From contig NC_015844.1 in the NCBI RefSeq assembly GCF_000973105.1, positions 1,422,501 through 1,486,500 on the forward strand: DNA of 64,000 nucleotides, in the 5' to 3' direction. Positions 1-64,000 of this stretch are shown one piece after another (position 1 is the stretch's first letter; every line of letters begins with the position of its first letter). The notes beneath the pieces are model-generated. The model was not told where the DNA came from. It did no database searches and worked only from the letters and a program-made list of their open reading frames with translations. Both the position numbers and the translations under genes were made by a program. Source of the DNA: Zobellia galactanivorans (lineage in GTDB: Bacteria > Bacteroidota > Bacteroidia > Flavobacteriales > Flavobacteriaceae).

Positions 1-777
1 TCATGGAAGAGTCTCGATGAAAAGGGAAACCCTTGGTTCAAAACCACCTTGGACATCGACAAAGTAATGAACCCTAAAAACAGACCATCTGACGAATCGG
101 TAGATGGGGTATTGATCGGGCTTTTGCAGGAAGCAAATCAACTGAACCCTGATTTTCTTTCAGGAAGCCAAGGGTTTAAAGTAGAGACCCGACTGGATTT
201 CCCAAGGGATTGGGGACTCGGTTCTTCGTCTACCCTAATCAACAACATAGCCCAATGGGCCAAAGTGGATGCCTTTCAACTGTTGTGGAATGCTTTTTCA
301 GGAAGTGGATATGACATTGCCTGTGCCCAAAACAACAGTCCGATCCTCTACCAAGTAAAAGAAAAAAAAGCTACGGTGAAGCCCGTTGAATTCAATCCGA
401 AATTTACCGACCGCCTTTTTTTCGTGCATTTGGATAAAAAACAGAACAGCCGCGAGGGGATCTCCCAATACCGAAAGATGGAATTCGACTCCCTTAGGCT
501 GACCGAGAGCGTGACACGACTCACCCAAGAAGTATTGAAGTGCGAAGACTTAGCCACTTTTGAGACCCTTATGGAGCGCCATGAAGCCCTATTATCACGA
601 ACACTTCAGACACCAACGATCAAACAACAACTTTTTCGCGACTATCCCGGAACCGTAAAAAGCTTAGGGGCATGGGGCGGTGACTTTGTTCTCGTATCGG
701 GAAACCAAAACACTCCCGAATACTTCAAGAAAAAAGGATATCCTACGACCTTGACTTACGCCCAAATGGTTTTGTAA
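1..777 (+). CDS. GYDIA-family GHMP kinase (5' truncated by window)
   Basis: This is the C-terminal part of a small-molecule kinase of the GHMP fold. The frame is open from base 1, so the true start lies before the window; 258 codons are visible. The signature G-S-G-Y-D-I-A, which gives the family its name, is clear, and an ATP-binding loop W-G-L-G-S-S-S precedes it. Family knowledge: GYDIA kinases are found in Bacteroidota, often beside HMG-CoA reductase. Their substrate is not established to my knowledge. A role in mevalonate metabolism is an inference, supported here by a mevalonate kinase and mevalonate diphosphate decarboxylase at 52-54 kb. It ends at a terminator shared with the convergent gene. 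Confidence 0.9.
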   Translation, partial: SWKSLDEKGNPWFKTTLDIDKVMNPKNRPSDESVDGVLIGLLQEANQLNPDFLSGSQGFKVETRLDFPRDWGLGSSSTLINNIAQWAKVDAFQLLWNAFSGSGYDIACAQNNSPILYQVKEKKATVKPVEFNPKFTDRLFFVHLDKKQNSREGISQYRKMEFDSLRLTESVTRLTQEVLKCEDLATFETLMERHEALLSRTLQTPTIKQQLFRDYPGTVKSLGAWGGDFVLVSGNQNTPEYFKKKGYPTTLTYAQMVL

Positions 778-782
778 TACAA

Positions 783-814
783 AAAAAAGGCCTTTCTTGA
801 GAAAGGCCTTTTTT
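783..814. terminator. Bidirectional intrinsic terminator
   Basis: A hairpin with an 8-bp GC-containing core (GGCCTTTC / GAAAGGCC), a TTGA loop, and A-run/T-run flanks that extend the stem to 14 bp. It lies between the convergent GYDIA kinase and PpiD-like genes and provides a U-tract in both directions. Confidence 0.9.
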
Positions 815-837
815 ATTATATCGATAAGCGTATTTTC

Positions 838-2955
838 TTAATAGAAAACCGCTCGGTTATCCTCAACTTCGGCAGCATCTTTCAAGGCTTGATAAACCGC
901 TGTACTTACCCTAGCTTCACGAGAAGACTTTACAGCATTCGCATATGTACTATAGTTGTCCAATTTAGGCGCTTCGGTCCTTTTGGTCACGGTCAACATA
1001 TAAACCCCGGTATTGCCCTCTATCAAACCTGAAGTAGTTCCTTCTTTCATGGCAAAGGCGGTACCTACAACTGCCGGTTCCGAACCTGCACCTGGAATAG
1101 TCGGTGACTTTACGGTCAAAGCGGTAGCCGTTGAAACGCTCACATTGTTGTCCTTGGCCAAATCATCGATAGACTTGCCTTTATTAGCGGCGATAATTTG
1201 CTCGGCTTTTCTTTCTTTTCTGATTTTAGGCAGTACGATTGCCGATGCATCCTCTACCGACATCAAACCTTCGTCGTATGTCTTGGTCAATTGCACCACG
1301 GCGTATCCACCTACCAAATCAAAACGCTTGATATCACCAATTTGGGTTTCTTCATTAAAGGCCCATTGTACGATACTTCTTTGCTCACCAAGACCTGGCA
1401 AGTTTTCATCGGTAGCCTTGACCTTGTTCACTGGGCGAACAACGTATTTGTTTTCCTTTGCCAAATCACCAAAAGCCTTATCGGACTCTATTGAATTCAT
1501 TTCAAATTTGGTAGCATCGGTAAACAATTTGCTGGTCGTTTCTTCAGATGGCTCGATTTCACGGGCCAAGGTAGCTATCTGAACAATATCTTGCTTATCG
1601 TCGATTTTTATCACGTGAAAACCAAAGCTGGTTTCTACCATACCAATGGTTCCTACGCTGTTCTGAAAGGCGAAATCATTAAACTCAGGCACCATTCTTC
1701 CTTCTTGGAAATATCCAAGATCGCCACCGTTGGGCGCTGAAGGACCATCAGAGTTATCGCGGGCCAACTCAACAAATTTGGCATCTTTCTTTCGGGCTTC
1801 CGCAAGCAAACGCTTGGCTTCAGCCTCAGCTTCCTCTTTGGTACGGGTAATATCAGGATTGGCACGATCCGCCCCTTCGTATGTAATAAGAATGTGGCTG
1901 GCCTTTACCGACCCATTAGGTTTTCTTCCCACCATTCTGGAAACCTTGAAGTAATCGCCATCCCTATACGGACCATAAAGATCGCCAACCTTTAAACTCA
2001 TCAAGGTATCGGCAAATTTGGCGGGCAATTCCCTTTTCGATTTATAGATCGTATCGAATTTGATATCGGAATTACGGTCTAAGAAAGCGGCTATATCATT
2101 GGTAGTCCTAAAACCGGCAATGGTATCGGTCTTATCGGTCTGCTCATTGTATTCTACGGCATCTTCGATCAACTTGGCTATTTCCTCTTTTACCGCATTC
2201 TCGTCTTCGACAGAAGGCTTTTCCTGAAAATAGACAAACTGAATATCCCTAGCGGGCTCTTGCCTAAAATCTTTCTTATGTTCGTTGATATACGATTGGA
2301 TTTCACTTTTTGACACCGCGATGGTACTATCGGCAATGCTAGTAAACGGAATACGGACATATTTGATATCCATCTTATCGTTGGCCAACTTATAATCGAA
2401 CTCCCCTTCTTTCAAGGTTGCCCCTATCCCTGCCCTGATAAGGTTAAAATATGTTTGTTGTTTGGCGCTCTGAATAATGGCCTGCTCATCTTGCAACCAC
2501 AAATTGTATTGTTCGGGATTGTTTGTCTTAAGTTCCGCAATAAAGTTCCTGAACTTGTTCTGGTCGAACACACCGCTCTCGTTTTGAAATTGAGGGCTCT
2601 GTGAATAAGAAGGAATGGTACCGATATAATTCAAGATTTGATCTTGCTCGATATCAACGCCCAACTCTTCGAACTGTTGCCCTAAAATGGCATTGCGAAC
2701 CTCTTGTTCGTAAACTTGGTTCACTGTTTGCATGGTAGAAGGATTCGCCGACCTTCGGGAAGCGACATCCACTTTTTGACGGAATGCGTCAATTGAAATT
2801 TCCTCTCCATTGATTTCAGCTATACTAGAGCCTACTTTTCCCCCGCTAACATCTCCATTGGTAAACACCCCGGAAATTACAAATGCGAAAAGGGCCAAGC
2901 CAATAATCAGTATTAGAACGGTTGTCCGTTTTCGTATGTTTTCTAAAATTGCCAT
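838..2955 (-). CDS. PpiD/SurA-like peptidyl-prolyl isomerase, membrane anchored
   Basis: Periplasmic folding factor for exported and outer-membrane proteins. The 705-residue product has a single N-terminal membrane anchor (about residues 12-32), a SurA_N-like chaperone region (about 40-230) and a PpiC rotamase domain (about 350-455, with ASHILI, GGDLGYF and FGFHVIKI). A second, more divergent rotamase-like region follows. Length and layout match PpiD-type foldases of Flavobacteriia. It is the last gene of a leftward envelope cluster and ends at the terminator at 783-814. The start ATG at 2955 begins the usual MAILENIRKR stretch. Confidence 0.92.
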   Translation of the reverse strand: MAILENIRKRTTVLILIIGLALFAFVISGVFTNGDVSGGKVGSSIAEINGEEISIDAFRQKVDVASRRSANPSTMQTVNQVYEQEVRNAILGQQFEELGVDIEQDQILNYIGTIPSYSQSPQFQNESGVFDQNKFRNFIAELKTNNPEQYNLWLQDEQAIIQSAKQQTYFNLIRAGIGATLKEGEFDYKLANDKMDIKYVRIPFTSIADSTIAVSKSEIQSYINEHKKDFRQEPARDIQFVYFQEKPSVEDENAVKEEIAKLIEDAVEYNEQTDKTDTIAGFRTTNDIAAFLDRNSDIKFDTIYKSKRELPAKFADTLMSLKVGDLYGPYRDGDYFKVSRMVGRKPNGSVKASHILITYEGADRANPDITRTKEEAEAEAKRLLAEARKKDAKFVELARDNSDGPSAPNGGDLGYFQEGRMVPEFNDFAFQNSVGTIGMVETSFGFHVIKIDDKQDIVQIATLAREIEPSEETTSKLFTDATKFEMNSIESDKAFGDLAKENKYVVRPVNKVKATDENLPGLGEQRSIVQWAFNEETQIGDIKRFDLVGGYAVVQLTKTYDEGLMSVEDASAIVLPKIRKERKAEQIIAANKGKSIDDLAKDNNVSVSTATALTVKSPTIPGAGSEPAVVGTAFAMKEGTTSGLIEGNTGVYMLTVTKRTEAPKLDNYSTYANAVKSSREARVSTAVYQALKDAAEVEDNRAVFY

Positions 2956-3024
2956 TAATTAGGATTTTTTTAAATCAGTTTGCGAAATTACCATTTTCCA
3001 TCAAATTATAAAAGAATTGAAAAA

Positions 3025-4314
3025 CTATTCTTTTTCAACGATTTGCATGGATACCAAATCGATTTTAGTATTTGAAACCTCAATTATTTTAAATAAAAAA
3101 TTTTCGACCCGTATTTCAGAATCTTTTTCGGGTATTTCCCCGGTCTCATTGACGATCAAACCACCAAGTGTCTCATACTCTTCACTTTTTGGAAGTTCCA
3201 ACCGATACACCTCGTTAATGTAATCGACCTCAAGCCGGGCCGAAAATTTATAACTTCCATCCTCGAGTTGCTCCTCAATAAGATCGGTAGTATCGTGTTC
3301 GTCTTCTATTTCCCCAAAAAGTTCCTCAACAATATCTTCAACGGTTACAATACCCGAGGTACCTCCGTATTCATCCAAAACGACAGCTATACTCTTGCGT
3401 TTTTTGGTCAAAACGTTCAAAATATCTTGTATAAGCATGGTTTCGGGCACAAATTCCACCGGTAACAAAATGCTCTTTATGGTCTTTGGTTTTTTAAAGA
3501 GTTCATAGGAATGCACATAGCCGATGATATTATCGATGGTATCTTTATAGACCAAGATTTTCGAATATCCGGTATCGGTAAAGAGCTTGGCAAGGTTCTT
3601 AGGGGTCTCATGAAGCTCTACGGCCATTATCTCGGTTCTGGGCACCATAACCTCACGCGCCTTGACAGCGGCAAACTCAAGGGCGTTCTGAAAGATCTGA
3701 ATCTCCGAATCCACTTCATCTTCCTCCTCAACGGTTTCCATCTGTTCGGTAATATAATCACCAAGTTCAATCTTACTAAAGGCCAACTGGACTTCATCGC
3801 CATCTGTCTTGAAAAAAGCCTTGAGTATAGCATCGGAAATCCAAATTACAAATTCGGAGATTACCGAGAATACCACATAGAAAAAATAGGCCGGTATGGC
3901 CAAAAATTTCAACAACTTATTGGCATAGATCTGAAAGAGCACCTTAGGAAGAAACTCCGCGGTAAAAAGAATGACCAAGGTAGATATCACCGTTTGGGTG
4001 ACCAAACTAAAGTCGCCCAACAAGAGATTGAGGAACTCACTGCCCGAAGGCACCATGCCCTTAAACCAAAGCATAAGCAAATCGCCCATGAACAGTCCGT
4101 ATATGACCAAGGCGATATTATTGCCGATAAGCATGGTGGCAATAAATTTCGATGGTTTTTTGGTCAAACGCGTGAGCACTTTAGCCAAAAAGCCCTCTTG
4201 CTTTTTTTCTATTTCAATATGAATTTTGTTGGCGGAAATAAATGCAATTTCCATGCCCGAAAAGAAGGCCGAAAATATCAGCGATAAAACGATAATAAAA
4301 ATGGAAGCCTCCAA
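3025..4314 (-). CDS. CNNM/CBS/CorC_HlyC-domain membrane protein (hemolysin C-like)
   Basis: A 429-residue inner-membrane protein with an N-terminal DUF21/CNNM region of several membrane helices (about 1-165), a paired CBS module (about 220-340) and a C-terminal CorC_HlyC transporter-associated domain (about 350-425). The family is tied to divalent-cation transport; gliding protein GldE has the same architecture, but this gene lacks the gldD/ssb neighbours of GldE, so I do not call it gldE. The only fitting start is a TTG at 4314, two bases after the stop of the small upstream gene, which suggests translational coupling. Confidence 0.88.
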   Translation of the reverse strand: MEASIFIIVLSLIFSAFFSGMEIAFISANKIHIEIEKKQEGFLAKVLTRLTKKPSKFIATMLIGNNIALVIYGLFMGDLLMLWFKGMVPSGSEFLNLLLGDFSLVTQTVISTLVILFTAEFLPKVLFQIYANKLLKFLAIPAYFFYVVFSVISEFVIWISDAILKAFFKTDGDEVQLAFSKIELGDYITEQMETVEEEDEVDSEIQIFQNALEFAAVKAREVMVPRTEIMAVELHETPKNLAKLFTDTGYSKILVYKDTIDNIIGYVHSYELFKKPKTIKSILLPVEFVPETMLIQDILNVLTKKRKSIAVVLDEYGGTSGIVTVEDIVEELFGEIEDEHDTTDLIEEQLEDGSYKFSARLEVDYINEVYRLELPKSEEYETLGGLIVNETGEIPEKDSEIRVENFLFKIIEVSNTKIDLVSMQIVEKE

Positions 4315-4316
4315 AA

Positions 4317-4520
4317 TTACTGTTGGTTATCTTGCTTGCGCTGTTCAAATTTCTTCCGATAGTTTCTTCTGAACAAAAACATACCAATAGAAACTAAGGC
4401 AAAAAAGATAAAAAGATAGGTGCCTTCACGGTTTGTATTCCAATCCGTAAATATCCTGTAAAGCGAAAAAAAGGCTACCGCCAAGTACAAATATTCGGTA
4501 TACTTTAAAATTTTAATCAT
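4317..4520 (-). CDS. Small membrane protein of unknown function
   Basis: A 67-residue protein with two hydrophobic segments (about residues 8-25 and 33-50) and a basic, Gln-rich tail (RKKFEQRKQDNQQ). It overlaps lptC by 8 bases and is followed at once by the CNNM/CBS gene, so it is clearly translated within the operon. I do not recognise a domain. Its constant place between lptC and a CNNM protein suggests an envelope role, but this is inference only. Confidence 0.8.
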   Translation of the reverse strand: MIKILKYTEYLYLAVAFFSLYRIFTDWNTNREGTYLFIFFALVSIGMFLFRRNYRKKFEQRKQDNQQ

Positions 4521-5121
4521 CAGACTCTTCTTTAATAGTCATTAAACCATAGGTCTTATGGGCAATAAAAAAACTTAGATCCCGATTAAAATCCATGCCT
4601 TCACCGTCCATAATAGTACCGTCTTCCGGATTGGTAAACTTAAACTTTTCTTGTGTAAAAATCCAGTTGTCATCTTGATCCCAATACAACTGAGGGGTCT
4701 CAAGCTTTTTACCATCATGGCTTTCTATAACCACATTTCCCTGTAAATCTATCACATTTGTAGCAGAATAAATAATGCCGTAATCGGCCTTAATAATGCT
4801 CTTCTGCCCTTCTTCATTATAATAATTGACCAATAGCCCCTTTGGAAAGATGCGATGGGGAAACTTAAGATTGTTATAATCTTCGTTTAGCGGACTGGTC
4901 AATACCGCTATGACCCTAGTAGAAGTAGAGTCTTCACTCTCTAGCATCTCCCTTGCCTCGGTATAGGTAGCCGTAAAATTCTCGGCTATACCCATGGGGT
5001 ATACCAAAGGCACCTTTTCTTCCCCAGACCTTTTATAGTTGTCCTGACAAGAAAAAAAAAGTATTGCCATGGTACAAACCATGGCAATACTTTTAAGATT
5101 ATATCCGTAAGATGAAATCAT
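4513..5121 (-). CDS. lptC: LPS export periplasmic protein LptC, lipoprotein
   Basis: A 202-residue LptC/OstA-fold protein of the lipopolysaccharide transport bridge. The N-terminus has a hydrophobic signal and a lipobox ending F-F-S-C (Cys at about 25), so it should be lipidated. The body shows the strand pattern typical of LptC (NFTATYTEAREM, VNYYNEEGQKSIIKADYG, LQGNVVIESHDGKKLETPQLYWD). The NV-x-DG-KKLETPQL stretch is the strongest family mark. The start could also be the internal Met at residue 14. It lies 4 bases after the TPR gene and overlaps the next gene. Confidence 0.88.
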   Translation of the reverse strand: MISSYGYNLKSIAMVCTMAILFFSCQDNYKRSGEEKVPLVYPMGIAENFTATYTEAREMLESEDSTSTRVIAVLTSPLNEDYNNLKFPHRIFPKGLLVNYYNEEGQKSIIKADYGIIYSATNVIDLQGNVVIESHDGKKLETPQLYWDQDDNWIFTQEKFKFTNPEDGTIMDGEGMDFNRDLSFFIAHKTYGLMTIKEESDD

Positions 5122-5125
5122 CTCT

Positions 5126-6499
5126 CTATAAGTTCGGTACTTTTACACTACCCCCAACCCAACAGTTGAAGCTAACAGTCTTACCTGCCATACCCGAGTT
5201 GAATATGTCTGTTTTTGAAGGCGCCTTGGCAGCGTAGCTTTGGGCAGCCTGATTGGCACTAGAGCTAATGGATGGATCCACTCGTCCGGCCTGACGGGCC
5301 ATATCTGCAGCTTTCCAGTAAATAGCACGCTTTTCAAAAGCACTACTACCACAATCATTGGCACTAGAAGCATATAGGTTGGCAATCAACAAATACGCCT
5401 TACCATTCGCTTTATTGGCGTTAATGGCCATTTGGGCATATTTCCTAGCGGTAGACTTACTACCTTTTCTTTTGTTGATAACCGCAACCTTATAAGCGAT
5501 ATTTGATTTTTTATAGTTATCGGTCTCCAAGCTCATTGCCTTATCAAAATCGGCCAAGGCCCCTTTTGAATCGCCATTCTTCATTTTCAAGGTACCACCG
5601 TAAACGTAGGCACTTGCCGAAGGATCTAAGGCCAACTGAGCTTCGAACAATTTCTGGAACAATGGATCGTCAGTACATTCTTTGTTGAACATTCTACCCA
5701 CAGCTCTCTTTACCCAGTTTACATCACCCTTCTTCTCTTCGAAACTCTTTTCGTACAAAGGAATAAGGTTGTCACAATCGGCCAAGGCCCCAAGCTTAGA
5801 ATCTACACTACCGGCAATCTTACCATAAGAGGTAGAGTTGGTCGTAGCGATTTTCAAAGTTCTTTTCTCCTTTGATGTAATGGTTCCGGTCGAATCTTTA
5901 GGAAGCAACTTGGTAATTACATCGGTAAGCTTTTTGTTCTCTTCCTCAATTTTATCGTTTACGTTATCGTATACATCAAAAACCTCTTGCAAATCTTTCT
6001 TTCCCGCCTTATGCAAGTCTACCAAACTAGAAAAGTAAAGATAAAGAGCCTTGGGGTTCTTGAAGTTTTTGGCATCGTTTTCGAAAGCCCCACCTAACAT
6101 ATCGTACAATTCGCTATCGGAAGCCATCTTATTATCGTACAAAAACAAAGCCTTGTCTATAGCAACTGTTGCTGGCGAGTATTTTTTAGGAAAATACTTA
6201 GCGCTATTATCGTACAAAGCCAACATATCTTTCACATAGCCGTCTTTTTCGGCCCCGGAAGATTTTTCTATTTTATCGGCCAATATTTTTTCGCCATAAA
6301 TAAAGTTAGCCCTATTGATATCAGGACAGTTGTCATAAACCATTTTCCAAGGTGTATATGCCGCCTCATAATTTTTCACTTTAGCATGCTCAACATATAT
6401 AGATAAGTTGGTCATACATTCTTGATTTTGAGCTTGGGCATTACTTACTCCCATAAACCCTAAAAGCATAATCGCCGTGAAGTAAAGTTTCGTTTTCAT
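5126..6499 (-). CDS. Secreted tetratricopeptide-repeat protein
   Basis: A 457-residue protein with a cleavable signal peptide (about 1-23, ending A-Q-A-Q) and repeated helical units typical of TPR (for example NGDSKGALADFDKAMSLE near residue 310 and NKANGKAYLLIANLYAS near 365). The C-terminus is Cys-containing and small-residue rich (GKTVSFNCWVGGSVKVPNL). Enzymatic motifs are absent. Placed directly upstream of lptC in the same operon, it is likely a periplasmic scaffold in envelope assembly; the exact role is unknown. Confidence 0.85.
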   Translation of the reverse strand: MKTKLYFTAIMLLGFMGVSNAQAQNQECMTNLSIYVEHAKVKNYEAAYTPWKMVYDNCPDINRANFIYGEKILADKIEKSSGAEKDGYVKDMLALYDNSAKYFPKKYSPATVAIDKALFLYDNKMASDSELYDMLGGAFENDAKNFKNPKALYLYFSSLVDLHKAGKKDLQEVFDVYDNVNDKIEEENKKLTDVITKLLPKDSTGTITSKEKRTLKIATTNSTSYGKIAGSVDSKLGALADCDNLIPLYEKSFEEKKGDVNWVKRAVGRMFNKECTDDPLFQKLFEAQLALDPSASAYVYGGTLKMKNGDSKGALADFDKAMSLETDNYKKSNIAYKVAVINKRKGSKSTARKYAQMAINANKANGKAYLLIANLYASSANDCGSSAFEKRAIYWKAADMARQAGRVDPSISSSANQAAQSYAAKAPSKTDIFNSGMAGKTVSFNCWVGGSVKVPNL

Positions 6500-6740
6500 T
6501 TTTTAATTTTTACTTGTTTTTTGAAATTACAAATTGCCAATCAAAATTTCGGTTAGTGCCCAGAATTGTTATGGCTTATTTAGTGTTCCAATTTTTTGGA
6601 GGGGTAATGTACTAATTTTTTACCAAGACATCTACGGTAAGAATTAGAAATCTCCTGCACAACAGTTTATTTTTACGTTAATTGAAAAATTCGCTATCTA
6701 CCAAGGTAAATTCTAGCAAATATTCAATATCCCACAACGT

Positions 6741-8027
6741 TTAATAAATCTTTCTTTTTTGAAACCACTGATCACTAAGAGACAATCCTACATTAACTTT
6801 AAAATAGCTCTCTTCAATTAAATCGGCCGAGGTGGTTCCTTTTTTACCAAGCTCAAAACCAAGATTCAAATTTGAGAGATTGTTTCCCAGTGGTAGGCCT
6901 AGTCCAAAAGTTATGCCAAAGTTATTTATGTCTTTATCATTAACGTACATTCCGGTCTTCTCAAGGCGTACCCCCGCCCTATAGGTTACCCTCTTGAGAT
7001 AGCTTCCAAAAGAGTTTCGCTCGGGGGTATAAAAACCTCCCAAGGCCAGTGTACTCGCGTCTTTATAGATTAAATTGTCCAATTCCAAGAACTCATTAGA
7101 GAAATTCCCAAGCTTTTGAAAACTGTATTCAACCCCTAAAAACCATTGCATATCTTTTCCATAACCTACACCCAAGGTGGTGATCGTAGGAATGGTTACT
7201 TCTGTTTCCTTTAAGCCCTGGGCATACAAATCAACGTCATTTACAAAGCGTTCCAAATCGGGCGAACCGATAAAAGATCCGATTCTTTGCGTATTTCTGG
7301 ACGAAAGATTGGCCTGGGTATTGACCCGTACGGAGGTATGCAACCTATGATTTTCGCCTATCGCAGGCGTATAGCTCAAGGCATAGTTAAGGTCTATACC
7401 ACCTATTTTCGAAACCCTTTCGTCTTTAGACCCAAGGAGAACATTTTCGGTACTTTGAACCTTTAAGGTTTCAATCCTACCAAAGTTATAGTTTACCGTA
7501 ACCCCTGCACTAAAGTTTTTAGCAAACTCGTAGCCCATAGACACGTATACCTTGTTGAGGCCACCATCACCTGAATACTGATTGATCTCACGAGACCCCT
7601 CGGCACCGATTTGATCTTGAAAATTATATCCGACCGAGGAATAGGGCCGAATACCAAAACCAAGGCCAAGGCCTTTTTTCAAACTGAGCCCCAATGCCAG
7701 GTAATCCAAATTAGATACAGCACTACTCTGCTCTTCGGTAAAGCTCTTCAATCGCGATTGCTTATACGAGATACCCGCAGTATAGGTCGTTATACCAAAA
7801 TCTTCCCGCATCTGCACGCCCAACTGGCTATATGCGGCGGGGTTTTGAAGGTTGACATGTATACTATCGGCATACATAGCTATCCCTCCCATCATTTGGT
7901 TTTCTACGGTGGAACCGCTTCTTAACTCTCCTAAACCAAAATATGAATATGGGGAAACCGAACCATCTTGAGCGTATGTGCCTGTTACTAAAAGGCAAAT
8001 TATGGCAAAACCTATTTTTTTGATCAT
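6741..8027 (-). CDS. Outer-membrane beta-barrel protein (OMPP1/FadL-like)
   Basis: A 428-residue protein with a signal peptide (about 1-19, TYAQ-D) followed by alternating amphipathic strands and ending in a barrel-like C-terminus. The N-terminal SPYSYFGLGELRSGSTVENQ stretch and the NLQNPAAYS motif resemble the hatch region of OMPP1/FadL-like channels of Bacteroidota. It starts one base from the end of coaX and is the second gene of the leftward cluster. The 241 bases after its stop (6500-6740) hold no gene that I can see, so the TPR-lptC group may have its own promoter there. The substrate is unknown. Confidence 0.78.
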   Translation of the reverse strand: MIKKIGFAIICLLVTGTYAQDGSVSPYSYFGLGELRSGSTVENQMMGGIAMYADSIHVNLQNPAAYSQLGVQMREDFGITTYTAGISYKQSRLKSFTEEQSSAVSNLDYLALGLSLKKGLGLGFGIRPYSSVGYNFQDQIGAEGSREINQYSGDGGLNKVYVSMGYEFAKNFSAGVTVNYNFGRIETLKVQSTENVLLGSKDERVSKIGGIDLNYALSYTPAIGENHRLHTSVRVNTQANLSSRNTQRIGSFIGSPDLERFVNDVDLYAQGLKETEVTIPTITTLGVGYGKDMQWFLGVEYSFQKLGNFSNEFLELDNLIYKDASTLALGGFYTPERNSFGSYLKRVTYRAGVRLEKTGMYVNDKDINNFGITFGLGLPLGNNLSNLNLGFELGKKGTTSADLIEESYFKVNVGLSLSDQWFQKRKIY

Positions 8028-8755
8028 TAGCGTTTGTTGTATTCCAACAGATAATTTAATCCTACAAGGAGAAATTTGGAGTCCGCAAATATGGTATTTT
8101 TTAACCGTTTAGACAAAAATAGCGCATCACCGCCTGTTAAAATAACTGTTAAATCTGCAAAACGGGATCCATATTGGTCGATTACACCGTCAATTTCCTG
8201 GCAAATACCGTTCACCACACCACTGTGGATACTGGTTTCGGTAGAATTTCCAATATAATCTAAAAATTCTTTGGGTTGTAACAAGGGTAATTTTGAAGTT
8301 TGGTCGTGCAAGGCCTTATATCGCATATGTAGTCCCGGCGAAATAGCCCCGCCCAAATACTCACCATAGTCATTGACCATATCGTAGGTAACACAGGTTC
8401 CCGCATCAATGATCAATACATTTTTTTTCGGGTAACGGTAAAATGCCGCCGTGGCCAAGGCAATACGGTCTACCCCCAAAGTCTGAGGCGTAGCATATGA
8501 GTTCTTAAAAGGCAACTTACTCATGGGCGTCAATTCGTGTACCTCGCAGAAAACCGTCAAAACAGCCATCACTTTTCGGTCTAAATTTCCAACCGAAGCG
8601 ATTATTCCATGTTTAATTCTCGGATAGTGGTCACAAATCTCCTTTATTTCCCTGGCTACATCACCCACCTCTGAATTCTGCCTGAAAACGAGGGTATCTC
8701 CCTCGAACACGGCGAGTTTCACACAAGTATTACCGGCATCGATTACTAGGTTCAT
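8027..8755 (-). CDS. coaX: Type III pantothenate kinase
   Basis: First step of coenzyme A synthesis: ATP-dependent phosphorylation of pantothenate. The 242-residue product starts MNLVIDAGNTCVKLAVFEGD, with the ASKHA phosphate-1 loop D-A-G-N-T. Further family motifs are GVDRIALATAA, LIIDAGTCVTYD and GGAISPGLHMR. I chose the ATG at 8755 because an upstream in-frame start (8815) would add 20 residues before the conserved N-terminal DAGNT strand, which normally begins the protein. It heads the leftward cluster and is divergent from tRNA-Phe. Confidence 0.94.
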   Translation of the reverse strand: MNLVIDAGNTCVKLAVFEGDTLVFRQNSEVGDVAREIKEICDHYPRIKHGIIASVGNLDRKVMAVLTVFCEVHELTPMSKLPFKNSYATPQTLGVDRIALATAAFYRYPKKNVLIIDAGTCVTYDMVNDYGEYLGGAISPGLHMRYKALHDQTSKLPLLQPKEFLDYIGNSTETSIHSGVVNGICQEIDGVIDQYGSRFADLTVILTGGDALFLSKRLKNTIFADSKFLLVGLNYLLEYNKR

Positions 8756-8808
8756 AGATACAAAGATCAAAAAATGCAGCCTAACAAACATCTTTTTTTC
8801 GAAATTTG

Positions 8809-8839
8809 TTTGCATATCGCAAATTTGAAATTATATTTG
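8809..8839 (+). promoter_or_regulatory. Bacteroidota promoter of tRNA-Phe
   Basis: TTTG at 8809-8812, a 19-base spacer, then TATATTTG at 8832-8839. This matches the known Bacteroidota primary sigma consensus (TTTG - about 19 - TAnnTTTG) at both elements. The tRNA begins 18 bases further on. Confidence 0.8.
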
Positions 8840-8857
8840 CACCCCGCAAACGGGTAT

Positions 8858-8930
8858 GGTGCCTTAGCTCAGTTGGTAGAGCAATGGACTGAAAATCCAT
8901 GTGTCCCTGGTTCGATTCCTGGAGGCACCA
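8858..8930 (+). tRNA. tRNA-Phe (anticodon GAA)
   Basis: A full 73-base cloverleaf: acceptor stem GGTGCCT/AGGCACC with discriminator A, D-arm GCTC-AGTTGGTA-GAGC, anticodon stem ATGGA/TCCAT with loop CTGAAAA (anticodon GAA), and T-arm CCTGG-TTCGATT-CCTGG. The CCA end is not encoded. It is followed by an intrinsic terminator. Confidence 0.97.
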
Positions 8931-8931
8931 C

Positions 8932-8962
8932 AAAAAATCCTTACAATCTGTAAGGATTTTTT
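8932..8962 (+). terminator. Intrinsic terminator after tRNA-Phe
   Basis: Stem AAAAAATCCTTACA / TGTAAGGATTTTTT with a 3-base loop, followed directly by a T-run. It begins one base after the tRNA 3' end. Confidence 0.88.
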
Positions 8963-8996
8963 TGTTTTTGGACCTATCTTGCAAAAAACTACTGTT

Positions 8997-9971
8997 TTGA
9001 CCATTATAGATACCAATACGTCACTAGAGGAGCTTCAAAATTTCCTGCAATCTAAAGAATGGTTGCGTTATGGAGAAAAAATCGTATCCATAGAAAAACC
9101 CGGTGATGGCAACATGAACGTAGTCATTCGCGTTATTACCGACCAGCGTTCCTTCATCTTGAAACAGTCTAGGCCCTACGTTGAAAAATACCAAGAAATA
9201 AAGGCCCCCTTAAACCGGATTGCGGTAGAAAAAAACTTCTATCAAGCGGTTCAAGACAATGCCGTTCATGCCCATATTCCCACAATTTTGGGCTTTGACG
9301 TTGAAGAAAACCTCTTGCTCCTAGAAGATTTGGGCCATTGTGAAGACATGACCCTCATCTATCAACAAAGAGAAATTTCAAACAAACAGCTAAATCTTCT
9401 CATTTTTATTCTGGGCCTGATCCATAGAAAAAAAGTTTCAAGCGATTTTCCAGAGAACCTAGAAATGCGCCAATTGAACCACCAACATATTTTTGTACTT
9501 CCCTTCATGGAAGACAAGGGTTTTCAACTTGACGATATACAGCCCGGACTCCAAGAACTTTCCCTGCCCTACAAACAAGACAAAAAAATCAGGAAGGTCG
9601 TTAAGAAAATAGGCAAGAAATATTTGGCCCCAGGAAACACCCTCTTGCATGGCGACTACTACCCTGGAAGTTGGATGACCGAAGCCGAAAACCTTTATAT
9701 TATAGACCCTGAATTCGGCTTTGTAGGCTTTCCCGAATTCGATTTGGGCGTCATGGCGGCCCATATTATTATTGCTACGGGCAAAAAAGGATACATAAAA
9801 CGTATTCACGGGGCCTATCAGGGCGAAGCCAACCTTGAATTAATGTCGCAAGTGGCCGGTATAGAAATTATGCGCCGGTTGATCGGACTTGCCCAACTTC
9901 CCTTGGACCGCTCCCTAAAAGAAAAGGGCAAACTTTTGAAAAAGGCACGTAAACTCATTTTAAACCCATGA
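8997..9971 (+). CDS. APH-fold phosphotransferase (MTR-kinase-like)
   Basis: About 324 residues with the aminoglycoside-phosphotransferase/choline-kinase fold. Visible marks: FILKQSRPYVEKY (ATP-binding Lys), LLLEDLGH (hinge), the catalytic-loop equivalent LLHGDYYPGSWM, and IIDPEFGFVGFPEFDLG with the metal-binding Asp. The last stretch is most like methylthioribose kinase, but the true substrate is unknown. The frame is open back into the tRNA, so the start must lie after the terminator: TTG at 8997 (chosen) or TTG at 8979. It overlaps the ADP-ribosylglycohydrolase gene by 4 bases. Confidence 0.82.
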   Translation: MTIIDTNTSLEELQNFLQSKEWLRYGEKIVSIEKPGDGNMNVVIRVITDQRSFILKQSRPYVEKYQEIKAPLNRIAVEKNFYQAVQDNAVHAHIPTILGFDVEENLLLLEDLGHCEDMTLIYQQREISNKQLNLLIFILGLIHRKKVSSDFPENLEMRQLNHQHIFVLPFMEDKGFQLDDIQPGLQELSLPYKQDKKIRKVVKKIGKKYLAPGNTLLHGDYYPGSWMTEAENLYIIDPEFGFVGFPEFDLGVMAAHIIIATGKKGYIKRIHGAYQGEANLELMSQVAGIEIMRRLIGLAQLPLDRSLKEKGKLLKKARKLILNP

Positions 9972-11272
9972 AACGCCTATTAGTTTGGTTTTTGGTTTTC
10001 CTCTCTCTAGCCTGCAAAGAGACGACTTCCCCTGTAGATTTACCGGCACCCGAAAAAAACACTTACACCACCGATACATTGCAACTTTCGGAAGCCAGAT
10101 ACTACGATAAGGTTTTAGGAGCACTGGTAGGTTCCGCCATAGGTGACGCCATGGGAGCTTCCACCGAAATGTGGCACCGAAAAGACATTCAGCTCAAATA
10201 CGGCTACATAAACACCTTGACCCCGGCGGTACGCCAACAATCGCCCGAAGGTACATGGGGCCACAACCTTAATGCAGGCGCGACCACCGATGACACCCGA
10301 TGGAAGTACACCATGGTCAAATACCTTTCAGAAAATGAGGGAAACCTGACCGCTGACCGTTTCGCCGATTTTATAACCTCCTATTATTCTACCTTAACCC
10401 GAACCATAAGTGATGGAAAAAAGGTTCCCGACACCGATTTTCTAGATACCCAAATCGAAAAAATAGACTGGATCAAAGAATGGGCACGGGTCTCTATGGC
10501 CTATCAAGAAAGCCCCGAGGCTTACCTAAAAGCCATGAACCGCTTTTACGGGGGAGAAATGTCATGCGCGGGACAATTGTACACCCCAATGTTCGGACTG
10601 ATAACCGAAACGCCCGAAGCGGCCTATGAGCTCGCTTACGAGCACAGCTTGTTCGATTTGGGCTACGCCAAAGACATTTCGGCCTTGGTTTCGGCTATGA
10701 CCCATATGGCCCTTCGCACCCAAGACATCGATTCCATTATCAATACCACCACCTTTGTTGACCCATTAGGTTATCAAGACAGCAGATTGGTAGGGCGTAT
10801 TGCTTACCAAATGGCAGATGCTTCGGTCAAAACGATATTGCAAATAAAACAACGCAGCCTACCCGACTCCTTAACGACAAAAGACAGCTTGCTCTATAAG
10901 ATTCCCTCAGGATTCCAAGGAAACCAGAAAGAGTGGATGCGCCAAGAAATGGCCTATGCCTTTTTGGAGGAGCACAAAAAGGCTATACCCTTTCACTCCG
11001 GGGAAATCTATCAAATATTGATTACGGCCCTGAAGTATGGGGAAGGCGATTTTGAAAAGACTTTACAGTTTATAGTAAACTACGGTCGTGACAACGACAC
11101 CGTGGCCGCCGTGGCCGGAATGATACTAGGCGCCAAGGACGGCTACTCACGACTACCCGTATCGCTCCGCGCCCAAGCCCTTAAGGTCAACAAGGAAAAT
11201 ATGGGAATCGACCTCGAAGCGCTTGCCCGTGAGATTACCGAAAAAAAGTATCCTAATTCAGTCAAGCCTTAG
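9968..11272 (+). CDS. ADP-ribosylglycohydrolase-family lipoprotein
   Basis: A 434-residue hydrolase expected to cleave an N- or O-glycosidic ADP-ribose-like bond using two Mg ions. The N-terminal signal ends at a lipobox S-L-A-C (Cys 17), so it is exported and lipidated, which is unusual for a family better known in the cytosol. Family motifs: ALVGSAIGDAMGAS, TDDTRW (metal site) and GRDNDTVAAVAGMILGA (second metal site). It is translationally coupled (ATGA overlap) to the upstream APH-like kinase, suggesting that both act on one ribosylated substrate; that is inference. Confidence 0.9.
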   Translation: MKRLLVWFLVFLSLACKETTSPVDLPAPEKNTYTTDTLQLSEARYYDKVLGALVGSAIGDAMGASTEMWHRKDIQLKYGYINTLTPAVRQQSPEGTWGHNLNAGATTDDTRWKYTMVKYLSENEGNLTADRFADFITSYYSTLTRTISDGKKVPDTDFLDTQIEKIDWIKEWARVSMAYQESPEAYLKAMNRFYGGEMSCAGQLYTPMFGLITETPEAAYELAYEHSLFDLGYAKDISALVSAMTHMALRTQDIDSIINTTTFVDPLGYQDSRLVGRIAYQMADASVKTILQIKQRSLPDSLTTKDSLLYKIPSGFQGNQKEWMRQEMAYAFLEEHKKAIPFHSGEIYQILITALKYGEGDFEKTLQFIVNYGRDNDTVAAVAGMILGAKDGYSRLPVSLRAQALKVNKENMGIDLEALAREITEKKYPNSVKP

Positions 11273-11306
11273 TTTTTACTTAACAAACCAAGGCTATTTA
11301 AAATAG

Positions 11307-11314
11307 TATATTTG
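11307..11314 (+). promoter_or_regulatory. Putative -7 promoter element (TATATTTG)
   Basis: Perfect TAnnTTTG 26 bases before the ATG of the rhodanese gene. No clear TTG is found at the expected -33 distance, so support is from the -7 element and position only. Confidence 0.45.
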
Positions 11315-11339
11315 TAATTGCGCCATACGCAGCATACCC

Positions 11340-11837
11340 ATGAGAACTACCTTAAACGTCTTTTTATTTCTTTGGCTTACTTCGATTTCGTTCGCCCAGA
11401 GCAAAATTGACAAGACCTTAAAAAAGCTGAACGAAGCATCGGTAGACTATATTCATGCCGACTCCCTTAAAAACGGGTCGAACGTAGTGCTGCTCGATGC
11501 CCGTGAGAGATCAGAATACGAGGTCAGTCATTTAAAAAATGCCATGTGGGTCGGCTACGATACGTTCGAACTCGATTCCATTGTTCAAAAAATTAAAAAT
11601 AAAAACAGTGAAATAGTCGTTTACTGTTCCATAGGCGTACGCTCCGAAGATATTGGGGAAAAGTTACAACAGGCAGGTTACACCAAGGTCAAAAACCTTT
11701 ACGGAGGTATATTCGAATGGAAAAACCGCGGAAACCCCGTCTTCGATTCGTCAGGTAACGAAACCGAACAAGTACACGCCTTTAACAAGCAGTGGGGCAA
11801 ATTGCTAAAAAACGGCAAGAAAGTATACGGACCGTAA
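11340..11837 (+). CDS. Secreted rhodanese-domain protein
   Basis: A 165-residue single-domain rhodanese with a cleavable signal peptide (ends F-A-Q, residue 20). The active-site loop is Y-C-S-I-G-V-R-S with the persulfide Cys at 96; the CH2-like LLDARERSEYEVSHLKNA motif is at about 51-68. Family role: sulfur or thiol-oxyanion transfer. Loop length (6 residues) fits sulfurtransferases rather than Cdc25 phosphatases. It begins a rightward series with the TIGR04282 transferase, PNP, DUF547 and TIGR04283 genes, a combination seen in arsenosugar-associated loci. Confidence 0.9.
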   Translation: MRTTLNVFLFLWLTSISFAQSKIDKTLKKLNEASVDYIHADSLKNGSNVVLLDARERSEYEVSHLKNAMWVGYDTFELDSIVQKIKNKNSEIVVYCSIGVRSEDIGEKLQQAGYTKVKNLYGGIFEWKNRGNPVFDSSGNETEQVHAFNKQWGKLLKNGKKVYGP

Positions 11838-11897
11838 TTCAGCAACCTTTCCCCTATGCCTTTTTCACCAAACCCAGAACCTTAAAACTATAGCTAT

Positions 11898-12575
11898 TTG
11901 AGTTTTATAACCCCTAACGAAAAACAAAAAGAGGACGCAACGGTCAATTATACCAATATAGCCTCCAAAGAGCTACTGCTCATTTTTACGCGAAACCCCC
12001 AATTGGGAAAATGCAAGACCCGTTTGGCCGCTACCATTGGCGACCAGGCGGCCTTGGACATTTACAGGTTTTTGCTCGGCCATACCGTAAAAACCACCGA
12101 AAACCTGAACACGGCCAAGCAGGTCTGGTATTCTGAGGAAATTTGGACCGATGATATTTGGAGTCCGATCATATTCGATAAAAAATTACAGCAAGGCCCT
12201 GATTTGGGCGTGCGTATGGCCCATGCTTTTCAAGAGGGATTCGCTTCGGGTTTCGAGCGTATTATCGTAATAGGAAGCGATATGTACGACCTCGACCAAA
12301 ATGACCTGCAACAGGCTTTTTCCGAATTGAAAAAAAACGATTTTGTTATTGGGCCGGCCCAAGATGGAGGCTATTACCTGCTGGGCATGAACCGTTTTAA
12401 ACCCGAACTGTTCTCCAACAAGGCTTGGGGCCAAGAAAGTGTCTTGGCCGATACGCTGGAAAACCTAAAAAACGAAAAACATCATATTTTAGACGAGCGA
12501 AACGATGTCGATGTTTACGAAGACATACAACATATCGATGCGTTTCGCCCTTACTTAAAACATTTAACATCATGA
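11898..12575 (+). CDS. TIGR04282-family transferase (DUF2064, arsenosugar-associated)
   Basis: A 225-residue nucleotide-diphospho-sugar-transferase-like protein. Marks: LLLIFTRNPQLGKCKTRLA near the N-terminus, IVIGSDMYDL and FVIGPAQDGGYYLLGM. The family was first named transferase 1, rSAM/selenodomain-associated, and later linked to arsenosugar synthesis; function is by association. The start is a TTG: an in-frame TAA lies 15 bases before it, and no ATG or GTG occurs before the conserved domain. It overlaps the PNP gene by ATGA, so the two are coupled. Confidence 0.86.
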   Translation: MSFITPNEKQKEDATVNYTNIASKELLLIFTRNPQLGKCKTRLAATIGDQAALDIYRFLLGHTVKTTENLNTAKQVWYSEEIWTDDIWSPIIFDKKLQQGPDLGVRMAHAFQEGFASGFERIIVIGSDMYDLDQNDLQQAFSELKKNDFVIGPAQDGGYYLLGMNRFKPELFSNKAWGQESVLADTLENLKNEKHHILDERNDVDVYEDIQHIDAFRPYLKHLTS

Positions 12576-13387
12576 TGCGAAAACAATTAGACGAATCCGT
12601 CGCCTATTTACAAAGTAAAGGATTTGACCAACCCGAAATCGGTATCGTACTCGGCACAGGTCTGGGCAAATTGGCCGATCAGATAGAAAACCCCATTGAG
12701 GCACACTACAACCATATTCCCTTTTTTCCCCTTGCCACGGTAGAATTCCATTCCGGAAAACTTATATATGGCACACTGGAAGGCAAAAAAGCGGTAGTCA
12801 TGAAAGGACGCTTTCATTTGTACGAAGGCTATGATTTTCTAGACATCACTTACCCTATTCGGGTCATGCACCAATTGGGAATAACAAAGCTCTTTATCTC
12901 GAATGCGGCCGGTGCGATCAACCTAAACTATAAGGAAGGTGATTTAATGCTCATTGAAGACCATATCAACCTTCAAGGCGGATCGCCTTTGGCCTTCAAA
13001 AGCGTTGCCCAGTTCGGCGAACGCTTTGCCGACATGTCAGAACCCTATGATGTACCCATGCGCGAAAGCTTGATGAAAATTGCGAACAAAGAAAACATCA
13101 CCCTTCGCCAAGGCGTTTACGTTTCCGTAGTGGGACCTCAACTAGAGACCAAAGCGGAATACCGCATGCTTAAAATTATCGGTGCCGATGCCGTAGGAAT
13201 GAGTACCGTACCGGAGGTCATCGTTGCAAACCACTTAAACCTTCCCATAGTCGCCGTCTCGGTAATTACCGACGAATGCAACCCGGAAAACCTGAAGCCC
13301 GTAGATATCGATCGGATCATAAAAACGGCGGAAGTAGCGGAACCAAAAATGGTCAAACTCTTTAAAGAACTGATCAAGACTTTATAG
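12572..13387 (+). CDS. Purine nucleoside phosphorylase (PNP-I, trimeric type)
   Basis: Phosphorolysis of inosine/guanosine-type nucleosides to base and ribose-1-phosphate. About 271 residues, the normal length of low-molecular-mass PNP. Motifs: IGIVLGTGLGKLAD (phosphate loop), MKGRFHLYEGYD, LFISNAAGAIN, VSVVGPQLETKAEYRM, GADAVGMSTVPEVIVA. The base-site segment reads ITDECNPENL, with D-E-C where mammalian enzymes have N-K-V. I chose the ATG at 12572, overlapping the previous stop; the ATG at 12575 is an equal option. In this setting it may salvage or form a nucleoside intermediate. Confidence 0.93.
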   Translation: MMRKQLDESVAYLQSKGFDQPEIGIVLGTGLGKLADQIENPIEAHYNHIPFFPLATVEFHSGKLIYGTLEGKKAVVMKGRFHLYEGYDFLDITYPIRVMHQLGITKLFISNAAGAINLNYKEGDLMLIEDHINLQGGSPLAFKSVAQFGERFADMSEPYDVPMRESLMKIANKENITLRQGVYVSVVGPQLETKAEYRMLKIIGADAVGMSTVPEVIVANHLNLPIVAVSVITDECNPENLKPVDIDRIIKTAEVAEPKMVKLFKELIKTL

Positions 13388-13476
13388 ACCTAGGCTTTCT
13401 TTTTCTTAAAAAATGACAGGGAGTAATGTGTAAGTTTTGACCAAAAGGCGCTACTTATTAGGAAACCTTTTGTTCT

Positions 13477-14247
13477 ATGCAATTTAAACTAATGGCAAAA
13501 ACGGCTGTTTTTTCACTTTTTTCACTGGCTGGCCTTTGTTCTTTTTTCGGAAGAAAGGAAATGCCCAAGCATCAATTTGAGAGTAAGGTTCAAAGCAACA
13601 CCTTAGACCATTCAGCTTGGAACGCCTTGCTCAAAAAATATGTAGACCTCAGCGGCGACGTCGACTACAAGAACTTCAAAAACGAACAGCAATCGTTAAC
13701 GGCATATCTTGACCATTTGGCCAATAATGCCCCGTCTGACAATTGGACCAAGGAGGAAGGCCTAGCCTATTACATCAACCTCTACAACGCGGCCACCGTT
13801 CAATTGATATTGAACCATTACCCCACCAAGAGCATCAAGGACATTAAAAGACCTTGGAGCAACGATTGGGTAAAAATCGGTGAAAAAACATACTCCCTAG
13901 GAGACATTGAACACAAAATACTTCGCAAAATGGACGAACCCCGTATTCATTTCGCTATTAATTGCGCCTCATTTTCGTGTCCGAAATTGCTCAACGAGGC
14001 CTATACGGCATCACAACTCGAGCGTCAGCTGCAAAAAGCATCCGAAGATTTTGTGAACGACCCCACCAGGAATATCATTTCAAAAGAAAAATTACAGCTT
14101 TCCAATATCTTCAAATGGTATAAAAGCGATTTTACCACCCACGGCAACCTCATAGAATACATAAGGCCCTATAGCAAGATAGACATTGACGCAAAGGCCG
14201 ATATTGAATACCTTACTTATGATTGGAGCCTAAATGAAAAAAAATAA
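13477..14247 (+). CDS. DUF547-family secreted protein (copy 1)
   Basis: A 256-residue DUF547 protein with a hydrophobic N-terminal signal (about residues 8-24). Conserved features: YINLYNAATVQLI, IHFAINCASFSCPKL (paired Cys), LSNIFKWYKSDF and a C-terminal YDWSLNEKK. No reaction is established for the domain; the conserved C-x4-C-P element suggests a catalytic or redox Cys. It overlaps the downstream TIGR04283 gene by 14 bases. A second DUF547 protein is at 25592-26311. Confidence 0.88.
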   Translation: MQFKLMAKTAVFSLFSLAGLCSFFGRKEMPKHQFESKVQSNTLDHSAWNALLKKYVDLSGDVDYKNFKNEQQSLTAYLDHLANNAPSDNWTKEEGLAYYINLYNAATVQLILNHYPTKSIKDIKRPWSNDWVKIGEKTYSLGDIEHKILRKMDEPRIHFAINCASFSCPKLLNEAYTASQLERQLQKASEDFVNDPTRNIISKEKLQLSNIFKWYKSDFTTHGNLIEYIRPYSKIDIDAKADIEYLTYDWSLNEKK

Positions 14248-14938
14248 ACTTCGCATCAGTATCGTAATTCCGGTCTTGAACGAGGCCGAGTGCATTGCCA
14301 AGGTACTTCAGTACCTGACCGCTAACAGCTCACCCGAAAACATCGAGGAGATCTTGGTCATAGACGGTGGAAGCTCAGACAACACCCCCTCTATTGCCGA
14401 AAAGAACGGCGCCAAGACCGTGCTTTCCCCCAAAGGCCGCGCAAGACAGATGAACCTTGGGGCAAAACACGCAAAAGGTGATATTCTCTATTTTCTACAT
14501 GCAGACACCCTTCCTCCCAAACATTTTGATCTATCGATCATCAAGGCCGTTGAAGAGGGGTTTAAGACAGGATGCTTTCAAATGAAATTCGACAGTAACA
14601 GCGCCTTTTTACGATTTTTCGCTTGGTTTACACGCTTGAACCATCAATTGTGCCGTGGTGGTGACCAATCCTTATTCATCACAAAAGAGCTGTTTGAAGA
14701 CACCGGAGGCTTTAACGAGGCCTACGTAGTTTACGAAGACAATGAGTTTATCGGCCGACTTTACAAAAGCACGTTTTTTAAGGTCTTACCTCGACATGTA
14801 AAGACCTCGGCTAGGAGGTATGAAGAACAGGGCATGATAAAACTACAGTACCACTTCGGCATCATGCACCTAAAAAACTATTTGGGCGCCGGGCCCGAGC
14901 AGTTGTACGATTATTACAAACGCAAAATCTCCGTTTAG
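14234..14938 (+). CDS. TIGR04283-family glycosyltransferase (arsenosugar-associated)
   Basis: A 234-residue family 2 glycosyltransferase with the GT-A fold: ISIVIPVLNEAECIAKVL, ILVIDGGSSDNT, and the metal/nucleotide segment LYFLHADTLPP. GRARQMNLGA and LCRGGDQSLFI are typical of TIGR04283. The family was first called transferase 2, rSAM/selenodomain-associated, now arsenosugar-associated. It closes the rightward series and its last 4 bases overlap the convergent amidase gene; there is no room for a terminator between them. Confidence 0.9.
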   Translation: MKKNKLRISIVIPVLNEAECIAKVLQYLTANSSPENIEEILVIDGGSSDNTPSIAEKNGAKTVLSPKGRARQMNLGAKHAKGDILYFLHADTLPPKHFDLSIIKAVEEGFKTGCFQMKFDSNSAFLRFFAWFTRLNHQLCRGGDQSLFITKELFEDTGGFNEAYVVYEDNEFIGRLYKSTFFKVLPRHVKTSARRYEEQGMIKLQYHFGIMHLKNYLGAGPEQLYDYYKRKISV

Positions 14939-16008
14939 CGAATAGGCCCGATTTCCCCCAACTTATAGTCGAGCAGAATACCCTCGCTTATCCACTTGGC
15001 CAATGCCTGTCGGTTTTCGGGCTCAAGAATGCGCCTTTGGTCTTTCTTGTTCCTAATATTTCCGACTTCTATGAAGGTCATGGCCGGATGGGTCTTTTTT
15101 ACGAGATACAAGGAAGTTCTATCTTCAAAAGTGCCTGAATACGTTCGGTTCGGTTGGTATTTTTTGTATTTTTTCTGAAAGGTCTTGTGTATGCTTTCGG
15201 CCAACTTTTTACCGTTCTTGCTCTTTTCGTGATGGTAGAAAAACACATCGATGTTCTGCCCCACGCTACGACTGTCTATGTGGGTCACAATAAGGCGTTG
15301 ATACTTGCCCCTATTTTTTTTGTAAAGATTGTTTACAATATCTACCCGTTGTCTTAACCGGGCCACTTGGTTGAGCGGAATGGTTTTATTCGGGTAAGCT
15401 ACTTCGTCATGGTCGATTTCGAGTATACGTTCATCCCTGATCCCATCGTTCTCATCCCTTATGATAATATAGACCGTAGCCCCGTGCGACAATAACTCTT
15501 TGGCCAAACGCAGTGTTATATCATACGCATATTCATCTTCGGCAATAGATTTTCCCCCATAAGTGGCCATCGCCCCCGGATCAGGACCACCGTGCCCCGA
15601 AACCAGGTAATAGACCGCACCTTTGAGTTTTTCACTATTCGGCAGTACCATTTCATGGTCTTTTCCAAAAATGGCATATCGCTTTCCTTCGATCTTCTTG
15701 ATTTCCTTGGTTTTTCTTTGGATGGAATCTACCACCTTCACCGTATCAAGATCCGCTACGGGTATCCGATACGTCCTTCCCGCATATAAATGAATACTAT
15801 CGCGTAGGTTTTCAATATTCATGGAAACAAAATCGTCGTAGTGCTCATACGGGTTTACACCTTGCTTTCTCAGTAAGGAGAGTATGCCATCTCCCTTTTC
15901 GGCAACAACGGTCTGTACCGTATCTTGGGAAAAAGACGATATTGTATAACCGATGGCAGCAATGAGGAAACCTGCCATCTTTAAGCGATAAGAAAAACTA
16001 TAATCCAT
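14935..16008 (-). CDS. N-acetylmuramoyl-L-alanine amidase (Amidase_3)
   Basis: A 357-residue exported peptidoglycan hydrolase. An N-terminal signal/anchor (about 10-27) and a LysM-like region (about 33-85, with ILSLLRKQGVNPYEHYDDF and YAGRTYRIP) come before the Amidase_3 domain (about 130-345). Zinc-ligand candidates are His139 in VSGHGGPDPGA, Glu157 in IAEDEYAYD, and the His in VTHIDSRS; the catalytic Glu is in FIEVGNIRN. It acts in the periplasm on stem peptides during division or turnover. Convergent with the TIGR04283 gene. Confidence 0.9.
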   Translation of the reverse strand: MDYSFSYRLKMAGFLIAAIGYTISSFSQDTVQTVVAEKGDGILSLLRKQGVNPYEHYDDFVSMNIENLRDSIHLYAGRTYRIPVADLDTVKVVDSIQRKTKEIKKIEGKRYAIFGKDHEMVLPNSEKLKGAVYYLVSGHGGPDPGAMATYGGKSIAEDEYAYDITLRLAKELLSHGATVYIIIRDENDGIRDERILEIDHDEVAYPNKTIPLNQVARLRQRVDIVNNLYKKNRGKYQRLIVTHIDSRSVGQNIDVFFYHHEKSKNGKKLAESIHKTFQKKYKKYQPNRTYSGTFEDRTSLYLVKKTHPAMTFIEVGNIRNKKDQRRILEPENRQALAKWISEGILLDYKLGEIGPIR

Positions 16009-16198
16009 TCAATGATCTGTATCAAAAATCGACATTCATGAGCTTCAACGAAAAACCGTTCTTTCCTTGAAAATCAAAAACAATGCCTAAAATTATGGGA
16101 ATCCGCTACAAAATTAAAGAACCAAAGAATAAAACAGCAAGACCTTGAACAATTTAGTTAACGATTTCTTCAACAGTCGGCCCATATCCCCTTTTTCT

Positions 16199-17080
16199 TT
16201 ACGCCAATTGACTTTGGCGATAGCTTTTGGGCGATTGCCCTAAATGCCTTTTAAAGTATTTTACAAAGTAGGAAGCATCTTCAAAACCTAGCCGGAACGC
16301 GATTTCATTGATTTGCAGACTCGTAAACCGCACGAGGCGTTTGGCCTCTAAAACGGTGCGTTCTGAAATAACCTGAGAAGGAGACTTGCCAATGACAGTA
16401 TTTGTAAGTGTAGATAATGTTTTGGAGGAAATATGCAGCAAACTAGCATAATCACCCACCGATAGTCCTTTTTTAAAATGTACCTCTATGAGTTCTTTAA
16501 ATTCAAAAAACTGCCTTTTATAGAGACTATTAAGCTGAATAGGCGCACTATCATTTTTTTGATGAATACGCTCTAATTGAATTAAAAAGGACTTCAACAA
16601 AAAACGGATAATATCTTCATATCCAAACCTATCACGCTGCTCCAATTCACTCTGTATTAGAGTGATGTAAGCTGATGCAACGTTAAGAACTCCCTTTTCA
16701 ATAGTATAACAAGGTTTATCCAACATGTGAAAAATGTTGAATTTCAGAAACATATCTACATCTGTATGTTTAAAAAAGCTTTCGTTAAAGTGAATAAGCC
16801 ACCCCTGCACATCTTCATTATCATCAAAAGCATGCACTTGATCTTTGGTAATAAAAAGCACGGTGTTCTTCTTTATATCATACTTCTTAAAATCTACTAC
16901 ATGCGTTCCTCCTTCATTAATGAACCATATAATTTGATAATAACTATGTGAGTGGGGCACGGCAGCCAAATCACCACTTTTTTTCCTATACGCATTTAAA
17001 TCGTACAGCTCAAACTGAAGCTTTCCAGGCTGCCTTTTATGCAAATGGTACTGCTCAATTTGATATTTTGAATGGCGCAT
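16199..17080 (-). CDS. AraC-family transcriptional regulator
   Basis: A 293-residue regulator with an N-terminal cupin-type sensor (about 35-130, PHSHSYYQIIWFINEGGTHVVDF) and a C-terminal double helix-turn-helix (about 195-290, with LSVGDYASLLHISSKTLSTL and INEIAFRLGFEDASYFVKYF). It lies 63 bases after an amine oxidase gene on the same strand and is the natural candidate regulator of the SDR/AhpD-like/amine oxidase genes. Confidence 0.93.
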   Translation of the reverse strand: MRHSKYQIEQYHLHKRQPGKLQFELYDLNAYRKKSGDLAAVPHSHSYYQIIWFINEGGTHVVDFKKYDIKKNTVLFITKDQVHAFDDNEDVQGWLIHFNESFFKHTDVDMFLKFNIFHMLDKPCYTIEKGVLNVASAYITLIQSELEQRDRFGYEDIIRFLLKSFLIQLERIHQKNDSAPIQLNSLYKRQFFEFKELIEVHFKKGLSVGDYASLLHISSKTLSTLTNTVIGKSPSQVISERTVLEAKRLVRFTSLQINEIAFRLGFEDASYFVKYFKRHLGQSPKSYRQSQLA

Positions 17081-17092
17081 TCAATTCGTTTG

Positions 17093-17102
17093 TAACCGGT
17101 TA
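17093..17102. promoter_or_regulatory. Short palindrome TAACCGGTTA upstream of araC-like gene
   Basis: A perfect 10-base palindrome 12 bases before the start of the AraC-family gene. It could be an autoregulatory site, but it is short and its position is the only support. Confidence 0.25.
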
Positions 17103-17143
17103 ACCTATTCGTCGATAAAAAGATGCATCACTAACGTCCCAAT

Positions 17144-18181
17144 TTATAATTTTTCCACCGTTTGAATTCCGCTATAAATGGCACCGTCCATATATCCGCC
17201 ATGAACAGGGGACGTTTCCGCCCCCGAGAACCGTAATTTACCGTTCATATAGTTTCTGTTAAAAACGGGGTTTCCATAAGACGGGCTCATATAAATAGAT
17301 TTGATATTTTCACATGAGGTATGCCAATCTTGAGACCAATCTTTTTCTTCATAGGAAAGGTAGTCTAAGATTTCAGTTCCCAGATATTGGGACAAATAAC
17401 CCAAAATACGCTGCTTCCTATTCTCGGCCGATGTATCGCGAAGCCCTTCGTTTACAAAACCCATCAATGCATAATGTTCGTTTTCGGCATCATTATGGTC
17501 ATAAAGTTCAGTAACGGCCCCCACTTGACCAATGATCATTCCTGAAAAATCATTGTTTCTCCAAAATGGCTCTTTAAACGTTAACCCTACTTTTATGGCA
17601 TTGCTCATCCAAGTATGGGTCTTATCCATCACCGCCCCAACCTCAACAGGTAATTCGGGAGAAAATGAAATACGAGTTGCTATTTTTGGAGGAATGGTAA
17701 CGATTACCTTCTCCCCAAAAAATACCCCATTATCAGTTGCTACCTGCATTCCATTTTCCGTCTCATGGATACTCAAAACCTTAGTTTCTGTTTTTATTTT
17801 ATCCGATACCGTTTTAGCCAATGCGTGAATCAAAGCTTGTGAATTGCCTTTAATACGATAAGCAGATGGGGTATCCGGGTCGTTTTCAAAATAATGTTCG
17901 GGCGCCATGGTGCTATAGACCAATATACTCTTCCCTTTGTTATACTGGTGGTATTTCTCAACGCCAAGCTCGTTCAAAAGCGCTATAACCTCTTCATGGT
18001 GCGTCTGGAACCACGTAGCTCCATAATCAATCCTGTCTCGGGTTACGATTCGCCCTCCTATGCGGTCTCGAGATTCAAGAACCGTAAAACTGGTTTCACC
18101 TTTATTAAATAACTTATATGCAGATGTAAGACCTGAAAGCCCTGCACCTATGATAATATATTTAGAAAAATTCCCTTTCAA
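17144..18181 (-). CDS. Flavin-containing amine oxidase
   Basis: A 345-residue FAD-dependent oxidase of the monoamine-oxidase type. The N-terminus has the Rossmann dinucleotide motif IIGAGLSGLTSAYKL followed by VLESRDRIGGRI, and the C-terminus has the FAD-closing motif RFSGAETSPVHGGYMDGAI. It is shorter than classic MAO (about 450) but matches bacterial homologues. No signal peptide, so probably cytoplasmic. It is 2 bases after the AhpD-like gene. The substrate cannot be read from sequence. Confidence 0.88.
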   Translation of the reverse strand: MKGNFSKYIIIGAGLSGLTSAYKLFNKGETSFTVLESRDRIGGRIVTRDRIDYGATWFQTHHEEVIALLNELGVEKYHQYNKGKSILVYSTMAPEHYFENDPDTPSAYRIKGNSQALIHALAKTVSDKIKTETKVLSIHETENGMQVATDNGVFFGEKVIVTIPPKIATRISFSPELPVEVGAVMDKTHTWMSNAIKVGLTFKEPFWRNNDFSGMIIGQVGAVTELYDHNDAENEHYALMGFVNEGLRDTSAENRKQRILGYLSQYLGTEILDYLSYEEKDWSQDWHTSCENIKSIYMSPSYGNPVFNRNYMNGKLRFSGAETSPVHGGYMDGAIYSGIQTVEKL

Positions 18182-18183
18182 AC

Positions 18184-18486
18184 TTATTTCATTAAATGTG
18201 TTCCGTGTACTACTGCTGCTCCCGCTCTTAATACGGCAGAAACCATAGTAACTTCCGCCAACTCCTCTTGAGCGGCTCCTGCCTTTATTGCAGCGTCTTT
18301 ATGTATCTCAAGACAATAAGGGCATTGTGTTGTCAAAGCTACAGCAATTGCCATTAATTCTTTATACTTTTTTGGTATGGCACCCTCGGCCAAAGCCGCT
18401 TGATCAAAAGCCCAAAAAGCTTTCATTGTTTTTTCCGATTCTTTTCCTAGAGTTTTTAAATTCTCAAGATTCTTCATATCATACAT
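18184..18486 (-). CDS. Carboxymuconolactone decarboxylase / AhpD-like protein
   Basis: A 100-residue all-helical protein with the redox motif C-P-Y-C-L-E-I-H (Cys at about 56 and 59) and the AhpD-type flank KELMAIAVALTTQ. The CxxC plus downstream His marks the peroxidase-related subgroup rather than true decarboxylases. Start ATG at 18486 or 18477. It is nearly fused in operon with the amine oxidase, so it may detoxify peroxide made by that enzyme (inference). Confidence 0.9.
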   Translation of the reverse strand: MYDMKNLENLKTLGKESEKTMKAFWAFDQAALAEGAIPKKYKELMAIAVALTTQCPYCLEIHKDAAIKAGAAQEELAEVTMVSAVLRAGAAVVHGTHLMK

Positions 18487-18581
18487 ATCTTCAAGATTTT
18501 TTTAGAGGGGAAGAAAAATGAAGCACTTCATTTATTTATTAAACCATAAATTGCCTCAATCTTCCCTAGGGCTTATTACGT

Positions 18582-19328
18582 TTAATTTCTTCCTGACATT
18601 ACACCACCATCTGTATCCCAAATCGCACCAGTCACCCAAGAAGCCTTTTCCGAAAGCAAAAAAGATATGGTATTGGCGACATCTTCCGGTTTCCCATACC
18701 GTCCAATAGGGTGAAAACCATGAAAACCTTGCAAAGCCTCTTTTGCCTCTTCTTTTCCTCCAAAAACACTATCATAAACCGGAGTTTGAACTACCGCCGG
18801 AGATACGGCATTCACACGAATTTTAAAATCTGCCAACTCCATTGCCAAATGTTGTGTTAGCGAATGTAAACCTGCCTTTTGCATAGAATATGCCGTTGAA
18901 GGAGTTGCTTTCACAGCTTGTTTGGCCCACATAGAGCCCACATTTACAATAGACCCACCACCTGTATCCGCCATCTTTTTAGCTGCATTCTGAGTAATAA
19001 AATAGAACCCCCTATTCAAATCCATATACGAATCATAATCTGCCACGGTATGGTCTAAAAATGGTTTGGGGCCAAAAATACCTGAAGCATTCACTAAGTA
19101 ATCTAAATTATCCCAACCATTTATTTCCGCGTTTAAGCCGTCCAATTCGCTTGCACTCGTAATATCAACCTTATAAGTAAGCAAACTTCCTGTGGCCTCT
19201 TCTTTAAAAGCCCCAAGTTTTTCAGGGTTCGTACCAACCACATGTACCTCTACTCCTTCGTTTAATAGGTTTTGGGCCGTTGCTTTTCCAATTCCGCTAC
19301 TACCTCCTATAATCAATGCTCGTTTCAT
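18582..19328 (-). CDS. Short-chain dehydrogenase/reductase (SDR)
   Basis: A 248-residue classical SDR. Cofactor motif [14 protein letters not shown] at residues 8-21, NASGIFGP near 82, catalytic Ser in IVNVGSMWA, and Tyr-x-x-x-Lys replaced in local order by A-Y-S-M-Q-K-A. The C-terminal [13 protein letters not shown] is typical. It is the first gene of the leftward redox group; 95 non-coding bases separate it from the AhpD-like gene. Substrate unknown. Confidence 0.93.
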
Positions 19329-19357
19329 AGTTTACTTTTTTATATGTTTTGTTGATA

Positions 19358-19365
19358 CAAAGGTA
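19358..19365 (-). promoter_or_regulatory. Putative -7 element (TACCTTTG) for the SDR gene
   Basis: Perfect TAnnTTTG on the minus strand, 29 bases before the SDR start, in the divergent region with the VOC gene. A -33 TTG at ideal spacing is not seen. Confidence 0.45.
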
Positions 19366-19479
19366 TTTCGGTTCTACAGGCCGGAACGGCACAATAAGGA
19401 GAATCCATGGTAATTTTCGGAAACAGATAGCAAAATCTCCCTACTTTTCAAATATCTTTAGGCTATAAAGTGAACATAT

Positions 19480-20112
19480 ATGAATCATGGCTTATTAGAC
19501 CATATCGTTTATACCGTGCGGGATTTGGACGCTGCAATTCTAACTTTGGAAAAGAAACTAGGCGTTCAAGCAATTTTTGGAGGATACCATGCCACGCAAG
19601 GCACTAAAAACGCACTTATAAATCTAGACAATGGAACTTATCTTGAACTGCTAGTCGCCGATGACACCAACAAAAAAATACCACCTCCAAGATGGATGGG
19701 CGTAGATATGCTAAGTAAGGACCAAATCACCCGTTGGGCACTAAAGTCGGAGCAGCTTAAAAAAGATGCCAATATTTTGAGCCAATACAACGCGAAAATG
19801 GGAAATATTAGCGCGGGAAGCCGCCATACGGCAGAAGGATCCCTATTAAAATGGCAACTCATATTACCTTTGCCATCACCTGAAGTAGAACTTGTGCCCT
19901 TTATGGTAGACTGGAGCCAAACAGAAACACATCCCCATAAGGCCTTGCCCCAGATGGGCTGTAAATTGATCGAACTGTATGGTAATCACCCAAACCCCGA
20001 CTTATTAGCAAATATATTTACGGAATTGGGTGTACGGTTCCGAATAGAACGTAATAAAAATATAAGTCTAAAAGCGATTATACAAAGCCCTAAGGGCATT
20101 GTTGAAATTTAA
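19480..20112 (+). CDS. VOC-superfamily (glyoxalase-like) protein
   Basis: A 210-residue vicinal-oxygen-chelate protein. The start MNHGLLDHIVYTVRDLDAAILTLEKKLGV is the typical first beta-alpha-beta unit with the metal His; GTYLELLVADD gives the metal Glu. It resembles the glyoxalase_3-type proteins of about 200 residues. No signal peptide. Enzyme or binding function unknown. It is 8 bases before the next lipoprotein gene, probably co-transcribed. Confidence 0.85.
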   Translation: MNHGLLDHIVYTVRDLDAAILTLEKKLGVQAIFGGYHATQGTKNALINLDNGTYLELLVADDTNKKIPPPRWMGVDMLSKDQITRWALKSEQLKKDANILSQYNAKMGNISAGSRHTAEGSLLKWQLILPLPSPEVELVPFMVDWSQTETHPHKALPQMGCKLIELYGNHPNPDLLANIFTELGVRFRIERNKNISLKAIIQSPKGIVEI

Positions 20113-20120
20113 TTTCGAAT

Positions 20121-20924
20121 ATGAAGAATTCCCTCTATTTTTTAAGTCTGAGCCTTTTGATAGGCCTATCTTCCTGTAAGCAGGAGGTTAAAAAAGAAGA
20201 AACAAAGGCGAAAACCATACAACCGGTCGACCGTGGCACCCTTAGGGAAATAAACAAGGCCGATACCGTGGTCAACGAAGCCATTGATACCCATGGGGGC
20301 CAAGCTTATGACACGGCCCACTACAGATTTACCTTCAGGGAAAAGGAATACACTTTTCACAACAAGGGAAAAGCATATACCTACTCGGTTACATTTGGGA
20401 AAAACGGACAAGACACTTTAGACGTTCTTGACAACGGACAGTTCGTCCGTAAAGTGAACGGCAAGCCTATAAGGCTTTCGGAAAAAGACGTCATAAAACA
20501 TACCGAAGCCTTAAACTCGGTCATCTATTTTGCAACCCTGCCGCACAAACTAAAAGACAAGGCCGTCAATAAAACCCTAATAGGGCCAACAAAAGTCAAG
20601 GGCGAAGATTACAAGGCCGTAAAAATCAACTTTGACCAAAATGGGGGCGGCACCGACCATGATGACGTCTTTATGTATTGGATCAACTCAAAAACAAAGA
20701 CCGTAGACTATTTGGCCTATAAATACAGCACCAATAACAGGGGAGTACGCTTTAGAAGCGCCTATAACCGAAGAAACATAGACGGAATCGTATTTCAAGA
20801 CTACATCAACTACAAGGCTCCAATAGGCACTCCCTTAAAACAACTGCCCGAGCTCTACGAAAAGGGAGCACTAGAAGAGCTATCTAAAATAGAAACGGAG
20901 AAGGTTGTAAATTTAGCCCAGTAA
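20121..20924 (+). CDS. DUF6503-type lipoprotein
   Basis: A 267-residue lipoprotein with signal and lipobox L-S-S-C (Cys 19). The N-terminal AIDTHGGQAYDTAHYRFTFREK and YTFHNKGKAYTYS match Bacteroidota proteins grouped as DUF6503. The fold looks like an LolA/outer-membrane-lipid-binding beta sheet, but I cannot prove that. No catalytic motif recognised. Co-directional with the VOC gene. Confidence 0.78.
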   Translation: MKNSLYFLSLSLLIGLSSCKQEVKKEETKAKTIQPVDRGTLREINKADTVVNEAIDTHGGQAYDTAHYRFTFREKEYTFHNKGKAYTYSVTFGKNGQDTLDVLDNGQFVRKVNGKPIRLSEKDVIKHTEALNSVIYFATLPHKLKDKAVNKTLIGPTKVKGEDYKAVKINFDQNGGGTDHDDVFMYWINSKTKTVDYLAYKYSTNNRGVRFRSAYNRRNIDGIVFQDYINYKAPIGTPLKQLPELYEKGALEELSKIETEKVVNLAQ

Positions 20925-20971
20925 ACTACCTCCGGGCAAGCCCGCGAGGCATTAAAAGAAATACACCTTGA

Positions 20972-21012
20972 TTTCGAGACCAACCTCGGAGCATTTAATC
21001 TCGATTATCGGG
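20972..21012. repeat. REP-like double-hairpin element, copy A
   Basis: 41 bases, identical at 38 positions to a second copy at 27935-27975. It contains two small dyads (CGAG/CTCG, then CTCGA/TCGGG with one wobble). It ends 14 bases before the peptide deformylase ATG, so it is probably in that gene's 5' leader. Confidence 0.75.
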
Positions 21013-21026
21013 TAAAAAAATAAAAC

Positions 21027-21557
21027 ATGGCAGTTCTTGAGGTAATTAAAATGGGCAACCCCCTATTGCGGAAAGTATCGGAAGCGGTAGACATCGATGA
21101 AATAAAGTCCGATGATTTCCAAGGCTTTGTAGATGACCTGATCGCTACCATGCGCAATAAATCGGGCGTAGGTATAGCAGCTCCGCAGGTGGGCGTCCTT
21201 AAACGGGTGTTTACCATGGAAGCGAAAAAGAACGAGCGCTATCCCGACAAAAAGTCCTTTCCTTTATCGGTAGTGATCAACCCTAGGATCGAAACCTTAT
21301 CGGATGAAATGGTAGATAGTTGGGAAGGCTGCCTTTCCATACCGGGAATACGCGGCCGGTTAAAACGCTACAAAACCGTAAAACTCAGCGGATACGATAT
21401 AAAAGGAAATAGGTTCGAGAAGGTTCTTGACGATTTTTCGGCCATAGTGGCCCAACATGAACTCGACCACCTCAACGGAGTACTATTGATCGACCGTATG
21501 CCTTCTATGGAAACCCTTAGCTTTCAAGAAGAGTACGACACCTATTGGAACGTCTGA
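21027..21557 (+). CDS. def: Peptide deformylase
   Basis: Removes the formyl group from nascent N-terminal Met. The 176-residue enzyme has all three motifs: GVGIAAPQVG (47-56), E-G-C-L-S-I-P-G (100-107, Cys102 metal ligand) and Q-H-E-L-D-H-L-N-G (143-151, His144/His148 ligands and catalytic Glu145). Length and motif spacing are normal. Preceded by the REP-like repeat; abuts the convergent Omp85-like gene with no spacer. Confidence 0.97.
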   Translation: MAVLEVIKMGNPLLRKVSEAVDIDEIKSDDFQGFVDDLIATMRNKSGVGIAAPQVGVLKRVFTMEAKKNERYPDKKSFPLSVVINPRIETLSDEMVDSWEGCLSIPGIRGRLKRYKTVKLSGYDIKGNRFEKVLDDFSAIVAQHELDHLNGVLLIDRMPSMETLSFQEEYDTYWNV

Positions 21558-22823
21558 TCAAAAGTACTGCCCGATTCCGAATACAAATCCCCTTGAAGCA
21601 TCTTTGGTAATGCCATAGCCATAATCGATCCTAAAAATAGCATTAAAGATGCGCTTGTGCATCAATCGAAGTCCTATCCCAGGGTAGACACGAATGTTTC
21701 GGTCATCTGAAAAATCGCTAAAACTACCGCCAGGGTTACGCCAAGACCCCCCATCGACAAAAAAATTGCCCTGTAGTACGAACCAATTTTCGTCGATCAG
21801 CGTATGCCGGTATTCGGTATTAAAAACAATGGCCCCCGTACCGCGGTCAATGGTATTGCCCACCCCACGAATATTCAGGTTATTATCGACCGTAAACGGT
21901 GCAAAGGGACTATTTACGTTACTGGCCAGCCCCAGTCGCAACCGATTTGCCCAATTGCCTTTTTTCCCTACCCGCTTGTAGTAAACAAAATCGTTGAAGC
22001 CTATCAAAAATTCGGGCAGCTTGCTATTGCTACTGCCCACATATTGAAAGTTAAGGGTACTTTTAAACCCCTCTAAATAATAGAAATAATAGACGATGTT
22101 CTCGTAGTTGTAGATAAACTTCATAAGATGTTTGTCTACTTTTAAGGCCTGTGGTACACTCGTACTGGTCGCCCCCGACAGATAGGTGTAATCTTCCGAA
22201 AAAAGACTTCCACCCAGCTCTATCCGATGGTTAAAATTGAACTCATGCAATCCCATAAGCTCAAAACCCGTGTTATTGTACCGATAATCGGCCGTGGTAT
22301 TTTCAAAAAAAACGGGCTCTTGGGTAGTAAAATCGTTATAACTGACCGATAAGCCTGTAGTTCTACTAAATAGATGAGGAGCCCTCAATCCCACACCAAA
22401 AGAATTAAAAGTATCATACTGATAGAAGCCTCCTATGGTAATACCCCTTCCCAAAAAATTAAACTCCTGAAGTCCCACTCTAAATGCAAAGGCATCATTA
22501 GAGGAGGAAAAGAGATTGGCATAGGGGATCAAAGTGAAATTTTCCTCTACGTTATAAGACACCTCATACCCATTGTTCCGAGATACGGCCACTTGATAAT
22601 AAGCATGTGAAATAGACGGAAGCCTTTGAAGGCGCGCCACATCTTCTTTCAATAGTATAGAATCTAAGGGCATACCCGGTTGAAGTCCGATCAATTTTTT
22701 CAAAAAAGAGACCTTAGTTCGTTTAGTCCCCTTGATATTGACCTCGAGCACCCTTCCTTCTTGCGCCCTAGAAGGCCATCCTAAGAGGATAACAAGAAGA
22801 AAAACGAGTATTCTTAAGACCAT
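21558..22823 (-). CDS. Omp85-superfamily outer-membrane protein with one POTRA
   Basis: A 421-residue protein: signal peptide (about 1-20), one POTRA-like domain (about 24-97, VLEVNIKGTKRTKVSFLKKL and GYEVSYNVEENF), then a 16-strand-type surface-antigen barrel ending in a C-terminal aromatic residue (GIGQYF). Much shorter than BamA (which has five POTRA domains), so more like the small single-POTRA Omp85 proteins of Bacteroidota. Role (insertion or secretion) unknown. Confidence 0.85.
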   Translation of the reverse strand: MVLRILVFLLVILLGWPSRAQEGRVLEVNIKGTKRTKVSFLKKLIGLQPGMPLDSILLKEDVARLQRLPSISHAYYQVAVSRNNGYEVSYNVEENFTLIPYANLFSSSNDAFAFRVGLQEFNFLGRGITIGGFYQYDTFNSFGVGLRAPHLFSRTTGLSVSYNDFTTQEPVFFENTTADYRYNNTGFELMGLHEFNFNHRIELGGSLFSEDYTYLSGATSTSVPQALKVDKHLMKFIYNYENIVYYFYYLEGFKSTLNFQYVGSSNSKLPEFLIGFNDFVYYKRVGKKGNWANRLRLGLASNVNSPFAPFTVDNNLNIRGVGNTIDRGTGAIVFNTEYRHTLIDENWFVLQGNFFVDGGSWRNPGGSFSDFSDDRNIRVYPGIGLRLMHKRIFNAIFRIDYGYGITKDASRGFVFGIGQYF

Positions 22824-22904
22824 GCCCTAGTGTGTAACGCCATAAATGTAAATTGTATTCTTCATAAAATTATCACAGTAGGCGATAGGGGTCGGTTTAT
22901 TTTT

Positions 22905-23624
22905 TTAGAATTCTATTTCAGAAAAAAGGTTCACCCAATTATCTTCACTTACTGCCATCAAAGTAAAACTATAGGTATTATCGGCTTTCAATGTCGGAGG
23001 GGTACCTTTAGTAATGTTCACCACCACGTTTTCAAGATCATAATATTGAAACCGATGCTCATGGGTATAGGTTCCTGAAATAAAATTATCATCGCTATCG
23101 GAAACGACTCCAAAGTAAATCCTTGAATCCGTATATTTTCCATCGGTCCAATGAAAAAGGGGCGAGCCCGTATCCGCCGAATCAACAACAATACTCTGTT
23201 CGGTATATTCCGTAGGCTTCGTATGATGTTTTATCCGGATGGGGTTTGACAAATGGATCTTACCTCCTTCTTCAAAGGAAACAATGGCCCATTTTTCCTC
23301 GGTCACCACTACTTCGAACTTTTTGAGATATCCGTTAAAAACGTCGAACACAGGGTTGTCTATACGGTAATACTGTTCAAAGTCATCCTTTGATACCTTT
23401 ATGTTTTCGGTCTCATAATAACGTACGTTGCTCGCCCCGTCCCGCGGATAGAAAAAAACGCTTACCATATGGTCGTTCTCATTACTGGCGGCGCATGCGA
23501 TTACATTATCGAGTACGGGAGCGTCTTGCTTTAGGGCATCGCTAAGGGTTACGTCTTGATTCTCAAGATCGGAAGAGCATCCGACAATCAATCCCAAAAA
23601 AGCAAAAAGAACAAGGGAACGCAT
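22905..23624 (-). CDS. Lipoprotein of unknown function
   Basis: A 239-residue protein with signal and lipobox I-V-G-C (Cys 16). The rest is beta-rich with no recognised motif. It begins 1 base from the end of the GH113-like gene, so both are likely expressed together; a role in glycan handling is only guilt by association. Confidence 0.75.
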   Translation of the reverse strand: MRSLVLFAFLGLIVGCSSDLENQDVTLSDALKQDAPVLDNVIACAASNENDHMVSVFFYPRDGASNVRYYETENIKVSKDDFEQYYRIDNPVFDVFNGYLKKFEVVVTEEKWAIVSFEEGGKIHLSNPIRIKHHTKPTEYTEQSIVVDSADTGSPLFHWTDGKYTDSRIYFGVVSDSDDNFISGTYTHEHRFQYYDLENVVVNITKGTPPTLKADNTYSFTLMAVSEDNWVNLFSEIEF

Positions 23625-23625
23625 A

Positions 23626-24627
23626 TCAATACTTTTTATAGACTTCTTTAATCACCTCTTGTGCCGGTTTGTTCTGTGGTGTAAATCGATTATCGTTTTC
23701 CCCACCTGCCTTATCATGATCGATAAACCATTTCCAGACATAACCGCCCGCGAACCAGTCTTCCCCCCAAAACTCATCAAATAATGCCCGTTTGGCATTG
23801 ACTTGCGCTTTTAGGTTTACGTTTTCTTGGTTACGATCCACCAGCCACGGCTTCTTTGCCGTATAGTCCATACTTCTATACCCAAATTCGGTAAAGAGTA
23901 CAGGTCTTCCGGTTTTTTTGACCAAGGCTGCCATATCAGGTTTCCAACGTTGCCAGCCCTCACGTAACTGCTTGACCGAAGGGGTCTTCTCATCCGACAG
24001 CGGAAAATACGCATCTATTCCTATATAATCCAAATCTTTCCAAAAAGGCACCCTCGGATACTCGTCCCAATTGGCCGCATACGTCAGTTTTCCCTTATAG
24101 ACCGTTCTAATTTTTGAAATCAGTTTATGCCAGTATTCGGGCCTATTCGTCACAAATTTTTCAAGTTCGGTACCGATACAGAATATTTCCGTGCCCGTTT
24201 CTTGCGCCATTTCGGCGTAGGTCATTATAAATTTTTCGTAAGAAGCTTCGAGTTCTTGCCAGTGCACTTCGGAATTCATGTGTAGGGTTCCGGTAAATTC
24301 GCCACGCCATATCCATATTTGGGGCTTCACCATAGTCTTTATGCCATTTTTATGCAAAAGTCCAATATACTGCATGGCCCCTTTCTTGGTCTCGCCGAAC
24401 CACTGTCTATCGGTATTGAAGATGATTTCGGGCGAATTGACATCCCTGATAAAACCAAAAGGCATTACGGCGGCATGATTGGCATACACCTGTTTTACCT
24501 CTTCAAGGTGGGTTTGCAAAGCTTCACTTCTAGAAGCCACGAAACTTACCCCGTTTATTTTTTCGGGGGCTTGGCTCGTACACGAAAACTGGAGAAAACA
24601 TAAAAAAAGGAGTCTTACTATACGCAT
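23626..24627 (-). CDS. GH113-like glycoside hydrolase, lipoprotein
   Basis: A 333-residue TIM-barrel hydrolase. Lipobox Q-F-S-C (Cys 16) points to surface or periplasmic lipid anchoring. The barrel shows IKTMVKPQIWIW, the acid/base candidate Glu154 in C-I-G-T-E-L-E-K-F, the core YIGIDAYFPL and the nucleophile candidate Glu247 in V-L-F-T-E-F-G-Y-R-S. This pattern is that of GH113 (beta-mannanase or mannosidase) and clan GH-A. The exact glycan is unproven. Confidence 0.85.
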   Translation of the reverse strand: MRIVRLLFLCFLQFSCTSQAPEKINGVSFVASRSEALQTHLEEVKQVYANHAAVMPFGFIRDVNSPEIIFNTDRQWFGETKKGAMQYIGLLHKNGIKTMVKPQIWIWRGEFTGTLHMNSEVHWQELEASYEKFIMTYAEMAQETGTEIFCIGTELEKFVTNRPEYWHKLISKIRTVYKGKLTYAANWDEYPRVPFWKDLDYIGIDAYFPLSDEKTPSVKQLREGWQRWKPDMAALVKKTGRPVLFTEFGYRSMDYTAKKPWLVDRNQENVNLKAQVNAKRALFDEFWGEDWFAGGYVWKWFIDHDKAGGENDNRFTPQNKPAQEVIKEVYKKY

Positions 24628-24673
24628 GTATCACTGAATAAGACTCCTAAAATACGGTATTTATGATCAGCTT

Positions 24674-25558
24674 TTAAAAAATCGCCCTTAAGCCCAAATT
24701 AAAGGTTTGTCCGAGCCCTGTATTGCTACCACGTACAAAGTTGGTATATAGCGCCTCTAGGTTTAGGGCTTGGGTCAATTGATACTTGGCACCTCCGCCC
24801 AAAGCCGTAAAGTCTTGTGAAAAGTCATTGCCCAAATCGATGCGTTGCGAATGTTGGGCCAAGGCCAAGACGGTAAATTTTGCACTGGGGAAATAACTCA
24901 GGAAAACCCCAGGGGTCAAGTTCAGGCTGTTATTGGCAAAACTTTCTTCCTTATCGCCGAAACTCAGTTCCGAATTCAGTTCACTGAACAATTGCCATTT
25001 ATTTCCCGGAAAGGTATAATCGTAGAAAAAACGGTTCTGCCACACATACCCTTTCTGATCCAGAAAAACCCCGTTTTCGGTTTCATTGTCTACCAAGGGA
25101 ATAAAGAAGGAACTCTGGATCGAAAAGTTACTGATCGATCTAAAGGGTACAAATTTGACCGATGGCGCTATAGAGGTAAGTCCTGAACGGGCCGTATCAC
25201 GGTCACCGTCGAACGAAAACACATCAAGGGCCGAGCGGTCTCCTATAACGTTCGAACGAAATTCGAAAATGGCGCCTAGGTTCCATCGTTTGTTCTGTCC
25301 CACTCCCGTGTAAGCTTCCAAGGTAGAAGTAAAAAACGTCTGCCGTGGTTCTTTTCCATCGGTAAAAGTACTTTCCGTTTGTGTATAGAGGTTATTGAAC
25401 CACTTGAGGTCTATCTGTCCCTTACCTATTAGTTTAGAGGGCGTATATTGTTGAATATTGCTCTGCGTGCTTTCGTCTTCCTTATCGTCTTGGGAAAAGG
25501 CTATACCCGTAGTCAAAAGCAGGGCGGAAAGAACAAGGTTTCTTTGTATTGATTTCAT
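24674..25558 (-). CDS. Predicted outer-membrane beta-barrel protein
   Basis: A 294-residue protein with signal peptide (about 1-22, ends A-F-S-Q) and repeated amphipathic strands with terminal aromatics (last residues NLGLRAIF). The NKRWNLGAIFEFRSNV and WQLFSELNSELSFG stretches resemble transporter-like outer-membrane proteins of Bacteroidota. Followed on the same strand by the GH113 gene and preceded by a DUF547 gene 33 bases away. Confidence 0.7.
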   Translation of the reverse strand: MKSIQRNLVLSALLLTTGIAFSQDDKEDESTQSNIQQYTPSKLIGKGQIDLKWFNNLYTQTESTFTDGKEPRQTFFTSTLEAYTGVGQNKRWNLGAIFEFRSNVIGDRSALDVFSFDGDRDTARSGLTSIAPSVKFVPFRSISNFSIQSSFFIPLVDNETENGVFLDQKGYVWQNRFFYDYTFPGNKWQLFSELNSELSFGDKEESFANNSLNLTPGVFLSYFPSAKFTVLALAQHSQRIDLGNDFSQDFTALGGGAKYQLTQALNLEALYTNFVRGSNTGLGQTFNLGLRAIF

Positions 25559-25591
25559 AAAATGTAGTTTATAGTTAAAAGTTGGTCGATA

Positions 25592-26311
25592 TTATTTGGC
25601 TTCGTTCAATGTCCAGTCGTATGGATAATAAGAAACCTTTGTTTTTTCAGGAAGCGGTTCAGCTTTATACTTGTTTATAAAGTCTATCAAGCCTTGGCCG
25701 TTTTGTGTAAAATCGCCCTTGTACCATTCAAAAATCTGGGAAACCTTTACTTTGTTCTTATTCAATTGAATGAACTGCGGGTCATTCAGTGCCAAGCGGG
25801 TCTGCCTATCAAGTTGTGCATCCAAAGTTGCGGGAAGATAGGCTTCAGCTATAATCGGAGGACATCCCAGACCGCCGCATACCAGCACAAAATGAAAGCG
25901 TGCCTCTTCAGGGAATTTTGCACGTAACAATTTGTTCTCAATATCGTTAAGGGTAGTCTTTTTACCCCCTATTTCGTATTTCTTCCCATCGAAAAACCCG
26001 CCTACATCCAAAGGCGACCTCAACGGGTAGTTATCCACTACACCCTTGATTACAAGTAAGTTGTAGCCATTAATATAAAACGCTTGGTATTCGTTGGCAT
26101 TGGCTTTCGACACGCTTATGTGTTGAGCCTCTTCGAGTAGTTCGTTCAAGTCCGATGGATTTTCCTTTATCGCCCGATAATGAACCCGACCATTTGAAAC
26201 ATTGGCCCGAAAGAAGGCATCCGCCTTTGTAAAAAAATCAGTAGTGCTTTGTCCGAAAGCCCCCGATATGGTGGCCAAGGAAAATGCCAAGGCCAAAATT
26301 GAATACTTCAT
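25592..26311 (-). CDS. DUF547-family secreted protein (copy 2)
   Basis: A 239-residue paralogue of the protein at 13477-14247: signal peptide (about 1-20), FYINGYNLLVIKGVVDNYP, FHFVLVCGGLGCPPI (paired Cys), VSQIFEWYKGDF and C-terminal YDWTLNEAK. The C-x4-C-P and YDW-x-LNE signatures are kept in both copies. It is divergent from the FAD oxidoreductase gene. Confidence 0.88.
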   Translation of the reverse strand: MKYSILALAFSLATISGAFGQSTTDFFTKADAFFRANVSNGRVHYRAIKENPSDLNELLEEAQHISVSKANANEYQAFYINGYNLLVIKGVVDNYPLRSPLDVGGFFDGKKYEIGGKKTTLNDIENKLLRAKFPEEARFHFVLVCGGLGCPPIIAEAYLPATLDAQLDRQTRLALNDPQFIQLNKNKVKVSQIFEWYKGDFTQNGQGLIDFINKYKAEPLPEKTKVSYYPYDWTLNEAK

Positions 26312-26544
26312 GATTTGATAGTTTCGTTGTTATACTTGAGGCTTCGTCGAGACAATTTCGACATCCATACAAAAAAGAACCCTTTTTCACATATTGTTCA
26401 AAATTTTAGAAATCAAGGCATTACATGTTCGATTTTCATCTCAAAACCTTACAGAAAAATAAAAATTTAAAATGATTCTAAATTAGAAAGGTAGGTTAAG
26501 TAGTTATCTTTAAAAACGACAGAACACACAATTATCAGAATAAT

Positions 26545-27918
26545 ATGGAGCATATCGTCATCATTGGCAACGGAATTTCGGGCGTAACGGCCGCAAGGCA
26601 CATTCGTAAACTCTCGGACAAGAAAATTACCATCATGTCGGCAGAGACCGATTATTTCTTTTCGCGAACGGCCTTAATGTATGTATACATGGGCCATATG
26701 AAGTTCGAACACACCCAGCCCTACGAGAACTGGTTCTGGAAAAAGAACCGAATCGAATTGGTAAAAGACTACGTCACCCAAGTCGACCCCGAGAACAAAC
26801 GTTTGGTCCTTACCGAAGGGAAAACCATGGACTTTGACAAGTTGATAATTGCTACGGGTTCAAAACCTAATAAGTTCGGTTGGAAAGGGCAAGATCTGAA
26901 GGGGGTTCAAGGGCTATACTCCAAGCAAGACCTTGATCAGCTCGAAGCCGATGCCCCAAACAAAGATGCTTGCAACCGTGCCGTAATCGTCGGCGGGGGA
27001 TTGATCGGTATAGAATTGGCCGAAATGCTCAGAAGTCGGGAAATACCGGTAACCTTTTTGGTCCGTGAGGAAAGTTTTTGGAACGGGGTTTTACCCAAGG
27101 GTGAATCTCAGATGATCAATGAACATATTAAAGAACACCATATCGACCTTAAGTTAGGCACCAATCTTGTTGAAATCCTGCCCGATGAAAACGGTCGGGC
27201 CAAGGCCGTAGTTACCGACAAGGGAGAAACCATAGCTTGCAACCTGGTAGGCTTGACGGCCGGTGTGACCCCCAATATCGATTTCTTGAAAGATTCGGGC
27301 ATTGCACTGGGAAGAGGCGTAAAAGTCGACCGCTTTCTTGAGACCAATATAAAGGGAATCTACGCGATCGGCGATTGTGCGGAACAGCACGAACCCATAG
27401 GAAACCGACGCCCCATAGAGGCCGTTTGGTATACCGGACGAATGATGGGCGAGGCATTGGCACAGACCATTTGCGGTAAACCCCGAAAATATAGCCCGGG
27501 CCATTGGTTCAATTCCGCCAAGTTTCTCGACATCGAATACCAAACTTATGGGTGGGTCTTTAGCGAAAGAACAAAAAAAGAACACGAAAGTCATTTTCAC
27601 TGGCGCCATCCTTCCGAAAAAATATGTATTACCGTAGCCTACGATAAAGATTCCAAAAAATTCCTTGGCATCAACACCTTCGGTATTCGCATGCGTCACG
27701 AAATATTTGACCGATGGCTCACCGAAGAACGTGACGTCGATTACGTAATGCAATACCTAAAAGACGCCAATTTCGACCCAGAATTCTATTCGCATTACGA
27801 AGAGCAGATCATCTCAAAATACAACTCGGTAATGCAAACCAGCCTATCCGTAAAGAAAAAGAGCTGGAAACGAATTTTTAGTAAACCAACAAGAAGCGAG
27901 CCCATGAGGCAATCGTAA
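26545..27918 (+). CDS. FAD/NAD(P)-dependent oxidoreductase (NirB-N/rubredoxin-reductase-like)
   Basis: A 457-residue pyridine-nucleotide-disulfide-type reductase without the redox-active disulfide. FAD motif IVIIGNGISGVTAARHIR (4-21), ATG motif LIIATGSKPNKF, NAD(P) motif AVIVGGGLIGIELAEML and the second FAD motif IYAIGDCAE. The C-terminal 120 residues have an extension without a known domain. It is paired with the polyferredoxin-like membrane gene 80 bases downstream and likely feeds or takes electrons there (inference). Confidence 0.9.
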   Translation: MEHIVIIGNGISGVTAARHIRKLSDKKITIMSAETDYFFSRTALMYVYMGHMKFEHTQPYENWFWKKNRIELVKDYVTQVDPENKRLVLTEGKTMDFDKLIIATGSKPNKFGWKGQDLKGVQGLYSKQDLDQLEADAPNKDACNRAVIVGGGLIGIELAEMLRSREIPVTFLVREESFWNGVLPKGESQMINEHIKEHHIDLKLGTNLVEILPDENGRAKAVVTDKGETIACNLVGLTAGVTPNIDFLKDSGIALGRGVKVDRFLETNIKGIYAIGDCAEQHEPIGNRRPIEAVWYTGRMMGEALAQTICGKPRKYSPGHWFNSAKFLDIEYQTYGWVFSERTKKEHESHFHWRHPSEKICITVAYDKDSKKFLGINTFGIRMRHEIFDRWLTEERDVDYVMQYLKDANFDPEFYSHYEEQIISKYNSVMQTSLSVKKKSWKRIFSKPTRSEPMRQS

Positions 27919-27934
27919 AGGAATAACTTGGAAA

Positions 27935-27975
27935 TTTCGAGGCGAACCTCGGAGCATTTAATCTCGATTATCGAG
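27935..27975. repeat. REP-like double-hairpin element, copy B
   Basis: Second copy of the 41-base repeat (38/41 identical to 20972-21012). Here both dyads are perfect: CGAGG-CGAA-CCTCG with a tetraloop, then CTCGA-TTA-TCGAG. It ends 23 bases before the start of the polyferredoxin-like gene. Confidence 0.75.
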
Positions 27976-27998
27976 CAAAGCTTAACCCGAAATAAAAA

Positions 27999-29579
27999 AT
28001 GAAAGCAATAAAAAACTTAGGCCTAGTTATCTTCTTAATAGGACTTGCCATTTTTACTGCCGTTCCTGTATTAGGCACGTTCAGATTAGACCAAAGCACC
28101 TTTGACGAAATCATAAAGGAAAAGAACATTAAAAGTGATGTTTTTATTCAATCTATAAACGAAAATGTAGTCGGCAAAGATTTCAAGGGCATGCTAAGCC
28201 TATCGCCAGTAGTCAGTTCCGCCATAGATGCAGCCAATAGCCAGCACAGAAAAAACAAAGAATACAACAAGGTAATCTATACCTCCGGTCATGATATGGC
28301 CGCCTTGGTCGGCAAGAAATCCGGAACCGGGTTTATTGCCCAAAACAAAGGCCTCATGTGGTTCTTTACCTTTGGCCTGGGCATTATCGGTGCACTAATG
28401 TTCATTCTGCCCAATGTTGTTTTATTGGGCAAAAAGGGAATCAAGAACAACGGCGTCTACCATGAGAGCGCCACGAACCGAGGTTGGATCGCGTGGATGG
28501 TCTTTATATTTCTGGTCTCGTTTTACCTCGTTCTATATTTCAGGCCCGAATTTGCCGTAAACTGGACCTTTCTCGTAGACCCCATAAGTGAAAGCCTAAG
28601 TGGAAACCCTGCGGGACATTGGTTTGTATATGGCTTTATGTACTGTGTAGTCATGACGGTAATGGCCGTTCGTATGTACATCAAATACCGACATAATATG
28701 TACCAAGTGGTTCGGACCACATCGGTACTCTTCTTTCAAATTGTCTTTGCCTTCTTGATTCCTGAAATAATGGTGCGTTTACAAATGCCCTATTACGATT
28801 TCAAGAATGCCTTTCCCCTAGATTATGATTTCTTTTTTCAGTGGAATTTAAAAGAACTCCTCAATAGCGGAGGCATTGGTTTGTTCATTCTAGTTTGGGG
28901 CATTGTCCTCACCTTGGTTATCGTGCCCGTAATGGTTTATTTCTTTGGAAAAAGATGGTACTGTTCTTGGGTCTGTGGCTGTGGAGGACTGGCCGAAACC
29001 TTAGGCGACCCTTACCGTCAGCATTCGAGTAAATCATTGTTTTCTTGGAAGGTAGAGCGTTGGCTGATACACGGTGTTTTGCTTTTTGCCATAGTGATGA
29101 CCGGTATGACGCTATATAGTTTCTTTACGGAGTCTAGCACCATATTCGGCATAAAGACCCAAAGTGTTCAAAACACCTATAGCCTTATGATCGGAGCTAT
29201 TTTCGCGGGGGTTATCGGCACTGGGTTCTACCCTATTTTCGGTAACCGCGTATGGTGTAGGTTCGGATGCCCCTTAGCCGCATACCTTGGCTTCGTACAA
29301 CGTTTTAAATCACGTTTTAGAATTACGACCAATGGCGGACAATGTATCTCTTGCGGAAATTGTTCCACCTATTGCGAACAAGGTATTGACGTACGTGCCT
29401 ATGCCCAAAAAGGCGAGAATATCGTACGCTCTAGCTGTGTAGGCTGTGGTATATGTTCCGCCGTATGCCCGAGAGGCGTACTAAAATTGGAGAATGGCCC
29501 GGAAGAAGGACGTATCAATCCAACCGAAGTACTATTGGGCAATGATGTTGATTTAATGGAACTGGTCAACAAAAAATAA
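27999..29579 (+). CDS. Polyferredoxin-like membrane protein (NapH/FixG/NosR type)
   Basis: A 526-residue inner-membrane protein. About six to seven membrane helices, with a periplasmic loop after the first (about 30-110). Motif K-R-W-Y-C-S-W-V-C-G-C near residue 325 and R-V-W-C-R-F-G-C-P near 420 are the C-x3-C-P-type elements of NapH/NosR/CcoG. The C-terminus carries two 4Fe-4S clusters: CISCGNCSTYCEQG and CVGCGICSAVCPRG. It should move electrons between the membrane and the FAD partner encoded upstream; the terminal acceptor is unknown. Confidence 0.88.
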   Translation: MKAIKNLGLVIFLIGLAIFTAVPVLGTFRLDQSTFDEIIKEKNIKSDVFIQSINENVVGKDFKGMLSLSPVVSSAIDAANSQHRKNKEYNKVIYTSGHDMAALVGKKSGTGFIAQNKGLMWFFTFGLGIIGALMFILPNVVLLGKKGIKNNGVYHESATNRGWIAWMVFIFLVSFYLVLYFRPEFAVNWTFLVDPISESLSGNPAGHWFVYGFMYCVVMTVMAVRMYIKYRHNMYQVVRTTSVLFFQIVFAFLIPEIMVRLQMPYYDFKNAFPLDYDFFFQWNLKELLNSGGIGLFILVWGIVLTLVIVPVMVYFFGKRWYCSWVCGCGGLAETLGDPYRQHSSKSLFSWKVERWLIHGVLLFAIVMTGMTLYSFFTESSTIFGIKTQSVQNTYSLMIGAIFAGVIGTGFYPIFGNRVWCRFGCPLAAYLGFVQRFKSRFRITTNGGQCISCGNCSTYCEQGIDVRAYAQKGENIVRSSCVGCGICSAVCPRGVLKLENGPEEGRINPTEVLLGNDVDLMELVNKK

Positions 29580-29672
29580 TCCGTTAGGACAAAACAAGAA
29601 GTCCCTAAATGAAATTGCCCTAAGACGTAAGTACTACCCTGCGTTAGCGACCAATTACCAACACTATAGAAA

Positions 29673-30155
29673 ATGTTCGTAAAACTCTTTGTCATGGCTC
29701 TTCTAGTGCTGTCGGGGCTTACACCCGATAAGGACGGCACATACCATAAAGCGTATTTTCAGAACGGAACCTTAAAGGCCGAAGGTTGGCTACAAAACGG
29801 AAAAAAAGTCGATTATTGGAAGTTTTACCACAACAATGGACGGATTGCCGAACAGGGGCACTATCAAAACGACCAACGTACCGGCTACTGGCACTTTTTT
29901 GACCGTAACGGAAAATCGGTTCAAGAAGGACATTTTAAAAATGGCAAGAAATGGGACTGGTGGTTGTTCTACGATGCCCAAGGCAAAGTCAACCATAAAT
30001 GTCAGCTGAGCAACGGCCTGAAAAACGGATATTGCCTTAAGTATATCAACGAAAAACTAACTTCCGCAGAAAAATACAGAAATGGCAAAAAAATCAACGA
30101 GTGGTTTAGTTTTAGTAGCTTTAGACGCGAAAACAAGCTCTCCGACCTAAAATGA
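29673..30155 (+). CDS. MORN/YwqK-like repeat protein, exported
   Basis: 160 residues with an N-terminal hydrophobic signal (about 1-16) and 5 repeats of the pattern Y-x-N-G-K-x-x-x-x-W-x-F-Y (for example NGKKVDYWKFYHNNGRI, QRTGYWHFFDRNGK, GKKWDWWLFYDAQGK). Such proteins are annotated as YwqK-family antitoxin or MORN proteins, but there is no toxin beside it. It overlaps the GH78-like gene by ATGA, so they are co-translated. Confidence 0.85.
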   Translation: MFVKLFVMALLVLSGLTPDKDGTYHKAYFQNGTLKAEGWLQNGKKVDYWKFYHNNGRIAEQGHYQNDQRTGYWHFFDRNGKSVQEGHFKNGKKWDWWLFYDAQGKVNHKCQLSNGLKNGYCLKYINEKLTSAEKYRNGKKINEWFSFSSFRRENKLSDLK

Positions 30156-32551
30156 ACCTATTCCTTTCCATCTTTCTTTTTTGCTCGCCTCTATTCCTCT
30201 TAGGACAAAGCGAACTTAACTATCCGGAGCTGCTATATCCACCTCAGGCCATCAAGGCCAATTGGGTGAGCCATCCCGATATTCAGGGTGGGGAAGACCG
30301 TATTGTATTGTTCCGAAACGAATGGATGGTAGACGACCCTTCGGAAGCATTCATTATAAATATTTCAGCGGACAACCATTACTTCTTGTACGTAAACGGC
30401 AATTTGGTGACGCATGGGCCCCAATTGAGCGATATACGCCATTGGAAATACGAAACCATAGACCTCAAGACCTATCTCAAGACCGGCAAAAACCTGATCG
30501 CCATAAAGGTGGTCAATTATGGTAAACGCAGATTTTACGGTATGCAATCGATTTTTACCTCACTTATGGTAAACGGGGCGACCGAAAATGCAAAAGTACT
30601 CAACACCTCGGGCACAGACGATGGATGGAAATGCTCCATAGACGATTCGTACCGAGCCTTGGAAGTAAATTGGAGAGGTGGCGGCCCTAAATCTATCGTA
30701 GGTGGTTTTTACGCAAACAACCCCACTGATTTTGTAGACAAAAACCACTATCCTACCGACTGGGAACAACCCGATTTTGATGATTCCGACTGGGTTGACA
30801 CCCAATTTTTTGAAGGGGCGAGCAGTATGGGCGGATCCATGGCCTATTTGCTTGAACCGAGAAACCTACCCTTGCTCACTTGGGAAAAAGAAGGCATAGG
30901 ACATACCGTAAGAACCTCCGACATTGACGTTTCCGAATTTCCGGTTTCAGGCAAAACCGTGGTTCCCGAGCATAAAAAAATACGCTTTCTCATCGACCAG
31001 AAGTATGTCACCAATGGTTTTCCCGAGCTTATTTTCAGTAAAGGAAAAAACGCCCATATCAAAATCAAATACGCCGAAAACCTATTTGGACCCAAGAACA
31101 CCAAGGGAGACCGAAATATTATAAAAGGAAAGGAGCTGCTAGGGTATTACGACCATGTCGTCTCCAACGGAAAAGAACGACAGAAATTCACCCCCAATTG
31201 GATGCGTACCTTCCGCTTTGTGGAATTTGAGATAGAAACCAAGGGGCAAGAATTGGTACTCGACAGTTTTAGCAACTACCGGTCACGGACCCACATCCCC
31301 TCCATAGCCCGGTTTTCATCGAACAACGAAACGTACAATGCCATCTTCGACATCTGTAAAAGAACGGTAGACATCTGTACCCAAGATTATTTCTTGAGCG
31401 ATGCCTATTACGAGACCATGCAATATGTAGGCGACACCAAGATCCACGCGCTTCTTTGGCAGGCTATGAGCGGCAACCTCGCACATACCAAGAACGCCAT
31501 TGAACAGTTCCATCGGTCACGAGATGCCGACGGCAATATCTTGGGTGCCTATCCCCTGCGATCAACCTTTATTTACCCCACCTATTCCTTGGTTTGGGTA
31601 GATATGGTCTATGACTATTACCAACTTACGAACGACACCGATTTTATCAACACCTATAAAGACGGTATAATACACACCTTGGCCGGTTTTGAAAAGAACA
31701 TGAACGAGCTGAATTTGGTGAACGAAACCCAGTACCGCTATTTTGTAGATTGGTATACCGGCCCCAACAACGGAGGCGGCACGGCCACCAAGAACAATGG
31801 CAAGAATTCCGCCGTGGTAAGCCTTCATTATGTACATGCACTTCAAAATGCCGCGCGCCTATTCAAGGCCATAGGGGACAAACACACCGCCGACACTTAC
31901 CTCGACCGCGCGACAGCCATTAAAAGCTCGGTCTATAAACTCTGTTTTGACCCGAACAAAAATATTTTTGCGGAACGGCCCGACAAGACCGTTTACGACC
32001 AGCACACCAATATCATGGCCGTACTCACCGATGCCATTGCCGAAAGCGAACAAAAGGCACTGTTGTCAAACATATTGAACGACCCCAAATTGTTGCAGGC
32101 CACTTATTATTACCGCTACTATTTATTCGAAGCCATAAAAAAAGTTGGGGCACCCGAGCTCTTCGACCTTGCCCAACGCCCCTGGCAAGCCATGATCGAC
32201 AACCATATGACCACTACCCTTGAACGTTTTGAAAGCGATAAAAAGCCCACACGCTCTGAAGTACACCCATGGAGTGCTTCCCCTGCCTATTTTTATTTTA
32301 ATTATTTAGCGGGAATAAAATCGGTAAAGAACGATTTTCAGGAAATTGAAATAGCTCCCGTTTTCGGCATTCTCGAAGATATGGAAGGATTGCTTCCTAC
32401 CTCAAAAGGAAACATCCTTTTCCATCTAAAAAAAATAAGATCAAAGCTTTCAGCAGAAATTATAGTTCCTAAGGAAATGTCCGGCGAACTGGTTTGGAAC
32501 GAAAAACACATCCCTTTAAAACACGGCCAACATACCTACATTCTAAAATAA
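30152..32551 (+). CDS. GH78-related alpha-L-rhamnosidase-like protein, exported
   Basis: A 799-residue protein with signal peptide (about 1-19). The N-terminal half has beta-sandwich accessory domains (carbohydrate-binding-like, W-x-x-G-G-P near 170), the C-terminal half an (alpha/alpha)6 barrel and a closing beta domain. At the place where GH78 enzymes have D-C-P-Q-R-x-E-R-x-G-W-x-G-D, this one reads S-D-A-Y-Y-E-T-M-Q-Y-V-G-D (about 410-422): the Glu and the final G-D remain, the C-P-Q-R is lost. It is therefore GH78-related with uncertain substrate. Confidence 0.82.
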   Translation: MNLFLSIFLFCSPLFLLGQSELNYPELLYPPQAIKANWVSHPDIQGGEDRIVLFRNEWMVDDPSEAFIINISADNHYFLYVNGNLVTHGPQLSDIRHWKYETIDLKTYLKTGKNLIAIKVVNYGKRRFYGMQSIFTSLMVNGATENAKVLNTSGTDDGWKCSIDDSYRALEVNWRGGGPKSIVGGFYANNPTDFVDKNHYPTDWEQPDFDDSDWVDTQFFEGASSMGGSMAYLLEPRNLPLLTWEKEGIGHTVRTSDIDVSEFPVSGKTVVPEHKKIRFLIDQKYVTNGFPELIFSKGKNAHIKIKYAENLFGPKNTKGDRNIIKGKELLGYYDHVVSNGKERQKFTPNWMRTFRFVEFEIETKGQELVLDSFSNYRSRTHIPSIARFSSNNETYNAIFDICKRTVDICTQDYFLSDAYYETMQYVGDTKIHALLWQAMSGNLAHTKNAIEQFHRSRDADGNILGAYPLRSTFIYPTYSLVWVDMVYDYYQLTNDTDFINTYKDGIIHTLAGFEKNMNELNLVNETQYRYFVDWYTGPNNGGGTATKNNGKNSAVVSLHYVHALQNAARLFKAIGDKHTADTYLDRATAIKSSVYKLCFDPNKNIFAERPDKTVYDQHTNIMAVLTDAIAESEQKALLSNILNDPKLLQATYYYRYYLFEAIKKVGAPELFDLAQRPWQAMIDNHMTTTLERFESDKKPTRSEVHPWSASPAYFYFNYLAGIKSVKNDFQEIEIAPVFGILEDMEGLLPTSKGNILFHLKKIRSKLSAEIIVPKEMSGELVWNEKHIPLKHGQHTYILK

Positions 32552-32560
32552 GTCTCAATA

Positions 32561-33256
32561 ATGCCAACAACAGACATTAAAGTCATAATTCCCGCCTTTA
32601 ACGAGGCCGATTCCATAGCTTCGGTAATTGCCGAAATTCCGAAATCGGTCTCTGAAATCATCGTTGTTAATAACAATTCTACCGATAATACGGCTAAAAA
32701 TGCCGCTGATGCCGGAGCTACCGTATTGACTGAGAGCAAGATGGGGTATGGATATGCCTGTTTAAAAGGAATGGACTATATCGCTAAACAATCCAAAGCA
32801 CCCGATATTATCGTATTTGTTGACGGAGACTATTCCGATTATCCTGAAGAACTTGATAAACTTGTAGCTCCGATACGCAATAAAGAATTTGATTTTGTAA
32901 TTGGCGCCCGCGTAAAGCGACTTAGAGAAGAGGGAAGCATGACGCCACAGCAGATTTTTGGCAATTGGTTGGCTACTTTTTTAATGAAATTGTTTTTTGG
33001 GGCAACATTTACCGACCTTGGTCCGTTTAGAGCAATAGCCTATGATAAGTTATTAAAACTCAACATGGAGGATAAAACTTACGGATGGACGGTAGAGATG
33101 CAATTGAAGGCTTTAAAGAAAAAATTGACATACACCGAAGTACCAGTACGTTACAAAAAAAGAATTGGTGTGTCAAAAGTATCGGGAACCGTAAAAGGTA
33201 GTATATTTGCGGGCATAAAAATATTAGGTTGGATTTTTAAATATAGCATAAAATAA
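32561..33256 (+). CDS. Family 2 glycosyltransferase (polyprenyl-phosphate type)
   Basis: A 231-residue GT2 protein: VIIPAFNEADSIASVI, IIVVNNNSTDNTA, and metal-binding D-G-D in IVFVDGDYSDYPEEL. It resembles dolichyl/undecaprenyl-phosphate sugar synthases without a membrane domain; a short hydrophobic C-terminus may touch the membrane. Together with the following CesA-like and mannosyltransferase genes it likely builds a cell-surface or lipid-linked glycan. Confidence 0.88.
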   Translation: MPTTDIKVIIPAFNEADSIASVIAEIPKSVSEIIVVNNNSTDNTAKNAADAGATVLTESKMGYGYACLKGMDYIAKQSKAPDIIVFVDGDYSDYPEELDKLVAPIRNKEFDFVIGARVKRLREEGSMTPQQIFGNWLATFLMKLFFGATFTDLGPFRAIAYDKLLKLNMEDKTYGWTVEMQLKALKKKLTYTEVPVRYKKRIGVSKVSGTVKGSIFAGIKILGWIFKYSIK

Positions 33257-33257
33257 T

Positions 33258-34742
33258 ATGGGTTTATTGATCGCTTACATTATTATCGCAATCTACAGTA
33301 TCGCGCTATTGTTGATATTTTTTTACAGTTTAGCACAACTCAACCTCTTGGTGAACTACTTGGGCTACAAAAGACGCAACCAAATAGCACCAAAGTTCAA
33401 TCTTCTAGATCCGAAAGAAATTCCTTACGTAACCATTCAGCTGCCTGTCTATAACGAAGAATACGTTATGGAGCGCTTATTGGAAAACATTGCAAAAATA
33501 GAATACCCCAAAAGTAAGCTTGAGATCCAAGTGCTTGACGACTCTACCGACGACTCGGTAATCGATACGGCGGCACGGGTAAAAGCCCTACAGGAAACCG
33601 GTCTCGATATTCAGCACATACGGCGTGAAAACCGCCAAGGCTTTAAGGCCGGTGCCTTAAAAGAGGGCTTGGAAATAGCCAAAGGTGAGTTCATTGCCAT
33701 TTTCGATGCCGATTTTATGCCTTCCGCCGACTGGCTGAAAAAAACCGTTATTTACTTTAAAGATCCCGAAATAGGGGTCGTACAGACCCGTTGGGGACAT
33801 ATCAACCGCGAATATTCAACATTGACCCGTATCCAAGCCTTTGCCTTGGATGCCCATTTTACCCTTGAGCAAGTCGGAAGAAACGCAAAAGGTCACTTTA
33901 TCAATTTTAACGGTACTGCCGGTATATGGCGAAAGCAATGTATTCTCGATGCCGGAAACTGGGAAGGCGATACCTTGACCGAAGACCTTGACCTCAGTTA
34001 CCGCGCCCAGCTGAAGAACTGGAAATTCAAATACCTTGAAGACGTTGAGACCCCTGCAGAACTGCCTGTGGTTATAAGTGCCGCCCGTTCACAACAATTC
34101 CGCTGGAACAAGGGAGGGGCCGAAAACTTCAGAAAAACGGTATGGAGCGTTATTACCGCCAAGAACATTTCGTTCAAGACGAAATTTCACGGGGTTATGC
34201 ATTTGCTGAACAGCTCTATGTTCCTTTGTGTATTCTTGGTCTCGCTATTGAGCATTCCCGCCATGTACATCAAGGCCATTTTCCCACAACTGGATATCGT
34301 CTTTACCATGTTGAGCTTCTTTGTTCTGAGTACGATTATACTCTTTGTCTGTTATTGGTTCACCTATAAGAGCATACAGGGTAGCAGCTTTGACAATTTT
34401 GTAGATTATATAAAATTGTTCTTTACCTTCTTTTCGGTGGCCTTAGGCTTTTCCTTACACAACTCAATTGCCGTTCTTGAAGGGCATATGGGCAAGCGTA
34501 GTGAATTTGTACGTACACCGAAATTCAACTTGAACAGTCTTACCGACTCTTGGAAAGGGAACAAGTACCTGACCAAAAAATTGTCGCCGAACATGATTCT
34601 TGAAGCCGTTCTTATGGTCTACTTCCTATTCGGAATGTATAGCGCCATTCCTTTGAACGATTTCGGACTGTTTCCGTTTCACTTTATGCTTTTTGTGGGC
34701 TTTGGATTTGTTTTTACCAAATCTTTAACAGCTCGGGCCTAA
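33258..34742 (+). CDS. Cellulose-synthase-like processive GT2, membrane
   Basis: A 494-residue membrane glycosyltransferase with one N-terminal helix, a cytoplasmic GT-A domain, and about four C-terminal helices (about 310-490). Catalytic marks: QVLDDSTDDS (first Asp), FDADFMP (D-x-D), T-E-D-L-D-L (base) and Q-Q-F-R-W (the Q-x-x-R-W of processive enzymes). The product is not readable; no BcsB-, AlgK- or porin-like partner is beside it, so it is not a full cellulose system. Confidence 0.9.
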   Translation: MGLLIAYIIIAIYSIALLLIFFYSLAQLNLLVNYLGYKRRNQIAPKFNLLDPKEIPYVTIQLPVYNEEYVMERLLENIAKIEYPKSKLEIQVLDDSTDDSVIDTAARVKALQETGLDIQHIRRENRQGFKAGALKEGLEIAKGEFIAIFDADFMPSADWLKKTVIYFKDPEIGVVQTRWGHINREYSTLTRIQAFALDAHFTLEQVGRNAKGHFINFNGTAGIWRKQCILDAGNWEGDTLTEDLDLSYRAQLKNWKFKYLEDVETPAELPVVISAARSQQFRWNKGGAENFRKTVWSVITAKNISFKTKFHGVMHLLNSSMFLCVFLVSLLSIPAMYIKAIFPQLDIVFTMLSFFVLSTIILFVCYWFTYKSIQGSSFDNFVDYIKLFFTFFSVALGFSLHNSIAVLEGHMGKRSEFVRTPKFNLNSLTDSWKGNKYLTKKLSPNMILEAVLMVYFLFGMYSAIPLNDFGLFPFHFMLFVGFGFVFTKSLTARA

Positions 34743-34809
34743 AGAAATAATTCATACCTACAAGTCATTTAATTTTCTTATTTTTTCGGTTGCAAGAACA
34801 CACCGATAA

Positions 34810-36171
34810 ATGCCCAACCAGCCTACTACATATTTAAAATTGCACAAGGTGCCCATTATCTTGGCCCTATTGAGTGCATTTTTATATTACACCTTTGCCT
34901 ATCAACTTGAGCGAACGGACTTCATTAAGCTATTGACGCTCTTTGCCGCTTCCTTTTTTATCTGTTACAAACTCATACAGTTCGAAAAATGGAACTTCAA
35001 GTTTCTGATCATTACAGGTATTCTTTTTCGGCTGATCTTCTTGGCCGCAGAGCCCAACCTCTCTCAAGATTACTATCGATTTATTTGGGACGGGCACTTG
35101 GTCGGCAATTTTATCAATCCCTATTTAGCGGTACCTAACGCCCTTATCTTACAAAGCGACCTGGCCATACCCAATGCCCAGTTGCTTTACGACGGCATGG
35201 GCGACCTAAGCGCCAAACACTTCAGCAACTACCCCCCTTTGAACCAGTTGCTTTTTGCCATTGCGGCGCTCTTGGGCGGTAAGAGCATCATGGGATCCGT
35301 ACTCGTCATGAAAACCATGATCATCTTATCGGATATCGGTATTTTCTATTTTGGAAGAAAGCTCTTGAAGAAGCTGAACCGTTCGCCCCATCTTATTTTT
35401 TGGTACTTCCTGAACCCCTTGGTCATTATCGAACTTACGGGAAATCTGCATTTTGAAGGCGTCATGCTCTTCTTTTTCGTTTGGGCCCTTTACCTGCTGT
35501 CTGAAAAAAAATGGGGATTGGCCGCCATTCCTTACGCCTTATCCATTTGCGTAAAACTGGTGCCCTTGCTTTTCCTTCCCCTTTTCCTAAAACACTTGGG
35601 TCTAAAAAAAAGTACCGGGTTCTATGCCTTGATCGGACTGAGCTGTTTGCTGCTCTTCCTTCCTTTTTATTCCGCCGAGTTTATTGTAAACTATTCAAAG
35701 ACCGTTGGCCTTTGGTTTTCGAATTTTGAATTCAACGCCGGGCTATACAATGCGATCAAACAGATGGCCATCCAATTTGATGGCAAACCTTGGGAACTCA
35801 TAAAGATCTATGGAAAAATAACACCGATCATTACCGTTATAGCGGTGCTCTTGTTTACTTTTTTCAGGGACAACCAAAAAATATCCGTACTCATAACTTC
35901 AATGCTTGCCGTACTCACCTTGTACTATTTTATGTCGGCTACGGTTCACCCATGGTACATTATATTTTTGTTGGTACTGGGCGTCTTTAGTCCCTACAGA
36001 TATGCCCTACTTTGGTCAGCAACGGTCGCTCTCAGTTATTATGCGTATTCTAAGGCAGACTTCAAGGAAAACCTAGGGCTAATTGCCGTTGAATATATTT
36101 CCGTATATGTGTTTTTGATTTATGAAATTCTTAATTCAAAGAGGCAAATACCTTTTTTTCGTAAAAAATAA
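34810..36171 (+). CDS. Polytopic mannosyltransferase-like protein (GT-C)
   Basis: A 453-residue protein with about 10-12 membrane helices. The first large loop carries the GT-C signature L-S-Q-D-Y-Y-R-F-I-W-D-G-H (Asp catalytic candidate), followed by NPYLAVP and SNYPPLNQL, typical of polyprenyl-phosphate mannosyl/glycosyl transferases (GT87/GPI-mannosyl-like). It would use the lipid-linked sugar made by the small GT2. It is the last gene before the arginine operon. Confidence 0.83.
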   Translation: MPNQPTTYLKLHKVPIILALLSAFLYYTFAYQLERTDFIKLLTLFAASFFICYKLIQFEKWNFKFLIITGILFRLIFLAAEPNLSQDYYRFIWDGHLVGNFINPYLAVPNALILQSDLAIPNAQLLYDGMGDLSAKHFSNYPPLNQLLFAIAALLGGKSIMGSVLVMKTMIILSDIGIFYFGRKLLKKLNRSPHLIFWYFLNPLVIIELTGNLHFEGVMLFFFVWALYLLSEKKWGLAAIPYALSICVKLVPLLFLPLFLKHLGLKKSTGFYALIGLSCLLLFLPFYSAEFIVNYSKTVGLWFSNFEFNAGLYNAIKQMAIQFDGKPWELIKIYGKITPIITVIAVLLFTFFRDNQKISVLITSMLAVLTLYYFMSATVHPWYIIFLLVLGVFSPYRYALLWSATVALSYYAYSKADFKENLGLIAVEYISVYVFLIYEILNSKRQIPFFRKK

Positions 36172-36203
36172 GCCGTAAACGTTATACTTTCGACCTAAAC
36201 TTG

Positions 36204-36211
36204 TACATTTG
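36204..36211 (+). promoter_or_regulatory. Putative -7 element (TACATTTG) of the arginine operon
   Basis: Perfect TAnnTTTG 7 bases before the leader-peptide ATG. With the usual spacing, transcription would start within 1-4 bases of that ATG, giving an almost leaderless transcript. The -33 TTG is not obvious. A weaker alternative, TACTTTCG, lies about 20 bases upstream. Confidence 0.55.
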
Positions 36212-36218
36212 ACCTTCC

Positions 36219-36299
36219 ATGAAAGGACAAAGACACATATCTAATACCTTGAGCAACCTTGCTCCCGTTCGCCCGTTTTCTCGTCGCCGTCGCCCGTAA
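36219..36299 (+). CDS. Putative arginine leader peptide
   Basis: A 26-codon reading frame directly before the arginine operon. It has six Arg codons, four in a row (CGT CGC CGT CGC), and ends R-P-F-S-R-R-R-R-P then TAA. The ATG is 7 bases after a perfect TACATTTG. Position, size and the run of the pathway's own end product match amino-acid leader peptides that sense charged tRNA. The frame also contains GAGCAA-CC-TTGCTC (36251-36264), which could form a hairpin in the mRNA. I see no strong terminator downstream. It is too short for routine gene finding; translation is inferred. Confidence 0.65.
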   Translation: MKGQRHISNTLSNLAPVRPFSRRRRP

Positions 36300-36315
36300 G
36301 GGTGTTTCATATTTC

Positions 36316-36393
36316 ATGGGAATAGGTGAGTCCATTTCCGCACAACAACCAACAATTCATTATTTTTTACAGTTTAAATCCTTTTGGCAATGA
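36316..36393 (+). CDS. Possible second small frame coupled to GNAT start
   Basis: A 25-codon frame (MGIGESISAQQ...) whose TGA overlaps the ATG of the GNAT gene (ATGA). Nothing in the peptide is recognised; the first codons sit in a region complementary to the leader-peptide start. It may be chance, or it may couple translation of the GNAT to events in the leader. Confidence 0.2.
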   Translation: MGIGESISAQQPTIHYFLQFKSFWQ

Positions 36394-37010
36394 AATTAAT
36401 TATTGCTAACAAGTCACATGTTAAATACGCCCAGATCATTAGCGATACCATTACGGAATCTGCTAAGGTAAGAGGCACAGGCATAGCCAAGCGTACACCG
36501 GAATATATTCAGAAACGTTTGGAAAACGGCAATGCCGTTATTGCTTTAGACGGAGACAAGTTTGCTGGCTTCTGTTATATAGAAGTATGGGGGCACGAAA
36601 AATTCGTAGCCAACTCTGGCCTTATTGTCCATCCCGATTATAGAAATCAAGGATTGGCAAAAAAAATCAAAAAAAGAATCTTCGAGCTTTCGAGGGAAAA
36701 GTTCCCCGATGCCAAAATTTTCGGCATAACCACGGGACTGGCCGTAATGAAAATGAATTACGAACTCGGATACAAACCGGTTACATTTTCTGAACTGACC
36801 GATGATCCCGAATTCTGGAAAGGCTGCCAGACCTGCAAAAATTTTGACATCCTTACCCGTACCGAACGCAAAATGTGCCTCTGTACCGGCATGCTCTACG
36901 ATGGGGATAAAGAAAAAAAAGTGATCAAAAAGGAAGTGAACAGCAAAGCGTTCAAAAGACTCAAAAGCATTAAAGAATCGCTTTTTCTAAAAAAGAAAAC
37001 GAACCAATAA
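36390..37010 (+). CDS. GNAT N-acyltransferase heading the arginine operon
   Basis: A 206-residue GNAT. Core motifs: SGLIVHPDYRNQGLAKKI (acyl-CoA loop R-N-Q-G-L-A, about 85-90) and GITTGLAVMKMNYELGY. The likely job is first-step N-acylation of glutamate, replacing ArgA/ArgJ, which are absent. The C-terminal third is unusual: Cys146, 149, 163 and 165 form C-x2-C-x13-C-x-C followed by a Lys-rich tail, possibly a metal site. Start: ATG 36390; a TTG at 36384 would add two residues. Confidence 0.85.
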   Translation: MKLIIANKSHVKYAQIISDTITESAKVRGTGIAKRTPEYIQKRLENGNAVIALDGDKFAGFCYIEVWGHEKFVANSGLIVHPDYRNQGLAKKIKKRIFELSREKFPDAKIFGITTGLAVMKMNYELGYKPVTFSELTDDPEFWKGCQTCKNFDILTRTERKMCLCTGMLYDGDKEKKVIKKEVNSKAFKRLKSIKESLFLKKKTNQ

Positions 37011-37064
37011 TCATAATAGGCCAGCAAATCATACGATTATGGCCCAGACAATACATCTTTTAAT

Positions 37065-38255
37065 ATGAAAAAATTAGTTTTAGCATACAGCGGCGGATTA
37101 GACACTTCGTACTGCGCTAAATATCTATCACAGGAAAAAGGTTTTGACGTACACGCGGTAAGCGTAAATACCGGAGGTTTCTCCAAGGAAGAAATAGCCG
37201 AAATCGAAGAAAAGGCCCTTCAATTGGGTGCTAGTTCATATACTTCCATAGACGCCGTTCAAACCTTTTACGACAAGGTGGTAAAATACCTCATCTTTGG
37301 CAATGTTCTAAAGAACAACACCTATCCGCTTTCGGTAAGTGCCGAACGCATCGTACAGGCCATTGAAATTGTAAACTATGCCAAAAAAATAGGCGCGGAA
37401 TATATTGCCCATGGTAGTACGGGTGCAGGAAACGACCAAGTACGTTTTGATATGATCTTTCAGATCATTGCCCCCGAGATTGAGATCATCACCCCGATCA
37501 GGGACGAGAAACTGGCCCGAGAGGAAGAAATTGAATACCTGAAACAAAACGGTGTCGAATATTCTTGGGAAAAGGCAAAATACTCTATCAACAGGGGACT
37601 TTGGGGTACTTCCGTTGGAGGGGAAGAAACCCTGACCTCGGAAAAACCATTGCCCGATTCGGCTTACCCGAGCCAGTTACAGGAAAAGAACCCGACCGAA
37701 GTGAAACTCACCTTCAAAAAGGGCGAGCTTGTGGCCATAGACGGCAAAGAAGACACTCCCGTAAACAATATCATTAAACTCGACGCCCTGGCCTCTAAAT
37801 ACGCCATCGGACGCGACATCCATGTGGGCGATACCATTATCGGGATCAAAGGTCGGGTAGGTTTTGAAGCTCCTGCTTCCTTGATCATTATCAAAGCCCA
37901 CCACCTTCTGGAAAAACACACCTTGACCAAGTGGCAACAGTTCCAAAAAGAACAGCAGGGCAACTTCTACGGCATGCTATTGCATGAAGGCAATTACCTC
38001 GATGCCGTAATGAGAAATATCGAAGCCTTTTTGACCGACACCCAAAAAACGGTTTCGGGCGACGTTTTCGTAGGATTGTACCCCTTCCAGTTCCGATTGA
38101 ACGGTATTTCCTCGAAACACGATTTAATGAACGCCTCCTTCGGAAGCTATGGCGAAATGAACAAAGGCTGGACGGCCGACGAGGCCAAGGGCTTTATCAA
38201 AATACAGTCCAACGCCGGAAAAATATACAACCACGTAAACCCAAGTGATGATTAA
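37065..38255 (+). CDS. argG: Argininosuccinate synthase
   Basis: Joins citrulline and aspartate using ATP. The 396-residue enzyme starts MKKLVLAYSGGLDTSYCAKYL, with the PP-loop S-G-G-L-D-T-S (9-15). AHGSTGAGNDQVRFD and KYSINRGLWGTSVGGEE are family marks. Length is normal. It is the second structural gene of the operon and overlaps argC by 8 bases. Confidence 0.97.
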   Translation: MKKLVLAYSGGLDTSYCAKYLSQEKGFDVHAVSVNTGGFSKEEIAEIEEKALQLGASSYTSIDAVQTFYDKVVKYLIFGNVLKNNTYPLSVSAERIVQAIEIVNYAKKIGAEYIAHGSTGAGNDQVRFDMIFQIIAPEIEIITPIRDEKLAREEEIEYLKQNGVEYSWEKAKYSINRGLWGTSVGGEETLTSEKPLPDSAYPSQLQEKNPTEVKLTFKKGELVAIDGKEDTPVNNIIKLDALASKYAIGRDIHVGDTIIGIKGRVGFEAPASLIIIKAHHLLEKHTLTKWQQFQKEQQGNFYGMLLHEGNYLDAVMRNIEAFLTDTQKTVSGDVFVGLYPFQFRLNGISSKHDLMNASFGSYGEMNKGWTADEAKGFIKIQSNAGKIYNHVNPSDD

Positions 38256-39222
38256 AGCAGGTATTATAGGCGGTTCGGGTTATACAGGTGGGGAATTAAT
38301 ACGAATTCTACTGCACCACCCCGAGGCCGAAATAGATTTTGTTTTCAGCACTACCCGGGCGGGCAAGAAAATTACAACGGCCCATGCCGATCTGTTGGGC
38401 ACGACCGAAATGGAATTCACCGGAAGCATCAATCCCGATGTAGACGTTGTATTCCTATGTCTGGGCCATGGCAATTCCTCTAAGTTCCTACAGGAAAACC
38501 AGTTCTCCGAAAACACCAAGATCATCGACCTCAGCAACGATTTCAGGTTGCAGGCCGATGCCGTTTTTGAAGGCAAAAAATTTGTTTACGGACTCCCCGA
38601 ACTTAGAAAGGAAGAGATAAAGAAGGCGAACTACATTGCCAACCCCGGTTGTTTTGCAACGGCCATTCAATTGGGACTCCTTCCCTTGGCCAAAGCGAAC
38701 AAACTGGGGCATACGGTACATATCAATGCCGTTACCGGTAGTACGGGTGCAGGCGTTAGTCCGTCGGCCACATCGCACTTCAGCTGGAGGAACAACAACG
38801 TTAGCTGGTACAAGCCCTTTACCCACCAACATTTGGGAGAGATCAACGAGAATTTAAAATTCTTGCAAGCCGATTCTGGAGAGCTGTTTTTCCTGCCGAA
38901 CCGCGGTAATTTCGCAAGGGGAATCTTAGCGACGGCCTATACCGAATTCGACGGTAGTCTGGAAGAAGCCATCGACCTCTACAAAGGCTTTTACTCAGAT
39001 GCACTGTTTACACAGGTAGCCGAAGAGCCCATCCATTTAAAACAAATCGTAAACACCAATCAGTGCCACGTTCACTTGCACAAGCATGAAAACACCTTGC
39101 TTATCACCTCGGCCATAGACAACCTATTGAAAGGGGCATCGGGCCAGGCGGTACAGAACATGAACCTGATTTTCGGATTGGGCGAAGGCATTGGCCTTAA
39201 CCTTAAGGCGGGCGTATTTTAG
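38248..39222 (+). CDS. argC: N-acetyl (N-acyl)-gamma-glutamyl-phosphate reductase
   Basis: NADPH reduction of N-acylglutamyl phosphate to the semialdehyde. About 324 residues. Motifs: IIGGSGYTGGELIRILLHHPEAE (nucleotide fold), L-G-H-G-N-S-S, and active-site Cys in N-P-G-C-F-A-T. The C-terminal FLPNRGNFARGILATAY is typical. The start is ATG 38248, overlapping argG; a GTG three bases upstream is less likely. Confidence 0.96.
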   Translation: MIKAGIIGGSGYTGGELIRILLHHPEAEIDFVFSTTRAGKKITTAHADLLGTTEMEFTGSINPDVDVVFLCLGHGNSSKFLQENQFSENTKIIDLSNDFRLQADAVFEGKKFVYGLPELRKEEIKKANYIANPGCFATAIQLGLLPLAKANKLGHTVHINAVTGSTGAGVSPSATSHFSWRNNNVSWYKPFTHQHLGEINENLKFLQADSGELFFLPNRGNFARGILATAYTEFDGSLEEAIDLYKGFYSDALFTQVAEEPIHLKQIVNTNQCHVHLHKHENTLLITSAIDNLLKGASGQAVQNMNLIFGLGEGIGLNLKAGVF

Positions 39223-39293
39223 AACACAAGAAAAAAGCTCCGTGGCGTAAAGTCCACGTCAACCATAAAGCGGAAACAACCAAAATATCAAAA

Positions 39294-40094
39294 ATGAAAA
39301 TAGCCATCATAGGAGCCGGGAATTTAGGCCTTTCCATTGCGAAGGGAATTTTAAATTCGAACGGTGCCACGACCATGTATCTCACGAAGAGAAACACTGC
39401 CGAGATAGAAGAGTATGAAAAGTATGGAAATGTAACCATCACTTCAGACAACCGGGAAGCCGTTAAGAATTCCGACATCCTTATTTTGGCCGTGCAGCCC
39501 AGTCAGCTCGAAAATATTCTGGAAAGCACCAAGGATCTGCTTACCGAAAACCATGTGGTGATCTCTACCATTACCGGTTTCAGCATTGCAAAAATGGAAA
39601 GCATTCTGGGTACCGACCACAATATTATCAGAAGTATGCCCAACACCGCTATTTCGGTAGGGCAATCAATGACCTGTATCTGCAGTAACGAAAAAGGCAA
39701 AAAGAAAATCGATTTGGCCAAGGCCATTTTCAACCGTATGGGGCATTCCATGGAAATACCCGAAACACAAATGCAGGCCGCTACGGTTATTTGCGCAAGC
39801 GGAATTGCCTTTTGGATGCGCTTGATACGGGCCACGACCCAAGGGGCCATCCAACTGGGTTTCGATGCCAAGGAAGCTCAGGAATTGGCCATGCACACCT
39901 GTAACGGCGCTGCCAGCTTGTTAATTGAATCGGGCAGCCACCCGGAAGCGGAAATCGACAAGGTTACCACCCCAAAGGGCTGTACCATTCAAGGTTTGAA
40001 CGAAATGGAACACCAGGGGCTAAGCTCCTCCCTTATCCAAGGGATTGTGGCTTCCTATGAAAAAATCAGTAGAATCAAAGAGAATCAGTTGTAG
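39294..40094 (+). CDS. proC: Pyrroline-5-carboxylate reductase
   Basis: Last step of proline synthesis. 266 residues: MKIAIIGAGNLGLSIAKGIL (NAD(P) loop), ILILAVQPSQL, IIRSMPNTAISVGQSMT and the C-terminal signature KVTTPKGCTIQGLNEME. Length is normal. Placed inside the arginine operon between argC and argD, with proA and proB two and three genes further on. Confidence 0.96.
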   Translation: MKIAIIGAGNLGLSIAKGILNSNGATTMYLTKRNTAEIEEYEKYGNVTITSDNREAVKNSDILILAVQPSQLENILESTKDLLTENHVVISTITGFSIAKMESILGTDHNIIRSMPNTAISVGQSMTCICSNEKGKKKIDLAKAIFNRMGHSMEIPETQMQAATVICASGIAFWMRLIRATTQGAIQLGFDAKEAQELAMHTCNGAASLLIESGSHPEAEIDKVTTPKGCTIQGLNEMEHQGLSSSLIQGIVASYEKISRIKENQL

Positions 40095-40148
40095 AACGTC
40101 TCGCTAAAATTAGGTGTAGAACACAAGCGTCGCACCCTAGTAAAAGTT

Positions 40149-41273
40149 ATGAATTTATTCGATGTTTACCCATTATACGATGTAACCCCAGTCTCGGCAC
40201 AGGGAATAGTAGTAACCGATGACAAGGGAACGGAATACTTAGATTTTTACGGAGGTCACGCCGTAATCTCTATTGGCCACTCCCACCCGCATTACGTAAA
40301 GCGCATCACCGAGCAGTTGAACAAAATAGGGTTTTACAGCAATTCAGTAAAAAATCCCTTGCAGGAGGAATTGGCCACAAAACTCGGACAGCTTTCCAAT
40401 TGTGAAAATTACAATCTGTTTTTGTGCAATTCAGGGGCCGAGGCCAATGAAAACGCCTTAAAACTGGCTTCTTTCCACACCGGAAAATCTAGGGTCATTG
40501 CCTTCACCAATGGGTTTCACGGGCGTACTTCCGCGGCTGTTGCCGCTACGGACAATCCCAAGATAAACGCACCGATCAATTTACAACAGAAGGTTACCTT
40601 TCTCCCCTTTAACGACTTACAGGCCTTTCAGGTGGAAATTGAAAAAGGCGATGTTTGCGCCGTTATCATAGAGACCATACAAGGGGTTGGCGGATTGGAC
40701 GAACCTAGCACCGAGTTTTACCAAGAAGTGGCATCGCTTTGCAAGGCCAATAAAACGGTACTGATCGCAGACGAGGTACAATGTGGTTTCGGCCGAAGCG
40801 GTAAATTCTTTGCTTTTCAACACCACGACATTCAACCCGATATTATTTCGGTTGCCAAAGGTATGGGGAACGGCTTCCCCGTAGGCGGCATTTTGATCCA
40901 CGAAGACATTAAGGCTTCCCACGGAATGCTAGGCACCACTTTTGGGGGGAACCATTTGGCCTGTGCGGCCACATTGGCCGTTTTGGAAGTCTTGGAAGAC
41001 GAAAAGCTCATTGAAAATGCCGCCCATCTGGAAGGCTACTTCAAGGCCCTGGCCGCAGATATCCCACAAATCAAAAGAGTAAAGGGAAAAGGCCTTATGC
41101 TAGGCCTTGAATTCGATTTTGAGGTGGCCGGCCTAAGAAAAAACTTGATCCACAACCAAAAACTATTCACCGGGGGCGCAAAAGACAAACATGTGTTGCG
41201 CGTACTTCCCGCCTTAAATATTACCAAAGCCCATTTAGACACTTTTTTCACCGCCTTAAAAGCAGAATTGTAA
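40149..41273 (+). CDS. argD: Acetylornithine (N-acylornithine) aminotransferase
   Basis: PLP-dependent transamination of the N-acyl glutamate semialdehyde. 374 residues. Features: NSGAEANENALKLA, GFHGRTSAAVAATDN, LIADEVQCGFGRSGKFFAF (PLP Asp), and the PLP Lys in SVAKGMGNGFPVGG. The C-terminal RVLPALNITKAHLD is also typical. It may serve an acetyl- or succinyl-substrate, depending on the carbamoyltransferase. Its stop overlaps the proA start (TAATG). Confidence 0.95.
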   Translation: MNLFDVYPLYDVTPVSAQGIVVTDDKGTEYLDFYGGHAVISIGHSHPHYVKRITEQLNKIGFYSNSVKNPLQEELATKLGQLSNCENYNLFLCNSGAEANENALKLASFHTGKSRVIAFTNGFHGRTSAAVAATDNPKINAPINLQQKVTFLPFNDLQAFQVEIEKGDVCAVIIETIQGVGGLDEPSTEFYQEVASLCKANKTVLIADEVQCGFGRSGKFFAFQHHDIQPDIISVAKGMGNGFPVGGILIHEDIKASHGMLGTTFGGNHLACAATLAVLEVLEDEKLIENAAHLEGYFKALAADIPQIKRVKGKGLMLGLEFDFEVAGLRKNLIHNQKLFTGGAKDKHVLRVLPALNITKAHLDTFFTALKAEL

Positions 41274-42472
41274 TGAGTTTATTATTGGACATAAAACAAC
41301 GCAATGCCGTACTTTCCGACATGGCCCAATTGCTCGAACAAGAACGGACCGCTATCTTGGCGGCCAATAAAATAGATTTGGACAGCTATTCGGGCGATGA
41401 CCTTGCCATGAGGGACCGCCTTAAGGTCGACCAAGAAAAAATAGACGGCATGATCTTGAGCCTGCAGCAACTTGCGGCACAAGAAGATCCCTTGGGTGTC
41501 GAACGCTTTAGTTTCACCCACGATAACGGTATGCACGTAAGCAATAAAACGGCTCCTTTCGGAACCATTCTTATTATTTACGAATCTAGGCCCGATGTTA
41601 CCATCGAAGCGGCCGGAATCGCTTTTAAATCGGGCAACAAAATCCTATTAAAGGGAGGAAAGGAATCGTTGAACAGCAATTTATTCCTTGTCGATTTATG
41701 GCATAAGGCCCTAGAGGCCAACGGAGCCGAAACGGACTGGGTGACTTATTTGCAGTTCAACAGAACCGAAACGCAGGCTTTTCTCGAAAAGCCCAACCAA
41801 AAAATAGACCTTATCGTACCTCGGGGAGGCGAAAGGCTGATCGCCTTCGTAAAAGCGCACGCTACCTGCCCCGTTATCGTAAGTGGACGCGGAAACAACT
41901 TCGTTTACATCGATCATGAGGCCGACCTAGAGATGGCCATAGACATCATCATCAACGCGAAGACAACCAAAATATCGGCCTGCAATGCCTTGGACAAAGT
42001 ACTTGTTTCTTCCGACTTGCCCCGAAAACAGCAATTCCTCCAACACTTGATCCAAGAGTTGCAAAAGAGCAAGGTCGAAATTCTGGCCGACGAGGCCATT
42101 TCAGGTATGGAAGGCACAAAGACCATAGACGACGAACAGATCTGGTACGAGGAATTTTTAGATTATAAGATCGCCATCGGACAAAGCTCCGATATCGAAG
42201 ATGCCATATCTAAAATAAACACTTATGGTGGCGGGCACTCCGCAGCGATCATCACGGCCAACGACGAAACGGCCGAATACTTCATGAACAATGTTGATAC
42301 GGCCGCCGTATACCATAACGCTTCCACCCGTTTTACCGACGGGGGCCAATTTGGCCTAGGTGGCGAACTGGCCATCAGCACCGATAAATTGCACCAGCGA
42401 GGCCCAATCGGACTTCAGCATTTGGTCACCAATAAATGGTATGTAAAAGGAGACGGCCAGACCCGAAGGTAG
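41273..42472 (+). CDS. proA: Gamma-glutamyl phosphate reductase
   Basis: Second step of proline synthesis. 399 residues of the aldehyde-dehydrogenase fold: GTILIIYESRPDVTIEAAGIAFKSGN, IVPRGGERLIAFV, and the active-site Cys in K-I-S-A-C-N-A-L-D. Near the C-terminus YHNASTRFTDGGQFGLGGE is the ProA signature. Normal length. Translationally coupled to argD. Confidence 0.96.
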   Translation: MSLLLDIKQRNAVLSDMAQLLEQERTAILAANKIDLDSYSGDDLAMRDRLKVDQEKIDGMILSLQQLAAQEDPLGVERFSFTHDNGMHVSNKTAPFGTILIIYESRPDVTIEAAGIAFKSGNKILLKGGKESLNSNLFLVDLWHKALEANGAETDWVTYLQFNRTETQAFLEKPNQKIDLIVPRGGERLIAFVKAHATCPVIVSGRGNNFVYIDHEADLEMAIDIIINAKTTKISACNALDKVLVSSDLPRKQQFLQHLIQELQKSKVEILADEAISGMEGTKTIDDEQIWYEEFLDYKIAIGQSSDIEDAISKINTYGGGHSAAIITANDETAEYFMNNVDTAAVYHNASTRFTDGGQFGLGGELAISTDKLHQRGPIGLQHLVTNKWYVKGDGQTRR

Positions 42473-42535
42473 GAATACGGCCAGAGGGCTCGACCAGCAT
42501 TCGCGCCTCGGCATAAACGATGAAATAGAACACCG

Positions 42536-43324
42536 ATGAAAAAACGGATCTTATTAAAAATAGGCTCGAACACCCTAACCAAGGAAACCGATCAGATTTC
42601 TAGGGGAAAGATAGAGGATATAGGGAGGCAGATCGCTTCGCTCAAAGACGACTATGAATTTATCATCGTAAGTTCGGGGGCCATTGCCGCCGCCAAACAG
42701 TTCGTAAAGTTGGAGCACAACGGAGAGGACATTAACGTAAAACAAGCCTTGGCGGCCATTGGCCAGCCCCACCTGATGCGTATGTTTCAGGAAAGTTTTA
42801 GGGAACTCGGCCTATTTGCGGCCCAATGCCTTTTATCGTACTCCGATTTTGAGAATCCGAAATCAAAGGCAAACATCAAGAACACCATTGATATTTTGGC
42901 CAGCAACAATTTTATTCCGATCATTAACGAAAACGATACGGTAGCCGCCGATGAGATCCAATTTGGCGATAACGACAAACTGGCCGCATTGACCGCGGCA
43001 TTGCTCAAGGCCGACCTTTTGTTGATCGCGACCAATACCAACGGTATCTATACCAAAACCTCAATTGAAAACGGGCAACCCGAAACGATTTTTGAAGTTT
43101 TGGGCATCGATAGCCTGCAACAAGAGATCAGCTCGCATAAGTCGTCACACGGTACGGGCGGCATGCAATCTAAAGTAGAGGCCGCAACCATTGCCCAAAA
43201 GGCCGGCATTGAAACCTGGATCGTCAACGGCCTTAACGACAATTTTATAAGCGATGCCCTTGGGGGATCGGGAAAGCATACGAAGATCAAAACCAAGGAC
43301 GGCCACTTTTTAGAAGGCCACTGA
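42536..43324 (+). CDS. proB: Glutamate 5-kinase (no PUA domain)
   Basis: First step of proline synthesis. 262 residues consisting only of the amino-acid kinase domain: KRILLKIGSNTLT, IIVSSGAIAAAKQF, ENDTVAADEIQFGDNDKLAAL and SHGTGGMQSKVEAATIAQKAGI. The PUA domain present in E. coli ProB is missing, which is common in this phylum. It follows proA by 63 bases. Confidence 0.95.
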   Translation: MKKRILLKIGSNTLTKETDQISRGKIEDIGRQIASLKDDYEFIIVSSGAIAAAKQFVKLEHNGEDINVKQALAAIGQPHLMRMFQESFRELGLFAAQCLLSYSDFENPKSKANIKNTIDILASNNFIPIINENDTVAADEIQFGDNDKLAALTAALLKADLLLIATNTNGIYTKTSIENGQPETIFEVLGIDSLQQEISSHKSSHGTGGMQSKVEAATIAQKAGIETWIVNGLNDNFISDALGGSGKHTKIKTKDGHFLEGH

Positions 43325-43372
43325 AGCAAATCCATAGAAAAAAATTAGAACAGCCAGAGAAACAGAACACAA

Positions 43373-44308
43373 ATGAAACATTACCTTTCCGTACAAGACA
43401 TAGATTCATTGGACCATTGGGTGGAAGAAGCCCGAGACCTAAAAGAAGATCCCAAAAAGCACAAGAACCTAGGTTCCGACAAAACGATTGGGCTATTGTT
43501 CTTCAACAACAGTCTCCGTACCCGCCTAAGCACCCAAAAAGCCGCTATGAACCTTGGTATGGAAGTTATTGTCATGAACTTTGGAAGCGAAGGATGGGCT
43601 CTGGAATACGCCGATGGTACCGTTATGGACCAAGGCACTTCCGAACATATCAAGGAGGCCGCGCAAGTGGTTTCGCAGTATTGTGACATTATCGCCATTA
43701 GGGCCTTCGCCGGACTTAAGGACAAAGAAGAGGATGAGGCCGAGAAAGTCCTAAACGGATTTAAAAAATACGCTTCCGTACCTATCGTGAATATGGAAAG
43801 TTCGGTAGGCCATCCTTTACAAGCCTTGGCCGATGCCATTACCCTGGCCGAACAGAATACCAAGGCACGTCCTAAAGTGGTGCTTTCATGGGCCCCGCAT
43901 CCGAAGGCGCTTCCACATGCCGTAGCCAATTCATTTGTAGAAATGATGCATTTACAGGATGCCGACTTTGTGATCACCCATCCCGAAGGCTATGAACTCA
44001 ATCCCGAGATCACCAAGGGGGCGACCATCGAATACGACCAGAAAAAGGCTTGCGAAAATGCCGATTTCATCTATGTAAAAAACTGGAGCAGCTATAGCGA
44101 CTACGGAAAGGTGCTGAACCAAGATAAAAATTGGACGATGACCCCTGAAAAAGTGGGTAAGGCCAAATTTATGCACTGTCTACCGGTACGAAGAAACGTT
44201 GTGGTGGCCGATGCCGTTTTAGACGGCGACCGATCACTGGTCATCGAACAGGCCAATAACCGAACCTATGCCGCCCAGATCGTACTGAAAAAAATCTTGG
44301 AACAATAA
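43373..44308 (+). CDS. argF': N-acyl-L-ornithine carbamoyltransferase
   Basis: Transfers the carbamoyl group to an N-acylated ornithine, the hallmark of the Bacteroidota arginine route. 311 residues. Carbamoyl-phosphate loop F-F-N-N-S-L-R-T-R-L-S-T (43-54), WAPHPKALPHAVANSF and HCLPVRRNVVVAD. Established work on Xanthomonas AOTCase (Glu92) and Bacteroides fragilis SOTCase (Pro90) shows that one residue sets acyl specificity; by my alignment this protein has Ser90 in D-Q-G-T-S-E-H. See the findings. Confidence 0.95.
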   Translation: MKHYLSVQDIDSLDHWVEEARDLKEDPKKHKNLGSDKTIGLLFFNNSLRTRLSTQKAAMNLGMEVIVMNFGSEGWALEYADGTVMDQGTSEHIKEAAQVVSQYCDIIAIRAFAGLKDKEEDEAEKVLNGFKKYASVPIVNMESSVGHPLQALADAITLAEQNTKARPKVVLSWAPHPKALPHAVANSFVEMMHLQDADFVITHPEGYELNPEITKGATIEYDQKKACENADFIYVKNWSSYSDYGKVLNQDKNWTMTPEKVGKAKFMHCLPVRRNVVVADAVLDGDRSLVIEQANNRTYAAQIVLKKILEQ

Positions 44309-44312
44309 GCCC

Positions 44313-45086
44313 ATGAAATTATCCATTGTCAAAATAGGCGGTAACGTCATTGAAAACAAAGAAGAACTTTCTAAGTTCCTAAAGGCGTTTTCCGAATTGG
44401 ACGGCCCGAAAATCTTGGTCCATGGCGGCGGAAAACTCGCCACCCAACTGGGCAAAAGGCTGGGCATAGAATCGAAACTCATCGGCGGACGCCGCATTAC
44501 CGATGCCCAAAGCCTCGAACTCATTACCATGGTCTATGGCGGACTCGTAAACAAGAACATCGTGGCCGAACTACAATCCCTTAACTGTAATGCCATTGGA
44601 CTCAGTGGCGCCGACGGCAATACCATTCAAGCCCACAAACGACCCGTAAAGGATATCGATTACGGCTTTGCAGGCGATGTTGACGGCGTGAGCGCCCCAA
44701 CGGTCTCCAAACTCTTGGAAGCGGGACTTACCCCTGTTTTCTGTGCCATGACGCATGATGGAAAGGGACAATTACTGAACACCAACGCAGATACCATAGC
44801 CTCTGAACTATCCATTGGCATGAGCGAAAACTACGAAACCACCCTGTATTATTGTTTTGAAAAAAAGGGGGTTTTAATGGACGTAAACGATGACGCATCG
44901 GTGGTAAAACACATCGATAGCCAATCGTACCAAAGTTTACTTGAGCAGAACGTCATCGCTGACGGCATGCTTCCCAAAATGGAAAATTGCTTTCACGCCC
45001 TAAAACGAAACGTACACCAGGTACGTATTGGCGATATCGGCATGCTCGACCCTAAATCTACTTTATTCACGACCCTCACCCTATAA
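44313..45086 (+). CDS. argB: Acetylglutamate (N-acylglutamate) kinase
   Basis: Phosphorylates the N-acylglutamate. 257 residues: MKLSIVKIGGNVIENKEEL, LVHGGGKLATQLGKRLGI, GLSGADGNTIQAHKR, and near the C-terminus GGML-type segment A-D-G-M-L-P-K-M-E. Normal length; the N-terminal helix of arginine-inhibited hexameric enzymes is absent, so strong allosteric inhibition by arginine is not expected, which makes gene-level control more relevant (inference). Confidence 0.95.
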   Translation: MKLSIVKIGGNVIENKEELSKFLKAFSELDGPKILVHGGGKLATQLGKRLGIESKLIGGRRITDAQSLELITMVYGGLVNKNIVAELQSLNCNAIGLSGADGNTIQAHKRPVKDIDYGFAGDVDGVSAPTVSKLLEAGLTPVFCAMTHDGKGQLLNTNADTIASELSIGMSENYETTLYYCFEKKGVLMDVNDDASVVKHIDSQSYQSLLEQNVIADGMLPKMENCFHALKRNVHQVRIGDIGMLDPKSTLFTTLTL

Positions 45087-45088
45087 AA

Positions 45089-46159
45089 ATGGAACAAGCA
45101 GCATTAACGCAAAAAGCGATAGAATTACTAAAGGAACTGATTTCGATACAATCGTTTTCATCGGAGGAAGACAAAACTGCCGACGCCATTGAAAACTGGT
45201 TCAAAGCTTTTGACATTCCCTTTAAACGACACCTTAATAACGTGTATGCGGTGAACAAGCACTTCGACGAAAGCAAGCCCACGCTTCTTCTCAATTCGCA
45301 CCACGATACGGTGAAACCGAATTCGGCCTATACGCGAGACCCCTTCCTTCCGCATATCGAGGATGGCAAACTTTATGGATTGGGCAGTAACGATGCAGGT
45401 GGCGCCTTGGTTTCCCTTATTGCTACCTTTACACACTACTACGCCGAAGAAAACCTCAACCACAACATTTTGATGGTAGCTTCTATGGAAGAAGAAAGTT
45501 CCGGGCCCAATAGCCTTAGGGGACTTTTACCACACCTACCCAAAATTGACGTAGCCATAGTGGGCGAACCTACGTTATTGGATTTGGCCATAGCCGAAAA
45601 GGGATTGGTTGTTTTTGATGCAGTCATCAAAGGTACACCATCGCATGCCGCACATCCGAACGACAACAACTCCATTTACAACACCATAGAAGTTTTGGAG
45701 TGGTTCAAAAATTATAAGTTCGACAGGGTTTCCGACGCACTCGGACCCGTAAAATTAACGGTCACACAAATTAACGGAGGTTCCCAACACAATGTCGTTC
45801 CTGCGCAGGTAGACTTGGTTATAGATGTAAGGGTGAACGATAAATACACGAATAGTGAAATTGCCGAAATCTTAAAAAAGGAAGCACCTTGCGAACTAAA
45901 GGAGCGCTCTTTAAAACTGAACTCTTCGGCCATTGATATAAACCACCCTTTAGTGCAGTCGGGAATCGCATTGGGAAGAAAGACCTACGGCTCGCCTACA
46001 CTCTCCGATCAAGCGGCCCTGAGCTGTCAATCATTGAAATTGGGCCCTGGCGATAGTACCCGTTCGCATTCTGCCGATGAATATATTTACGTTCATGAAA
46101 TTGAAGAGGGAATTGATCTGTACATTAACTTATTAAAAGGATTCTTAAAACAGAATTAA
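45089..46159 (+). CDS. argE: N-acyl-citrulline/ornithine deacylase, M20 family
   Basis: 356-residue zinc peptidase of family M20. Metal sites: LLLNSHHDTVKPN (His-Asp), GLGSNDAGGALVS (bridging Asp), M-E-E-E-S-S-G (catalytic Glu and ligand), and a C-terminal His in STRSHSADEYIYV. In this pathway it removes the acyl group after carbamoylation, giving citrulline for argG. It follows argB by 2 bases and is followed by a long hairpin. Confidence 0.92.
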   Translation: MEQAALTQKAIELLKELISIQSFSSEEDKTADAIENWFKAFDIPFKRHLNNVYAVNKHFDESKPTLLLNSHHDTVKPNSAYTRDPFLPHIEDGKLYGLGSNDAGGALVSLIATFTHYYAEENLNHNILMVASMEEESSGPNSLRGLLPHLPKIDVAIVGEPTLLDLAIAEKGLVVFDAVIKGTPSHAAHPNDNNSIYNTIEVLEWFKNYKFDRVSDALGPVKLTVTQINGGSQHNVVPAQVDLVIDVRVNDKYTNSEIAEILKKEAPCELKERSLKLNSSAIDINHPLVQSGIALGRKTYGSPTLSDQAALSCQSLKLGPGDSTRSHSADEYIYVHEIEEGIDLYINLLKGFLKQN

Positions 46160-46214
46160 GTACTGAGTACAAAGTATTAAGTTTCACTTAATCTTAGACT
46201 TTGTACTTCGTACT
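46159..46214 (+). repeat. Long imperfect hairpin between argE and argH
   Basis: A stem beginning at the argE stop codon: AGTACTGAGTACAAAGT pairs with ACTTTGTACTTCGTACT with two mismatches, and an inner AAGT/ACTT extension with a small loop. There is no T-run, so it is not a classic terminator. Repeated TACT/AGTAC units suggest a mobile small repeat; it may protect or cut the transcript. Confidence 0.7.
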
Positions 46215-46235
46215 GATTACTCAATACTTATAAAA

Positions 46236-47516
46236 ATGAAACTCTGGGACAAAGGCTTTAGCACCGACAAAAAAATAGACCATTTCACCGTGGGAAACGA
46301 CCGCGAACTCGATCTGCACTTGGCGAAGTACGACGTGATCGCTTCGCAGGCCCACGCCAAAATGCTGGGTAAAATAGGATTGTTGACCGATGAGGAAACC
46401 TCGGACTTGGTCAAAGAATTGGATGCCATTGCCGAAACCATTGAAAAGGGTGAATTCACCATCGAGGATTCGTTTGAGGACATGCACTCCAAAATAGAGT
46501 ACGTACTCACCGAAAAACTAGGGGACACCGGTAAAAAAATACATACGGCCCGATCGCGAAACGACCAGGTTTTGGTGGCCATGCACCTCTACCTGAAGAA
46601 CGAACTGACCGAGATAAAATCGGGAACCAAGGAACTGTTTGATTTGTTATTGGAACTTGCCGAGAAATACAAAGACGTATTACTTCCTGGGTATACCCAC
46701 TTACAAATTGCCATGCCATCTTCTTTTGGCCTATGGTTATCGGCCTATGCGGAGAGCCTTATCGACGATTTGTATTTTGTCGATGCCGCCTATAAAGTGG
46801 CCGACCAAAACCCCTTGGGAAGCGCTGCGGGTTACGGAAGTTCCTTCCCCATAGACCGTAGTTTTACGACCAAGGAAATGGGTTTTGAGACCCTGAAATA
46901 CAACGTAGTCGCCGCTCAAATGGGCCGGGGCAAGGTGGAAAAAGCTACAGCCTTCGGGATGGCCAATATTGCCGCTACCCTATCAAAACTGGCCATGGAC
47001 ATCTGCCTGTACATGAGCCAGAATTTCAACTTTTTGTCCTTTCCCGACGAACTGACTACCGGTAGTAGCATTATGCCGCACAAAAAGAACCCCGATGTTT
47101 TTGAATTGGTTCGAGGCAAGTGCAACAAGCTACAGAGCATTCCCAACCAGTTGACCTTGGTCATCAACAACCTGCCCAGTGGCTACCACAGGGACCTGCA
47201 ATTGGTAAAGGAAATCATCGTGCCCGCCATTCAGGACATGAAGGCCTGTTTGGAAATATTGACTTTCAGCCTTAAGGAAATGAAAGTGAACAAAGGCATA
47301 CTGGAAGACCCCAAATACGACTATCTCTTTAGTGTCGATACACTGAACGAACTCGTACAGAGCGGCATGCCCTTTAGGGACGCCTATAAAAAAATGGGGA
47401 TGGAGATCCAGGAAGGCACCTTTACCCCTAAACGCGACATTCATCATACCCATGAAGGTAGTTTAGGAAATTTGTGTTTGGAGGAAATTAAAGGGAAGAT
47501 GGACAAGATTTCTTAA
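46236..47516 (+). CDS. argH: Argininosuccinate lyase
   Basis: Last step: argininosuccinate to arginine and fumarate. 426 residues: MKLWDKGFSTDKKIDHFTVG, IHTARSRNDQVLVAMHLYLK, PGYTHLQIAMPSSFGLW and the fumarase/ASL signature G-S-S-I-M-P-H-K-K-N-P-D with the catalytic Ser. Somewhat shorter than E. coli ArgH (457) but complete. It closes the arginine operon. Confidence 0.96.
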   Translation: MKLWDKGFSTDKKIDHFTVGNDRELDLHLAKYDVIASQAHAKMLGKIGLLTDEETSDLVKELDAIAETIEKGEFTIEDSFEDMHSKIEYVLTEKLGDTGKKIHTARSRNDQVLVAMHLYLKNELTEIKSGTKELFDLLLELAEKYKDVLLPGYTHLQIAMPSSFGLWLSAYAESLIDDLYFVDAAYKVADQNPLGSAAGYGSSFPIDRSFTTKEMGFETLKYNVVAAQMGRGKVEKATAFGMANIAATLSKLAMDICLYMSQNFNFLSFPDELTTGSSIMPHKKNPDVFELVRGKCNKLQSIPNQLTLVINNLPSGYHRDLQLVKEIIVPAIQDMKACLEILTFSLKEMKVNKGILEDPKYDYLFSVDTLNELVQSGMPFRDAYKKMGMEIQEGTFTPKRDIHHTHEGSLGNLCLEEIKGKMDKIS

Positions 47517-47547
47517 ATTGGACAAGGTATCACAGAAATAAGGCTTC

Positions 47548-49152
47548 ATGAGAACGCATAAACAGTACATTCATTTATTTTTTTTGATTTTAGTAATGGT
47601 AGTGGCGCCAAGTATAAATGCCCAAGACACCTATCAAAGGAATACGTCCGCCGATGTACAGAACTATGTGTTCGCCCTTCGCCTATCCGACGAATCAAAC
47701 AAGATAAAGGGCGAGGCCGAAATTACGGTGGCCTTTAAAAACGGGGTAAATCCCTTTGCCTTGGACCTCATTGCCCAATCGGGAAATTACGGTATGGATG
47801 TTTCCGGTGTTTTTGAAGGTGATACCCCGGCCAACTACAGCTATGAGGGAAATAAAATAAAAATTGCCCCTGGCCCATCCGAAGAAAAAACCCGCACCTA
47901 CCGAGTGCTGTATGAAGGTATTCCTGAAAGGGGACTCGTTATAGACACCACCAAATTCGGACAGCGTTCCTTCTTTGGCGATAACTGGCCGAACTTGGCA
48001 AGGCATTGGCTTCCATCGGTAGACCACCCTTACGACAAGGCATCGGTAGAGTTCCGGATTACGGCCCCCGCCCATTACGACGTGGTGGCCACGGGCGAAA
48101 AAATAGAGGAAAGCAACCTGGGCAACGGCCTAAAGCTCACCAGCTATAAAGAACCGGCCCCGGTAGCCATGAAAGTCGTGACCATTGGGGTTACCAAATT
48201 TGCGAGCAAACTATTGGACGAGGTTTACGATATTCCCGTTTCGGCCTGGGTATATCCCGAAAACCGACTTGAGGGTTTTTCCGATTACGGGGTGGCCACC
48301 AAAGTATTAAAATACTTTATCGACAACATTGGTCCGTATTCCTACGCCAAACTCGCCAATATGCAGGCCAAGACCCAGTGGGGCGGATTGGAAAACGCTG
48401 GTACCATTGCCTATTTTGAAAATTCCGTTACCGGAAAAAACGAGGTAGAAGGACTCATAGCCCACGAAGTCGCCCACCAATGGTTTGGCAATTCGGCCAG
48501 TGAAAAGGACTGGAACCATGTGTGGCTCAGTGAAGGTTTTGCTACCTACTTTGCTATACTCTATCAGGAAAGTGTGTACGGCAATGAGAAGCGAAAAGAA
48601 GAATTGGAGCTTGATCGCAAGCAAATCATCGACTACTACCTAAAGCATCCCTCACCCATTATAGACCCTAGCATTACCGACCCGATGAAAGTGTTAAGTG
48701 TCAACACCTATCAAAAAGGCGGTTGGGTATTGAACATGCTACGCCATAAGCTTGGCGATGAAAGCTTTTGGAAAGGCATACGGACCTATTACAAAGCTTT
48801 TCAGAACTCGAACGCCATATCGGCCGACTTCCAGAAAATAATGGAGGAGGTTTCCGGAGAAGACCTAGAGACCTTCTTTCAGCAATGGCTTTTCACCAAA
48901 GGACACCCAGAACTCAAATGGGACTGGAGTTACAACAAGAGAAAGCTACAAATCAACATAGCGCAGCTCCAAAAACATCACATTTTTAAATTTCCCTTGG
49001 AAATAGGGGTCATAAAAGACGGTAGGATTACGACCTACACAACAGAAATCGATACGGCCGTAAAAAAGCATACCATAAAAATGGATTCTAAACCCGACAA
49101 GGTAATCCTAGACCCGGAATCTTGGCTGTTGTTTGAGGAAAAGAACGATTAG
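47548..49152 (+). CDS. M1-family metallopeptidase, exported
   Basis: 534-residue zinc aminopeptidase-type protein with a signal peptide (about 1-25, ends N-A-Q). Exopeptidase motif W-G-G-L-E-N-A-G (in place of G-A-M-E-N) and zinc site H-E-V-A-H-Q-W-F-G with the second Glu ligand in L-S-E-G-F-A-T-Y-F. An N-terminal beta domain (about 30-230) precedes the catalytic domain. It lacks the long C-terminal helical domain of larger M1 enzymes. Confidence 0.92.
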   Translation: MRTHKQYIHLFFLILVMVVAPSINAQDTYQRNTSADVQNYVFALRLSDESNKIKGEAEITVAFKNGVNPFALDLIAQSGNYGMDVSGVFEGDTPANYSYEGNKIKIAPGPSEEKTRTYRVLYEGIPERGLVIDTTKFGQRSFFGDNWPNLARHWLPSVDHPYDKASVEFRITAPAHYDVVATGEKIEESNLGNGLKLTSYKEPAPVAMKVVTIGVTKFASKLLDEVYDIPVSAWVYPENRLEGFSDYGVATKVLKYFIDNIGPYSYAKLANMQAKTQWGGLENAGTIAYFENSVTGKNEVEGLIAHEVAHQWFGNSASEKDWNHVWLSEGFATYFAILYQESVYGNEKRKEELELDRKQIIDYYLKHPSPIIDPSITDPMKVLSVNTYQKGGWVLNMLRHKLGDESFWKGIRTYYKAFQNSNAISADFQKIMEEVSGEDLETFFQQWLFTKGHPELKWDWSYNKRKLQINIAQLQKHHIFKFPLEIGVIKDGRITTYTTEIDTAVKKHTIKMDSKPDKVILDPESWLLFEEKND

Positions 49153-49203
49153 AGAAACGATAAAATCTAGATTTTCGGTTAAAAAAGTTCTAGAAAAGAC
49201 AAA

Positions 49204-49221
49204 ACCGATACGAATATCGGT
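49204..49221 (-). terminator. Hairpin terminator between convergent genes
   Basis: ACCGATA-CGAA-TATCGGT, a 7-bp stem with a CGAA loop. Reading leftward it is followed by TTTTGTCTTTT, so it fits best as the terminator of the pseudouridine synthase gene; it may also slow rightward transcription from the M1 gene. Nothing else is seen in 49153-49351. Confidence 0.6.
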
Positions 49222-49351
49222 CTTAAGGCTTGTTGCCGTTTACTTAAACAAATAAACTATGACACAAAGATGTAGCTTTTATAACTTTCAAAAGTTACCT
49301 TAACCTTACTTTATGGTTATCGAATCCAATCTATTTCCAGTATCGATTCGA

Positions 49352-50197
49352 TTATTTAATCATACCCAAATTCACTACCTCCTGTTCGGTCAGGTAGCGC
49401 CAATGTCCCCTAGGTAAATCTTTTTTGGTAAGACTTCCATAAACCACACGGTCTAGTTTTATGATATCATAACCCAAGGTCTCAAAAATACGTTGAACGA
49501 TGTTGGTTCGCGTACTGAAAATCTCCATCCCAACTTGGGTTTTAGGAGCCTTGTCTACAAAACTGATATCTTGTACCCTCACCACTTTCTCGTCAACGGT
49601 AAGACCGTCTTGGATCTTCTTCATGTCCGCACTACGCAAAGGTTTGTTCAATTCGATATGAAAAATCTTTCGCAATCCGTTTTTAGGACTGTTCAGACGT
49701 TTGGTCAATTCGCCGTCATTGGTAAACAACAGGAGTCCTGTCGTATCTTTACTCAGTTTACCAACAGGCTTGAGCTCTGTTTTTGTCGCTTTGGAAATCA
49801 GGCCTAGGGCCGTACGTCTCCCCTGCTCATTTCTGCTGGCAGTAGTAAAGTCCTTCGGCTTATTCAGTAGTACGTACTCTTTTTTAATAGGGTTCAACAA
49901 GCGACCATCGAATTTTACTTCGTCGGTAATTTTCACTTTATACCCCATCTCGGTTACCGGTTTTCCATTTACGGTCACACTGCCCGCGGAAATATAAATA
50001 TCAGCTTCCCTACGTGAACATACGCCAGAATTGGCCACATATTTGTTCAAACGCATCACGTTGGGATCGGATGGCGCCTTAGGTGCTTCCGTATTCTTTT
50101 TTAAAGGTGAATTGCCACGAGCATAACTCTTCTTTCGAAAAGTACCACCTTGCCTCCCTGAGGCTCTCTTATCATTGTTGGAATCTGATCTGCCCAT
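49352..50197 (-). CDS. rRNA pseudouridine synthase (RluB/RsuA family)
   Basis: 281 residues: a basic, disordered N-terminus (about 1-45), an S4 RNA-binding domain (about 46-105, MRLNKYVANSGVCSRREADIYISAG) and the catalytic domain with P-V-G-K-L-S-K-D-T-T-G-L-L-L-F-T-N-D-G-E-L (catalytic Asp in K-D-T). It isomerises a uridine in 23S or 16S rRNA. Gene-end context: after the nitrilase gene, probably with its own promoter. Confidence 0.93.
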   Translation of the reverse strand: MGRSDSNNDKRASGRQGGTFRKKSYARGNSPLKKNTEAPKAPSDPNVMRLNKYVANSGVCSRREADIYISAGSVTVNGKPVTEMGYKVKITDEVKFDGRLLNPIKKEYVLLNKPKDFTTASRNEQGRRTALGLISKATKTELKPVGKLSKDTTGLLLFTNDGELTKRLNSPKNGLRKIFHIELNKPLRSADMKKIQDGLTVDEKVVRVQDISFVDKAPKTQVGMEIFSTRTNIVQRIFETLGYDIIKLDRVVYGSLTKKDLPRGHWRYLTEQEVVNLGMIK

Positions 50198-50211
50198 ATC
50201 TATAATTTATG

Positions 50212-50219
50212 CAAAGGTA
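50212..50219 (-). promoter_or_regulatory. Putative -7 element (TACCTTTG) for pseudouridine synthase gene
   Basis: Perfect TAnnTTTG on the minus strand, 14 bases before the start codon and just past the nitrilase stop. The -33 element is not clear. Confidence 0.45.
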
Positions 50220-50222
50220 GCT

Positions 50223-51173
50223 TTAATCTTTGAACTCTACGGTAGATTGACGCTCCCGATTTACGGTAAGCTTCGTTACATCCGGTCTTGAATAGTGCCC
50301 TACGGGATCAAAATTTTGGCGTTCTTCGTAAACCCTGTTAAAATCGAGGCTGTGATACAACAGGCCTTCCCTATCTATTACAGGCTCAACCAACCATTCC
50401 CCATCAGGACCCGCTATACAAGATCCTCCATTGGCCATCACTTCGGGTGCCTTTTTTAATATTTCAGATAAATGCGGGGTCGTTTCAGGAAAATCTTCCC
50501 TTTTCATCAACGAAGAAACGGAAACCACAAAACTGCGGGACTCGCGTGCTATAAAACGTGTAATATCCCTTGTATTGTGATCGCTCCCTGGCCAAACGGC
50601 AATATGCAAATTTTCTCCCTGTCCGTAAAGGGCGGTTCTCGGCAATGGCATCCAGTTCTCCCAACAGTTGAGTCCTCCAACGGTAAATTCCTTTAGGGGA
50701 TGAACCTGAAGTCCGTTTCCATCACCCGGCGCCCACGTCAGGCGTTCGTCATAAGTAGGCTGCAATTTACGGTGTACCGACTTGATTTTACCATTTGCAT
50801 CAATGTATACCAAGGAACAGTACAAACTATGTCCTCCCCTATTCCGGGCCCTTTCTATCATTCCCAAATAAACAGCTATCTTGTTCTCTTGCGCCAGTTT
50901 ACATACCGAATCAAGTTCGCCCGTTTCAACCTGTACGGCATTGCTGGCGTAGTGGGCATACAGTTCTTTATTGACCTTGGTATCCCAAGCGGCACCATCG
51001 GTCAAGGCCAACCAGAACGGATAACCGGGCAAAAGGGCTTCACCAAAAACCACAAGCTCCGCTTTTTCAACCGCGGCTTCCTGAATGCAAGCCTCTATTT
51101 TTTTAAGCGTCGCTTCCTTATTCAACCACACCGGGGCGATTTGGGCCATGGCCACTTTCAGTATATTTTCCAT
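50223..51173 (-). CDS. Nitrilase-family carbon-nitrogen hydrolase
   Basis: 316 residues with the full catalytic triad: Glu45 in V-V-F-G-E-A-L-L-P-G-Y-P, Lys136 in S-V-H-R-K-L-Q-P-T-Y and Cys170 in G-G-L-N-C-W-E-N-W-M-P. The P-G-Y-P-x-W and C-W-E-N context is that of true nitrilases rather than amidases. Substrate unknown. Its start overlaps the end of the UbiA gene by one base, so they are co-transcribed. Confidence 0.92.
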   Translation of the reverse strand: MENILKVAMAQIAPVWLNKEATLKKIEACIQEAAVEKAELVVFGEALLPGYPFWLALTDGAAWDTKVNKELYAHYASNAVQVETGELDSVCKLAQENKIAVYLGMIERARNRGGHSLYCSLVYIDANGKIKSVHRKLQPTYDERLTWAPGDGNGLQVHPLKEFTVGGLNCWENWMPLPRTALYGQGENLHIAVWPGSDHNTRDITRFIARESRSFVVSVSSLMKREDFPETTPHLSEILKKAPEVMANGGSCIAGPDGEWLVEPVIDREGLLYHSLDFNRVYEERQNFDPVGHYSRPDVTKLTVNRERQSTVEFKD

Positions 51174-52078
51174 TATAAAATCCTATTTAATACTAAGTCG
51201 ACATCTATCAAGAGAATGCTAAAAACACCTACGATGATGATCAGTTTAAGAATGTTGTGCAACCACACATAATCTTTCTTTGATTGTGACCTAACCAACA
51301 GCACCAAGAACAGGATCAAAAGGAGCACACAGGCCATAAAATAGTAATTCATATACCCTACATCAAACTTAAGGATCAATAACAGGGAAGGGATCAAGGT
51401 GAGCAAGATCAAAATCGAAATAAGTATCTTAGAAACCTTTCCCCCATATAAAATAGGAATGGTCTTATAGTTGTGTACCAAGTCCCCTTTTATATTTTCA
51501 AGATCTTTTATCATCTCACGGGCCAAAATGAGGAGAAACAAGAACATGGCATGTACGAATATGACCGTTTCAAAATTCTTGTAATAGACGAATACCGCAA
51601 AAAAGGGTGCGATGGCCAAGGTTGCGGAAACAAAATTGCCCACAAAGGGCAGTCGCTTTAACTTATGCGAATACAGCCAAATACCAAAAATATAGGCCGA
51701 AAAGAAAAACACGGCCTTAAACGAAACATAGCTTGCCGCTATGACCGCCAAGAAGTTAAGGATAAAGTAAGTACTGAGCTTGAACTGCTGACTGATAAAC
51801 CGGTCGATCATGCTCTTTCTCGGCTTATTGATCAAGTCTTTTTCGGCATCGTAAAAATTGTTGATGATATAGCCTCCGGCAATGACCAAGGCCGATGATA
51901 CGACAATAAGAAAAAGGTTTAGGTCAAAAATTACCTGGCGAAGCGGTAATTGGTGGGCCAATATGTAAATGGACGCCAAATACTGGGCTAAAATGACCAT
52001 TAAGATATTGTAGCCGCGAACCACAGAAAACAGACCAAATACCTTTAATAGTAAAAGCCTATGTTTTCTACTAAGCAT
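51173..52078 (-). CDS. UbiA-family prenyltransferase
   Basis: 301-residue polytopic membrane enzyme (about eight helices). First Asp-rich motif N-N-F-Y-D-A-E-K-D-L-I-N-K-P (about 65-78) and a second region R-E-M-I-K-D-L-E-N-I-K-G-D (about 188-200). The sequence is of the geranylgeranylglycerol-phosphate geranylgeranyltransferase-like group common beside mevalonate genes in Bacteroidota. It should use an isoprenyl diphosphate from the pathway encoded next door. Confidence 0.88.
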   Translation of the reverse strand: MLSRKHRLLLLKVFGLFSVVRGYNILMVILAQYLASIYILAHQLPLRQVIFDLNLFLIVVSSALVIAGGYIINNFYDAEKDLINKPRKSMIDRFISQQFKLSTYFILNFLAVIAASYVSFKAVFFFSAYIFGIWLYSHKLKRLPFVGNFVSATLAIAPFFAVFVYYKNFETVIFVHAMFLFLLILAREMIKDLENIKGDLVHNYKTIPILYGGKVSKILISILILLTLIPSLLLILKFDVGYMNYYFMACVLLLILFLVLLVRSQSKKDYVWLHNILKLIIIVGVFSILLIDVDLVLNRIL

Positions 52079-52090
52079 GTGTATGTCTTT

Positions 52091-53029
52091 TTAGAAGTTG
52101 TAGACCACTTCCAAATTATAGCCTTTCAATGCTTTTTTTGCTTTTTCCAAATCTTGTGCAAAACCTAGGATGTAACCACCGCCACCGGAACCACAAAGTT
52201 TGAGGTAGTAGTCGTTGGTCTCGATACCTTTTTTCCATAAGTCATGAAATTTGGCAGGTATCATAGGCTTGAAATTATCGAGTACAACATGAGACAATTG
52301 CTTCAAGTTGCCAAAAAGTGATTTTACGTTACCGCTTACAAAATCTTCTACGCAGGCATCGGTGTGTTTGATGAACTGGTCTTTGAGCATATTACGAAAA
52401 CCCTCTTGCTTCATCTTTTCCATAAAGATCTGGACCATGGGCGCAGTCTCGCCCGTTGACCCACTATCCAACAAGAATACGGCACCCTTGCCCTGGGGGT
52501 TTTGGGTAGGTATACTCGTTGATTCGATATTGTCTTTTGAATTGATCAAGATAGGAATACTCAAATAGCTGTTCAAAGGATCAAGGCCTGAAGATTTTCC
52601 GTGGAAAAAGGACTCCATTTTACCAAAAATATCTTTTAACCTCAACAGTTTCTCCCTTGTCAAGTTCTCTAAAACCGTAATCTTATCTTGCGCGTATTTG
52701 TCATAAATAGCCGCCACGAGCGCACCACTACTGCCCACACCATAACCTTGCGGAATGGAACTATCAAAATACATTCCCCTGGCCACGTCGGCTTTCATCG
52801 CATCAAAATCAAAAGAAACCAAATCAGGACTGTTTTTATGCACCATTTCAAGATAGCCCACGTACTCACGAAGGCTTGCGTTGGATTTCCTAGCTGTATC
52901 CGACGGATTTTCATCGGTCTTCAATGCTCCCTTAAAAAAATTATAGGGAATGGAAAGTCCTTTCGAATCTTTGATGATCCCATATTCCCCGAAGAGAAGT
53001 ATTTTAGAATAAAACAATGGTCCTTTCAT
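52091..53029 (-). CDS. mvk: Mevalonate kinase
   Basis: 312-residue GHMP kinase: KILLFGEYGIIKDSKGLS at the start, the ATP loop S-S-I-P-Q-G-Y-G-V-G-S-S-G-A-L-V, GKSSGLDPLNSYLSIP and the C-terminal LKLCGSGGGGYILGF. Phosphorylates mevalonate in isoprenoid synthesis. In the same strand after mvaD. Its GHMP relative at the window start may do the next phosphorylation. Confidence 0.9.
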   Translation of the reverse strand: MKGPLFYSKILLFGEYGIIKDSKGLSIPYNFFKGALKTDENPSDTARKSNASLREYVGYLEMVHKNSPDLVSFDFDAMKADVARGMYFDSSIPQGYGVGSSGALVAAIYDKYAQDKITVLENLTREKLLRLKDIFGKMESFFHGKSSGLDPLNSYLSIPILINSKDNIESTSIPTQNPQGKGAVFLLDSGSTGETAPMVQIFMEKMKQEGFRNMLKDQFIKHTDACVEDFVSGNVKSLFGNLKQLSHVVLDNFKPMIPAKFHDLWKKGIETNDYYLKLCGSGGGGYILGFAQDLEKAKKALKGYNLEVVYNF

Positions 53030-53251
53030 TATCTAGTTGATTAGATATGCTGCAAAAATACGAAATATCCCTTTGATGCTTCTATAATTCTGCCCCACAA
53101 CACGATTAAAGCTACAATTTTATCTATTAAAACCCACAACTTGCTTTCAATAAGTCGAATCGAAAGAACAATTCTTACCTATCACTGGCCCAATTGGTTA
53201 TCCGCTTTTAATAAAGACATGCCCTATATACGTTTTTTCCTCCGCTATGGA

Positions 53252-53301
53252 TTAAAGCGGCACGTACTTCTTAAAGCACTAACGGCGACCGCCGCTTTTA
53301 A
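53252..53301. repeat. Long hairpin in the mvaD-mvk gap
   Basis: TTAAAGCGGC pairs with GCCGCTTTTAA over one bulged base, around a loop that itself contains CGGCG/CGCCG. It lies in the 282-base gap 53030-53311, 10 bases after the mvaD stop on the minus strand. No T-run follows, so termination is doubtful. I see no gene in the gap. Confidence 0.5.
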
Positions 53302-53311
53302 TTATGAAGTT

Positions 53312-54397
53312 TTAATTAATTTTTCGGGCTCCCCTTCCAACATGGTCGTGAATGAACTGTCCGTTTTGACAATAGCCCGCCAGTTCATCGGCAATAAAGC
53401 GTTCCACCAAGGCCTTTTCGTTTTTAGGATAAAGCACATGAACGTTGGCCCCGGCATCTAAGGTAAAACACACATGGGTCTTGGTTGCCTCACGGTAAGC
53501 CCATATTCTATTGATGATCTCAAGGGTATTCGGCTTCATCAGTATAAAGTAGGGGCGACTGGTCATCATCATGGCGTGAAGCGTAAGTGCCTCACTTTCT
53601 ACAAGCCCAATAAATTCATCGAGATTACCACTCTCAAAAATAGACCGTAGTTTCGAAAGGTTTTCATGAGCTTGGTCAAATCGTTGTTTTGAAAACGGGT
53701 GATTGTGCATCAAATCATGTCCTACCGTACTGCTTACCTGCTTTTGACCTTTATCGACCAAAAGAATGGTATCGCAATAGTCATTAAAAACCGAATGGAC
53801 TTTATAAGGATATTCAATACCGTACAGATCGGAACTACCCTCGGTTCCCGCGTGTTCGCCCCATTGCACCAAACTACCCTTGATACTGCGGGCGGCACTT
53901 CCCGAACCCAATCGCGCCAAAAACGAAGCCTTCCGATTGAAAAAATCGGCCGACATGCCAGGGTCCAAATTCCGTTCTATTTCCATAAGGCACAGCGCCA
54001 AGGCGCTCATACCTGAAGCCGATGATGCAATACCACTGCTATGCGGAAACGAATTGGACGTTTCTATTTCAAAATGATATTCCTTCAAAAACGGAAGATA
54101 TGGGTATACCCGTTCAAAAAACGTTTTGATTTTTGGCTTGAAGCCTTCCTCTTTCTTACCGTCCAAAGAAATCTCAAAGGAAAAAGCATCGTTTGGCCTA
54201 TCGGCTTTTCTATATGAAAGGGTCGTTACCGTGGCACACTCGTTCAATGTAAAGCTGATGGACGGGTTAGCGGGTATTTGGTTTTCCTTTTTTCCCCAAT
54301 ATTTCACCAAAGCAATGTTACTGGGAGACTTGTACCTTGTGTTTCCAGATGCAACGGGCTTAGTATAGGGCGAAGGAATAAATTCTTTTACGGTCAT
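53312..54397 (-). CDS. mvaD: Diphosphomevalonate decarboxylase
   Basis: Converts mevalonate diphosphate to isopentenyl diphosphate. 361 residues from MTVKEFIPSPYTKPVA. Motifs: PSNIALVKYWGK, FPHSSGIASSASGMSALALCL (ATP loop), and FLARLGSGSAARSIKG with the catalytic Asp/Ser region; FTLDAGANVHVLY near the end. An upstream in-frame Met at 54463 would put 22 extra residues with no homology, so I chose ATG 54397, which also follows the TATCTTTG element. Confidence 0.95.
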   Translation of the reverse strand: MTVKEFIPSPYTKPVASGNTRYKSPSNIALVKYWGKKENQIPANPSISFTLNECATVTTLSYRKADRPNDAFSFEISLDGKKEEGFKPKIKTFFERVYPYLPFLKEYHFEIETSNSFPHSSGIASSASGMSALALCLMEIERNLDPGMSADFFNRKASFLARLGSGSAARSIKGSLVQWGEHAGTEGSSDLYGIEYPYKVHSVFNDYCDTILLVDKGQKQVSSTVGHDLMHNHPFSKQRFDQAHENLSKLRSIFESGNLDEFIGLVESEALTLHAMMMTSRPYFILMKPNTLEIINRIWAYREATKTHVCFTLDAGANVHVLYPKNEKALVERFIADELAGYCQNGQFIHDHVGRGARKIN

Positions 54398-54413
54398 CGG
54401 GAAATATTTTGTG

Positions 54414-54421
54414 CAAAGATA
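54414..54421 (-). promoter_or_regulatory. Putative -7 element (TATCTTTG) for mvaD
   Basis: Perfect TAnnTTTG on the minus strand, 16 bases before the mvaD ATG and 4 bases from an 18-base dyad. Confidence 0.5.
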
Positions 54422-54425
54422 GTTT

Positions 54426-54443
54426 TTACAACAAATGTTGTAA
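54426..54443. promoter_or_regulatory. 18-base dyad between mvaD and tspO (putative operator)
   Basis: TTACAACAAATGTTGTAA: 8-bp arms around AA. It sits just upstream of the mvaD -7 element, where a repressor would block the polymerase, and 46 bases before the tspO start. ACA...TGT dyads are bound by BlaI/MecI- and TetR-type repressors, but no such gene is nearby. Confidence 0.5.
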
Positions 54444-54489
54444 TAGCCAAAAGAATAAATCACTAATTTAGAGCTTAAAGCTTCCCGTT

Positions 54490-54963
54490 TTGAAAAAGAA
54501 AGCCCTCTATATCACCTTTGCCATAAGTATTTGTCTGGCCATTGGCTTTTTATCAAGTTTCGCTACCCAAAGTTCGGTAAACGATTGGTTCACTACGCTC
54601 AACAAACCGAGTTTCAACCCACCTAGCTGGCTTTTTGCCCCCGTATGGACGGTACTTTATATCATGATGGGAGTGGCCGCCGGCATTGTCTGGGCCAAGG
54701 GGCTTTACCACCTTTGGGTAAAGACGGCATTGTACCATTTCGGGTTTCAGCTATTGCTCAACGCCGCTTGGAGCATTGTTTTCTTCGGATTAAAGGAACC
54801 GCTTTGGGCCCTTTTCGTAATTATTGCCCTGGTCATTGTGCTATCCTTGACCATAAAATGGTTCAAGGTAGTGAGCAAAACCGCCGCTTGGCTGCTCGTA
54901 CCCTACCTCTTGTGGGTGTGCTTTGCCACCGTTCTGAACTATAAGCTTTGGGAACTCAACTAG
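54490..54963 (+). CDS. tspO: TspO/MBR-family membrane protein
   Basis: 157 residues, five membrane helices. Signature W-F-T-T-L-N-K-P-S-F-N-P-P-S-W-L-F-A-P-V-W (given as separate residues) near 33-53 and L-L-N-A-A-W-S-I-V-F-F near 95. Binds tetrapyrroles and isoprenoid-like lipids; in bacteria it is linked to stress and porphyrin handling. The start is a TTG; no ATG is nearby in frame. Divergent from mvaD. Confidence 0.94.
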   Translation: MKKKALYITFAISICLAIGFLSSFATQSSVNDWFTTLNKPSFNPPSWLFAPVWTVLYIMMGVAAGIVWAKGLYHLWVKTALYHFGFQLLLNAAWSIVFFGLKEPLWALFVIIALVIVLSLTIKWFKVVSKTAAWLLVPYLLWVCFATVLNYKLWELN

Positions 54964-54970
54964 CATCGCC

Positions 54971-55510
54971 CTACGAGGCCATTTCCAGTAACTTGACCAT
55001 GGTACCGTAATTACGGGCAGTAGCCTCAACCTTTAATTTTCCTTCGATACGATTGTTATTCAATTTTGCCTTACCGTACCCGGCTTTACAAAGTAAGTAT
55101 ACACAAAAATCGGTAATTGTAAAATCTTCATTGGCATAGGTTTCCCTACCAAAAGTCGCCGACCGTTCTTTTTCAGGTGGGTTTTTCAACAATACGAAAT
55201 ACACTTGTTTCCTTGAAATGGCCCCTGCATCGGTAAATGGATTGCCCATAACAAGGTTTTCGAATTCCTTTTTCGTTTTCACGAGAACGGGTACTTCAAA
55301 CCCAAAGCTACTTTTGATGTGTTCCGTAATTGAAGCTTCAAGGCCGCCTGTATCGTCTTTATGACTTTGGAAGACCACATTGCCGCTTTGTATATAGGTT
55401 TTTACATTCAAAAAACCCATATCATTCAACATGGTGCGCAAGTCGGCCATAGGAAGCCTTTTTTTTCCACCGACGTTTATTCCCCTTAAAAGAGCGATAT
55501 ATACTTTCAT
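54971..55510 (-). CDS. DUF1697 protein
   Basis: 179 residues: MKVYIALLRGINVGGKKRLPMADLR, VKTYIQSGNVVFQS and the C-terminal VEATARNYGTMVKLLEMA are the standard DUF1697 marks. The domain has no established function. Overlaps the BaiN-like gene by 4 bases, so they are co-translated; convergent with tspO with only 7 bases between. Confidence 0.93.
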   Translation of the reverse strand: MKVYIALLRGINVGGKKRLPMADLRTMLNDMGFLNVKTYIQSGNVVFQSHKDDTGGLEASITEHIKSSFGFEVPVLVKTKKEFENLVMGNPFTDAGAISRKQVYFVLLKNPPEKERSATFGRETYANEDFTITDFCVYLLCKAGYGKAKLNNNRIEGKLKVEATARNYGTMVKLLEMAS

Positions 55511-56793
55511 TTAAAAGCATTTGCGATGGCCTGTGCGGCAATATAGCCCCCGGTCCATGCATTTTGAAAATTGAAGCCCCCTGTTATAGCATCTACATCG
55601 ATAACCTCGCCTGCAAAGTACATTCCAGGTAATTTTTTACTCTCGTAGGTTTTAAAATTGATTTCCTTTAAATCGATTCCCCCGGCCGTAACAAACTCCT
55701 CTTTAAAGGTGCTTTTCCCATCAATTTTCAACTCACATTCCGTAAGTTGACGGGCCAACTTCTCCAATTGGCTCTTGGTGATATCGGCCCATTTATCGGT
55801 TTCGGAAATATCGGAAGCCCTAACTAGGTTCGTCCATAAACGACGGGGCACTTCCACCGCCTTGGTTCGTAGCACAGTTTTTTTTGCCTCTATTTCCTTG
55901 ATTTCAGAGAAGAGCCCCATTAAACCTTCAAAATTGTATTCGGGCAACCAATTTACCCGAATCTTAAAGCGGTACTCCATCTCGTTCAATACACGGGCTC
56001 CCCATGCCGACAGTTTTAAAATAGCAGGCCCGCTCAAACCCCAATGGGTTATAAGCAAGGGGCCATCGGAAGTTAAAATAGCCGATTTGCCGTTGTTACT
56101 TTTCAGTTTTGTGGTGACCTTTGACTGATACACCCGATTTTCGAATACCTCGACCTCGGCCATAGTACTTACCCCGGGTATACCGGAAATACGCTTGTCC
56201 TTACAATTGAAAGTGAACAATGAAGGTACGGCAGGAACTAGGGAGTGGCCAAGATCTTTTAAAAGTTTCCATATCTTGGGATTGCTTCCGGTAGCGACCA
56301 CAACTTTTTTACATTGATATTGATGCTTGATAGTGGTAATCTGCCAGGCCGTTTCATGATTTTCCATGGGAAGGGACTCAATTGCGGAAACGGCACTATG
56401 TTTTAAAACCTTAATACCCAAACGGGCCGCTTCCCCTAAAAAACAATCAATAATGGTCTGCGATGAATCGGAGGTAGGAAACATACGCCCGTCCGGTTCT
56501 ATTTTTAGGTTTATTCCCCTTTCCTCAAAAAAGGCTACGGTATCGCCACTACAATAGGTATGGAAGGGGCCTAAAAGTTCTTTCTCTCCCCTCGGGTAGT
56601 TCTTTACCAGTTCCCTTGGGTCAAATTCGGCATGGGTTACATTGCACCGGCCGCCCCCGGAAACCTTCACCTTGCCCAAAACGTCCTTACCACGCTCGAG
56701 AATCGCAATTTTCAAATGGGGCCTTGCCTCCGCAATATGTATTGCTGTATAAAACCCGGCCGCACCACCACCTATGACTATTACATCGAACAT
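55507..56793 (-). CDS. BaiN/RdsA-type (HI0933) flavoprotein
   Basis: 428-residue NAD(P)/FAD-dependent oxidoreductase: FDVIVIGGGAAGFYTAIHIA (FAD loop), KVKVSGGGRCNVTHAEF (family signature), VVATGSNPKIW and the C-terminal GMYFAGEVIDVDAITGGFNFQ. The reaction is not defined for most members. Its start overlaps the GDPD gene stop by one base. Confidence 0.93.
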   Translation of the reverse strand: MFDVIVIGGGAAGFYTAIHIAEARPHLKIAILERGKDVLGKVKVSGGGRCNVTHAEFDPRELVKNYPRGEKELLGPFHTYCSGDTVAFFEERGINLKIEPDGRMFPTSDSSQTIIDCFLGEAARLGIKVLKHSAVSAIESLPMENHETAWQITTIKHQYQCKKVVVATGSNPKIWKLLKDLGHSLVPAVPSLFTFNCKDKRISGIPGVSTMAEVEVFENRVYQSKVTTKLKSNNGKSAILTSDGPLLITHWGLSGPAILKLSAWGARVLNEMEYRFKIRVNWLPEYNFEGLMGLFSEIKEIEAKKTVLRTKAVEVPRRLWTNLVRASDISETDKWADITKSQLEKLARQLTECELKIDGKSTFKEEFVTAGGIDLKEINFKTYESKKLPGMYFAGEVIDVDAITGGFNFQNAWTGGYIAAQAIANAFK

Positions 56794-57542
56794 TATTCTA
56801 TGCGTTCAGGATAATTGGTAATGATACCATCTACGCCCAATCGTTTCATTTGCAGTATATCTTGGGGGTCGTTTACCGTCCAAGGGTAGATCTTGAAGCC
56901 TGCTTCCTTTATCTTTTGGGTATTCTTAGCCGTGAGCCGTTTAAAATTAGGGTTGACGGCCTCTGCATTCAAGTCCTCACCAATGACAAGCCCCCCTAAG
57001 GGATTCCCTTCCGTCAATATGGCGATACGGACATCGGTATTCAGAGCGCGCATGTCCCGCAGTTCCTCCCACTCAAAACTGGAAATGATAAAATCGTCCA
57101 GCTTCCATTTCCCCGTCTTTACAGCGGCTTCCATCATGGTATTTACATCGGCCGCGGTGTTTCTTCCTTTTAGCTCGATATTGAGCTGGGTCCTTCCCCC
57201 CATAACCTCCAAGACTTCTTGAAGCGTGGGTATCTTATGCCCACCTTCTAGGGTCAAAGCCTTCAGTTCGGCCAGGCTATAGCTCTCTATTGCCCCCTCC
57301 CCATCGGTCAAGCGTTCTACGCTATCGTCGTGAAACACTACGATTTCACCGCTTTTGATCTTGAAAACATCAATTTCCAACATATCTACCCCCATTTCCA
57401 TGGCTTTTTCAATAGAGGCTATGGTATTCTCGGTTTCATGCCCCATGGCCCCACGGTGACCAATAACAAGCGGTTTTTTATTTTCCATACAACTCGATAC
57501 AACTAAAACACAAAAGATAGCCAGAACGGACAACTTATTCAT
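56793..57542 (-). CDS. Glycerophosphodiester phosphodiesterase, lipoprotein
   Basis: 249 residues with lipobox S-S-C (Cys 18), so exported and lipid-anchored. Catalytic pattern: VIGHRGAMGHETENTI (His-Arg, Glu), MLEIDVFKIKSGEIVVFHDDSVERLTDG split into E-x-D and H-D, IELKG, and C-terminal YPWTVND. It cleaves glycerophosphodiesters to glycerol-3-phosphate. Confidence 0.94.
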   Translation of the reverse strand: MNKLSVLAIFCVLVVSSCMENKKPLVIGHRGAMGHETENTIASIEKAMEMGVDMLEIDVFKIKSGEIVVFHDDSVERLTDGEGAIESYSLAELKALTLEGGHKIPTLQEVLEVMGGRTQLNIELKGRNTAADVNTMMEAAVKTGKWKLDDFIISSFEWEELRDMRALNTDVRIAILTEGNPLGGLVIGEDLNAEAVNPNFKRLTAKNTQKIKEAGFKIYPWTVNDPQDILQMKRLGVDGIITNYPERIE

Positions 57543-57548
57543 GATATA

Positions 57549-59327
57549 TTATTTTACAATGAAAATAAAGGATTCCAACGGATCGATATCGATACGCACC
57601 TGGGCGGAGGCATTCTCTACCCTTAAAATTTTTTCTACGCCGTAAAGCGCATCTACGATAGTATGTTCGCCATCTGACAATTGCCATTCGCGAACTATAT
57701 TTTCAGGAAGCTTCAGTTCAAAACCGAACCAATCGTTGGCATCAAAATTAGAGATAATGATCAACTTCTCGTTTTCGGACCACCGTACATAGGAAAGTAC
57801 ATGGTGGTTATAATATTCGGTATGGTCTTTATTATAAAAATGAATGTCTTGGTACGCCCCCATCAAGGCATCACTCTTGACCGTAAACGTCAACAAACGT
57901 TGATAGAAATCGCGTAATTCCGCCTCATTTCCAGAAAGCTGCCCACCGTCGAACTTTTTATCGTTCAACCACCTTTGATGGTGGGGTACGCCGATATAAT
58001 CGAAGATGGACGTTCGGCTAGGCCCACCGAAACCCGCTTTTTCCGCGGCGGGCTCGCCTACTTCCTGCCCGAAATAAACCATGATAGGCGCCGTGGTCAT
58101 CGTTGCCGACACCACCATGGCCGGTTTTCCCTTTCTGGCATCACCGGCAAACTCTGGGGAAGCAATACGCTGCTCATCGTGGTTTTCCAAGAAATGCAAC
58201 AAGTGATGTTCAATATCCTTGGTTCCGTTTTTAACTACGGGGATATGGTCTGTCCATCCGTTGCCCTGCATGATGTGCTTTAGGGAATCGTACATCTCCA
58301 CCTTGTCGTAGAGGTAGTCCATCTTACCCTTAAAAATATAATTTCGGTATTCGTTGGGGTTGTAGACCTCAGCCATTAAAAAGGCCTCCGGATTTTTCAT
58401 CTTGATGTTCGAGTTCATATAGCTCCAAAACTCTACCGGCACCATTTCCGCCATGTCATAACGAAATCCGTCTACGCCCATATCTATCCAATACAGCGCT
58501 ATATCCTTAAATTTCACCCAAGAATCGGGTACCGACCTTTTTTGCCAAAACTCATAATGAGCCTTATGGTCTTTTGCCCCAAAATCATCGGCCAAGACTT
58601 CAAAATCGTAAGAACCATCGGGTCGTACGCCATAATTTATTTTGACCGTTTCGTACCAATCATTAAAATCGGGTTGCGCCAAACGCGAACCGTTACCGGT
58701 CCATTTTGCCGGGTTTTCATAAAATTTATGGTCGACCCCCTTATGTTTTTCCCCGCCCAAGGGCAAATAACCATCACGCCATTCGGGCACTTGAAAAGGC
58801 GTGCTGGGGATGTAGTAAAAATTGTTATCCCGGTGGTATTCTACCGAAGTATCGTCGGAGGCCCCAAAGGGTTCTTGCCCTTCAGGTGTAGATTTTCCCT
58901 CATAATTTCGCGCCACGTGATTGGGCACAATATCAATAATCACTTTAAGTTGCGATTTATGCGTACGGTCGATCAAATCGACAAACTCCTGTAACCTGTT
59001 TTCAGGCCGATCGGCCAAATCGGGATTGACGTTGTAGTAATCTTTTACGGCATAGGGCGAACCCGCCCTTCCCTTGACCACATCGGGGTCGTCGTTTGAA
59101 ATACCATAGGCCGTATAGTCATTGATAACGGCATGATGGGGTACACCGGTGTACCATATGTGCGTCACGCCCAGGTTTTTGATCTCTTGCAGGGCCTTTT
59201 TTGAGAAATCCGAAAATTTACCCACCCCGTTCTCTTCAATGGTACCCCATGGTTTATTGTTGGTATTTGTATTACCGAACAACCTGGCAAACACCTGATA
59301 AACGACCTTTTTTTTACTTCCGCCCAT
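57549..59327 (-). CDS. GH13 alpha-amylase-family enzyme, cytoplasmic
   Basis: 592 residues, no signal peptide. GH13 regions: D-I-V-P-N-H (132-137), G-V-D-G-F-R-Y-D-M-A-E-M with nucleophile Asp291, acid/base Glu320 in L-M-A-E-V-Y, and E-N-H-D (381-384). A C-terminal beta domain follows (about 500-592). In the malQ/maltose setting it likely trims maltodextrins in the cytoplasm. It is 3 bases from GH65 and 6 from GDPD. Confidence 0.93.
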   Translation of the reverse strand: MGGSKKKVVYQVFARLFGNTNTNNKPWGTIEENGVGKFSDFSKKALQEIKNLGVTHIWYTGVPHHAVINDYTAYGISNDDPDVVKGRAGSPYAVKDYYNVNPDLADRPENRLQEFVDLIDRTHKSQLKVIIDIVPNHVARNYEGKSTPEGQEPFGASDDTSVEYHRDNNFYYIPSTPFQVPEWRDGYLPLGGEKHKGVDHKFYENPAKWTGNGSRLAQPDFNDWYETVKINYGVRPDGSYDFEVLADDFGAKDHKAHYEFWQKRSVPDSWVKFKDIALYWIDMGVDGFRYDMAEMVPVEFWSYMNSNIKMKNPEAFLMAEVYNPNEYRNYIFKGKMDYLYDKVEMYDSLKHIMQGNGWTDHIPVVKNGTKDIEHHLLHFLENHDEQRIASPEFAGDARKGKPAMVVSATMTTAPIMVYFGQEVGEPAAEKAGFGGPSRTSIFDYIGVPHHQRWLNDKKFDGGQLSGNEAELRDFYQRLLTFTVKSDALMGAYQDIHFYNKDHTEYYNHHVLSYVRWSENEKLIIISNFDANDWFGFELKLPENIVREWQLSDGEHTIVDALYGVEKILRVENASAQVRIDIDPLESFIFIVK

Positions 59328-59330
59328 GGA

Positions 59331-61634
59331 TTAAACGACTTTTAGCTTGTTCGGCTTCAGAACGACGCGCTCGCCGTTTAAGCGAATGGACATATCATCT
59401 TGGCCGTTCAATAAGAATTCGGTACTATTCTTTTTTACCGTCACTTTAAGGATTCGGTTTCTAAAGTTGATCTTGAAGGAATAGGCTTCCCACTGTTCCG
59501 GTATTTTCGGCTCAAACGAAAGTTTATCGTCTACGATCCGCATGCCCCCAAAACCTTCTACGATACTCATCCAAGTACCGGCCATAGAGGTAATATGCAG
59601 GCCTTCTTCCACTTCTTTGTTGTAATCATCAAGGTCTAGGCGCGATGTTCTTAAGTAAAACATATAGGCCTGTTGCATACGATTGAGCTTTGCCGCCTGT
59701 ATACTATGCACACAGGGCGACAATGAAGATTCGTGTACCGTAAAAGGTTCGTAGAAATCAAAATGCTTTTCGAGTTCTTCTTCCGTAAAATGGTCTTCAA
59801 AGAAATAGAAGCCTTGAAGTACATCGGCCTGTTTGATGTATGGGGAGCGAAGAATGCGGTCCCAACTCCATTTTTGATTGATAGGCCTCTGGTTTTTAGG
59901 AAGCTGGTCGACCGTAATCAACTCCTTGTCCAAAAAGCCATCCTGTTGCAAAAACACGCCTTTTTCCTCGGAATATGGAAAGTATATATTACCGGCCACC
60001 TTCTTCCATTGTGAAACTTCGCTATCGGTCAATTTGGTCTTTCCTATTACCCTACGGTAGTCATCGTTATAGCCGTCTTCGACTTTCTGCAACTGCTCTA
60101 CGGCGAAGTCGATGCACCACTTGGCCAAATAGTTGGTATACCAGTTATTGTTGACATTGTTCTCGTATTCGTTGGGTCCGGTAACCCCCAAGATAACGTA
60201 TTTGTTCTTTGCGGTTGAAAAGCTCGCCCGCTGGTGCCAGAAACGCGCGATGCCAATAAGCACTTCAAGTCCCATTTCAGGGATATACGAATAGTCGCCC
60301 GTAAACCGATAGTAGTTGTAAATAGCAAAAGCTATGGCCCCGTTACGGTGGATTTCCTCAAAAGTAATCTCCCATTCGTTATGGCACTCCTCCCCGTTCA
60401 TGGTAACCATGGGATAAAGGGCGGCGCCATTGGAAAAACCTAATTTTTGAGCGTTCTCGATAGCCTTTTCAAGGTGGTTGTACCGGTATTTCAACAAACT
60501 CCGGGCAACGTTCTGGTCTTTGGTGGCCATATAGAAAGGGATACAATAAGCTTCGGTATCCCAATAGGTGCTACCTCCGTATTTTTCCCCGGTAAACCCT
60601 TTAGGGCCAATATTCAACCGGGAATCTTTTCCCAGATAGGTTTGGTTCAACTGAAAAATATTAAAACGGATACCTTGTTGCGCCTTAATATCGCCTGCAA
60701 TCGTGATATCGCTCATTTCCCAAATTTTGGCCCATGCCTGTTTTTGCTTTTCGAGAAGCGTATCGAAACCCAATTCGAAAGCTTTGCCCAAGGCTGTTCT
60801 TGAGGCTTCTACCAAAGCAGAGGCCTGGTGATTTCTCGACACGGTATACCCTCCGAATTTATGGAGCGACAAAGTCTCACCTTGCTTGGCCATTTGAACA
60901 TACTCATGGGCCACGCGCATATCGGCCGTATGTTCCGCAGGCTTAGCGATCAAGGCCTGGCCATTGAGGAACAATCTGTTTTCCATAAACGTACAGGTCT
61001 CGAAATGGGTTTTCATTGTATGGGCCTCTATGAAGGCCTGACCCGCTTCGGATCTGACCGAGGTGGTGTTCCAGAACTTATCGTCCCAATTGGAATCCTC
61101 GTTGGTAATACCGCTATCTAAATAGGGAACAAACTTAATTTCCGCATCGGCATTTTCGGGGGTGATTTCATAATTGATGGCCCCTACCTCATCTAAATCA
61201 AGTGACAAGAAACGGGTAACCTTTACCGACACCTGCGTGCCATTGGGCAGCACAGCGGTAAAAACACGGAGGTACCAACCTTCTTTCATATTCAGTTCCC
61301 GACTAAATCGGTCTACTTTTTTACAAGTGTTCAGATCTAGGGCTTCGCCATTGATATAAACATCTATACCAATCCAACTAGGCGCATTTAAAACCTTTGC
61401 AAAATATTCGGGATAGCCATTTTTCCACCACCCGACACGGGTCTTGTCGGGATAGTAAACCCCAGCGATATAACTACCTTGAAAGGTTTCTCCCGAATAC
61501 TGTTCCTCAAAGTTGGCCCGTTGCCCCATAGCCCCGTTGCCGATGCTAAAAATACTTTCGGAAGACTTGACCAATTCCTTATCAAACCCCTCTTCGATTA
61601 TCGACCAGGGGTCGGCTTTTATATACTCTTGCAT
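59331..61634 (-). CDS. GH65 maltose phosphorylase-type enzyme
   Basis: 767 residues, no signal peptide. N-terminal beta-sandwich (about 1-270), (alpha/alpha)6 barrel with the family catalytic-acid segment G-E-E-C-H-N-E-W-E-I-T-F-E-E-I-H-R-N (about residue 415), and phosphate-site region near 600. With pgmB next to it, the likely reaction is maltose + phosphate to glucose + beta-glucose-1-phosphate; kojibiose or trehalose phosphorylase are possible alternatives. Confidence 0.92.
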   Translation of the reverse strand: MQEYIKADPWSIIEEGFDKELVKSSESIFSIGNGAMGQRANFEEQYSGETFQGSYIAGVYYPDKTRVGWWKNGYPEYFAKVLNAPSWIGIDVYINGEALDLNTCKKVDRFSRELNMKEGWYLRVFTAVLPNGTQVSVKVTRFLSLDLDEVGAINYEITPENADAEIKFVPYLDSGITNEDSNWDDKFWNTTSVRSEAGQAFIEAHTMKTHFETCTFMENRLFLNGQALIAKPAEHTADMRVAHEYVQMAKQGETLSLHKFGGYTVSRNHQASALVEASRTALGKAFELGFDTLLEKQKQAWAKIWEMSDITIAGDIKAQQGIRFNIFQLNQTYLGKDSRLNIGPKGFTGEKYGGSTYWDTEAYCIPFYMATKDQNVARSLLKYRYNHLEKAIENAQKLGFSNGAALYPMVTMNGEECHNEWEITFEEIHRNGAIAFAIYNYYRFTGDYSYIPEMGLEVLIGIARFWHQRASFSTAKNKYVILGVTGPNEYENNVNNNWYTNYLAKWCIDFAVEQLQKVEDGYNDDYRRVIGKTKLTDSEVSQWKKVAGNIYFPYSEEKGVFLQQDGFLDKELITVDQLPKNQRPINQKWSWDRILRSPYIKQADVLQGFYFFEDHFTEEELEKHFDFYEPFTVHESSLSPCVHSIQAAKLNRMQQAYMFYLRTSRLDLDDYNKEVEEGLHITSMAGTWMSIVEGFGGMRIVDDKLSFEPKIPEQWEAYSFKINFRNRILKVTVKKNSTEFLLNGQDDMSIRLNGERVVLKPNKLKVV

Positions 61635-61669
61635 ATGATTAAAGTTTTAAGGGTAAAAAGATGATGAAC

Positions 61670-62332
61670 TTAAGCTTGAACCGATGTCAAGCTTTCAAGA
61701 AAAGCAAGGCTCATTTCGGTAAAGTCGTTGAAATTATAATCCGCCTCAGAAAGAATCTGGGCATCGCCGATACCAATGCTTATCATATCGGCATTGTTGG
61801 CCGCCTGTATGCCCGCAACCGCATCTTCAAATACGACACAGTTTTCGGGGGCCACATTCAATTTTCGGGCCGCGATCAAAAACACTTCGGGGTCCGGTTT
61901 TGCCTTGCTTACATCGTTACCATCAACAATGGCATCAAAAGAAGGTAAAAGTTTGACCTTTTCCAAAATAGGGCGTGCATTTTTACTTGCCGAACCTAGG
62001 GCAATGGGAATATTTCTATCCTTCAGAAAACCTATGACCTTGGGCACATCGGGCAAAATTTCCGAAGCGTCCATTTTTTCTATATACTCAAGATAGTCCT
62101 CATTTTTTTCGACCATCCATCGATCAAACTGTTCTTGGGTAGCGGTAATCCCCCCTATATCAAGAAGAATCTCAAGACATCGTTTACGACTTACCCCTTT
62201 GAAGAGTTCGTTCTGTTCTTTTGTAAATTCAAATCCAAGTTCATTGGCCAGTTTTTTCCAAGCCAAATAATGATATTTTGCGGTGTCGACAATGACTCCG
62301 TCAAGATCAAATATAAACGCTGATGCTCCCAT
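61670..62332 (-). CDS. pgmB: Beta-phosphoglucomutase
   Basis: 220-residue HAD enzyme: FIFDLDGVIVDTAKYHYLAW (nucleophile Asp and acid Asp), ELFKGVSRKRCLEILL, PIALGSASKNA, and KAKPDPEVFL plus VVFEDAVAGIQAA (metal site). Converts beta-glucose-1-phosphate from the GH65 step to glucose-6-phosphate. Confidence 0.95.
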   Translation of the reverse strand: MGASAFIFDLDGVIVDTAKYHYLAWKKLANELGFEFTKEQNELFKGVSRKRCLEILLDIGGITATQEQFDRWMVEKNEDYLEYIEKMDASEILPDVPKVIGFLKDRNIPIALGSASKNARPILEKVKLLPSFDAIVDGNDVSKAKPDPEVFLIAARKLNVAPENCVVFEDAVAGIQAANNADMISIGIGDAQILSEADYNFNDFTEMSLAFLESLTSVQA

Positions 62333-62405
62333 ATAATTTTAATGTTTTTAATTATAAATCAACCGACATCAACCCGACCCAGCCACTGTTAGGTGTCTGG
62401 CCATT

Positions 62406-63440
62406 TTACTTTTTCTTGCCCGTAGAGTTTCGTTCTATTAGGGTAGCCTCTATAATCTCGGTCCTATAGGTTTCCTCTTCCTCAAACCCGATTTCATTTT
62501 CAAGTTTTTCGATCAACATTTCCGCGGCAACTTCCCCCATTCGCTCACCGTGCTGCGCTATGGTGGTCAATGTTGGGGAGGAATATCGCGATAAAAGGCC
62601 ATTGGTAAAACCAATAACCGAAATATCTTCCGGCACCCTATATCCTTTTTCTTGTGCTATACCCATAACCTGAACCGCAAAGACCTCGTTTACACATAAT
62701 ACGGCATCGAACTCTTCCTCTACAAAAAAGGCCTCGATACACGATTCTTCCCCGCCCCTAAAAGGCACCACAAGAGTGAGTTTGGGGTCGTAATGGGCAC
62801 CTTGTTCAATTAGGGCCCGCCTATAGCCTTCCGCCCTTTTTTCGCTTACATTAAAATAACTCTCGGTAGTCACCAAAGCTACTTTCTTTTTTCCTTCTTC
62901 CAAAAATTTACAGGTAGCTTCATATGCTATTTCCTCATCGTTCATCACCACCTTATCGCATTCTACCCCATCTATGACCCGATCGAACAGCACCAAGGGA
63001 AAGCCCTGATCCATGACCTCCCTTAAATGATGGAAGTCGTTTTTCTGTTGTGTTCCGGCAGAGATCGACATTATAAAACCATCGATACTCCCATTGGCGA
63101 GCAGCTCCATATTTACCACCTCCTTATCATAAGATTCGTCCGACACACAGACGATGACGTTGTAACCCCGCGCATTGGCATACTTTTCTATGCCCCTGAA
63201 CACAGTGGTAAAAAAGTGATGCACAATATCGGGAATTATGACCCCTATATTCTTCGTCCTTCTATTTTTTAAGCTTAAGGCTATGTTGTTTGGTCTATAA
63301 TTATACAGTTTGGCAAAGGCCTGTATCTTCTGTTTGGTATCTTTACTTATCTCGTTACTGTCCTTTAACGCTTTTGAAACCGTGGAGATAGATACCTCTA
63401 ATTCTCTTGCTATTTGTTTTAGAGTGATTTTTCGCTTCAA
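62406..63440 (-). CDS. LacI-family transcriptional regulator
   Basis: 344 residues: N-terminal helix-turn-helix ITLKQIARELEVSISTVSKALKD (about 4-26) with hinge FAKLYNYRPNNIALSL, then a periplasmic-binding-type sugar domain (about 60-335). As a local regulator it should sense maltose or a relative and control both the enzyme genes and the divergent susC. A palindrome of LacI type is in the shared intergenic region. Confidence 0.94.
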   Translation of the reverse strand: MKRKITLKQIARELEVSISTVSKALKDSNEISKDTKQKIQAFAKLYNYRPNNIALSLKNRRTKNIGVIIPDIVHHFFTTVFRGIEKYANARGYNVIVCVSDESYDKEVVNMELLANGSIDGFIMSISAGTQQKNDFHHLREVMDQGFPLVLFDRVIDGVECDKVVMNDEEIAYEATCKFLEEGKKKVALVTTESYFNVSEKRAEGYRRALIEQGAHYDPKLTLVVPFRGGEESCIEAFFVEEEFDAVLCVNEVFAVQVMGIAQEKGYRVPEDISVIGFTNGLLSRYSSPTLTTIAQHGERMGEVAAEMLIEKLENEIGFEEEETYRTEIIEATLIERNSTGKKK

Positions 63441-63626
63441 ATCTTAATAACTTTTATGTAGTGAAATTAAACTATAATATGGGCAAACAAGAATGTTCCA
63501 TAATTTTTAACAATCTTAACTATTTACGCTCTAATTTGGGCCATTTTTCTATTCAAAAGAAAAATGTATCTTTGATTCACATACCGACTCCCCGTTTTCA
63601 ACCTTCACTTATTATTAATTTGATAT

Positions 63627-63659
63627 TTATTCGATACAATTATTATTAGTATCGAATAA
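63627..63659. repeat. 11-bp inverted repeat upstream of susC
   Basis: TTATTCGATAC and GTATCGAATAA, perfect complements around an 11-base AT-only spacer. No T-run on either side, so not a terminator. It may be an operator for a dimer contacting two half-sites two helical turns apart, or an RNA hairpin in the susC leader. Confidence 0.7.
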
Positions 63660-63675
63660 TAAAAAAGTTATCAAC

Positions 63676-63691
63676 ACGAAACCGTTTTCGT
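63676..63691. promoter_or_regulatory. Putative LacI-family operator
   Basis: ACGAAACCGTTTTCGT: ACGAAA/TTTCGT arms with a central CG, the usual form of LacI/GalR operators. It lies between the lacI-like and susC genes, 236 bases from the regulator start and 95 before susC. Confidence 0.6.
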
Positions 63692-63786
63692 AGTCTGGAC
63701 GAGTCGCCCTGTACGAAAATTAACCTCGTTTTTACATATATTTAACTTTTAAGACTCTAATTAACTCAACTTAAAACAATTCATTT

Positions 63787-64000
63787 ATGAAGATTACGCT
63801 ACTAAAAAACCTGGTTATGCTTGCGGCTTTTTTAAGCTTTGGCATAGCACAGGCCCAAGACGTATCGGGAACCGTTTCCGATGCCAGTGGCCCTTTACCG
63901 GGAGCAAGTATTGTGGTAAAAGGCACCACCACTGGGGCACAAACGGACTTTGATGGAAATTACACCTTGAGCGGAGTGCCCGAAGACGCTACTTTGGTTT
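63787..64000 (+). CDS. SusC/RagA-type TonB-dependent receptor (N-terminal part)
   Basis: Only 71 codons are in the window. Signal peptide about 1-23 (ends A-Q-A-Q), then the carboxypeptidase-like plug-associated domain typical of SusC: VSGTVSDASGPLPGASIVVKGTTTG, DFDGNYTLSGVP. As the outer-membrane importer of the maltose/starch locus it would be followed by a SusD gene outside the window. Confidence 0.92.
   Translation, partial: MKITLLKNLVMLAAFLSFGIAQAQDVSGTVSDASGPLPGASIVVKGTTTGAQTDFDGNYTLSGVPEDATLV

Follow-up and report, generated by a model that had tools for sequence, protein, structure and literature searches.

How is arginine synthesis controlled in a bacterial family in whose sampled genomes no arginine repressor was found? 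The question is raised by a 64-kb stretch of the Zobellia galactanivorans genome (the window: positions 1422501 to 1486500 of a single contig of 5,521,712 bases; coordinates below are window positions, with all features on the forward strand), in which a short frame stands just before an arginine/proline operon. This frame (36219 to 36299, MKGQRHISNTLSNLAPVRPFSRRRRP) starts with ATG and has 26 codons. Six of its 26 residues are Arg, four of them consecutive, and it ends in four CGY codons, CCG, and the stop TAA; 90 nt separate it from the ATG at 36390 of the first operon gene. The sequence thus bears out the Arg-rich frame reported in an earlier note on this DNA, which had recognized in it the layout of an amino-acid-sensing leader peptide. 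That recognition is supported by the conservation of the frame, its synonymously changing Arg tract, a promoter box upstream, and the failure to find ArgR.

Within the window, this is the only ATG frame of 10 to 60 codons with at least four Arg in its last six codons. Forty runs of first-order Markov sequence gave an expectation of 0.6 comparable frames per 64 kb (maximum 3), so the frame by itself is not beyond chance. It is the comparison with relatives that we find convincing, as the position and conservation of the frame, not the frame alone, exceed chance. In Zobellia uliginosa (L257), the leader peptide is identical to that of the window.

The operon order, by NCBIfam, is GNAT-argG-argC-proC-argD-proA-proB-argF'-argB-argE-like, followed by an argH-like open reading frame (ORF). 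The first gene (36390 to 37010) matched no NCBIfam model and was named GNAT-like by eye. Scores above the cut-off were obtained for argG (37065 to 38255, TIGR00032), argC (38245 to 39222, TIGR01850, scanned from 38248), proC (39294 to 40094, TIGR00112), proA (41273 to 42472, NF001221), proB (42536 to 43324, TIGR01027), and argB (44313 to 45086, TIGR00761), and also for argF', an acyl-ornithine carbamoyltransferase gene (43373 to 44308, NF003384, 290.7 bits versus a cut-off of 288). The argD-type aminotransferase (40149 to 41273, TIGR00707, 369 bits) fell under its cut-off of 410, as did the ArgE/DapE-family deacylase (45089 to 46159) under that of TIGR01910. The argH-like gene (46236 to 47516) is an ORF named by inspection.

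A search for ArgR with PF02863 (E 1e-5), a model other than that of the DNA-binding domain, gave no match in the Z. galactanivorans genome (G000). Among 247 genomes from across the phylum, PF02863 matched 91, none of them Flavobacteriaceae. GNAT was found in 103 of the 247, and only 2 of these 103 had ArgR as well. In these two genomes (G613 and G620), argR directly adjoins GNAT.

The earlier note had proposed searching many Flavobacteriaceae for Arg-rich frames ahead of this gene, and that search, now run, was positive. GNAT was matched in 199 of 299 Flavobacteriaceae genomes, and the leader counts given here refer to the best-scoring 150 loci, so weaker GNAT homologues are absent from them. 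Under a rule set after the sequences had been viewed (at least two Arg in the last six codons, stop 75 to 130 nt upstream of GNAT), an Arg-rich open frame was present at 130 of the 150 loci, 99 with and 31 without an ATG in frame, leaving 20 loci without one. The commonest endings among the 130 were RRRP (66) and PRRP (33). Two layouts could be distinguished. Type 1, that of the window, has a single frame. In type 2, a distal frame lies ~300 nt upstream (58 loci; for example, MKNLKNKIRCTIPGLPVRSRRRF), and usually a second Arg frame (47 of the 58, 27 of these with ATG) is present at H2, a hairpin described below. Where this second frame has no ATG (20 of 47), it may start at GTG, CTG, or another codon. 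At type 2 loci (L052 to L150), the arginine operon is thus preceded by two successive Arg-rich frames. Nine of the 150 loci had neither layout.

The codons of these frames have changed in a manner expected of translated sequence at their ends. Type 1 frames of 26 codons (15 loci) and of 27 codons (23 loci) were compared: in their last six codons, single-nucleotide codon changes were synonymous in 438 cases and non-synonymous in 84, i.e., 84% compared with ~32% expected. The remaining codons gave 799 synonymous changes and 1282 non-synonymous ones (38% versus 23% expected). For the last nine codons of the distal frames, counted in four length classes, the numbers were 346 and 456 (43%), against an expectation of 27% calculated for the 23-codon class. 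All of these are pairwise counts and not independent events. Codon choice is also biased, with CGC or CGT making up 359 of 367 Arg codons at the H2 tract versus 43 of 110 in twelve window genes. Because H2 imposes a GC-rich sequence there, part of the bias and synonymy at the frame end may be structural. The 58 distal frames, which do not overlap H2, are likewise Arg-rich at their ends and use CGC or CGT in 207 of 236 Arg codons, a count that includes one spurious frame (L003).

From sequence patterns, the leader frame is predicted to lie downstream of a conserved sigma-A promoter box. In Flavobacterium psychrophilum, this box occupies -12 to -5 (PMC9723704, section 15). The box position in that paper, the window sequence, and the pattern in relatives together place a sigma-A -7 box, TACATTTG (TAnnTTTG), at 36204 to 36211, and transcription is predicted to start at 36216, 3 nt before the leader ATG. 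As the box stands only 7 nt ahead of the start codon, the leader frame would itself be nearly leaderless. The pattern TAC[AT]TTT[GA] occurs in 38 of 40 type 1 loci. A TAnnTTT[G/A] box lies 3 to 11 nt before an in-frame ATG in 48 type 1-like frames, at exactly 7 nt in 34 of them. The distal frames were selected for having a box no more than 24 nt away, but with the distance itself left free; 44 of them have a spacing of 4 nt and 10 one of 5 nt (54 of 58 at 4 to 5 nt). Given the F. psychrophilum box position, the distal frames would start at or near +1 and the window frame at about +4. By either rule, 106 of the 150 loci have a promoter box, and 44 have neither form. The strict TAnnTTTG was found in the last 60 nt before GNAT at only 1 of 150 loci.

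The leader RNA is predicted to form three hairpins. H1 (GAGCA/TGCTC, 36251 to 36264) lies in the coding frame; it came out on top in a scan of all 4-bp stems across 14 distinct frames of 26 codons. In the 27-codon group (23 frames), it covaried more than any other of the 14 top-ranked stems, although near-invariant stems ranked ahead of it. An outer stem, P0 (36225 to 36270, pairing 36225-36228 with ~36267-36270), may enclose H1. This stem is tentative: among the 14 top-ranked stems of the 14 distinct 26-codon frames, it (register 7-10/53-56) was the most covarying after the H1 registers, but it is imperfect in the window, where its register was taken from single-sequence folds, and the stem scan did not detect it in the 27-codon group. 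The H1 region is only slightly more stable than shuffled sequence (mean z of -0.97; 8 of 40 loci at 5% or better), and the stability of the full window leader is not unusual (z of -0.74).

H2 (CGCCC-GTAA-GGGTG, 36291 to 36304) spans the last Arg, Pro, and stop codons and is near-invariant, with slight covariation (CG to AU, 4 cells). H3 (GGGAAT-A-GG-TGAGT-CC-ATTTCC, 36317 to 36340) has a bulged A and carries an invariant tip, GGUGNGUCC, over a covarying stem whose outer part appears as GGAAAT/ATTTCC, GGAGTT/AACTCC, GAACT/AGTTC, and other variants. The bulge is mostly A (77) or UA (40) and is followed by a GG/CC pair and the tip TGNGT. In the 140 loci with the exact tip GGTGNGTCC, from which L060 and L122 are left out along with loci of other tip sequence, N is A in 106, T in 25, and C in 9. 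Double-sided changes in H2 and H3 numbered 31 cells versus 10.2 after shuffling in 24 sequences. In 94 distinct sequences, which represent the 96 of 100 loci matched by model R1 in an alignment fitted to that model, there were 100 cells versus 26.1; 9 of 14 pairs had double changes, and all seven outer pairs of H3 change on both sides. Such an invariant tip over a changing stem suggests a binding partner. A Shine-Dalgarno-like role for the AGGUG in the tip was considered and set aside, the anti-Shine-Dalgarno sequence being sequestered by Bacteroidia ribosomes (PMC9976891).

In the consensus fold of 38 type 1 leaders, the H3 strands had no other pairing at a probability of 0.15 or more, and no antiterminator appeared. 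An 8-nt match in the window between the frame start (CCATGAAA) and the H3 flank (TTTCATGG) was rejected, as it is lost by eye in several relatives. Between H3 and the first operon gene lies a G-poor spacer of near-constant length (36341 to 36389). In the 140 loci, G makes up 6.3% of this spacer compared with 15.7% upstream of 53 window ORFs, and C is not enriched (16% versus 18%). Rho-dependent leaders of the orf34/tnaC type would be expected to expose an unstructured stretch rich in C and poor in G once the ribosome departs; the coding part of the arginine leader looks C-rich. The distance from GGTG to the GNAT ATG has a median of 64 nt, with the middle half at 62 to 67 nt. It is possible that the G-poverty simply suits translation initiation.

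The H2-H3 element is tied to a single place in the genome. Model R1, built on H2 and H3, matches the window at 36287 to 36340 with 70.8 bits; the next match in the same genome, at 19.9 bits, lies over an other-strand gene for a predicted 694-residue protein. A genome-wide family of the element was rejected, with one convincing match in the genome; of six further weak matches, two were inspected only briefly. Within the family, 240 of 397 genomes have an R1 match, one each. In 299 genomes, element and GNAT gene occurred together in 177, GNAT only in 22, the element only in 1, and neither in 99. The 22 of 199 GNAT-bearing family genomes without an R1 match are to be read with the scan filters in mind, which are stricter and lose weak matches; genus g127, probably Flavobacterium, is among the R1-negative groups (0 of 14). 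In the one genome with the element only (G084, locus L346), the element precedes a different frame, acetyltransferase-like by eye, and then an argG-like frame, GNAT having been replaced. As G084 keeps the element before the argG-like frame without GNAT, the element seems to be tied to the arginine operon.

A search by DNA pattern found at least 118 stretches. Among the matches listed, GNAT followed within 260 nt in 117 of 118, and in the remaining one the sequence ends 74 nt after the element; all 118 had at least two Arg in the last five codons before the stop, an outcome that the pattern partly forces. Eighty pattern matches come from what we take to be Flavobacteriaceae genera and Flavobacteriaceae or Bacteroidetes bins, two of them named Flavobacterium (L270 and L285). 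Among the 247 phylum genomes, R1 gave 14 matches, 13 of them in Flavobacteriaceae. The match in family f34, a hairpin upstream of a gene resembling rimP by eye, is taken to be a false positive.

Forty further leaders were fetched from genus g127 and other families. In all five leaders fetched from family f23 (L187, L188, and L190 to L192), which belongs to another class, GNAT is closely preceded by a frame that ends in PRRR (for example, MQLSLAHRIDFIPVRPIPRRR); two of these frames start at TTG, and CGG codons are used where sequences are given. These frames suggest independent or ancient arginine leaders. All five are Arg-rich without the exact H3 tip. Elsewhere, Arg-run frames were seen at some loci and nothing clear at others. 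In g127, a different conserved stretch (pattern CTCCCGARGTACGGA) is found ~320 to 230 nt before GNAT in 8 of 10 first-copy GNAT loci (L173 to L180, not L181 or L182). Translated, it would give a frame with Arg residues (...SRTNRP..TSPEVRML) that uses CGG and AGA codons, and it holds a small hairpin.

If such a leader worked like the textbook attenuators, a terminator would be expected before the operon. The earlier note had seen no classic terminator here, and this holds across relatives. A lax terminator scan did flag H2 plus TTTCATATTT in the window (2 sites in the region versus 0.8 expected). A stem followed by a T-rich stretch was present in 24 of 140 arginine leaders, in each case before H3, versus 14 of 15 his leaders under the same rule. 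The 24 of 140 exceeds plain shuffles (1 to 4 of 140 in eight rounds) because the conserved hairpin H2 adjoins the T-rich spacer. When the letters of this spacer are permuted, 26.5 loci (17 to 36) are expected to have a T-run directly behind H2, and it was found at only 13 of 135; therefore, selection does not keep a terminator there. The his leader of the same genome (L215, G000:C1 near 5222680) reads MKNRNTHHHFYTGSQAR from an inner ATG and is followed by an intrinsic terminator. It shows that this lineage uses leader peptides.

We consider it probable, at about 0.78, that the frame is the leader peptide of a ribosome-based arginine sensor acting without an intrinsic terminator. Comparison of genomes provides the conserved frame, codon bias, hairpins, promoter box, operon linkage, and lack of ArgR on which this reading is built; from these we infer leader translation, stalling, the direction of regulation, and the output step. 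Transcription would start ~3 nt before the ATG, and a ribosome would load near the 5' end and translate the 26-codon peptide. When arginyl-tRNA for CGY codons is scarce, the ribosome would stall on the terminal CGY run. Judging by the size of the ribosome footprint, stalling there would mask H2 together with the 3' strand of H1. When arginyl-tRNA is ample, the ribosome would finish and leave at TAA, freeing H2 and the H1 3' strand, so that H2, H1, and H3 can form and expression of the operon is lowered. H3 would serve as a fixed structural or binding element. With no intrinsic terminator conserved, the operon would most likely be turned down either through Rho termination in the freed coding part and the G-poor spacer or through less translation of its first gene. 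We favor the view that stalling prevents a non-intrinsic stop, given the lack of a conserved terminator and the coverage of H2 and H1 by a ribosome on the Arg run; Rho seems somewhat likelier than translational control.

Among the alternatives, the one that survives best has no premature termination at all: H2, H3, and the stalled ribosome would set translation of the first gene, with the rest of the operon following by coupling. We regard this as possible, though it is not where we would place our confidence. It is consistent with the missing terminator and the nearly constant H3-to-ATG spacing, and translation-acting leader peptides are known, such as rbfL of Staphylococcus aureus (PMC13009471). 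The type 1 consensus fold also predicts a hairpin (GCAAU/AUUGC, 36387 to 36406 in the window) over the GNAT start codon; however, this hairpin is seen in the type 1 consensus and overlaps protein-coding constraint. In addition, translational control would have to govern an operon of 10 to 11 genes through its first gene.

It is unlikely that regulation lies with the H2-H3 RNA itself, through a bound protein, RNA polymerase, or small molecule, leaving the Arg frame a minor or secondary input. The tip, invariant in the loci searched for it over a covarying stem, and the one convincing copy per genome linked to the arginine operon would fit such a role. The synonymous change and CGY bias of the frame, seen also in distal frames outside H2, argue against it, as do the f23 leaders, which keep the Arg-rich frame without the exact tip. 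Classic attenuation with H2 as the terminator, as in the his leader, is very improbable: the weak likeness of H2 and its T-rich tail to a terminator in the window, and the excess of such stretches over shuffles, are outweighed by the depletion of T-runs after H2, by the origin of that excess in the neighboring spacer, and by the far higher terminator frequency in his leaders. Finally, although 0.6 such frames are expected by chance per 64 kb, conservation, synonymous bias, and operon linkage make a chance frame in an untranslated leader scarcely credible.

The favored reading, an arginine sensor that works through its ribosome, can be set beside known systems. The his, trp, and leu leaders of enterobacteria are amino-acid leader-peptide attenuators, and the his leader of Z. 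galactanivorans belongs beside them. The arginine leader resembles these in having a short frame, a run of codons for the regulated amino acid, a predicted position between promoter and operon, and hairpins around the run. It differs in its lack of a conserved intrinsic terminator, the stop codon inside H2, the invariant-tip H3, and arginine as the signal. The leader orf34 of Salmonella speF also has consecutive Arg codons, and its translation opposes Rho; as described, it differs in its target, ornithine decarboxylase, in its enterobacterial host, and in taking RNase G and ornithine as inputs (PMC6386406). Likewise, S. aureus rbfL is a leader peptide that senses arginine limitation via ribosome pausing, but the pausing covers a ribosome binding site and represses a biofilm regulator, a non-biosynthetic target, and the codons are AGA and rare AGG (PMC13009471).

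Closer to the family, Bacteroid-trp RNA precedes trp genes. It is listed as a candidate cis-regulatory RNA in Bacteroidetes (RF01692; PMC2864571, Table 1). It is distinct from the arginine leader, at which no Rfam covariance model matched in a scan of 34000 to 47000 (two unrelated matches were below threshold). The GUCCY-hairpin (PMC2864571) was considered as a candidate and compared by name only. For F. psychrophilum, the regions before amino-acid operons are reported to give strong clues that leader peptides attenuate them, with hisG and pheA elements named, and the portion of that paper drawn on here names no arginine leader (PMC9723704). These 5' elements appear to differ from that of the window, as g127, the probable Flavobacterium, gave no H2-H3 matches. 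Short frames reminiscent of leader peptides have been described in Bacteroides thetaiotaomicron (PMC7366714), and the portion of PMC8632094 drawn on here contains neither Bacteroid- nor Flavobacter-. Literature searches of open-licence PMC papers turned up no arginine leader in Bacteroidota in the titles and abstract openings of the papers listed.

Tentatively, H2-H3 might be a so far undescribed structured RNA and the defining feature of a class of arginine attenuators that lack a terminator. In this class, a ribosome stalled on the CGY run would determine whether the operon is stopped by Rho, by RNA polymerase, or by a dedicated protein that acts via the invariant H3 tip. Such leaders, with lineage-specific RNA, may have taken the place of ArgR across Bacteroidota with the GNAT-type arginine operon, and type 2 lineages may use two arginine leader peptides in series.

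Taken together, the leader suggests, in a form that can be tested, how arginine synthesis may be controlled in a family in whose sampled genomes no arginine repressor was found. It is also a clean study system, being single copy and nearly leaderless, with a sister his leader that has a normal terminator in the same genome. As such, it could serve to study how a leader peptide works without an intrinsic terminator in bacteria whose initiation does not depend on Shine-Dalgarno sequences.
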